IMG/VR virus record: IMGVR_UViG_3300013127_000017
Span: 1-31,958 of that record
DNA length: 31,958 nucleotides
Strand: one strand, 5' to 3'
DNA from: a virus
A program made the translations under genes and the position numbers. Shown one piece after another: positions 1 through 31,958 of this stretch; the stretch's first letter is position 1, and each line of letters opens with the position of its first letter. Under the pieces are notes generated by a model. The model did not search any database. It saw nothing but the letters and a program-made list of their open reading frames with translations, and was not told the DNA's origin.

Positions 1-2238
1 CCCGGTGCGTACTCGGAACTCGACACCTCGCAACTCAGCGTCGTGTCTCCGGCAGCGGTCGGCATCGTCGCGCTCATCGGCACGGCGGAGGGCGGCAAGC
101 CGCTCACCGTCGAGAGCACCGACGCGGACGCGACGCGCATCGACACGATCCTCAAGCGCTACCGCAGCGGCGATCTGCGCACGGCGTCGCAGTTCGCGTT
201 CGAGCCCGCGAACGACGATGCGGTGCCGTTCGGCGCGCAGCGTCTCGTGAACGTGAAGGTGAACCCCGCCACGCAGTCGAGCGCCGACTTCGACGACTCG
301 CTCGGCAACCTCGCGATGACGATCACGTCGCGCGACTACGGGCTCTTCACGACGCAGATCAGCGTCGAGATCGAAGCGGGCACGACGCAGGGCAAGAAGA
401 TCACCATCGTGTTCGAGAGCACGGCCGAGGTGTTCGACGACGTGGGCGGCGACCCCATCCTCGATCTGCTCTACACGCCCGGTGCGAACGGCTACGCGAC
501 GGCGACCGCGATCATCAACTCGACCGACCTCCGCGGCAGCGGCACGCGCGCGGACCTGGGGCTCGACGCGCAGCGCACGAACGACATCCCCGCCCCTGGC
601 GTGCTCAACTACGTCTCATCGAACGCAGGCGACACGACGCAACAGATCACCGTCTACGGGCTCAACGGTGTCGCGCCCGTCTCCGAGACCGTCACGCTCA
701 ACGGCGTCGTCAACGTGATCGGCACAGTGACGTTCTCGTCGGTGCTCGGGATGCGCAAGAGCGCCGCGACGCTCGGCACCGTCACGATCAGCGATGACCC
801 GATCACCGTCACGATCTTCGCCGCGACGCTCGCGCAGGCCACGCGCGGCTTGCAGGTCATCACGAACTCGCCGATCGTGCCCACGTCTTCGACCATCGCA
901 ATCGACGTGGTGGCGGCAGGCGTGAACCTCGTCGTCGTGACGACGAACGCAGCGGGCGCGGAGGTGTTGCAGCGCGTGGACGGCAACGTCGGCGGCGCGC
1001 AGGCACTCACGGGCGCGGGCACGCGACTCACGTACCTCGCGCTCGGCGACACGCCCGCAGCGCGCACGTGGACGCTCGCAGCGCGGATGTTCACCGCGAG
1101 CTTCGGCAGCTACCGCACCGTGCAGCGCATGGTGGACTTCCTCAACGGCACGCTCGGGCTCACCGCGAACGCGCTCGCCGCGAACCCGACGAGCTTCCTC
1201 ATGTCGGACGCCGATCGCTCGACGCCCGCGACGAACATCTACACGGTCGCTGGCGAGTTCTTCGCGGACCTCTTCGCGGTGCTCGACGCGATCAACAACG
1301 GCTCCGCGCTCGTCTCCGCGACGCGCGGCACGCCCACGCCGGATGGCGATCTCGTGCCTGCGAACACCGTGGGCGTCGTGTACCTCACGGGAGGCGACGA
1401 GGGCACGACGACGATCACGCAGTGGCAGGAAGCCTTCCGGCTGCTCCGCAAGCGCCGCGTGAACATCATCGTGCCGCTCACGCGCGACCCTGCGATCCAC
1501 GCGCTGCTCTTGCAGCACCTTCGCGAGCGCGCGGGCCGTCTGCGCAGCGAGGCGAACGGCTACATCGGCATCGCGAAGGTGAACGGCTCGGGCGAGACGC
1601 GCGCGAACATCAAGGCGCAGATCGTCGCGATCCAGAACCGCGAGGTCAGCGCCATCTCGCAAGAGTTCCTGCGAGCCGATCCCGACACGGGCGACTCGAC
1701 GTGGTACGCGCCCTACTTCTACGCTGCCATCGCAGCGGGCATGCAGGCAGGCAGCGCAATCGCGGAGCCGCTCACGCACAAGAAGCCCTTCGTGCTCGAC
1801 ATCCGAAACGATCCGTCGTGGACCGTCGAGGACGATCAGGAAGAACTGATCGACGCGGGTCTCATGATGGCGGAGAAGGTCGATCAGATCGGCGTGCGCT
1901 GGATCCGCTCGGTGACGACGCACATCGCCGACGACAACCCGGTGTTCACCGAGATGAGCGCGAACGAGAGCGCGGACCAGGCCGTGTTCCAGCTTCGCCG
2001 TCGTCTCGAAAAGAAGGTCGGCAACCGCGGCCTCGGCGGCAGCGTGGGCACGATCAAGGGACTCGCGAACGACGAACTCGGTCGTCTCGTGGACGACCAG
2101 ATCATCGTCGCGTACCGCGCGCTCCAAGTGGAGCAGGTCGGCGACGTGTTCCCGGTGAGCGTGGAGATCGCACCCGTGCTCCCGATCAACTTCATCCCGA
2201 TCACGGTGCATCTCGTCGTCGCGCGCGTCGCGGCTTGA
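1..2238 (+). CDS. Tail sheath protein (5' end cut by the window edge)
   Basis: Subunit of the contractile sheath that surrounds the tail tube and drives genome delivery. The frame is open from base 1, which encodes PGAYSELDTSQ, so the true start lies upstream; the GTG at 43 is internal. The visible 745 residues begin with the usual sheath N-terminus (PGxY..., then VGIVALIGTAEGG). A long insertion of beta-rich repeats follows. The conserved C-terminal half includes the segment VGVVYLTGGDEG, a helical region around the stretch RKRRVNIIVPLTRD, and an ending rich in PVSVEIAPVLPINF, the strand-exchange C-terminus seen in sheath proteins. The tube gene follows after 19 bp, the standard sheath-tube order. 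The family call is secure; the inserted domain is probably surface decoration. Confidence 0.93.
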   Translation, partial: PGAYSELDTSQLSVVSPAAVGIVALIGTAEGGKPLTVESTDADATRIDTILKRYRSGDLRTASQFAFEPANDDAVPFGAQRLVNVKVNPATQSSADFDDSLGNLAMTITSRDYGLFTTQISVEIEAGTTQGKKITIVFESTAEVFDDVGGDPILDLLYTPGANGYATATAIINSTDLRGSGTRADLGLDAQRTNDIPAPGVLNYVSSNAGDTTQQITVYGLNGVAPVSETVTLNGVVNVIGTVTFSSVLGMRKSAATLGTVTISDDPITVTIFAATLAQATRGLQVITNSPIVPTSSTIAIDVVAAGVNLVVVTTNAAGAEVLQRVDGNVGGAQALTGAGTRLTYLALGDTPAARTWTLAARMFTASFGSYRTVQRMVDFLNGTLGLTANALAANPTSFLMSDADRSTPATNIYTVAGEFFADLFAVLDAINNGSALVSATRGTPTPDGDLVPANTVGVVYLTGGDEGTTTITQWQEAFRLLRKRRVNIIVPLTRDPAIHALLLQHLRERAGRLRSEANGYIGIAKVNGSGETRANIKAQIVAIQNREVSAISQEFLRADPDTGDSTWYAPYFYAAIAAGMQAGSAIAEPLTHKKPFVLDIRNDPSWTVEDDQEELIDAGLMMAEKVDQIGVRWIRSVTTHIADDNPVFTEMSANESADQAVFQLRRRLEKKVGNRGLGGSVGTIKGLANDELGRLVDDQIIVAYRALQVEQVGDVFPVSVEIAPVLPINFIPITVHLVVARVAA

Positions 2239-2257
2239 GCGCGGAAGGAGCTAGGTC

Positions 2258-2692
2258 ATGGCAGGACGTGGACTCGTACTCTCCGGCGCACGCGCGGTCT
2301 TCCAGATCGAAGGCGTGAAGGTGATGTACGCGACGAACGTGAGCTACTCGGAAGAGGTGCAGTACGACCCCATCGAGGTGCTCGATCAGTTGGAGGTCGC
2401 GGAGCACGTCCCGACCGCGTATCGCGTCACGCTCTCGGCGCAGATGGTCCGTGTCATCACGAACCCGATCAAGCTGCGCGACGGCGTGCGGATCTTCCCT
2501 CGGTTGGAGGACATCCTCACCTCGCCCGAACTCACCGCGTCGATCCTCGATCGCGTGACGGGCACCGTGATCGCGAACGTCGAGCGAGTGAAGTGCTCGC
2601 GGCACTCCGCGCAGGTCGGTGCACGCGGCGTCGTGATGACCGACTGCGACTTCGTGGCGATCCGCATCCGCGACGAGTCGGAGATCGTCTGA
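2258..2692 (+). CDS. Tail tube protein
   Basis: Forms the inner tube through which DNA passes and on which the sheath polymerises. The product is 144 aa, the usual size for XkdM/gp19-like tube proteins. The segment around residues 12-60 (ARAVFQIEGVKVMYATNVSY, then a Val-Glu-rich strand ending in YRVTLSAQM) fits the tube beta-sandwich. A strong ribosome site GGAAGGAG lies 8-15 bases before the ATG. It sits directly after the sheath gene and before the chaperone genes, as expected. The family is assigned from size, position and strand pattern and not from a catalytic motif. Confidence 0.85.
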   Translation: MAGRGLVLSGARAVFQIEGVKVMYATNVSYSEEVQYDPIEVLDQLEVAEHVPTAYRVTLSAQMVRVITNPIKLRDGVRIFPRLEDILTSPELTASILDRVTGTVIANVERVKCSRHSAQVGARGVVMTDCDFVAIRIRDESEIV

Positions 2693-2707
2693 CCCTGTTC
2701 GCCTGAG

Positions 2708-2738
2708 CCTCCGAGCGCGCTATGCTCGCGCTCGGAGG
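2708..2738 (+). promoter_or_regulatory. Perfect 12-bp hairpin that buries the next ribosome binding site
   Basis: CCTCCGAGCGCG (2708-2719) and CGCGCTCGGAGG (2727-2738) are exact inverted repeats around a 7-base loop. The 3' arm contains GGAGG at 2734-2738, the only good Shine-Dalgarno for the ATG at 2743. The loop carries TATGCT, which also resembles a -10 hexamer. No T-run follows, so a simple intrinsic terminator is unlikely. Translational control of the chaperone gene is an inference. Confidence 0.75.
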
Positions 2739-2742
2739 TCTC

Positions 2743-3216
2743 ATGGCGACGAAAGACGAACTCGATCTGGACGAACTCGAAGCGCTCACGAGCGGCGAGC
2801 GCAAGAAGGAAGATGGCGGCAGCGAAGAGCTATCGCCGATCCACACGTTCGAGATCGACGTGAAGGACTACCGAGGCAAGCGGTGGCAGGGGAAGTTCGT
2901 CTTCCACGTGCCCGCACTCGGGGCACAGGTGAAGATCGCGCGCCTCAAGGCCGCGCTACTCCCTGCGGGTGCGGCGAGCGACGCGAACGGCGCGCTCATC
3001 GCGGAGATGATGGCTTACACCCAGGTGTGCTTCACGGAGAAGCCGTCGTGGTGGAAGCCCGAGCGCTTCTACGATCCCCTGCCGCTCATCACTGCGTACA
3101 AGGAGGCGCGGATGTACGAGCGCAGGTTTCTCGGAGCAGAAGTGGCCGACGATCGCGACGACGCGAGCGCGGATGGAGTCGGATCCAATCCTTCTGATCA
3201 AGGCGATGTGGGCTGA
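2743..3216 (+). CDS. Tail assembly chaperone (gpG-like)
   Basis: Probably the tail assembly chaperone that coats the tape measure protein during tail polymerisation. It is named by position between tube and tape measure, by size (157 aa), by an acidic Asp/Glu-rich N-terminus, and by a helical core that ends in a WW-containing segment (KPSWWKPERFYDPLP). I chose the ATG at 2743 over the in-frame ATG at 2722. The latter lies in a hairpin loop, while 2743 has GGAGG four bases upstream. The last 44 bases overlap the next gene in the +1-relative frame, the arrangement expected for a chaperone pair. Low direct motif support, good context. Confidence 0.65.
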   Translation: MATKDELDLDELEALTSGERKKEDGGSEELSPIHTFEIDVKDYRGKRWQGKFVFHVPALGAQVKIARLKAALLPAGAASDANGALIAEMMAYTQVCFTEKPSWWKPERFYDPLPLITAYKEARMYERRFLGAEVADDRDDASADGVGSNPSDQGDVG

Positions 3217-3511
3217 CACGTTCAAGCTCCCGCTCAACGACGAGCGGCTCATGTCGCTCACTGCGCGTGAAGCGCTCGAACACGTCTTCGCGATCGAAGC
3301 GCTCTCGCAGCGAAGGCTCGACGCGATCAAGCGCTCGCGCACCGGGCGCGACGCTTCTGATCGTGAAGCACCTCCGCAGTCGGATGTGCATCGCGACGAG
3401 AGTGCGCGGAAGCTCGCCGATACCCCGCACCTCACGGGCGATCCAGAATGGGATGCAGTCGAACTAGCGGAGACGGATCCGAGCAAGCCACCTCTCACGA
3501 TGAAGGTCTGA
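3173..3511 (+). CDS. Second tail assembly chaperone ORF (gpT-like extension or separate protein)
   Basis: 112 aa from an ATG inside the end of the preceding gene. The core is helical (AREALEHVFAIEALSQRRLD) and the C-terminus is hydrophilic. Many tailed phages make this second chaperone form by ribosomal frameshifting out of the first gene. Here frame 2 is open from 3011 to 3511, so a +1 or -2 shift anywhere between 3011 and the stop at 3214-3216 could make a fusion. A -1 shift would hit a stop at 3195-3197. Independent starts at ATG 3173 or ATG 3206 are also possible, though neither has a strong ribosome site. It ends 3 bases before the tape measure ATG. Confidence 0.6.
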   Translation: MESDPILLIKAMWADTFKLPLNDERLMSLTAREALEHVFAIEALSQRRLDAIKRSRTGRDASDREAPPQSDVHRDESARKLADTPHLTGDPEWDAVELAETDPSKPPLTMKV

Positions 3512-3514
3512 TCC

Positions 3515-5434
3515 ATGCCCGAGACACGCTACCGGACAGTCCTCGAACTCGCGCTCGACGACCGCAACGCAGGTGCGGGCGTGAAGCGCTTGTCATCGAA
3601 GCTGGACGACCTCGGCAAGTCAGTCGAGGAAGCGTTCGCCGGTAGCGCGCTCGCCGAACTGAACAAGACCCTCGATCGCACCGCGAAGCTCATGGAGGGC
3701 ATCGCGAAGCAGCAAGAGAAGGCGTCGCGTGCTGGCCGCTCGGGGGGCGCAGCGGGCACTGTGGCGGGCGCGCTCACCGGCATGGCTCTCGGGCAGGGGC
3801 GAGGGCTCATCGGGGCTCTGGACGCCCACGCAGGGGCAGGGCTGCACGGGGACTACGGGGCGGGCGGACGCATGGCGGGCGGCGCGTGGCTCGCGGGGCG
3901 TGCTGGGGGTCGCTTCGCGGATCGCGCCGCGACGACGATCGGCAACTACGGCGGCATGATGATGAACGAGGGGTTCATCGGACAGATGCTCGCTGGCATT
4001 CCGTGGATCGGCCCGATCTTCGGCGGTGCTGCGTCCGCTGCGGGCGGCTACTACTCGTCGGGCGTCGCGCGCTCGCGTGCGCGTGCAGGCGCGTTCGGCG
4101 CAACAGGGCTCTCCGCGAGCGACATCGGGAGCTTCGGCAACCCGTACGGGCTCGGCCCCACGGAGCTACCGCAAGTGCTCGCGCAATACGCGCAGGCAGC
4201 GGGCGCGCGCGGGCGCGATGAGATCGGCATGGGCTTCGGCACCGCTGCGGACCTCTCGAACCTACTCGGCATCGACTACGGAGCGACGGGCGGGTTCCAG
4301 CGTGCGATGGGCATGACGGCTCTCGGCGGGCGACCCGGTGGGCGGGATCGCGCGGGCGAAATCTTCGCGGTGCAAGACACGCTCGCATCCGCACTCGCCG
4401 CAGGCGTCGAGCAGTCGCAACTCGGTCAGGTGTTGGAGAACCTCTCTTCGACGTTCGAGGACTTGCAGACGCGCGGCATGCTGATCGATCCGTCGAGCCT
4501 CAACTCGCTCGTCCGCGGCTTCGGCGCGCTCGGCGCAGAGGCAGGCTTCGGAGGCATGGCAGGCGTGCGCGCAGCGACGGGCATGACCGAATCGCTGCGC
4601 GGTGTCGGGCAGCGCGAGAACCTGTTCGAGATGCTCGCGCTGCAAGAGGGCGGCTACGGACGCGGGCTCACCTACATGCAGGCGAGGGAACGTCTGGAAG
4701 AGCACCCTGAGCAAGTGCTCCCGCTGCTCTTGCGACGACTGCGCGGCATGGGCGGCGCGCAGGACGAAGAAGGTCGGATGCAGATGCTCATGACGGGCTT
4801 CTCCTCGCTCGGCACGAATCTCTCGACGCGGCAGGCGCGCGGGCTCGCAAACTTGAGCGAAGAGCAGATCGCGCGCTTCACGCAGCCTGGTGGCGACCGC
4901 GAGTTCGCCGAGTACCTCGCGAGCCAGCGCACACAAGTCGGCGGAGGCTTCGGGGTTAGTGAGATCGAAGCAGCGCACGAAGAGCACCGCGCCGGTATTG
5001 GCGACACGATCGGTGACGACTACCGAAGGATCCGCAGCACGGAGATGGAAGTCGTTCAACAACTGCTTCCTCCCGTCGTGGATCTCATGCGGCAGATCAC
5101 CGATGTCGGGCGCAGCCTCTACGATGCCTTCCACGAGGGCGGCCCCGGCGGTCTGCTTCGGCACCTCGCGTCCGTTGCCGCACCGAGCGTCGCGCCGATC
5201 ATCGCTGACGCGCGGCGGACAGCCGATCAAGCGACGAGTTCGACTGACGCGATGGGCACGACGATGGCTACGGGCACGATGACGGCACTCGCGGCAACCG
5301 GGAACCCGATCGCTGCGTCGCTCGTGCCGATCCTCATCGCGCAGATGCGCGACTCGCAGATGGGCAGTCTGATCGCAGACCTGATCGTGGAAGGCGTGCG
5401 ACAAGCAGTCCGCAGAGGGCTCAACTTCGAGTGA
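3515..5434 (+). CDS. Tape measure protein
   Basis: Sets tail length and is ejected ahead of the DNA. The product is 639 aa. Residues 1-75 are an amphipathic, coiled-coil-like helix region rich in Lys/Glu/Leu. A Gly/Ala-rich hydrophobic stretch follows (about 75-195), and then a long helical body with further Ala-rich hydrophobic segments near the C-terminus. This composition and the position after the chaperone pair and before the hub are typical. Using the usual 1.5 Angstrom per residue rule, the tail would be roughly 95 nm; that figure is an inference. The 5' part (about 3740-3900) is unusually rich in GGGGC strings compared with its neighbours. Confidence 0.85.
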   Translation: MPETRYRTVLELALDDRNAGAGVKRLSSKLDDLGKSVEEAFAGSALAELNKTLDRTAKLMEGIAKQQEKASRAGRSGGAAGTVAGALTGMALGQGRGLIGALDAHAGAGLHGDYGAGGRMAGGAWLAGRAGGRFADRAATTIGNYGGMMMNEGFIGQMLAGIPWIGPIFGGAASAAGGYYSSGVARSRARAGAFGATGLSASDIGSFGNPYGLGPTELPQVLAQYAQAAGARGRDEIGMGFGTAADLSNLLGIDYGATGGFQRAMGMTALGGRPGGRDRAGEIFAVQDTLASALAAGVEQSQLGQVLENLSSTFEDLQTRGMLIDPSSLNSLVRGFGALGAEAGFGGMAGVRAATGMTESLRGVGQRENLFEMLALQEGGYGRGLTYMQARERLEEHPEQVLPLLLRRLRGMGGAQDEEGRMQMLMTGFSSLGTNLSTRQARGLANLSEEQIARFTQPGGDREFAEYLASQRTQVGGGFGVSEIEAAHEEHRAGIGDTIGDDYRRIRSTEMEVVQQLLPPVVDLMRQITDVGRSLYDAFHEGGPGGLLRHLASVAAPSVAPIIADARRTADQATSSTDAMGTTMATGTMTALAATGNPIAASLVPILIAQMRDSQMGSLIADLIVEGVRQAVRRGLNFE

Positions 5435-5437
5435 ACG

Positions 5438-7330
5438 ATGACGACCGCTGCACGCTACGAACACACACGCGTCTACGCCGAACTGCGGCTGCGGTCGGGG
5501 CGCGTCATCGTGCTCGATGGACGAGGCAACGCAGGCAACATCCTCGCAGCGACTACATCGAAGGGCTTCGGAGGCGCAGCGGGCACGTGGTCGCTCACCG
5601 TGAAGCGTCGCTTCGGCTTGCAGCCGTCGATACTCTCTCAGGTGGACGACCCCGAGGACATCTGGGTCTACATCGCGTGGTTCGTGAACGGGCAGCGCAC
5701 TGACGGGATGTGGGGCCTCACCGACTCGTTCACCGAGAACGTCACGCGCGGCCCGAAGGGTGAGCGCGTCGAGACAGTGACGATCAGCGGGCAGGATCAC
5801 GGCAAGGTGTTCGAGAAGACGCCGCTGTTCATCAACATCTACGAAGCGGGCGGCGCAGTGCTGCCGGTCGTGCCGCTCTACTCCGCGGTCGCGGAGCGAT
5901 TGATCGGCAGGCCCGACGAGATCGTTCGCACGCTGATCGACGCATGGGTCGGCAACAACGGCGTCAACGACAAGCAGTGGATCTTGCCGAACGGAGTCGG
6001 CCCCGCGGGCTCGGGGGGCACGCGGTACTTCTACGACTGGTGCCGCTACGACACGATCTCGCGCGACCTCCGCGGGCGCACGTTCGCGCCGACGTTGCTC
6101 TCGACCGATCGTGAGTCGGTGTCGTTGTGGGACGTGTTGCAAGAGTACTGCAACGGGGTGCTCAACGAGATGTGGTGCGACCTCGCGCCTGCGTCATCGT
6201 CGGACTCGACGGATCGATCGAGTCAGCGCTTGCGACCCGCGATCTTCGTGCGCGAGCGTCCGTTCCCGACAATCAAGTCACGCGCGCGATGGGACGCGCT
6301 GCCGACGCACACGATCGAGCCTGGGGATGTGGCGAAGCGCAACATCGTCGCGGACGGCACGACGCGCTTCAACTACTGGCAACTCGAAACGGTGGGGCTC
6401 GGAGGTGCGGGCTTCTCGACCTCCGCGCTCATCCAGCAAGCGACGACGCGCCCACCAGGGCAACCGGGCAACACGCCGATCTTCGACCTCGACTCGATCC
6501 GCAAGCACGGTATCCGCAAGTACATGCAGACGACGCGCTACCTGCCTGCGAACGAGAGCGCGGAAGGTGGTGGTGCGATCTGGCTCTCAGTCGCATCGGT
6601 GTGGATGCGCATCATTCACGACTGGTACGTCATCGCACCGTTGCAGTACACGGGCACGATCGAGATGAGCTACCTGCGCCCCGAGATCCGTCTCGGCGAT
6701 CGGATCTACGAGAACCGTCTCCCCGAGGGCACTGCGCTCGATGAGGGCTCGTGGGCAGAGTGGGAGTACTACGTCGAGGGCGTGCAGCACTCCTACAACT
6801 ACCCGAACGACGGACGCACGGTGCTCACGCTCACGCGCGGGCAGCCCCGCGGCAGGGACTTCCTCACGGATCAGTACCGGCGCTATGCGGGCATCGATCT
6901 CTCGACGCTGCCTGGTGACGCGGAGCAAGAGATCATCGAACTGCCCGTCGCGACCGAAACGGCCGACACGTCGGGTGCTGGTGATCCTCTCGTGGGCACG
7001 GGCAACGACCTCACCGCAACGTCACCGGGCTCGACGGGTCAGCGCGCAGGGGACGCTGGTGGTGCGGATGCGCCGATCGATGGTGGCGCGACCGTCGTCA
7101 GCACGCCCGACCCCGCGGAGGAGGAAGGGATCACGGACATCGAACTCGGAGGGCTCGGCGTCGTGGACGAGCAGCCGACCGACGAGACGACGGATATCGA
7201 ACTCGGCGGGCTCGGCGTCGTGGAAAACACGACGCCTCCGCGCGCGCCTCCCTCGCGCGATCGACGCGGCACGTCTCGTCGGCGCTCTTCGGAGGCGTCG
7301 ATGGTGCCTGGCGGACGGAGGCGGCGATGA
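5438..7330 (+). CDS. Baseplate hub protein (gp27/gpD/XkdQ-like)
   Basis: Central hub linking the tube end to the spike. The 630 aa product has a beta-rich N-terminal region (residues 1-130) ending in a segment that resembles hub proteins: a stretch about a perturbed field (GMWGLTDSFTENV), then VETVTISGQDHGKVFEKTPL. It lies between tape measure and spike, where hubs are found. The C-terminus (about 505-630) is a low-complexity linker with a duplicated TDIELGGLGVV motif and an Arg-rich tail. The start ATG lies 3 bases after the tape measure stop, and the stop overlaps the next ATG (ATGA), implying coupled translation. Confidence 0.72.
   Translation: MTTAARYEHTRVYAELRLRSGRVIVLDGRGNAGNILAATTSKGFGGAAGTWSLTVKRRFGLQPSILSQVDDPEDIWVYIAWFVNGQRTDGMWGLTDSFTENVTRGPKGERVETVTISGQDHGKVFEKTPLFINIYEAGGAVLPVVPLYSAVAERLIGRPDEIVRTLIDAWVGNNGVNDKQWILPNGVGPAGSGGTRYFYDWCRYDTISRDLRGRTFAPTLLSTDRESVSLWDVLQEYCNGVLNEMWCDLAPASSSDSTDRSSQRLRPAIFVRERPFPTIKSRARWDALPTHTIEPGDVAKRNIVADGTTRFNYWQLETVGLGGAGFSTSALIQQATTRPPGQPGNTPIFDLDSIRKHGIRKYMQTTRYLPANESAEGGGAIWLSVASVWMRIIHDWYVIAPLQYTGTIEMSYLRPEIRLGDRIYENRLPEGTALDEGSWAEWEYYVEGVQHSYNYPNDGRTVLTLTRGQPRGRDFLTDQYRRYAGIDLSTLPGDAEQEIIELPVATETADTSGAGDPLVGTGNDLTATSPGSTGQRAGDAGGADAPIDGGATVVSTPDPAEEEGITDIELGGLGVVDEQPTDETTDIELGGLGVVENTTPPRAPPSRDRRGTSRRRSSEASMVPGGRRRR
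7133..7224 (+). repeat. In-frame direct repeat in the hub gene tail
   Basis: Two 35-nt copies at 7133-7167 and 7190-7224 match at 33 of 35 positions, with a 57-nt (19-codon) period. Each encodes TDIELGGLGVV. The repeat lies in the flexible C-terminal tail of the hub protein. Confidence 0.9.
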
Positions 7331-8319
7331 GTCGTTGGCGCACGCTGCGGCTGCCTTCTGGCGCAGTCGTCCCTGCGGGGCTCGATGGACGCTACGGCAG
7401 GGAAGCGCGCCCGCTCGCGCCGCGCTCGACGCTCGCCCGCGCGATCGTCGTGAACACCTACGTCACGGACAACCCCACCGATCCTGCGAACGGCAAGCCG
7501 CTCTCCCGCTCGGTCACGAGCGTCGAGTGCGACGTGGTGCTCATCCGATCGAACGTGCCTCTCTCGCGTGTGCCCGTCTTGCAGAAGCAGCACGGCGTGA
7601 ACAACGCGCACACGCTCTGGATCCCGCGCGAGAGCACACGCAACGTGAAGACGGGCGAGGACGTGTCCTTTCAGCCCGTGGGACCGAGAGGCGAGACGAA
7701 CCCTCCCGCGTCGCTCTTCGCGAACCTCGACGGCGACCATGTGCTCGTCGGCTTCATCGAAGGTGATCACGAGTACCCCGTGATCGTCGGCGCGTTCACG
7801 CACGAGAACACGAACCGTCTCCCGAAGGGCGCACCCGACTCGATCGGATGGGAAGAGGGCGACGACTCGACGCGCGGCTCGCCCTACCGCAACGAGTACT
7901 ACACGAGCCACTACGGCTCCGAGGTGCGCGTCAACGCGCAAGGGGATGTGCTGATCGACACTGTGGGCGCGTTCACCGATCCGGCGACGGAGGACGCGAG
8001 CGGCGACGTGGGGCAAGTGCGCATCCGCGTGAAGAACTCGCGCCGCTTCACGGTCGAGATGGACGGCACCGACGTGCTCGAAGTCTGGAAGGACGGCTCG
8101 CAGGTACGCATCGATCTCGGTGAAGGCGCGACTGAGCGCGTCGTGCTGGGCGACTCGTTCCGCGACTTCTTGAACGACTTCCTCACGAACTACTTCGACC
8201 AGCACACGCACTCGTCGGGCACGGGCACCACGGGCACGCCGCTGCCCGCGTTCGTGTCTCCGGTGCGGCAGGACATGGGCACCGACCTGCTCTCCGATCT
8301 CGCGAAGGTGAAGAAGTAG
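7327..8319 (+). CDS. Baseplate spike protein (gpV/gp5-like) with His tip
   Basis: Membrane-piercing spike under the hub. The 330 aa product has an OB-fold-like region around residues 110-160, with the family signature GDHVLVGFIEGDHEYPVIVG, and then a repetitive beta region (about 190-270) suited to a triple-stranded beta-helix. The C-terminal segment contains DQHTHSSGTGTTGTP. HxH tips of this kind bind an iron ion in P2 gpV-type spikes, and I infer the same here. No lysozyme domain is visible, so this is the short gpV form and not T4 gp5. It overlaps the hub stop by 4 bases. Confidence 0.85.
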   Translation: MSRWRTLRLPSGAVVPAGLDGRYGREARPLAPRSTLARAIVVNTYVTDNPTDPANGKPLSRSVTSVECDVVLIRSNVPLSRVPVLQKQHGVNNAHTLWIPRESTRNVKTGEDVSFQPVGPRGETNPPASLFANLDGDHVLVGFIEGDHEYPVIVGAFTHENTNRLPKGAPDSIGWEEGDDSTRGSPYRNEYYTSHYGSEVRVNAQGDVLIDTVGAFTDPATEDASGDVGQVRIRVKNSRRFTVEMDGTDVLEVWKDGSQVRIDLGEGATERVVLGDSFRDFLNDFLTNYFDQHTHSSGTGTTGTPLPAFVSPVRQDMGTDLLSDLAKVKK

Positions 8320-8778
8320 ATGCCGCTCAACCTGCCAGGGCTCCAAGCTGATCTCGGCAACGTGTTCAGCACGGGCGGCAACGAGGCGCAGAAGGCACTC
8401 GAATGGAGCAACGCCATCCGCAGCTTCACGACGGCGGTCGTGTTCGCGGTGCTGCCTGCGACGCAGGACGCAGCGCGCGTCGTGCTGCAAGGCGCGCTCT
8501 CGGGCTTCAACGCATCGAGCCAAGCTGCGACGGTGATCGACACCGCGCTCTCCGCGTACGCGAGCGCGCTCGCAGTGGGGATGGTCGCGAACGGCGCGAC
8601 GGCTGCCGTGCCGCCCGCTCCCGGCGTGCTGGCTCCGCTGCTCACCGCGACGTTCCTCGCGAACCGCACGGGCTCGCTCACGCCCGCCGCTGCGGCTTCC
8701 GCGGTCGCTGCCGTGATCTTCGGATGGTTCTCGACGGGCACCTACACTGTCGGTGCTGTCACGAGCCCGTGGAGCTAG
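8320..8778 (+). CDS. Conserved baseplate-region protein of unknown function
   Basis: 152 aa, starting directly after the spike stop. The N-terminus is MPLNLPGLQADLGNVF, and the rest is Ala-rich with several long helices; the end carries GWFSTGTYTVGAV. Proteins with this opening and size are familiar from the same location in contractile-tail phages, so it is probably a virion component, but I know no function. It lacks the PAAR fold signature. The hydrophobic helices could also suggest a membrane-active or tube-plug role; that is speculation. Confidence 0.6.
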   Translation: MPLNLPGLQADLGNVFSTGGNEAQKALEWSNAIRSFTTAVVFAVLPATQDAARVVLQGALSGFNASSQAATVIDTALSAYASALAVGMVANGATAAVPPAPGVLAPLLTATFLANRTGSLTPAAAASAVAAVIFGWFSTGTYTVGAVTSPWS

Positions 8779-8790
8779 AATCGGAACCGC

Positions 8791-10545
8791 ATGACCGGCA
8801 CATTCCTCGTAGGCGTCTCGGGCTCGGCGACTCCCATCGCTGCGGCTCCCATCGGAGCGCGGCAGGGCTATGTGCTCGAACTGATCGAGACGGGCGGGTC
8901 GTCTCAGGTCTTGCAGACGTTCGTGTTCCCCATCGCGCCCACGCAGTACACGCTCACCGAGCCCTTCACGCAGACGATCACGCCCACCGAGGGCAACACC
9001 GTCGTCGTGGAGGAGTTCGGCACGATCATCGCGGAGATGAACATCGAGGGCACGTTCGGTCTCTCCGACAAGAACGTCTCGGGCTACGAGGGCGCGGTCA
9101 ACGGCGGCGGGCTCTCCGGCAACGAGCACTTCGCGTTGCTGCGCGCGCTCTTCCGTGAGTACGCGCGACGCAAGCAGGATCCCGAACTCGGGCCGACGAC
9201 CATCCTCGTGTGGCACTCGATCCGCGACGACGACCACTTCGTGATCGTCCCGAAGCAGTTCGAGACGCCGCGGAGCGCGCAGGGCACGCGGCTGCACTAC
9301 ACCTACAAGATCAACGCGTCGATCGTCGCGAAGGCCGATGACGTGCAGGCTGCGACCGTCACCGATGCGATCGGTGTCGGCGACGCGATCACCGCGATCA
9401 GCGAAGCGCTCGCTGACGCGCAGGCTGCCTTCACTGACGTGAACGCGGGGCTCGCGGATCTTCGGCGCGCGGGGCCCGGCAACCTCCAAGCGCTCATGAC
9501 GCAGGTCGCGGGCTTGATCACCTCCGTGGGCACGTCGCTCACGTCGCTCACGGGGTCGATCGAGTACCCGATCCAACTCGCAGCGACGATCACGGAGCAG
9601 CTTGCGAGCGCTGCGGATGATCTTGTCGATTCGATCCCCGACGCGACGACGGGCACGATCGCGCAGGGTGCGAGAGACATCCGCCGCATGGAGGCGGCGA
9701 TCAACCGCATCGTGATGTTCCCCGACCGCTTCGCGAGTGCGGTGAACTACAACTTCCGGTCGTTCTACGCGGGCGAGCGCACGCTCACGCGCCGCGACGT
9801 GGACGAGCAGACGGCAGGCGCGACACCGGGCTCGTTGCAGCGCGTGGCGTACGGTAGCGAGTCGCACGCAGGCATCGACCTCGGAAGGTACGCGGGGGCC
9901 TTCGCAGTGCCCGTAGAGCGCACCACGACGTTGCCAGGGCTCGCTGCGCGCTACGACGTACCCCCCGAGGTGATCGTCGTGATCAACGACCTGCGCGCGC
10001 CCTACTTCGTCGAGGGCGGCGGACCAGGCTTGCTCGGCCCCGGAGACATGGTGCTGATCCCGACCGTGGGCCGCGAGGGCAGCGTCGGGCTCGCGCCCGT
10101 CACCGCGGACTACCTCACGCCCGACGAGATCCTCTACGGGAGAGACCTCGCGCTCGACGACACGCTCTTCAAGCGTGAGGGGCTTTTCGAGCTACGCGTG
10201 GACGTGGCGCACGGCTCGCTCGACGCGGAGATCATCGGCGGCGTGCCGAACGTCGTGCAGGGCACGCGGATCAGCGTCGAGACGGAGCGCGGCACGACGG
10301 TCTACATCCCCGACCTCGGAATCTTCCGCACGCCAGGCAAGAAGGGGACGCTGAACAACGTGATCCTCGCGAGCCTCTACTTGCGGCAAGCGATGCTCTT
10401 CGATCCGCGCATCGAGAGGATCGAGCAGTCGCTCGTCTCGCTACGCGGAGACGTGCTCTCACAGGATGTGTCCGCACGCCTTGTCGGGGCTCGATCCTCG
10501 GTGACGTTCGTGCGACCCTTCGGACGCGCGAGCGGAGGTTCTTGA
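8791..10545 (+). CDS. Baseplate protein joining a LysM-like and a gp25-like domain
   Basis: 584 aa in three parts. Residues 1-180 form a beta-rich N-terminal domain (FVFPIAPTQYTLTEPFTQTI; later WHSIRDDDHFVIVPKQFETP) like XkdP or gp53-type tail proteins. Residues 180-310 are helical linkers. Residues about 375-424 look like LysM (LAARYDVPPEVIVVINDL ... GDMVLIP). Residues about 441-578 resemble the gp25/GPW wedge domain (GRDLALDD, VPNVVQGTRISVETERGT, ending in DPRIERI and a VTFVRPF strand). In many phages the LysM protein and gp25 are separate genes. It lies just before baseplate J, the usual neighbour of gp25. A TAGAAT hexamer at 8776-8781 precedes the ATG. Confidence 0.72.
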   Translation: MTGTFLVGVSGSATPIAAAPIGARQGYVLELIETGGSSQVLQTFVFPIAPTQYTLTEPFTQTITPTEGNTVVVEEFGTIIAEMNIEGTFGLSDKNVSGYEGAVNGGGLSGNEHFALLRALFREYARRKQDPELGPTTILVWHSIRDDDHFVIVPKQFETPRSAQGTRLHYTYKINASIVAKADDVQAATVTDAIGVGDAITAISEALADAQAAFTDVNAGLADLRRAGPGNLQALMTQVAGLITSVGTSLTSLTGSIEYPIQLAATITEQLASAADDLVDSIPDATTGTIAQGARDIRRMEAAINRIVMFPDRFASAVNYNFRSFYAGERTLTRRDVDEQTAGATPGSLQRVAYGSESHAGIDLGRYAGAFAVPVERTTTLPGLAARYDVPPEVIVVINDLRAPYFVEGGGPGLLGPGDMVLIPTVGREGSVGLAPVTADYLTPDEILYGRDLALDDTLFKREGLFELRVDVAHGSLDAEIIGGVPNVVQGTRISVETERGTTVYIPDLGIFRTPGKKGTLNNVILASLYLRQAMLFDPRIERIEQSLVSLRGDVLSQDVSARLVGARSSVTFVRPFGRASGGS

Positions 10546-10546
10546 G

Positions 10547-11962
10547 ATGCCCTTGTTCCGAGCACGCAATCGAGTCGAGATCCTGCGCGACATGGTTGCG
10601 CGGGTCATCGCGCGTTCGACGCTCGCGGGCCTCACGCGCAACTCGGTCGTCTACCACATCCTCGCCGCGGCAGCGGACGAGGACGCAGAGACGTACTTCC
10701 AACTCGCGCGACTGCGCGACCTCTTCTCGATCGATCGCGCGACGGGCTCCGATCTCGATGAGCGCGCGAGAGAGATCCAGCCCGCGGTCGTGACGCGCAA
10801 CCTCGCGCTCTACGCGAACGGCGTGCAGACCTTCTCACGTCCCGGCACTGCGGGCGTGCTCGCGATCCCTGCGGGCACGATCGTGTCGGGCAACGACGTG
10901 AAGGGCTCGGTGAAGTACCGCACGACCGCTGCGGGCTCGATCCCGAACCTCGCGACGACGAGCGCGCCCATCCCGATTGTTGCGCTGGAAGCAGGTGCAC
11001 GCGGCAACCTCGCAGCGAACCAGATCACGCAGATCGTCTCGCGCATCGCGGGCGTCACGAGCACGACGAACCCGACCGCGCTCACGAACGGACGCGACCG
11101 CGAGCCGGATGCAGACTTCCGCGCGCGGCTCAAGGCGTTCGTGCGCTCGCTCGCGCGCGGCACCATCACCGCGATCCAGAACGCAGTGAAGGGCGCGCGC
11201 CTCCCCGATGGATCGAAGGTCGTGTTCGCGAAGGTGGTCGAAGACGCGTTCACGCCGGGTGTGATCCGCATCTTCATCGACGACTCGACGGGTTCGATCG
11301 AGACGTTCGACTCGCTCTACATCGGCGCACCCGACGCGATCCTCGCAGCGGCTCTCGGCGGAGAGCGGCGCGTGTTCACGACGCAGCGTCCGATCCGCGA
11401 CGACGGATCGTTCTCGCTTGAGGTGAACGCGGTGCCGCAGGTGCGGGGCACCGTCGATGCGCCTGGCATCGACTACATCCTCAACCCTGCGACGGGGCAG
11501 ATCACGTTCACCACGTCGAACTACCCGACGGGCCTCGCGATCGGTGATCTCGTCGAGGCGGAGTACCGCTTCTACACGCGGCTGATCCAAGAGGCACAAC
11601 GCATCGTGGACGGTGATCCTGCGCTGCCGCTCGCGTACCCCGGCTTCCGCGCTGCGGGTGTACGCGCGACGGTGTTGCCGCCGCAGACGGTGGCGCAGTC
11701 GATCGTCGCAGGCATCGTCGTCGCCGACGACTACGACACGATCCTCGTCGCGCAGAACGTCGTGACTGCGATCCAGCGCTACATCAACGGCCTCGACATC
11801 GGCGAAGACGTGATCGTCGCGCAGATCATCGAAGACGCGATGGCAGTGGAAGGCATGAGGGACTTCCTCATCTCCGATCTCTCGGGTGCACCTCCCGTCA
11901 ATCAGGTGATCCTCGACGAGCAGGTCGCGAGGATCGCCGCTGCCAGCATCACGCTCGTGTGA
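10547..11962 (+). CDS. Baseplate J-like wedge protein
   Basis: Baseplate wedge component (P2 gpJ/T4 gp6 family) that makes the ring around the hub and transmits the contraction signal. The 471 aa product shows the family pattern: an N-terminal helical region with DLDERAREI, a beta region opening with GVQTFSRPGTAGVLAIPAGT, a conserved Gly/Asn-rich segment (AGARGNLAANQITQIV), and the helix GRDREPDADFRARLKAFVRS. The C-terminal half has the usual alpha/beta repeat. Ribosome site GGAGG (10534-10538) lies 8 bases before the ATG. The gene directly follows the gp25-like domain, which is the standard order. Confidence 0.9.
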   Translation: MPLFRARNRVEILRDMVARVIARSTLAGLTRNSVVYHILAAAADEDAETYFQLARLRDLFSIDRATGSDLDERAREIQPAVVTRNLALYANGVQTFSRPGTAGVLAIPAGTIVSGNDVKGSVKYRTTAAGSIPNLATTSAPIPIVALEAGARGNLAANQITQIVSRIAGVTSTTNPTALTNGRDREPDADFRARLKAFVRSLARGTITAIQNAVKGARLPDGSKVVFAKVVEDAFTPGVIRIFIDDSTGSIETFDSLYIGAPDAILAAALGGERRVFTTQRPIRDDGSFSLEVNAVPQVRGTVDAPGIDYILNPATGQITFTTSNYPTGLAIGDLVEAEYRFYTRLIQEAQRIVDGDPALPLAYPGFRAAGVRATVLPPQTVAQSIVAGIVVADDYDTILVAQNVVTAIQRYINGLDIGEDVIVAQIIEDAMAVEGMRDFLISDLSGAPPVNQVILDEQVARIAAASITLV

Positions 11963-11969
11963 GGACGCG

Positions 11970-12746
11970 ATGACCGCTTCGATCAGGCTCAACGGCAACC
12001 CCACTCCGCTGCAAGTGCTCGCAGCGGTGCCCGTGTCGCTCTCGAACTTCGACAATACGGGCGTGCTCGCGTGGGAGTGGACGTTGCTCGATCGCCCCAA
12101 GGGCAGCACCGCGTCGATCACCGGAGCAGCGAGCCCGATAGCGAGCCTCACACCGGACATCCCCGGCACCTACCTCGTGCGCTTGCGTACGTGGAAGGAC
12201 GCAGGCGCGACGATCCTCGACGACGTGGATCGTGCGGTCACGTTCGTTCGCTACGTGCCGATCCCGACGTGGCGCATTCCTGCCGCGGGTGAGACCACGG
12301 AAGTCGATCCGCTGCGCGGATGGGCTGACGAGGTGAACGACATCCTCGCCTACATTCAGGCGAACATCGGCGTCGCAGCGAGCGCGACCTACATCGCCTC
12401 GGCTCCTGGCGGGTTCGCGGTGCCCGTGGGCGTCGCGGTCGGGGATGTTGTGTACGCCACGGGCATCGACACAGCGGACAAGGCGGACAACGCAGGGATC
12501 GCGACTGCGCGATCGATCCCTGGCGTCGTGATTGCGAAGCCGACACCGACGAGTGCGACTGTTTGCTACGCGGGAGAGGCGGCGGTCTACGCAGGGCTCA
12601 CTGCGGGCGCGACGTACTACCTCGGCACGGCGGGCGCGCTCACTACGACCGCGCCCGTGCTGTCGCCCACAGTTGCGCGACGCATCGGTGTCGCCAAGAA
12701 CGCCACCACCCTCGTCGTCGGGCTCGGTGAGCCCATCATCAACTGA
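11970..12746 (+). CDS. Ig-like tail or fibre-associated structural protein
   Basis: 258 aa. Residues about 1-97 look like a PKD/Ig-like beta-sandwich: an AWEWTLLDRPKGS strand, ASLTPDIPGTYLVRL, then DDVDRAVTFVRY. A short helical linker follows (ADEVNDILAYIQAN). Residues about 151-258 form a second beta domain (GDVVYATG ... AGLTAGATYYLGTAG ... RRIGVAKNATTLVV) that recurs at the end of the next gene. The protein is probably part of the baseplate periphery or fibre. It is translated 7 bases after baseplate J. Function is inferred from fold-like pattern and position. Confidence 0.6.
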   Translation: MTASIRLNGNPTPLQVLAAVPVSLSNFDNTGVLAWEWTLLDRPKGSTASITGAASPIASLTPDIPGTYLVRLRTWKDAGATILDDVDRAVTFVRYVPIPTWRIPAAGETTEVDPLRGWADEVNDILAYIQANIGVAASATYIASAPGGFAVPVGVAVGDVVYATGIDTADKADNAGIATARSIPGVVIAKPTPTSATVCYAGEAAVYAGLTAGATYYLGTAGALTTTAPVLSPTVARRIGVAKNATTLVVGLGEPIIN

Positions 12747-12758
12747 GAGGTCTGCACC

Positions 12759-14417
12759 ATGGTTCTCCCGATCAAGCGCACCACCACCGGCGACCTCTCG
12801 CAGATCGCCACCGGCGACACCATCGACCTGCCCGGCAACGTCCGATCGGATGCGACGGCGAGCAGTCGTCTTCTCGGCACCCCGACGCAGGGGTTCAACG
12901 AGATCATGCTGAACAAGCACGCCGCGACCGGGAACATGGCGACGGCGCGTCCCCTCTCGTCCATCATCGCGGGTCAGTCCGGCGCGGTGCTCGTCGGCGT
13001 GGACATCGTTCCGCTCACGAACAGCGCGCCCGCTCAAGCTGACCTCCAGACCGTCCTCGAAGCTCTCGACTCGGCGTCGGGTGGCGGCGGCGTCACCGAC
13101 ATGCAGGGTGCCTACGACGGCGGGCCGGACATCACGCTCGACGCCTCGGGGGCGATCGACATCCTCGACGCCGCGACGAACCCGGACGGGCGCGTCATGT
13201 CGATCACCTCGACCACGCCGAACGTCGGCAGTGGCTTGGAGATCACGAAGAACCCGACCATCGCGAACACGGCGGGTGATGCGCTCAACATCTCCAACGG
13301 AGCAAACTCGGCGGGCGAGGGCATCAGGGTCAACCACTCGGGCAACGGTCGGCCTGCGCTGCTCGTGGGTGCGGGCGCGACGACGCAGGCCAGCCGCGTC
13401 TCGGCTCCCTTCGGCAACCCCAACCCTGCGCTGGAAGTCGATCACGCAGGGTTGGGCGACGCGCTTCTCGTCACCTCGTTCGGCGGCGCGGGCGTCCATG
13501 TGGACTTCTCCTTCGCAGGCGGCGGTGCTGCGCTCGACGTGGATGTGGGCTTCTCGACGGCGGCTCTCGGCCTGGACATCGACCAGGGGGGCAACGCGGG
13601 CGCTGCTCAGATCGTGGTGTCGAACCTCGCGAGCGGCGGCATCGCAACGGTCATCGAGCATCAGGGAAGCGGCATCGTTCTCGACCTGAACGCGGCGGGA
13701 GGGTCGAACCGTCTCATCAACGCGCGCGCGAGCGGCACGGAAGTGCTCGTCGTGGACCCTGCTCTCATGACGGTGGGCGAACCGACGGCTCCGATCCCCG
13801 TGATCGGGCACTCGGTCGTCCGCATGGGCACGAACCTCACCCCCGGCACGCAGGTCAAGGGTTTCGACGCCTACACCACGGACGTCGGAAGCGACCCTGT
13901 GGACGTGAACAACCTGGGTCGCCTGCTCATGCGGCCCGGTACGAACACCGCGCCGAGCACGGCAGCCGATCTTGCGCTGCGCGCAGGCTCCGAGGGAGAG
14001 ACCCTGCTCACGAAGGGTGGTCGAGTCTACGCGACGGCGGTCCTTCGCGAGTTCGTCATCGCCAACGGCGTCACCCTGGCCCTGGGCGACGTGGTGAGCC
14101 CGAGCGGCACCACGGCGCGCGTCGGCAAGGCGGACCCGATCAGCGCCAACGGCAACGACAACGCCTTCGGCATCTGCCTCGTCGGCGGGACGGGCGACGT
14201 GGGCGGCACGGTGCGCGCCCTGATCGTGATGGGCGGCTACATCGACGGACTCGCGGGCCTCACGGCGAACACCCCGGTCTTCCTCGACGACACCACGCCG
14301 GGCCTGCTCACGAGCACGCCCCCGAGCGCGAGCGGCTCCACCTCCATCCGCATCGGGTTCGCGCTCTCGCAGAGCGCCGTCATCGTGACGATCGGCGAGA
14401 AGGTGCTCATCCCGTGA
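12759..14417 (+). CDS. Repetitive fibre-like structural protein
   Basis: 552 aa, rich in Gly, Ala, Ser, Thr and short beta repeats (for example ALDVDVGFSTAALGLDID), typical of fibre shafts. The N-terminus (1-110) is a distinct module that may attach to the baseplate. Residues about 438-552 are related to the C-terminal domain of the preceding protein (GDVVSPSG ... AGLTANTPVFLDDTTPGLLT ... IRIGFALSQSAVIV). Codon choice differs from the surrounding genes: Thr ACC, Val GTC and Ala GCC are common, where neighbours prefer ACG, GTG and GCG. That may mean recent exchange of a host-range module. The ribosome site GAGAGG lies upstream of the ATG. Confidence 0.6.
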   Translation: MVLPIKRTTTGDLSQIATGDTIDLPGNVRSDATASSRLLGTPTQGFNEIMLNKHAATGNMATARPLSSIIAGQSGAVLVGVDIVPLTNSAPAQADLQTVLEALDSASGGGGVTDMQGAYDGGPDITLDASGAIDILDAATNPDGRVMSITSTTPNVGSGLEITKNPTIANTAGDALNISNGANSAGEGIRVNHSGNGRPALLVGAGATTQASRVSAPFGNPNPALEVDHAGLGDALLVTSFGGAGVHVDFSFAGGGAALDVDVGFSTAALGLDIDQGGNAGAAQIVVSNLASGGIATVIEHQGSGIVLDLNAAGGSNRLINARASGTEVLVVDPALMTVGEPTAPIPVIGHSVVRMGTNLTPGTQVKGFDAYTTDVGSDPVDVNNLGRLLMRPGTNTAPSTAADLALRAGSEGETLLTKGGRVYATAVLREFVIANGVTLALGDVVSPSGTTARVGKADPISANGNDNAFGICLVGGTGDVGGTVRALIVMGGYIDGLAGLTANTPVFLDDTTPGLLTSTPPSASGSTSIRIGFALSQSAVIVTIGEKVLIP

Positions 14418-14839
14418 CGTGGGGCTACTCACCGTGGGGTCTCGGTCCGTGGGGCGGCTCGCCTCCGGTGATCGATCTCGTCACGACGCCGTGGGGCGGC
14501 GGCATCGTGGACGTGCTCGGTGGGGATGTGATCACGATCGGCGGCTCGAACTTCTACGACCCCGTGCTCGTAGAGGTGCTCTTCGGCGGGCTCCCTGTCG
14601 GCACGTGCTACGTGTTCGATCCGCGGTACGACGTGTCGCGCTCGCGCATCTACTGCGGCACGCCCGCGCTCGCGCAGGGCACCTACGACTTGCAGGTCAC
14701 GACGGGCGCGGGCTCCGCGATCTTCGTCGGCGCGCTCAACTACGAACCGATCGCTGATCAGATGAAGGTAGAGCGCGTCCGCGTCGGCTTCGCGTCGCCG
14801 TGGACAAGCGGACGACGCCTCCTTCGCGGGGGTGTGTGA
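14414..14839 (+). CDS. IPT/TIG-like small tail protein
   Basis: 141 aa from a GTG start that overlaps the previous stop (GTGA). The N-terminus is a Trp/Gly/Pro repeat (WGYSPWGLGPWGG). Residues about 28-110 look like an IPT/TIG immunoglobulin fold: DVLGGDVITIGGSNFYDP, then VLFGGLPVGTCYVF, then a strand ending in QGTYDLQVTTGAGSA. Such domains occur in tail fibre and baseplate proteins that contact cell-surface sugars or proteins. The stop overlaps the next ATG (TGATG). Family call is moderate; the exact role is unknown. Confidence 0.6.
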   Translation: MTWGYSPWGLGPWGGSPPVIDLVTTPWGGGIVDVLGGDVITIGGSNFYDPVLVEVLFGGLPVGTCYVFDPRYDVSRSRIYCGTPALAQGTYDLQVTTGAGSAIFVGALNYEPIADQMKVERVRVGFASPWTSGRRLLRGGV

Positions 14840-15864
14840 TGCCGTCCGTCACGCCGCGCTCGGGGCTCTTCAAGGCGATCATCGACGCGATCTTCGGCGA
14901 GGACGACGACCTCTCGGGGCAAGCCGTCACCGAACTCACCGCGCCGCTGCTCGACACGGATGTAGTCGCGAGCGTGAAGAGCACGTTGCGCTTCGGCGAG
15001 AACACCGACGACACGACGGACGCGCTCTTCCTCGTCGGTGGCGAGATCATCGTCGCGAACAGCCGCACGCTCACGAGCTTCACGGGCCTCACGCGCGGCG
15101 TGGACGTGACGACCATCCGCCCCGTGCTGCCGGTGGGCACGCTTGTCTACGACCTCTCGAAGAACCGCAGCGCGCTCGACCACGTGCGCCGCGGGCTCTT
15201 CGTGCGCACTGCGCGCCTCTCGGATCTGGATGTGGTCGCGCGCAACCTCGGGCTGCACAAGTGCCCCGGTCTCGATGAGGCGACGTGGCGCGCGCTCATT
15301 CAGGTGATGGCATACCTCCCGAACCAGCCGATCGATGCGTTCAAGCGAGTGCTCGACGTGTTCCCCGGAGTTGGGAACTACAGGCTCATCGAAGAGACGA
15401 TCACGGACCCTGCGCAGGTGCTCGTCGAGATCACGCTGCCTCTCGCCACGGGCGACGTGCGCGGGCGCTTCTACCTGAACGGCGGCACGCCTCTCGTCGT
15501 GAACCCTGACGGCATCACGATCACGATGCCGTACCCCGTGCTCGCCGTGCTCGGTGTGCGCACGCAGGATGTGCTCACGCTGCGCGGCGAGCGCGACCTC
15601 GCCGCGTATCCCGACCTCTTCGGTGCGGGCTCGTTCCTCGGCAGCACGATCACGCTCGGTGCCGCGGTCGCACCGGGCCTTCCGGTCGTCGTGGACTGGT
15701 CGAGCTTCACCGCGCACTACCTCGCAGCGAACGAGACGGTGCACTACCCTTCCGACGGTGACTTCTTCGCGTACCTCTCCGACCCGAGCGCGATCACCGC
15801 GTGCTTGCTCGATCAGGTTCGCGCCGCAGGCGTGCGCGTGACAGTGCGTGCCGTGCTTCCCTGA
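14839..15864 (+). CDS. Baseplate/fibre-connector structural protein (possible gpI analogue)
   Basis: 341 aa. I chose the ATG at 14839, which is coupled to the previous stop and preceded by a GGGGG ribosome-like stretch, over an in-frame GTG at 14800. Residues about 100-180 have the pattern FVRTARLSDLDVVARNLGLH followed by an amphipathic helix and RALIQVMAYLPNQPIDAFK, which resembles tail protein I-type proteins that bridge baseplate J to the fibres. The N-terminal 90 residues and the C-terminal half are beta-rich. The gene sits between J and the tailspike, fitting that role. No decisive motif is visible. Confidence 0.5.
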   Translation: MPSVTPRSGLFKAIIDAIFGEDDDLSGQAVTELTAPLLDTDVVASVKSTLRFGENTDDTTDALFLVGGEIIVANSRTLTSFTGLTRGVDVTTIRPVLPVGTLVYDLSKNRSALDHVRRGLFVRTARLSDLDVVARNLGLHKCPGLDEATWRALIQVMAYLPNQPIDAFKRVLDVFPGVGNYRLIEETITDPAQVLVEITLPLATGDVRGRFYLNGGTPLVVNPDGITITMPYPVLAVLGVRTQDVLTLRGERDLAAYPDLFGAGSFLGSTITLGAAVAPGLPVVVDWSSFTAHYLAANETVHYPSDGDFFAYLSDPSAITACLLDQVRAAGVRVTVRAVLP

Positions 15865-15879
15865 GACGAGGAGATCGAG

Positions 15880-18528
15880 ATGCGCATCGTTCGCTGGCAC
15901 CCGCAAGAGCGCGTAGACAAGCCCGACCTCGACGCGATGAGCTACCTCAAGCTCGGCGAGTTCCGCCGCACGCTGCGCGCGCTCGTTCAGGGCGAGGATC
16001 AGTTCGTCATCACGGGCTTCGCGGTCGAGCCGAGTGCGGTGCCCGACACGTTCATCCGTGTGCGCTTGCAGCCGCCAGGCACGGAGCGCGCGAGCGCGCT
16101 CGGCAGCGAACTCACGAGCGCGGGTCTCGACAAGGGGCAGTTGATCGGCGACCGCGACTCGTCGTTCTTCCACGAGGGCGCGGCGCAGCAGACCTACGAC
16201 TTCGCGATCCAGCCGATCGGTAGCTACACGGTCGAGATGCGCTTCGTGTACGCGGATGCCGTGAACGACAACCGCGCGTTCTGGAACGCCGGAGGCGCGA
16301 TCGAGTTCATCTCGAACGTGCAGACGCGCACGACGCCGACGTGGGTCTTGCAGGTCGTCGCAGGTGCCCCGAGCGGAGGCGTGTGGATCCCGCTCGCGAC
16401 GGTCGCGTGGAACGGCGCGATCGTGAACGCGGGCGACATCACCGACCTGCGCGCGTTCACGTGGGAAGGCACCGCGCCGTTCCAGCAAGCCACGCAGACG
16501 GGCTCGGGTGGTGTCGAGGACTTCCCACGCGCCACGACGCGCGGCGCGCAGGCGACGGGCCTGCATCGGCTGCGGAAGTTCGCGCGCGGCGTGCTGCGCC
16601 AGATCCAAGACATCAAGGGGCAGGACGACGCGGGTCAGTTCAACTGGTTCTCGCGCATCTTCTCGCCGTTCGATCCTGCGGATGCGCTCGGCGCGCAGAC
16701 GAAGACGATGCGCACGATCGACACCGTGACGTACACGGTGGGCGACGGCGTGAGCACGTTCGGTGACTTCAACGGAGCGACGGGTCTCGACGCGTGCCTC
16801 GCGCACATCGACTCGTTCACTGCGTTGCAGATGCCCGAGCGTGTCGAGATCGTGCTGCATGGTGGCGTGACGCAGGTGCTCTCGGGCTCGAAGATCCTCT
16901 CGGGCGGCGGAGGCAACCCGCTCACGATCGTCATCCGTGCGGGCGAGACGCTCGCCCAAGCGAACGTGGGCACGCTCGGCCGTCCGCGCATCGACATCGA
17001 CGGGGCCACAGTCCCCGTCTCGTCGTTCGCGCTCGCGGTCTCCGGCAGCGGCCTGGGCTCGCTCGTGTTGCAAGACCTCGACGTGTCGTGGTCGGGCACG
17101 ACGGCGAGCGGACGCGGCATGTTCGCGACGACGGGCGGCTTCATCGCGGAGCGCTGCACGCTCTCGATGGGCTCGCCCGCAGTGGACGCGGGCTTCGTGA
17201 TCTCGTCGCGGAACGCGCGCATCTCCGCGGTGCGTCGCTGCACGATCGTCGGTCGCGTGCAGATGTACAACGACGACGCGAGCACGCTGGTGCCCGTCGA
17301 GGAGCACGGTGGCGTGATCGAGCAGTCGATCCTCACCGCTGCGCAGATCGTGCTGCGCGCCGACGCGCCCGGTGTGCCTGGTATCGACGCGGTGAACGGC
17401 TTCGCGATCCGCGACTGCTCGATCACGGGGCGCACGACCGCGATCTACACGGGCTCGATCGCGCTCATCGACGCGCGGTGCGCGCGCAAGCTCCACGTCG
17501 AGCGCAACACGATCACGTACGGCATCAACGAGAACGCGATCGACATCCGAACGTACAACGGAGTCTCGCCGTTCGACGTGCACGTGCGCGGCAACCGCTT
17601 CGTCGGCGGATTGACGAACGGCGTAGCGCACGTGTCCGGTGCAGGCGGCTCCGGTGCTGCGGGCACGGGATGGGCGTTCTCGGCGAGCGATGCGCGCAAC
17701 GTCCACGTCGAGGGCAACCGCTACGCGATCTCCGACTCGGTGGACGCGGGCGGCGTGCGCTTCTTCGACGTGGAGCAGTACTCGATCGATGACGAGTCGC
17801 ACATCTTCTGCGGGCACGGTGCGGCAGCCGCGGCGCAGTACGAGGGCATCCTGCTCTCGGGCACCGTGCAGGGGACCATCTTCGGCTCGATCGATCGCGT
17901 GCAGTTCTCCGAGTGGCTCGGCGGCATGACGCGCGTGCGCTGCATCAACCTCGACTTCTGCTCGCGCCTCTCGATCGAGGGGAGCACGCTCCTCGGGCAA
18001 GAGTCGGGCTTCGGCCCCGCGCTCGTGCCTGCGGCGGGCTTCGGCGCGATGCGTGTCGATCAGATTCAGGATGTCCGCGTGAGCACGAGCCTGTTCGAGA
18101 AGTGGGCGAACGCGACCGCGAACTCGCGCACGATCTTCATCACCGACACGTTGCAGACGTTCAAGGTCATGGGGTGCAGCTTCCTCGACTGCGGCGGCTT
18201 CTCGATCGTGCGCACCGCGGGCACGCCGATCGCGGTGATGATCGACGACTGCGCGCACTACACGAGCGACGGCGCGAACGAAGACTTCGCAGACCTGCGA
18301 GGCTGCATCGCGCCTCGCGTGACGAACTGCAAGGGCATCGTCGTCGCGGGCGGTCCGAACACGTTCGTCTCGTTCAACAACGCGAACTTCCTCTTCATGG
18401 GGAACCAAGCACCGAACGGCGACATCGACATGAACGGTGCTGCGGTCGCGGGTCGCGGCTTCCAGCCCGACGACACCGCGCAGGGCTGGGATCAGGATCT
18501 CAACCTCGTGAACGCGTACGTGCCCTGA
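15880..18528 (+). CDS. Tailspike with right-handed beta-helix
   Basis: Receptor-binding tailspike or fibre, 882 aa. Residues 1-290 are a mixed alpha/beta N-terminal part with a helical segment (GLHRLRKFARGVLRQIQDIK) that probably mounts the protein on the baseplate. From about 290 to 850 the sequence has repeated short beta rungs with Asn/Asp turns, such as VHVRGNRFVGG and VHVEGNRYAIS, characteristic of pectate-lyase-like parallel beta-helices, which often cleave capsule or O-antigen. I cannot pick catalytic residues. Ribosome site AGGAG lies upstream of the ATG. It is the last gene of the tail module, the usual place for host-range proteins. Confidence 0.75.
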   Translation: MRIVRWHPQERVDKPDLDAMSYLKLGEFRRTLRALVQGEDQFVITGFAVEPSAVPDTFIRVRLQPPGTERASALGSELTSAGLDKGQLIGDRDSSFFHEGAAQQTYDFAIQPIGSYTVEMRFVYADAVNDNRAFWNAGGAIEFISNVQTRTTPTWVLQVVAGAPSGGVWIPLATVAWNGAIVNAGDITDLRAFTWEGTAPFQQATQTGSGGVEDFPRATTRGAQATGLHRLRKFARGVLRQIQDIKGQDDAGQFNWFSRIFSPFDPADALGAQTKTMRTIDTVTYTVGDGVSTFGDFNGATGLDACLAHIDSFTALQMPERVEIVLHGGVTQVLSGSKILSGGGGNPLTIVIRAGETLAQANVGTLGRPRIDIDGATVPVSSFALAVSGSGLGSLVLQDLDVSWSGTTASGRGMFATTGGFIAERCTLSMGSPAVDAGFVISSRNARISAVRRCTIVGRVQMYNDDASTLVPVEEHGGVIEQSILTAAQIVLRADAPGVPGIDAVNGFAIRDCSITGRTTAIYTGSIALIDARCARKLHVERNTITYGINENAIDIRTYNGVSPFDVHVRGNRFVGGLTNGVAHVSGAGGSGAAGTGWAFSASDARNVHVEGNRYAISDSVDAGGVRFFDVEQYSIDDESHIFCGHGAAAAAQYEGILLSGTVQGTIFGSIDRVQFSEWLGGMTRVRCINLDFCSRLSIEGSTLLGQESGFGPALVPAAGFGAMRVDQIQDVRVSTSLFEKWANATANSRTIFITDTLQTFKVMGCSFLDCGGFSIVRTAGTPIAVMIDDCAHYTSDGANEDFADLRGCIAPRVTNCKGIVVAGGPNTFVSFNNANFLFMGNQAPNGDIDMNGAAVAGRGFQPDDTAQGWDQDLNLVNAYVP

Positions 18529-18573
18529 TCACCCGCGATCGGCTACGCTTCAAGAGCGGGAGCCGAGGTGATC

Positions 18574-18984
18574 ATGGATATGGTGAACTGGCAGGCGTTG
18601 ATCTCGAACCCCACGATCGTGATCATCGCGTTCGTGATCGGCACGGGCGGCGAGGTCGCGAAGCGTGCGGTGAACGCGAAGGCCGGAGACGCGGGCTGGA
18701 AGGGCGTGTACTACGTCACGATGCCCGCGCATCCGATCCTCGTCGGCGCGCTCATCGGACTGATTCCGTGGCTCCCGATCCCCGAGGCTCTCACGAAGGA
18801 GGGCTACGAGTTCGCGGGTCGCCTCGGCACGGGTGTGCTCTCCGGCGTGCTCTGCAAGATCGGCTACGACGTGCTCGTCTCGACGGCGAAGCGGCTGCTC
18901 GGGCAAGGAGCCGCGCGCGTGGCAGCGGTCGCTGCGTCCACGCCTCCGGCCTCTTCGACGAAGGACGAGGAAGAGAAGGCGTAA
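18574..18984 (+). CDS. Holin-like membrane protein
   Basis: 136 aa from ATG 18574, which has GAGG five bases upstream; a GTG at 18568 is a less likely start. Hydrophobic segments at about residues 13-27 and 47-65, and a weaker one at about 80-98, fit two to three membrane helices. The C-terminus is charged (TKDEEEKA). Size, topology and position after the tailspike and before spanin-like genes suggest a holin that permeabilises the inner membrane at the end of infection. No family motif confirms this. A TACGCT hexamer at 18544-18549 could be the -10 of a promoter for this cassette. Confidence 0.5.
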   Translation: MDMVNWQALISNPTIVIIAFVIGTGGEVAKRAVNAKAGDAGWKGVYYVTMPAHPILVGALIGLIPWLPIPEALTKEGYEFAGRLGTGVLSGVLCKIGYDVLVSTAKRLLGQGAARVAAVAASTPPASSTKDEEEKA

Positions 18985-18987
18985 GCG

Positions 18988-19116
18988 ATGAAGAAGACGA
19001 AGAACGGATCGGTGATCCAGCCGTCCGATGGTCCCGTGAAGCCGTGCCCCTGCTGCGGTCATTGGATCCGAATCACGATGCTCGCGTGCGGGGAGTCGAA
19101 GGAGAAGAAGCGATGA
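18988..19116 (+). CDS. Tiny zinc-ribbon-like protein
   Basis: 42 aa, ATG 3 bases after the holin-like gene stop, ending in an ATGA overlap with the next gene, so translation is probably coupled. It contains C20-P-C22-C23-G-H25 and C34-G, a possible zinc knuckle, flanked by Lys-rich ends. The coupling on both sides and the Cys pattern are my reasons for calling it a real gene. Function unknown. Confidence 0.55.
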   Translation: MKKTKNGSVIQPSDGPVKPCPCCGHWIRITMLACGESKEKKR

Positions 19117-19784
19117 ACCGTGACACACGTACGTGGGACGCTCTCGTTGCTCTCGCTCACAAGAGAGGTGTCGAGGTGCGCGAGAAGGAGAAGGCGTGGC
19201 AGATGCACGCGCTCTACTGGCTCGGGTTCATGTGGATCTGGAACCGCGAGTTCTTCCCGCGCTACGCGACGGCGGCGATCCACATCTACGTCCCCGCTGC
19301 GTGGTGGCGCACCGAGGACGGATGGAAAACGCTCGCGCACGAGATCGTGCACATCGATCGGAACAAGGCGCGGCCCGTGTGGACGTTCCTGCGCTACGGC
19401 TCTCCGCAGTTGCTCGCGTTGCTCGGGCTGCTCGGCTTCCTCGGGCTCGCGTGGTGGCCGTTCTACTTCCTCTTCGCGCTCGTGCCGTTCTTCATCGCAC
19501 CGATCATCCCTTCCACGGGGCGCATCGACGAAGAGCTTCACGCGTACGCAATGAGCGTCGCGTGCGACAACCTCGTGTTCCGCGAGCACGGCATCGTCGT
19601 GCGCGAGAGCACTGCGATCGGGCGCGTCGATTCGCTGCTCACTGCCGGGTACTTCTGGCCCGCGGGCCCGTGGAAGAAGCGCATCCGTGACGGGCTGATC
19701 GCGGACCTCGATCAACGCGCTGCGCTCGTGAGCGTGACGACAAGCGATATCTACCGAACCATCGTGCAGGTCCGCGAGCAGTGA
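19113..19784 (+). CDS. Membrane protein with HExxH metallopeptidase motif
   Basis: 223 aa. H76-E77-I-V-H80 is a textbook zinc-peptidase motif. Two hydrophobic segments follow (about 94-131), then R137-I-D-E140-E141-L-H-A-Y, where a Glu could be the third zinc ligand, as in gluzincins. Phages often carry small HExxH proteins of unknown role. Here the gene lies in the lysis cassette, between a holin-like and a spanin-like gene and overlapping both neighbours by 4 bases. It could act on an envelope protein or peptidoglycan peptide, or on a host protein at the membrane. The substrate is unknown, and so is the side of the membrane the active site faces. Confidence 0.65.
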   Translation: MNRDTRTWDALVALAHKRGVEVREKEKAWQMHALYWLGFMWIWNREFFPRYATAAIHIYVPAAWWRTEDGWKTLAHEIVHIDRNKARPVWTFLRYGSPQLLALLGLLGFLGLAWWPFYFLFALVPFFIAPIIPSTGRIDEELHAYAMSVACDNLVFREHGIVVRESTAIGRVDSLLTAGYFWPAGPWKKRIRDGLIADLDQRAALVSVTTSDIYRTIVQVREQ

Positions 19785-20143
19785 GCGACGACGAGAAGCG
19801 GATGCAGGTGCCCGTGTCGTGGTTCATCGCCGCGGTCTCGCTCGGGCTGCTCGTCGTCGTGCTCGCGTACTTCATCGGCAAGGGCTGCTCACCTTCTCCA
19901 CAACCTGTGGACGACTTGGGGATAGACGCGGGGCCAGGCGAAGCGGAGATCGCTGCGCGACTCGACGGCGCTACCCAGCATGCCGCAGAGGAACTCGCTC
20001 GCATCGAACGCGAGCACGCGGATGAGCTTGCAGCGTTCGATGAGTCGCAGCGCGAAAAGTACGAAACGCTCCGCGAAGAGGGCCCCGAAGCGGTGTCCGA
20101 CTTCCTCGCGGCGTTCAATCGTCGCTTCCGCGACGGCGGCTGA
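19781..20143 (+). CDS. Spanin-like inner-membrane coiled-coil protein
   Basis: 120 aa, GTG start overlapping the previous stop (GTGA). A short charged N-terminus precedes one membrane helix (residues 14-33, WFIAAVSLGLLVVVLAYFIG). A Pro-rich linker and a Glu/Arg-rich coiled coil (about 55-115) follow. That is the layout of an i-spanin (Rz), which links inner and outer membranes during lysis of Gram-negative cells. A Cys at 36 follows the helix but does not match a lipobox. Assigned by topology and neighbours only. Confidence 0.5.
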   Translation: MSDDEKRMQVPVSWFIAAVSLGLLVVVLAYFIGKGCSPSPQPVDDLGIDAGPGEAEIAARLDGATQHAAEELARIEREHADELAAFDESQREKYETLREEGPEAVSDFLAAFNRRFRDGG

Positions 20144-20170
20144 ACACATCCGTTCGACCGCGCAGACCCC

Positions 20171-20190
20171 GAGCCTCTAGGAGCCTCTAT
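20171..20190 (+). repeat. Tandem 10-bp duplication forming a ribosome site
   Basis: GAGCCTCTAG and GAGCCTCTAT stand back to back. The junction CTAGGAGCC supplies the AGGAG ribosome site of the ATG at 20191. Confidence 0.85.
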
Positions 20191-20661
20191 ATGCCCCGCG
20201 CCCTGCTCGCCGCTACCCTGACGTGCCTGGTGCTGCTCGGGGGCCTTCCTGGGGCTGCCTGGGCCCAGGACGGGGCCCCTGGCCTGACCCTCCCCGAGCC
20301 CCGGCTGCTCCGAGAGGGCGATCGGGCCCCCTTCACGGGGCAACTGATCCTGCAATCGGACCTGCTTCGCTGGGTAGCGAGGATCGAAGAGCTTGAGCAC
20401 CGGCTCGACCTGGATGTGCGAACGGAGCGCGAACGCTGCGACGTGCGGCTCGAACTCGAACGCGCGCACACGACGGCAGCGAGCGAGACGCTCGCGCTCC
20501 ACGACGCGCTCTACGCGGCACGGATCGCGGAACTCGCGGCATCGCTCAACGAAGCTCGCCGGAACGCGGAGCGACAGTGGTACGAGAGCCCGGCGCTCTG
20601 GTTCGCTGTCGGCGCAGTCGTGACTGCCGGAGCGACGATCGGACTCGCTGCGGCTCTCTGA
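20191..20661 (+). CDS. Secreted coiled-coil protein with C-terminal membrane anchor
   Basis: 156 aa. Residues 1-25 form a clear Sec signal peptide ending in AAWA before Q26. A periplasmic coiled coil follows (about 55-125, rich in Glu, Arg and Leu), and residues 135-156 are a C-terminal membrane helix. Similar proteins lie at the end of lysis cassettes, so a spanin-related or other envelope role is likely. The first 50 codons use GCC, CTG, GGG and CCC heavily, unlike neighbours, which prefer GCG and CTC. A tandem duplication provides its ribosome site. Confidence 0.55.
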   Translation: MPRALLAATLTCLVLLGGLPGAAWAQDGAPGLTLPEPRLLREGDRAPFTGQLILQSDLLRWVARIEELEHRLDLDVRTERERCDVRLELERAHTTAASETLALHDALYAARIAELAASLNEARRNAERQWYESPALWFAVGAVVTAGATIGLAAAL

Positions 20662-20710
20662 TCTGCACACCGGCAACTCTCGCGCGCGCGCTGCTATCTG
20701 CGAACCCTTC

Positions 20711-20758
20711 GATCTCAGGGGATCCGAGTCTCCGAAGGAGACGAGGAGATCCCTGATC
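20711..20758 (+). terminator. Bulged hairpin after the lysis cassette, possible terminator
   Basis: GTCTCC (20728-20733) and GGAGAC (20737-20742) pair around GAA. An outer arm GATC-TC-AGGG-G-ATC (20711-20724) pairs with GATCCCTGATC (20748-20758) through small bulges. There is no T-run. It marks the end of the late operon and may terminate or stabilise its transcript. Confidence 0.5.
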
Positions 20759-20785
20759 TTGATCTACTACTGGTCGCTCAACCGT

Positions 20786-20894
20786 GAGTGCACCAGGGAC
20801 TCAAAAATGAGTGAACCAGGGACTCGTTTCTGGAATGGCGGTTGACCTGCGCCAAAAATGGCGGTCTGGTTCACTCAAAAATGAGTGCGCACTC
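20786..20894. promoter_or_regulatory. Array of GAGTG/CACTC half-sites, operator or origin candidate
   Basis: GAGTGCACCAGGGACTC (20786-20802) and GAGTGAACCAGGGACTC (20809-20825) differ at one base and start 23 bp apart. ACTCAAAAATGAGT occurs exactly at 20799-20812 and 20873-20886, 74 bp apart; the second copy extends to CACTCAAAAATGAGTG. A related palindrome CGCCAAAAATGGCG lies at 20850-20863. AATGGCGGT repeats at 20834 and 20857, again 23 bp apart. GAGTGCGCACTC (20883-20894) is a perfect palindrome. The array lies directly before the winged-helix gene. Autoregulation or a replication origin are both plausible. Confidence 0.75.
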
Positions 20895-20903
20895 TCTAGC
20901 GCT

Positions 20904-20932
20904 CTTGACACTGCGTGCCGACAGGCGTACCC
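20904..20932 (+). promoter_or_regulatory. Possible sigma70-type promoter of the replication module
   Basis: TTGACA at 20905-20910, then a 17-bp spacer, then TACCCC, a poor -10. It lies just beyond the half-site array and about 20 bp before the winged-helix gene's ATG. Another TTGACC is at 20842-20847, inside the array. The -35 is convincing and the -10 is not. Confidence 0.35.
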
Positions 20933-20951
20933 CGGCCGGTCGGAGGTTCGC

Positions 20952-21548
20952 ATGATCGACGACAGCGGGGACGAGGAGACGATTCAACACGCGGCGACAG
21001 CCGCAGGCTTCGGGCACTTCGTGCCGCACTACGTCGCCGAGATTCAGATGGGCTTGCCGCCCGTCGTCGGTGTCGAGTCGTACGCGCTCTACGACTACAT
21101 CCGAGCCTTCACGTACTTCGGCACGCCGAAGCGACCGGGCACGCTGCTCGGCAAGCTCGCGACGATGCGCGACCGCGACGGCAAGCTCGGCGCGTGGCTC
21201 TCGTACGCGCGCCTCTCCGAAGCGTTCGAGTGGAGCGTCAGCACGGTGAACCGTCACCTCGTGCCGCTGCGCGAACTCGGATGGCTCGAACCGATCGAGA
21301 TCGATCGCTCGCTGCGCGCGTGGGCGTACGTCGTCGGCGAGTACACGCGGAACACGAAGGGCGACTACTCGCCGCAGTTCTATCGAGAGGCGACGACCGA
21401 AGCGCTCTTCAAGGCGATGAAGAAGCACGCCTTCGAGGTGCGCGAGCACGCGAGCATCTTTGCGCTCACGCCGGGCGAGCGGATCGAGTTCACGAAGCAG
21501 TGGGTCGCGGCGCGTCGCGTGAAGGCGCGCGCGAAGGCCGCGGCGTAG
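20952..21548 (+). CDS. Winged-helix DNA-binding protein
   Basis: 198 aa from ATG 20952, which has GGAGG at 20942-20946. An in-frame ATG at 20811 exists, but the stretch from it is filled by the repeat array, so I reject it. Residues about 82-116 read as a winged helix-turn-helix: ARLSEAFEWSVSTVNRHL, then a recognition-wing segment LRELGWLEPIE. The C-terminus is Lys/Arg/Ala-rich. Proteins of this kind act as phage regulators or replication initiators. Its place as first gene of the replication module behind an operator-like array supports either role; binding to that array is an inference. Confidence 0.65.
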   Translation: MIDDSGDEETIQHAATAAGFGHFVPHYVAEIQMGLPPVVGVESYALYDYIRAFTYFGTPKRPGTLLGKLATMRDRDGKLGAWLSYARLSEAFEWSVSTVNRHLVPLRELGWLEPIEIDRSLRAWAYVVGEYTRNTKGDYSPQFYREATTEALFKAMKKHAFEVREHASIFALTPGERIEFTKQWVAARRVKARAKAAA

Positions 21549-21658
21549 GTAGCGCGGCCCCGACCGGGAGGTTCACGCTGGACGACGAAGAACAGCGTGC
21601 ATGGGTTCGATCGGGACCGCGGGGCCGAGCGTAGCGCGTCGTCGTGTAGAAGGCAGGC
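21549..21658 (+). other. Structured intergenic region with nested inverted repeats
   Basis: CGGCCCCG (21555-21562) pairs with CGGGGCCG (21620-21627), and inside it CACGCTG (21574-21580) pairs with CAGCGTG (21593-21599). GTAGCGCG occurs on both flanks. The region may be a structured leader of the next gene or a terminator; there is no T-run. Confidence 0.45.
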
Positions 21659-21883
21659 ATGAGCAAGCTGAACGGCACGCCCCTGAGCGCGGAGACGCGC
21701 GAACTACTCGCGAGCGCGGATGCGTCTCTCGCGCTCGCGATGAGCAAGCTCGACGTGAGCTTCACGAAGTGCGCGTCGTGCGACAAGAACCACTACGCCG
21801 ACTTCCACCAGAAGCAGACGTGGGACGCGCTCGACGGCATGAGGCAGAAGCTCGCGCGGCTCATCCGGTCGGGGCAGGTGTGA
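21659..21883 (+). CDS. Small Cys/His protein, possible zinc finger
   Basis: 74 aa. C38-A-S-C41-D-K-N-H45-x4-H50 could bind zinc; the rest is helical. It ends in a GTGA overlap with the SF2 helicase gene, so it is probably co-translated and may assist it. The start has no obvious ribosome site; instead TCGTGTAGAAG ends exactly six bases before the ATG, the same spacing as before the DnaB-like gene. Function unknown. Confidence 0.55.
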   Translation: MSKLNGTPLSAETRELLASADASLALAMSKLDVSFTKCASCDKNHYADFHQKQTWDALDGMRQKLARLIRSGQV

Positions 21884-23271
21884 TCGTAGAGCGCGGCAAC
21901 TCGTTCACGGTGCTGCGGCAAGCGCCCCCGCCGTTCGTCTGGTCGATGCGACGACACCTCGCGGTGCCGCTCGACCCGACGACGGACGCGAGTGAGCGCG
22001 CGAAGCAAGAGGTGCGCTTCGGCACCGTGTTCGTGCACGAGGGCATGCCGTGGGGATCGCTCGTGCGCTCCGACGGTGCGGTGCCCGCTGGGCTCACGCA
22101 ACACGTGCTCGCGCTCGCCGAGCACTACGGGATCCACGCCGAGTATCGGGATGCGCGCGTGCGCCCCGACGACAAGTACCCGCTGCACATGATCCGCGCG
22201 CAGTGGCGTCCGTATCAGGACGAGGTGCAGCGCAAGATCATCCTCTACGGCACGGGCGTGATCGACGCGCCCCCGCGCTCAGGCAAGACGCTCATGGCAG
22301 GGCGCGCGATCGACGCGCTCGCGCAGCCGACCGTCTACATCGCGCCGAGCGTGCAGATCGTGCGGCAGACGTACGAGGTGTTCTGCTCGCACTTCGGCGA
22401 GGACTTCGTTGCGCGCCTCGACGGCGACGCGCTCCCCTCGCAGCGCGATGCGACGAAGATGATCGTCGTCGCGACGACACCGAGCGCGCTCAAGCAACCG
22501 GCCGACTGGTGGGCGACACGCACGATGCTCATCCTCGACGAGTTCCACCACGCCGCTGCGGAGAGCTACCACCGCATCAACGAACTCGCCGTGAACGCGT
22601 ACTACCGACTCTGCTTCACAGGCACGCACTTCCGCAGCGGCGACGACGCGCTCGCGATGCAAGCCGTCTGCGCGCAGGTGCTTCACCAGATCCCGATCAA
22701 CTACCTCGTGACGAACGGCTACCTCGCTGCGCCGCGCATCGTGCACCTGCCCTCGCGCTCACCGAACCTGGGACCGATCTCGTGGGACGAGGCGTACCAG
22801 CAGGGCATCGTCGAGTGCGACGAGCGCAACGAGGTGATCGCGAAGGTCGCGACGGCGCTCGCGAACAACGGCATCCCGACGATCGTGCTCACGAAGCGAC
22901 GCCAGCACGCCGACTTGCTCGGCGATCGGATCCCCGAGAGCGTCGTCGTGAAGGGCGGAGAAGGCGCGCTCACGTCGCACGCCGTGCGCGCCTTTGTGGA
23001 TGGCCGCGGCTACGTGCTAGTCGGAACGACCGTGCTCGGTGAAGGTGTAGACGTGCCACGCGCTGCCGCCCTGATCTACGCAGGCGCGGGCGACGCGAGC
23101 GTGCAGATGATGCAATCGTACTTCCGGCCGCTCACGGCGCGCGAGGGCAAGAGCGTCGGGCTGATCTACGACTTCGAGGATCGGCATCACGGCACGCTGC
23201 GCAGGCACTCGCTCGCTCGCAAGAACTTCATCGAGAACTACGTCGGCACGCAGGTCATCACTGCGCGCTGA
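21880..23271 (+). CDS. SF2 DNA helicase (UvsW/RadD-like)
   Basis: 463 aa from the GTG that overlaps the preceding stop. Superfamily 2 motifs are in order: motif I A130-P-P-R-S-G-K-T137, motif II D220-E-F-H-H224, motif III FTGT soon after, motif V GTTVLGEGVD, and motif VI QSYFRPL, with R416 as candidate arginine finger. An N-terminal domain of about 105 residues precedes the core, as in T4 UvsW. Such enzymes remodel branched DNA in phage replication and recombination. It sits in the replication module, upstream of the DnaB-like helicase and primase. Confidence 0.85.
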   Translation: MIVERGNSFTVLRQAPPPFVWSMRRHLAVPLDPTTDASERAKQEVRFGTVFVHEGMPWGSLVRSDGAVPAGLTQHVLALAEHYGIHAEYRDARVRPDDKYPLHMIRAQWRPYQDEVQRKIILYGTGVIDAPPRSGKTLMAGRAIDALAQPTVYIAPSVQIVRQTYEVFCSHFGEDFVARLDGDALPSQRDATKMIVVATTPSALKQPADWWATRTMLILDEFHHAAAESYHRINELAVNAYYRLCFTGTHFRSGDDALAMQAVCAQVLHQIPINYLVTNGYLAAPRIVHLPSRSPNLGPISWDEAYQQGIVECDERNEVIAKVATALANNGIPTIVLTKRRQHADLLGDRIPESVVVKGGEGALTSHAVRAFVDGRGYVLVGTTVLGEGVDVPRAAALIYAGAGDASVQMMQSYFRPLTAREGKSVGLIYDFEDRHHGTLRRHSLARKNFIENYVGTQVITAR

Positions 23272-23292
23272 CGCGCGCACGGAGCACACGTC

Positions 23293-23850
23293 ATGGCGAT
23301 CGGAGCGCGAGAGGTGATCGAGATGTACAACGAGCACCTGCCGCCCGACGCACTGCGCAGATCGATCTGGAAGGACGCCGACGTGTCGATCGCGAATGCG
23401 TTCCTTCGCTGGTGCAACGAGAAGAACGTGTGCGACGTGAAGCTGTGGATGTGGATCCGCTTCAAGTACATGAAGAGCGGACATCCCCGCTTCAACGCGC
23501 TCGCGAGCGACGCGCTGCTCTCGTCGTACACGCGCCTCGTCGCGAAGAAGGCGCGCACCGAGGCCGTGACGACGCGGGGCAAGGGAGCGGAGGTGCGCGC
23601 GCTCGTGGACTGCCAGCCCGCGCACGAAGCGGTGCGCCGTCGCTACGCCTCATCGGGCAAGGTCGATCTCTGCGTGCTCCAACCATCGCTCTCCGGCGGA
23701 TACCATCCGTACAGCGACACGTGCGTGCTCTGCGAGCGCGCGATGGAGTGCGCGCAGCGCGTGAACGAGAAGCACGGCTTCGACGTGGTGGCGCTACGAC
23801 TCGGCAAGCTCGACACGCTGCCCGCGCACATCCGCAAGGTCGTCGGCTGA
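23293..23850 (+). CDS. Unknown protein of the replication module with CxxC motif
   Basis: 185 aa, not recognised. The N-terminal two-thirds is helical and rich in Trp, Arg and Ala (IWKDADVSIANAFLRWCNEK). Near the C-terminus is YHPYSDTCVLCERAMECAQ, where C-x2-C-x5-C might bind zinc or act as a redox pair. A basic end follows. It lies between the SF2 helicase and the DnaB-like helicase genes, so a DNA transaction role such as a helicase loader is conceivable but unsupported. Confidence 0.55.
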   Translation: MAIGAREVIEMYNEHLPPDALRRSIWKDADVSIANAFLRWCNEKNVCDVKLWMWIRFKYMKSGHPRFNALASDALLSSYTRLVAKKARTEAVTTRGKGAEVRALVDCQPAHEAVRRRYASSGKVDLCVLQPSLSGGYHPYSDTCVLCERAMECAQRVNEKHGFDVVALRLGKLDTLPAHIRKVVG

Positions 23851-23869
23851 GATCGTGTAGAAGCCCAGC

Positions 23870-25231
23870 GTGACGACGCAGCCCTTCCCGTTCGATGTTC
23901 GCTTTCAGCGAGCGATCCTCCGTCTCGCCATGATCGACGACGGCTTCGCGGCCCGTGTGTTCGGGCTCGTCGAGCCTGCGCACTTCACGGAGCGAGCGCT
24001 GGGGTGGATGTACGTGACGATGCGCGCGTACTACGAGCGCTATGCGCGACGCTGCACGGAGCTACCGCTGCGCGACGCGTTGCGCGCTGCGCCGGTCGAG
24101 CACATCACGGCGTACAGCGAAGAGATCGATGCGTGTGTCGCGCTCGGAGCAGTCGCCGAGGGCGACTACGTGAAGGCGGAGCTTCGCGAGTTCGTGCGAC
24201 GCGCGCTCTTCTCGCGAGCGCACGCGGAGAGCGCCACGCTCTACAACGCAGGCAAGGCGAGCGAGGCGTACGACCTCACGATGCGCGCGATGGAGCGCAT
24301 CCGCGAGATCGAGTTCGAGTCGGTCGATCGGCAGTGGTTCTTCGAGGAACTCGACGCACGTCAGCGGCAGCGCTTCATGGATCTCGCGTCCTCGCAGAAG
24401 TTCACGACGGGGATCCCCGATGTCGATCGCGTGACGGACGGTGGTGGTGAGCGCGGCGAGGTGTGGATGGTGATCGCACCCGCGAAGGTCGGGAAGACGA
24501 CGTGGCTCATCAACCAAGGCGCGCAGGCAGCGCAGATCCACGGTGCGCGTGTCTTGCACGTCTCGCTCGAAGGCAAGGGCAAGCAGATCGCGAACCGCTA
24601 CGAAGCGAACTTCGCGAACGCGCTCTACACCGACATCAAGAAGGGAGACATCCCTTCGAGCGTGCACCGCGCGCTGCTCGAAGAGTACGCGCGCCTGCGA
24701 GAGCGTCTCGTGATCCGCACGATCAACGAGTGGCGCACGACGGTGCTCGATATCGAGAGCGAGGTGAAGCACCTGCGCGCGTCCGGTTTCGTCCCCGACG
24801 TGCTCGTGCTCGACTACCTCACGCTGCTCAAGCCGCACGCCAGCGGCGGCTCGAAGCAGGGGATCACGGAGCAGTACACGGAGGTCGGGCAAGACGTGAA
24901 GAAGCTGACGATGCGCCTCGACGTGCTCACGCACACCGCGGCGCAGACGCAGCGGCCGAAGGACGGCATGGAGGACGTAGAGCACATCCTCTACGCGTCG
25001 AACATCGCCGACTGCTACGGGCTCGTGCGCATCGTGGACTTCATCGGCTCACTCAACGCGACGAACGCGGAGCGCGAGCGCAACGAGATGCGCTTCTTCG
25101 CCGAGTTGTACCGCGACGCGCCGATGGGGAAGTGCTGGCGGATGCAGAACGACTTCGCGCGCATGCGCCTCGGGCTCGGCTTCGAGCGCGTCGAGGTCGA
25201 GCCGAAGAAGAAGGGCAAGAGCGATGAGTGA
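23870..25231 (+). CDS. DnaB-like replicative helicase
   Basis: 453 aa from a GTG start. Residues 1-165 match a DnaB-type N-terminal helical domain. The RecA core begins near 175 (FTTGIPDVDRVTDGG), with Walker A A203-P-A-K-V-G-K209-T210 and Walker B VLVLD315YL. Later segments QTQRPKDGMEDVEH and ASNIADCYGLVRIVDF fit the helicase core's motifs. It unwinds the parental duplex at the phage fork, probably with the primase encoded next and overlapping by 8 bases. The end is Lys-rich. TCGTGTAGAAG precedes the start by six bases. Confidence 0.85.
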   Translation: MTTQPFPFDVRFQRAILRLAMIDDGFAARVFGLVEPAHFTERALGWMYVTMRAYYERYARRCTELPLRDALRAAPVEHITAYSEEIDACVALGAVAEGDYVKAELREFVRRALFSRAHAESATLYNAGKASEAYDLTMRAMERIREIEFESVDRQWFFEELDARQRQRFMDLASSQKFTTGIPDVDRVTDGGGERGEVWMVIAPAKVGKTTWLINQGAQAAQIHGARVLHVSLEGKGKQIANRYEANFANALYTDIKKGDIPSSVHRALLEEYARLRERLVIRTINEWRTTVLDIESEVKHLRASGFVPDVLVLDYLTLLKPHASGGSKQGITEQYTEVGQDVKKLTMRLDVLTHTAAQTQRPKDGMEDVEHILYASNIADCYGLVRIVDFIGSLNATNAERERNEMRFFAELYRDAPMGKCWRMQNDFARMRLGLGFERVEVEPKKKGKSDE

Positions 25232-26216
25232 CGAGGCGACACGCCGCGCGCTCGCCGCGTTCGACATTGCCGTGTTCGCCGCGCGCGTCGGCGGCACGAA
25301 AGAGTCGCGCTCGCTGCTCTCGGCGGAGTGGCTCTTCCCGTGCTTCGAGTGCGGCTCGTCGCGCCTCCGGTACAACCACGTGAAGGGCGGATGGGTATGC
25401 TGGAAGTGCAACCGCACGGGAGACACGCTCGCGCTCGTCGCGGGCATGCTGCGCATCGACGAGTTCGAGGCGATGACGTACATCCTCTCGACGTACGTCG
25501 GTGGTGACGCACCGAGCGGAGCGCTCGTCGCACCGCTGCGACGTGAACGACCGCTCGTGCGCATGCTCGCGCCGATCGCGTGGCCCGATGGAGTCGAGGT
25601 GCTCACCGAGCCATGCGCGCCGCACGCGCGAGCGTGGGCGTACCTCGCGAAGCGCGGGCTCGCGCCCGAGGTCGTGCGCGCGTACCGCCTCGGCTACGGG
25701 CGCACGGGACGGTGTAGGGAGCGCATCGTGTTCCCGATCTACATGGATGGCGCGCTCGTGTCGTGGCAGGCGCGTGCGACGTGGGATCCCGATCCGAACG
25801 CACCGCGAGGCGCGTTCGTGAAGACGATCAATCCGCTCGCCGAGCGCGAGGAAGACACGCGCGCGGGCGAGGTGCTCTTCGGCTTCGATCTCGCGAGCGT
25901 CTATCCGCATCTCGTCGTGTGCGAGGGACCGATCGACGCGATCAAGGTCGGGCCTCACGCATGCGCGTTGCTCGGCAAGATCCCGACACCGAGCAAGGTC
26001 GCGCGTCTGCGCCGCGCACGGGCTCGCGCGGTCACGATCTACCTTGACCGCGGAGTCGAAGAGCGCGCACGCGCGGAGCAGCTTGCAGGGTCGCTCGCAG
26101 GGCTCTTCGAGGTGCGGATCGCTACCCCGCCCGAGGGCCACGACCCCGGCAGCCTGGACCCCGCCGCGAACGCGGCCATCCTCGCCGCCGCGGAGCCCTT
26201 CCGACCCCGAATCTGA
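25224..26216 (+). CDS. DnaG-like DNA primase with atypical TOPRIM
   Basis: 330 aa, overlapping the helicase gene. Residues 40-62 hold a zinc ribbon (C40-F-E-C43 and C59-W-K-C62) for template recognition. A catalytic core follows, with TOPRIM acidic motif E234-G-P-I-D238. The second TOPRIM acidic motif is usually DxD followed by a small residue; here it reads YLD275-R-G277-V-E-E, so the second Asp is Gly. Compact phage primases often diverge here, so activity may persist. It makes RNA primers for the fork next to the DnaB-like helicase. Confidence 0.8.
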   Translation: MSDEATRRALAAFDIAVFAARVGGTKESRSLLSAEWLFPCFECGSSRLRYNHVKGGWVCWKCNRTGDTLALVAGMLRIDEFEAMTYILSTYVGGDAPSGALVAPLRRERPLVRMLAPIAWPDGVEVLTEPCAPHARAWAYLAKRGLAPEVVRAYRLGYGRTGRCRERIVFPIYMDGALVSWQARATWDPDPNAPRGAFVKTINPLAEREEDTRAGEVLFGFDLASVYPHLVVCEGPIDAIKVGPHACALLGKIPTPSKVARLRRARARAVTIYLDRGVEERARAEQLAGSLAGLFEVRIATPPEGHDPGSLDPAANAAILAAAEPFRPRI

Positions 26217-26257
26217 CCCCGAAAACCCTTACGAAAGTGGGGGTCGGTCGATTTTTT
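26201..26257 (+). terminator. Intrinsic terminator after the replication module
   Basis: GGGGTCGG (26240-26247) can pair with CCGACCCC (26201-26208), or the shorter GGGGTC with GACCCC (26215-26220) at the primase stop. ATTTTTT follows at 26251-26257. The T6 run is the clearest in the window. Two alternative 5' arms compete for the same 3' arm. Confidence 0.75.
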
Positions 26258-26260
26258 CGC

Positions 26261-26302
26261 GAATAGTGCATCCCCGAAACCGGGGTGAGCGTCCTCTACT
26301 GG
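26261..26302 (+). promoter_or_regulatory. Promoter-like repeat, copy 1
   Basis: GAATAGTGCA, 12 bases, then GGGTGAGCGTCCTCTA and CTGG. It keeps exactly the internal spacing of the copies at 27704 and 30897. TCTACT near the 3' end could be a -10. It lies directly after the replication-module terminator and about 118 bp before the next ATG. Confidence 0.6.
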
Positions 26303-26420
26303 TACGAGCGCGGAACGCTCGGTGCCGTCGAGCGCGAAGCTGCCACCCTGCGGGGCGGAGAGTCGCGTTGCGAACGCACCGAGCGGCCTGCGGTCGCAAC
26401 CCACAACGAGGAGCACGAAC
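26303..26420 (+). other. Structured leader before the first accessory gene
   Basis: GAGCG (26306-26310) pairs with CGCTC (26316-26320), and GTTGCGA (26367-26373) pairs with TCGCAAC (26394-26400). The leader is much longer than those of the other accessory genes. It could be an attenuator or RNA-level control; nothing more specific is visible. Confidence 0.4.
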
Positions 26421-26675
26421 ATGGCGAGCATCGTCCGCGAACTGAGCGTCTGCACCGACTGCATCTTCTTCATCGCGAACGGCGACCTTCCCGAGAACGA
26501 GAAGGACGCGGAGCGCGTGACTGACGCGGTGAGCGAGTGGTGCCGCAAGCACGACTCCGCGCACATGGTTGCGTCCTCGAACTCCGACGACGAAGCGGAG
26601 TTCTCGTGGCGTCCGTGCGAGTGCTGCCTCTCGCACCTCGGCGGTTCGCGCCACTCCGCGATCCTGCTCCGCTGA
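26421..26675 (+). CDS. Conserved small phage protein with Cys clusters
   Basis: 84 aa from ATG 26421 (GAGGAG about 7 bases upstream). C11-T-D-C14 and C66-E-C68-C69 could bind zinc, and the end reads SHLGGSRHSA. Small proteins with a CxxC N-terminus and a C-x(1,2)-C-x-x-LGG-x-RH ending recur in phages of GC-rich hosts; function unknown. It is the first gene of the accessory block, and its stop is followed by the first linker hairpin. Confidence 0.65.
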   Translation: MASIVRELSVCTDCIFFIANGDLPENEKDAERVTDAVSEWCRKHDSAHMVASSNSDDEAEFSWRPCECCLSHLGGSRHSAILLR

Positions 26676-26691
26676 CATCCGCACGTTCGCT

Positions 26692-26748
26692 GCCCGCCCG
26701 CTCGAAAGAGCGCGGCGGGCTTTCGCGTTAGGAGCGCACGTCGCGCTC
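26692..26748 (+). terminator. Linker hairpins 1 (GAAA tetraloop plus second hairpin)
   Basis: GCCCGCC-CGCTC, GAAA loop, GAGCG, one bulged C, GGCGGGC (26692-26720), then TTTCGCGTT. A second hairpin follows, GAGCGC/GCGCTC with loop ACGTC (26732-26748). The 34 bases 26714-26747 are identical to 27378-27411. The hairpin is terminator-like with a short, imperfect T tract. Confidence 0.75.
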
Positions 26749-26765
26749 AGAAAGAGGATGTCCCG

Positions 26766-27149
26766 ATGAACACTGTCAAGAAGCTCTGCACCGCGCTCGC
26801 GCTCACTTCGTCTGTGACCTACGGCGCGCGCAAGCCGCCGATCGACCCGAACTGGAAGCCCGCGCACTCGTGGACCGTCACGCTCCGCCTCGGGCGCAAG
26901 CGCATGACGGTTGACTTCTTCGGAGGCGCGGCGACCGGCGAGCCGACCGCGAGCGAGGTGCTCTCGTGCCTCATCTCCGACGCGTGCGCCGAGGGGGAGA
27001 GCTTCGAGGAGTGGTGCGACGACTACGGCTACGACAGCGACTCGCGCAGTGCGCTCGCCACGTACGAGGCGTGTGCGAAGAGCGGCGCACGGCTGCGCGA
27101 GTTCCTCGGCGATCACTTCGACACGTTCGCGAATGCCGAGCGTGACTGA
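26766..27149 (+). CDS. Conserved phage protein of unknown function
   Basis: 127 aa. After a basic N-terminus there is a beta segment (HSWTVTLRLGRKRMTVDFF) and then a helical half with SFEEWCDDYGYDSDSRSA and LREFLGDHF. This pattern, a WC-Asp/Glu turn followed by GYD-x-DSR and a FLGD ending, is a recurring small-protein family in phages; no function is known to me. A ribosome-like GAGG lies upstream of the ATG. Confidence 0.65.
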   Translation: MNTVKKLCTALALTSSVTYGARKPPIDPNWKPAHSWTVTLRLGRKRMTVDFFGGAATGEPTASEVLSCLISDACAEGESFEEWCDDYGYDSDSRSALATYEACAKSGARLREFLGDHFDTFANAERD

Positions 27150-27167
27150 GAGGGGAGGTGAGAGAGG

Positions 27168-27347
27168 ATGGACGAACGAACCCCGAAGGAGCGCGTTCGA
27201 TCGCTGCGCGCGCAGTTCGCGGAGTACCGCGACACCGCGGAGGCGGCGATCGACGCGCTCACGAAGGAGCGTGACGCAGCGGCGAAGGACGCTGCGAAGT
27301 GGCGAGCGCTGTACCACGCGCTCGCGACGCGCTCCCCGCGCACGTGA
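27168..27347 (+). CDS. Small coiled-coil protein
   Basis: 59 aa from ATG 27168, 18 bases after the previous stop and preceded by GGGGAGGTGAGAGAGG. Almost the whole product is an Ala/Glu/Arg/Leu helix (VRSLRAQFAEYRDTAEAAID), fit for a coiled coil. It shares a transcript with the preceding gene, since no hairpin separates them, and its stop is followed by linker hairpin 2. Function unknown. Confidence 0.6.
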   Translation: MDERTPKERVRSLRAQFAEYRDTAEAAIDALTKERDAAAKDAAKWRALYHALATRSPRT

Positions 27348-27354
27348 ACATCCT

Positions 27355-27411
27355 GCCCGCCCTGCTCTTCGGAGCACGGCGGGCTTTCGCGTTAGGAGCG
27401 CACGTCGCGCT
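27355..27411 (+). terminator. Linker hairpins 2 (TTCG tetraloop plus second hairpin)
   Basis: GCCCGCC, C, TGCTC, TTCG loop, GAGCA, C, GGCGGGC (27355-27384). The inner loop is the very stable C(UUCG)G type. TTTCGCGTT and AGCGC/GCGCT (27397-27411) follow. Compared with copy 1, the inner stem and loop changed while the ends and the 34-base 3' part stayed exact. Confidence 0.78.
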
Positions 27412-27428
27412 TCCAAGGAGCATCGATC

Positions 27429-27644
27429 ATGTCGGTTCACAGTGACAACGCGCGGACGTTCCGCAACCTCGAACGCCGCGCCTACGAAGAGGGCGCTAGC
27501 ACGGCAGTTGCGCTTGCCGCGGAGCTTGCGACTGCGGGCGGTAACTACCTGCTCGCTTCGCTCATCGAGGGCATCACGAGCGAGGACTACGACCACGACG
27601 CCGCGCTCGCTGCGATCCGCAAGCACACGCAGGCGAAGCGCTGA
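27429..27644 (+). CDS. Small helical protein, unknown
   Basis: 71 aa, with AAGGAG 9-14 bases upstream of the ATG. The product is mostly helical, Ala-rich and mildly acidic (ASTAVALAAELATAGGNYLL). It stands alone between linker hairpins 2 and 3, a one-gene cassette. No motif recognised. Confidence 0.6.
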   Translation: MSVHSDNARTFRNLERRAYEEGASTAVALAAELATAGGNYLLASLIEGITSEDYDHDAALAAIRKHTQAKR

Positions 27645-27660
27645 CATCCCCCGCTCCCGA

Positions 27661-27697
27661 GCCCGCCCGACCCCGTGTCGAGGCGGGCTTTCGCGTT
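27661..27697 (+). terminator. Linker hairpin 3
   Basis: GCCCGCC (27661-27667), CGAC, loop CCCGT, GTCG, bulged A, GGCGGGC (27682-27688), then TTTCGCGTT. It is followed within 10 bases by promoter-like repeat copy 2. Confidence 0.75.
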
Positions 27698-27703
27698 GAA
27701 AGC

Positions 27704-27745
27704 GAATCCTGCACGCGACCCCGCGGGATGAGCTTTCTCTACTGG
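27704..27745 (+). promoter_or_regulatory. Promoter-like repeat, copy 2
   Basis: GAATCCTGCA, 12 bases, GGATGAGCTTTCTCTA, CTGG. TCTACT (27738-27743) is a possible -10. The next ATG is 20 bases downstream, with AAAGG as ribosome site. Copies 2 and 3 share GAATCCTGCA and GGATGAGCTTTCTCTA exactly, at identical spacing. Confidence 0.65.
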
Positions 27746-27765
27746 CACACAACGAAAGGCCCCTC

Positions 27766-28026
27766 ATGTACAACGGAACCCGCGTCTCTCTTCTCGTGAA
27801 GCCGAACTCGCGCTGCAAGAAGGCACGCACCCGCACGGGCACCGTGACTGCGATGTGCGGGGCGAGCACCGTGCTCGTCGCGTGGGACGACGACGGTAGC
27901 AAGGGCGCGTGCTCGATCGCGCGCCTCGTCGTGCTCGTCACGACGTACGACGACGGCGACGAGGATGGCGAGAGCGACGCGTTCTACGCGCGCATGGCCG
28001 ATGCTCAGTACCGCAACGCTCAGTGA
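27766..28026 (+). CDS. Small beta-rich protein, possibly SH3/KOW-like
   Basis: 86 aa. The first 55 residues alternate short strands (TRVSLLVKP, TGTVTAMCG, STVLVAWDDDG, ARLVVLVTTY), as in small SH3/KOW-type barrels with a GxV turn. The rest is acidic and helical. It lies between promoter-like copy 2 and linker hairpin 4, so it may have its own promoter. Function unknown. Confidence 0.6.
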   Translation: MYNGTRVSLLVKPNSRCKKARTRTGTVTAMCGASTVLVAWDDDGSKGACSIARLVVLVTTYDDGDEDGESDAFYARMADAQYRNAQ

Positions 28027-28033
28027 CCCACGC

Positions 28034-28070
28034 GCCCGCCCGGCTGTCAGCCGAGGCGGGCTTCGTGCGT
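28034..28070 (+). terminator. Linker hairpin 4
   Basis: GCCCGCC (28034-28040), CGGCT, loop GTC, AGCCG, bulged A, GGCGGGC (28055-28061), then TTCGTGCGT. The next gene's ribosome site AGGAGG follows at 28071-28076, so the linker ends right at the start of the next cassette. Confidence 0.72.
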
Positions 28071-28081
28071 AGGAGGTCAGC

Positions 28082-28834
28082 ATGGTTCGATTGAGCAACA
28101 CCCCGTTCGAGGCTCTCATGCACTCGATTGCCGCTGCGCTTCTTCGCGCGCGCTCCGCCGAAGAGGCGGATGCAGTTCGCGATGACGCGGAGACGACCCT
28201 CACGCGCTACGTGTCGTCGCACAACGACGACGGCGACGAAGCGTTCGAGCGCGCGCTCAACGAGGCGATGACGCTGCGAGCGCACCTCCGGCGCGCGTAC
28301 GAGCGCGCAGCGGCGCGCAACTTCGAGGTGCCCGCGCGCCCCGACATCCCCACGCTCATCGCGGAGGCGGAGGAAGAGTACCTCGCCGACGATCGTGGCG
28401 ACCCGCGTGCTGGCCGCGCGCACCCGGCCCCCGACTCGCTCGTCGCGATGGACCGCGCGCACGCCACGCTCGTGCGCGAGTACGTCGATGCGAGCGGCGA
28501 CGTGGAGTTCGAGACGGAGTGGAACGTCGCGCGCGCCGCGTTCTGCGCGCGCATGCACGAGTGCTACATGCGCCGCCTCCGGCATCGTTCGGACCTGCGC
28601 GCGCACGCGAACATGCGACTGTGCTCGCCCCCGCCGCGCGCCAAGCGCCCGACCGCGCGCGAGAAGCGCGACGCGGGGATGTTCGCTGCGTGCCGCGGCG
28701 GCGTGATGCACGGCGAGGTCGCGTACCGACGCTTCCTCGCGAACCGCATCCGCTTCGCGCTAGTGGGCCTCACGGTGGGGCTCGCTGCGACGACGGGTGC
28801 TCACGCGCCCGCCGACATGTACTGGCGACCCTGA
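28082..28834 (+). CDS. Unknown helical protein with C-terminal hydrophobic segment
   Basis: 250 aa. Long charged helices rich in Ala, Arg and Glu run through residues 1-200, and residues about 222-240 are hydrophobic (IRFALVGLTVGLAATTGAHA), perhaps a membrane anchor. Only a few Cys are scattered through the middle. It is flanked by linker hairpins 4 and 5. The ribosome site AGGAGG precedes the ATG by five bases. Not recognised. Confidence 0.6.
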   Translation: MVRLSNTPFEALMHSIAAALLRARSAEEADAVRDDAETTLTRYVSSHNDDGDEAFERALNEAMTLRAHLRRAYERAAARNFEVPARPDIPTLIAEAEEEYLADDRGDPRAGRAHPAPDSLVAMDRAHATLVREYVDASGDVEFETEWNVARAAFCARMHECYMRRLRHRSDLRAHANMRLCSPPPRAKRPTAREKRDAGMFAACRGGVMHGEVAYRRFLANRIRFALVGLTVGLAATTGAHAPADMYWRP

Positions 28835-28853
28835 ACATCCCCGTTCCCAACGA

Positions 28854-28910
28854 GCCCGCCCGCGCACTGCGCGAGGCGGGCTTTGCCGTCAGTAGCGCAC
28901 GGTGCGCTAC
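28854..28910 (+). terminator. Linker hairpins 5
   Basis: GCCCGCC (28854-28860), CGCGC, loop ACT, GCGCG, bulged A, GGCGGGC (28875-28881), then CTTTGCC-type tail. A second perfect hairpin follows: GTAGCGCA (28892-28899), loop CGG, TGCGCTAC (28903-28910). The second hairpin recalls the AGCGCAC hairpins of copies 1 and 2. Confidence 0.72.
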
Positions 28911-28931
28911 GTCCGAAGGAGAGAAGAGATC

Positions 28932-29390
28932 ATGACGAACTACAACGGCATCACGAAGAACGACCTCATCACGCTCGTGCTCGCGCGCGGGCTCGCGAAG
29001 AACAAGACCGCCGCGCGCGACATGCCCGCGAACACGCTGCGCGCGCTGCTCGTCGCGCACGACGAGTCGAGCGTCGCGACGGAGGCGCGCGACGAGGACG
29101 TGCTCGCCGAGCCGCACTACGTCGCGCCTGGCGCGGCCGAGGCGCACAAGAGCCCCGCGGGCTTCAACGACTCGCTCCCCGAGAACGCGGGCGCGCACGC
29201 GTCGCCCGTGCTCGCCCCGAGCGCGCCGAAGCAGCGCGTGCGCCTCACGAACGAGCAGCGCGCGAACAAGCTCACGCGCAACCGCCGCCGCCACAAGCGG
29301 CACCTCATGTCCGCCCGGCACGGCTGGGCCAACGGGCAGATGACCCCGCGCGAAGCCGTCCGCGCTGCGCTCATCGAGGCGGAGTCGTGA
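28932..29390 (+). CDS. Small protein with SAP/HeH-like N-terminus, unknown
   Basis: 152 aa from ATG 28932 (GGAG and GAGAAGAG upstream); the in-frame GTG at 28902 lies in a hairpin and is rejected. The N-terminus (GITKNDLITLVLARGLAKN, then MPANTLRALLVAH) resembles a SAP or helix-extension-helix nucleic-acid-binding motif. A Pro/Ala linker follows, then a strongly basic stretch (residues about 110-130, KLTRNRRRHKRHLM). Nucleic acid binding is likely. The stop overlaps the next GTG (GTGA). Confidence 0.58.
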   Translation: MTNYNGITKNDLITLVLARGLAKNKTAARDMPANTLRALLVAHDESSVATEARDEDVLAEPHYVAPGAAEAHKSPAGFNDSLPENAGAHASPVLAPSAPKQRVRLTNEQRANKLTRNRRRHKRHLMSARHGWANGQMTPREAVRAALIEAES

Positions 29391-29587
29391 GCGCACGACC
29401 GAGCGCGCGTGCTCGCCGCATGCGTCCCGACATCCGCAAGCTCGACGTGATCTGCGCCTCGCTCACGACCGCGGGCGACCGCTGGTTGTGGGCGCTCTTG
29501 TGGCGCGACGTGGCGGAGCACGAGACCTACGAGGGCATCGAGACGTGCGAGTGCTGCGCGACGCGCACGCCGCACCAGGGTTTCTGA
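29387..29587 (+). CDS. Small protein with C-terminal Cys cluster, unknown
   Basis: 66 aa from the GTG overlapping the previous stop; a later in-frame ATG at 29420 is an alternative start. The N-terminus is Arg-rich and the end reads IETCECCATRTPHQGF. The CxCC cluster echoes the first accessory gene. Probably co-translated with its upstream neighbour. Function unknown. Confidence 0.5.
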   Translation: MSARPSARARRMRPDIRKLDVICASLTTAGDRWLWALLWRDVAEHETYEGIETCECCATRTPHQGF

Positions 29588-29612
29588 ACGACGACGAAGA
29601 AGGAGGATCCCG

Positions 29613-30557
29613 ATGACGAAGAAAGCAACTAAGACGCGGATGGCGGGGCACGAGGGCCCCGGTCTGCACTACAAGCACGTGCGCACGACGGTGGCGCTCT
29701 TCATGGCGAGCACGCTCTTCGCGAAGCTCGACGACGAGACGCGCGCGCAGTTCCGGGTGATCGTCGATCGCAACTACGACCTCTCGGGCGTGCCCGACGA
29801 GGTGCTCACGGCGACCATCGCGACGCTCGACGATGACGTAATGAAGGCCGCGCGTGCCGAGTTCGAGTTCGAGCCGCGGATGGGCAACATCCGCGACCAC
29901 GGCGCGTGCGTCGCGCACTGCGCTCTCTGCGGCAAGGGCAACAGCAAGGAGGCGGAGGGGGGCACGGAGAACCGCGACAAGCTGCGGTACGACTTCCGCC
30001 TCGCGAACACCGCGGGCGGCAACGACCTCTACGTGGGCGCGGACTGCATCGTGAACTTCGCGCTCAAGGTGAAGGGCGCGGAGACGAGCGCGGAAGCGCG
30101 CGCCATCCTCGAACGGAGCTTGCGCGAGCACCTCGCGATCTGGCGGCAAGAGGCGTGGCGCGCGGAGCACCCTGCGCACGCCACGATCCCCGACCTCTGG
30201 CAGCACTACGTGCGCGCAGGCTTCGAGTGGAAGTACTGGCAGCGCTTCGGGCAGCGCGAGCAGGACATTGCCCTGCTCGGCCAGTCGCAGCACGCGATCT
30301 ACTACAAGCTCGTCGAGCACGCGCGCACGTGCAAGTCGCTCACGCGCTTCTACGAGCGGAAGCACTTCTTGACGGAAGCCAAGACCGAAGAGTGGAAGGC
30401 CGCTCGCGGTTTCATGCTCTCGCTCGCGTGGATGCGCGGTGTCCTCGAAGCGACCGAGGGCATGCAGGGGCAGGCGAAGCACGAAGCACTCACGCGCGCA
30501 CTCGACGCGCGCAAGCGTGCGCTCTCGACCATCAGCCGTCAGCCGCGGAGGCTTTGA
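29613..30557 (+). CDS. Conserved phage protein with a zinc-binding-like segment
   Basis: 314 aa, ribosome site AAGGAGG upstream. The middle carries C99-V-A-H102-C103-A-L-C106-G and, after a beta segment (LRYDFRLANTAGGNDLYVG), C145-I-V-N-F. This CALCG ... VG-x-x-C-I arrangement is a recurring phage domain that likely binds zinc; its function is unknown to me. N- and C-terminal thirds are helical, with many Trp, Arg and Lys. The next gene starts 2 bases after the stop. Confidence 0.6.
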   Translation: MTKKATKTRMAGHEGPGLHYKHVRTTVALFMASTLFAKLDDETRAQFRVIVDRNYDLSGVPDEVLTATIATLDDDVMKAARAEFEFEPRMGNIRDHGACVAHCALCGKGNSKEAEGGTENRDKLRYDFRLANTAGGNDLYVGADCIVNFALKVKGAETSAEARAILERSLREHLAIWRQEAWRAEHPAHATIPDLWQHYVRAGFEWKYWQRFGQREQDIALLGQSQHAIYYKLVEHARTCKSLTRFYERKHFLTEAKTEEWKAARGFMLSLAWMRGVLEATEGMQGQAKHEALTRALDARKRALSTISRQPRRL

Positions 30558-30559
30558 TC

Positions 30560-30835
30560 ATGGCCGAGAAGACGTGGACTGATCAGCCCGACGACTGCGA
30601 GCGCGGCGAAAAGCTCGTGCACGGCTCTTCGCGCGATGGCGCGTGGGAGATCCGGCACGAGCCCAGCGGCAAGTGCTACGTGACGCACGGCAACCTCTTC
30701 GGATCGGAGACGGTCGCGTGCGCGTCGCTGTACGTTGCGTGCCGCGTGCTCGACCTCTTCCTCAACCATCCGCGCGCGGCGAAGGTGCCACCGCCGAAGC
30801 TCCCCACGGGGGCGACGCTGCTCACGGACGACTGA
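30560..30835 (+). CDS. Small protein, unknown
   Basis: 91 aa from ATG 30560, in the transcript of the preceding gene. The middle (WEIRHEPSGKCYVTHGNLFG) is beta-like, a helix follows (CASLYVACRVLDLFLN), and the end is Pro-rich. Not recognised. Its stop is followed by linker hairpin 6. Confidence 0.6.
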   Translation: MAEKTWTDQPDDCERGEKLVHGSSRDGAWEIRHEPSGKCYVTHGNLFGSETVACASLYVACRVLDLFLNHPRAAKVPPPKLPTGATLLTDD

Positions 30836-30847
30836 CCGACCTGCGAT

Positions 30848-30886
30848 GCCCGCCCGCTCTCACCGAGCGCGGCGGGCTTTCGCGTT
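30848..30886 (+). terminator. Linker hairpin 6
   Basis: GCCCGCC (30848-30854), CGCTC, loop TCACC, GAGCG, bulged C, GGCGGGC (30871-30877), then TTTCGCGTT. The outer and inner stems equal those of copy 1, while the loop differs. Promoter-like copy 3 follows. Confidence 0.76.
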
Positions 30887-30896
30887 GCTGGCGATC

Positions 30897-30938
30897 GAAT
30901 CCTGCATCCGCGGCCCACGGATGAGCTTTCTCTATTCT
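30897..30938 (+). promoter_or_regulatory. Promoter-like repeat, copy 3
   Basis: GAATCCTGCA, 12 bases, GGATGAGCTTTCTCTA, TTCT. TATTCT or TCTATT could be the -10. The next ATG is 18 bases downstream with AAAGGAG as ribosome site. Confidence 0.65.
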
Positions 30939-30956
30939 CGAAAGGAGATTCCCCCG

Positions 30957-31937
30957 ATGACGACGACGAAGAGCCCCCGCCGCCTCGCTGCGGCACCGAC
31001 ATCTACCCCCGAGCCCACGCCCGCCCCTGCGCCCGCGATCCTCGCAGGCATCGAGTGGCCCGTGCGCCCCGGTCCCGCACACGAGTACGTCCCGGCCCGC
31101 AAGCCGTGGATCTTCAACCCGCGGATCACGGCCGACCTCAAGGTCGGCGTTGATCTGCACCTCAACGTGCTGCTCACCGGCCCGACGGGCTGCGGCAAGA
31201 CCTCGGTGATCGCCGCGGTCGCGAGCGAGACGAACACGCCGCTCATCCGGTTCAACTGCGACGGCGAGACGCGAGTCTCGAACCTGCGGGGCATGATGAA
31301 GCCCGTCGCGCAGGACGGCGTGCTGAGCCTCGCGTTCTCTCCCGGCGCGCTCGCGACGGCGATGCGCGAGGGCTGGTGGGTGCTGCTCGACGAAGTGGAC
31401 GCGGCGTTGCCGAGCGTCCTCTTCGTCTTGCAGTCGGTGCTCGAAGACGGGCGCGCGCTGCACATCCCCGAGACGGGCGAGACGGTCGTCGCCGACCCGC
31501 GCTTCCGTATCTTCGCCACGGGGAACACGATCGGCTTCCGCGCTTCGGCGCGCGCTCGTCACTCGGGCACGAACCCCATGAATGCGGCCTTCGTGGACCG
31601 CTTCGGGATGGTGCTCTCGGTGTCCTACCCGTCGAAGGAGGAAGAGGCTATGCGCATCCGCGCTCACGTGCCGGAGATCGAGCCGGAGATGTTGGAAGCG
31701 CTGGTCCGCACCGCGGACGCGCTTCGTAAGGACGGCACGTTCAAGACCGATTTCTCGACGCGTCGCTGCATTCAGTGGGCGAAGCTCATCGTCGCGTACG
31801 AGAACGACGCGCTGCGCGCCGCGGACGCCGCGGTGTTGCGCAAGCTCGAATCGCCGCTCGACGCGAAGGTCGCGCGCGAGACGGTCGCGCGGTACTTCGA
31901 CTACTCCGAAGCGGAGCTTACCGAGGCGGGGATCTGA
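30957..31937 (+). CDS. CobS/MoxR-like AAA+ ATPase
   Basis: 326 aa from ATG 30957. AAA+ motifs are in order: Walker A G75-P-T-G-C-G-K81-T82, a pore/loop segment IRFNCDGETRVSNLRG, Walker B WVLLD145-E146, sensor 1 A187-T-G-N190 and arginine-finger region D214-R215-F. The Ala/Pro-rich N-terminus precedes a short insertion typical of CobS. Phages often carry a CobS-like ATPase next to a CobT/VWA partner; the partner could lie beyond the right edge. Cobalt chelation is not implied; a chaperone-like remodelling role is more likely. It probably has its own promoter (copy 3). Confidence 0.8.
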   Translation: MTTTKSPRRLAAAPTSTPEPTPAPAPAILAGIEWPVRPGPAHEYVPARKPWIFNPRITADLKVGVDLHLNVLLTGPTGCGKTSVIAAVASETNTPLIRFNCDGETRVSNLRGMMKPVAQDGVLSLAFSPGALATAMREGWWVLLDEVDAALPSVLFVLQSVLEDGRALHIPETGETVVADPRFRIFATGNTIGFRASARARHSGTNPMNAAFVDRFGMVLSVSYPSKEEEAMRIRAHVPEIEPEMLEALVRTADALRKDGTFKTDFSTRRCIQWAKLIVAYENDALRAADAAVLRKLESPLDAKVARETVARYFDYSEAELTEAGI

Positions 31938-31940
31938 AAT

Positions 31941-31958
31941 GCCCGCCGTGCGTACCTA
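31941..31958 (+). repeat. Start of a seventh linker hairpin at the window edge
   Basis: GCCCGCC begins 3 bases after the ATPase stop, as in the six complete linkers, and the window ends before the 3' arm. It suggests the cassette pattern continues. Confidence 0.6.

Follow-up and report, generated by a model that had tools for sequence, protein, structure and literature searches.

Repeated hairpins, probably multiplied intrinsic terminators, divide the accessory gene block of a contractile-tailed phage whose relatives carry hammerhead motifs in the same region

What do near-uniform hairpins do when they recur between the small accessory genes of a phage, and where do they come from? The question is raised by the window analysed here, which is the complete IMG/VR record of 31,958 bases and derives from a contractile-tailed phage. 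Its gene content comprises a tail sheath, baseplate genes, a DnaB-like helicase and a primase, followed by a block of small genes and a CobS/MoxR-type AAA ATPase. Scans of the window for tRNAs and for sigma-70 promoters returned none. A 314-aa protein encoded in the block had no match among GenBank phages, the AAA gene had distant matches only, and PADLOC gave generic AAA matches only for the ATPase.

Six hairpins of the form GCCCGCC...GGCGGGC were identified (copies 1 to 6: 26692–26729, 27355–27393, 27661–27697, 28034–28070, 28854–28890 and 30848–30886), at all the positions named by an earlier sequence-only reading of this DNA. In 300 dinucleotide-preserving shuffles the mean count was 0.013 and the maximum one, while hairpins with a trailing TT, of which the window holds six, were never obtained. 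All six lie on the gene strand (+), 7–19 nt after a stop codon, and carry a T-stretch on one side only. Copies 1, 2, 3 and 5 are directly preceded by TGACATCC/TGAACATCC, the fourfold recurrence of stop contexts that had been pointed out before. No hairpin with a T-stretch was found at the other gene boundaries of the window, and its other 26 kb is free of such hairpins. A seventh copy, proposed at 31941, did not hold up: the sequence there (ATGCCCGCC) reads ATGCCCGCCGTG..., and since an ATG lies one base past the stop of the AAA gene, at the very end of the contig, it is more probably the start codon of the next ORF.

The hairpins divide the block, which is encoded on the plus strand throughout, into modules of 1, 2, 1, 1, 1 and 4 genes in order. 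The block opens directly behind the primase gene with a promoter-like element of putative function (CGAA-TAG-TGC...CTCTACT; 26260–26300), and the first gene (26421–26675, 84 aa) belongs to phrog_3034, a family of unknown function (PHROGs E 3e-15), and has no relative in the related phages described below. Copies 1 and 2 enclose a 127-aa gene (26766–27149; phrog_4273, unknown function, PHROGs E 1e-22) and a 59-aa ORF (27168–27347) with an RBS-like upstream sequence, which form one module with no hairpin between them. A 71-aa gene of no family (27429–27644) precedes copy 3, and an 86-aa gene (27766–28026), whose weak DUF4314-like match (E 0.005) falls below the Pfam cut-off, precedes copy 4. The next start lies about 20 nt past hairpin 4 and opens a 250-aa gene of no family (28082–28834). 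Copy 5 is followed by the four-gene module (28932–30835), composed of 28932–29390, 29387–29587, 29613–30557 (314 aa, conserved in relatives) and 30560–30835 (absent from relatives). The AAA ATPase gene (30957–31937; CobS/MoxR-like, phrog_249), with 58–67% identity in relatives, flanks the array. The description of the block as a row of one-gene cassettes is therefore accurate for four of the six intervals, while copies 1 and 2 enclose two genes and copies 5 and 6 enclose four. The genes in between are unrelated, as had been claimed: an all-against-all blastp comparison of the 11 proteins of the region detected no mutual similarity.

The outer stem has 7 pairs and is invariant in all six copies. 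The inner stem has 4–5 pairs and varies with compensation, changes on both sides being seen at 3 pairs. Its covariation score was 0.222 compared with 0.077 in shuffled alignments (1 of 500 shuffles equalled it; slid controls 0.02–0.10), which is good, although not massive, evidence from six copies. The inner stems thus differ yet stay paired, as first noticed by eye, and this argues for selection on the structure. A bulged A or C is located on the 3' side between the stems in five of the six copies, and in copy 2 a C-C mismatch takes its place. The reported GAAA and TTCG loops occur in copies 1 and 2, and these two copies share a long identical stretch, which counts 35 bases and not 34. A second hairpin follows copy 1 (GAGCGCACGTCGCGCTC, 26732–26748), copy 2 (about 27394–27413; a variant) and copy 5 (GTAGCGCAC...GTGCGCTAC, just 3' of it), and a three-way junction is predicted in copies 1 and 2.

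The conserved pairing also bears on the possibility that the linkers serve mainly as recombination homology for gene gain and loss by cassette exchange, the RNA structure being secondary. The array genes are wholly unlike those of the relatives, the first two copies have 35 bp in common, and one gene in a related phage (locus L007) is flanked by two 99%-identical linkers, with a third linker truncated. Against this, most copies have only the short arms in common, the inner stems diverge but remain paired, and no phage with a partial version of the array was found. We regard this explanation as unlikely, and the earlier proposal that the linkers supply homology found little to sustain it, the long stretch being confined to copies 1 and 2 and no related phage carrying the array. 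An integron-like cassette array with attC sites, or another array for site-specific recombination, is hardly credible, as its resemblance to the block is superficial (an imperfect hairpin behind each short ORF) and attC core sites are absent; RYYYAAC...GTTRRRY occurs neither in any linker nor anywhere in the window, which speaks against an integron cassette array.

Are the hairpins then terminators? With predicted energies of −20.7 to −25.6 kcal/mol for 28–30 nt, they have the stable GC-rich stem-loop expected of intrinsic terminators. Their tails are weaker. The tail TTTCGCGTT, described as usual, follows four of the six copies (copy 1 among them), whereas copy 4 has TTCGTGCGT and copy 5 has TTTGCCGTC; the U-stretch after the stem is TTT in five copies and TT in one, and is then interrupted. 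The d'Aubenton-Carafa-type T scores were 2.0–2.6; the orthologous terminators of the relatives reached 3.2 and 4.3. A terminator scan of the window flagged none of the six hairpins, because of these short tails.

The relatives were found by searching viral contigs with the primase, the 314-aa protein and the AAA protein, and share about 50–67% protein identity with the window phage. They are G001 (3300045921_000267), G002 (3300044940_000161) and G003 (3300027823_000001, found via the 314-aa and AAA proteins); G001 and G002 count as one observation, as they are nearly the same in this region. A covariance model built from the six hairpins of the window matched strongly six times in the window and once in each of the three relatives (40.3, 36.4 and 36.4 bits). 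In loci L007 and L058 the match lies 15–25 nt after the stop codons of K/A-rich orthologues (76% identity over 138 aa) that close the gene run starting with the AAA gene. These hairpins have other inner letters and longer, terminator-like T-tails (TTTGTCGTTTC and TTTTTCGTTTC); in L058 a C is bulged at the position of the bulge in the window copies, and in L007 the stem is perfect. Most likely, then, the linker is an intrinsic terminator that belongs to the lineage and has been multiplied in the accessory block; the main reason is that the orthologous operon end retains the arms around a changed inside. The notion of terminator-bounded modules gains support from this search.

The array itself was not seen elsewhere, as the exact linker (…GGCGGGCTTTCGCGTT) was found in five stretches of viral contigs, each with a single copy. 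A looser hairpin pattern gave mostly single copies among the matches listed, with a few contigs carrying two to four near-identical ones; among these matches, the hairpin is a common single terminator of phages. Two phage contigs listed there, L231 and L214, resemble the window in that GCCCGCC...GGCGGGC terminators are repeated 2–4 times, and in L231 two terminators about 360 bp apart are adjoined by repeated operator-like palindromes. They differ from the window in having perfect stems without a bulge, an A-run on the other side (two-way terminators) and near-identical copies.

Comparison with the relatives further revealed high gene turnover in the block. None of the seven ORFs at 26421–29390 has a detectable relative in G001–G003, while the genes on both sides of this interval do. 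Relatives exist for the 314-aa and AAA genes and, in G003 only, for the 66-aa ORF at 29387. The gene at 30560, hairpin 6 and the promoter-like element after it sit between two genes that are directly adjacent in the relatives. The suggestion of exchangeable modules is partly borne out by these observations, namely by ORFs absent from relatives between retained flanks and by the insertion of 30560 with hairpin 6. An arrangement of the same genes in fixed order without linkers, which would have spoken against it, was looked for, and the genes of the relatives differ there. No phage with an intermediate form of the array came to light. Linkers do occur in the relatives; at two boundaries of G001/G002 and one of G003, however, they are hammerhead ribozymes by motif instead of a hairpin array.

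L007/L006 contain two such linkers, which enclose one gene and are 99% identical, and L058 contains one. They follow the pattern GCCC-GAAA-stem III-UC-stem I-CUGACGA-U-GGGC, with exact GAAA and CUGANGA cores and three stems, as type II hammerheads do, and would be self-cleaving. Out of 4227 Rfam families, Hammerhead_II (RF02276) ranked first for the two L007 copies (E 0.016 and 0.013) and second for L058 (E 0.039), with every match below the gathering score. A pattern scan that left the stems free beyond CCC/GGG retrieved 42 viral stretches; the constancy of GAAAC and of the CUGACGAUGGG letters among them partly reflects hit selection, as the pattern itself fixed these letters. Using a structure descriptor that excluded only G at the cleavage site, 52 distinct hammerheads were identified in the loci examined, with C at the cleavage site in 49 and A in 3. 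Their median distance is 5 nt from the preceding stop codon and 31 nt from the following start codon, and several contigs have them in rows of 3–5. Their stems covary strongly (0.624 compared with 0.148 in shuffled alignments, equalled by none of 500 shuffles; 18-sequence alignment), and a covariance model of our own built for these hammerheads recovers those of G001–G003. Most likely, the polycistronic accessory transcript of the relatives is cut by type II hammerheads into hairpin-capped mRNAs, a cleavage that we infer from the motifs. After cleavage of a type II hammerhead, the upstream RNA keeps the stem III hairpin at its 3' end and the downstream RNA keeps stem I at its 5' end.

The window linkers are of another kind. 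GAAA/CUGANGA cores were absent from them, the hammerhead model with filters off gave partial chance matches only in the window (best E 0.32), and scanning the window against Rfam detected no RNA family, whether at gathering or at relaxed thresholds. Within one phage lineage, the same task in the same genome region thus appears to be served by two RNA devices, terminator-type hairpins in the window and hammerheads in the relatives. Copies 1, 2 and 5 may offer a hairpin pair like that of hammerhead products, without the catalytic core. This could mean that the gene-separating RNA device is exchangeable within the lineage and that the two-hairpin linkers (copies 1, 2 and 5) are an undescribed RNA-processing element substituting for a ribozyme, and not plain terminators; we hold this to be rather unlikely. 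That the linkers as a whole are an undescribed self-cleaving or protein-bound RNA replacing the hammerheads is very unlikely: the bulged A/C is conserved in five of the six copies and recurs in the hairpin of one relative, and copies 1 and 2 have the predicted three-way junction, whereas no conserved unpaired core nucleotides exist beyond the hairpins, the features are not common to copies 3, 4 and 6, and the Rfam scans were empty.

Our preferred reading, to which we assign a probability of roughly two in three, is that the six hairpins are copies of the lineage's intrinsic terminator and divide the block into short transcription or mRNA modules, with termination that is probably partial, given the short and interrupted U-stretch. 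Standing behind one accessory gene or a few, each hairpin would split the block into short units; its 7-bp GC arms and U-stretch would fix the 3' end by termination or by protecting a trimmed end, and the upstream mRNA of each unit would end in a stable hairpin. The weak tails (TTTCGCGTT) suggest leaky termination or 3'-end protection. If termination is partial, some polymerase would continue into the next module.

The distribution of the promoter-like element is relevant here. It occurs three times in the 32 kb, at 26260, after copy 3 (27703–27743; CGAATCCTGC...CTCTACT) and after copy 6 (30896–30936, before the AAA gene; CGAATCCTGC...CTCTATT), so that two of the three occurrences directly follow a linker. 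Each relative carries one such element, directly behind the primase where the block begins; the exact form of the window did not turn up in other viral contigs. After copies 3 and 6 the element would restart transcription, if it acts as a promoter. No recognisable promoter lies downstream of copies 1, 2, 4 and 5, and copy 4 is followed by neither a second hairpin nor a promoter-like element. Complete termination would therefore silence the next genes, which counts against a terminator reading; their expression would require that polymerase passes a weak terminator or that a host nuclease cuts the RNA. We infer termination, read-through and promoter activity alike.

These same features lend weight to the view that the hairpins are chiefly mRNA stability or processing elements, in which the block would be read through, host nucleases would cut between the modules and the hairpins would protect the ends. 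The first hairpin would shield 3' ends and the second hairpin of copies 1, 2 and 5, which would belong to the next gene's 5' leader, would shield 5' ends, giving hammerhead-like products. The weak U-tails, the four copies lacking a downstream promoter-like element, the paired hairpins after the stops in copies 1, 2 and 5 and the self-cleaving RNA motifs in the same interval of the relatives are all in keeping with it. The one-sided T-stretch, kept in all six copies as well as in the orthologous hairpins at operon ends, points the other way, as does the absence of any known cleavage motif or known ribozyme from the block. We consider it a real but minor possibility, and the multiplied terminator remains our preferred reading.

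The array can be compared with three systems that are already known: PeSLs, morons and, since 2011, prophage hammerhead arrays. PeSLs, known from T4-type phages, are motifs that combine a promoter with a terminator (Comeau et al., 2014; Arbiol et al., 2010; cited in PMC4503421 and PMC3950731). As far as these citing articles describe them, the likeness lies in repeated stem-loop linkers between small accessory genes with high gene turnover, and in two of the six window linkers pairing a hairpin with a promoter-like element. The window phage differs in being unrelated and of high GC, and in that four of its six linkers lack the promoter-like element, three carry a second hairpin and the promoter activity is putative. 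By the same description a PeSL has an early promoter in each linker, and here the promoter-like element follows copies 3 and 6 only, so the layout is PeSL-like and the linkers are not PeSLs. Morons are single genes with their own promoter and terminator (PMC4378225). The segment of gene 30560, hairpin 6 and promoter-like element resembles one in being extra relative to the related phages, while the element lies after the gene and not before it; moreover, instead of isolated insertions the window has consecutive modules that share one terminator type, and some of them hold two or four genes. For clustered type II hammerheads flanking single prophage genes, the role suggested was the cleavage of polycistronic phage RNA into mRNAs of gene length (Perreault et al., 2011; PMC3088659). 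The relatives have the same layout of stop, structured RNA and next start, whereas the window hairpins have terminator-like tails and no hammerhead cores. In a limited literature search, no description of both devices in comparable places of related phages was found.

The locus thus joins two separately described ways in which phages delimit small exchangeable genes, terminator-type stem-loops and hammerhead arrays, and adds a set of small phage genes of unknown function from a fast-turnover block. It also provides a testable case for the role of phage hammerheads: if a terminator-type hairpin can replace them, that role is probably the formation of mRNA 3' and 5' ends between single genes.

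Intergenic linkers predicted to be type II hammerhead ribozymes were identified in many uncultivated phages, namely the loci of related phages (L007 and L058) and further viral loci retrieved by the hammerhead pattern scan (L065-L106). Predicted linkers were located at 11506-11568 and 11885-11947 in L007 and at 7655-7707 in L058, while L069, L075, L078, L085, L087, L090 and L098 each carried a row of 3-5. Nearly all of the hammerhead linkers presented one additional U between CUGANGA and stem II, a feature that the search pattern itself favoured, and none of those tested reached the Rfam gathering score.

At L007:12491-12534, adjoining the start of the following gene, we observed a truncated hammerhead linker that retained the 5' part CTGACCCGAGCCCGAAACG and lacked the remainder; this is possibly the remnant of a linker deletion. 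Small genes duplicated in tandem (ATGAGCACCATCGAAGGCCTGCTTGTCCGCCTCCGGGAC...) were seen in the accessory block of the relative G003 (L058 5041-5690).

Every lineage member encodes, beside the AAA ATPase gene, a functionally uncharacterised 314-aa protein that carries a conserved CALCGKG motif (window 29613-30557 and 30957-31937; L007 13596-15599; L058 8916-10972); in the window, one additional gene separates the two. Among GenBank phages, this protein had no match.

Near-identical repeated GCCCGCC terminators were located in two other phage contigs, at 11904 and 12267 in L231 and at 73, 778 and 2440 in L214. Each of those in L231 was followed by paired GTGTTGA...TCAACAC palindromes, which look like an operator/promoter linker.

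On the reverse strand of L098, four predicted hammerheads lie in a row among small genes, and an ordinary strong terminator, GACCCCCCGGC...GCCGGGGGGTCTTTTTC (~4160-4200, same strand), was observed one gene past the row. This position of the terminator suggests that the predicted hammerheads of L098 are gene separators rather than the end of the operon.
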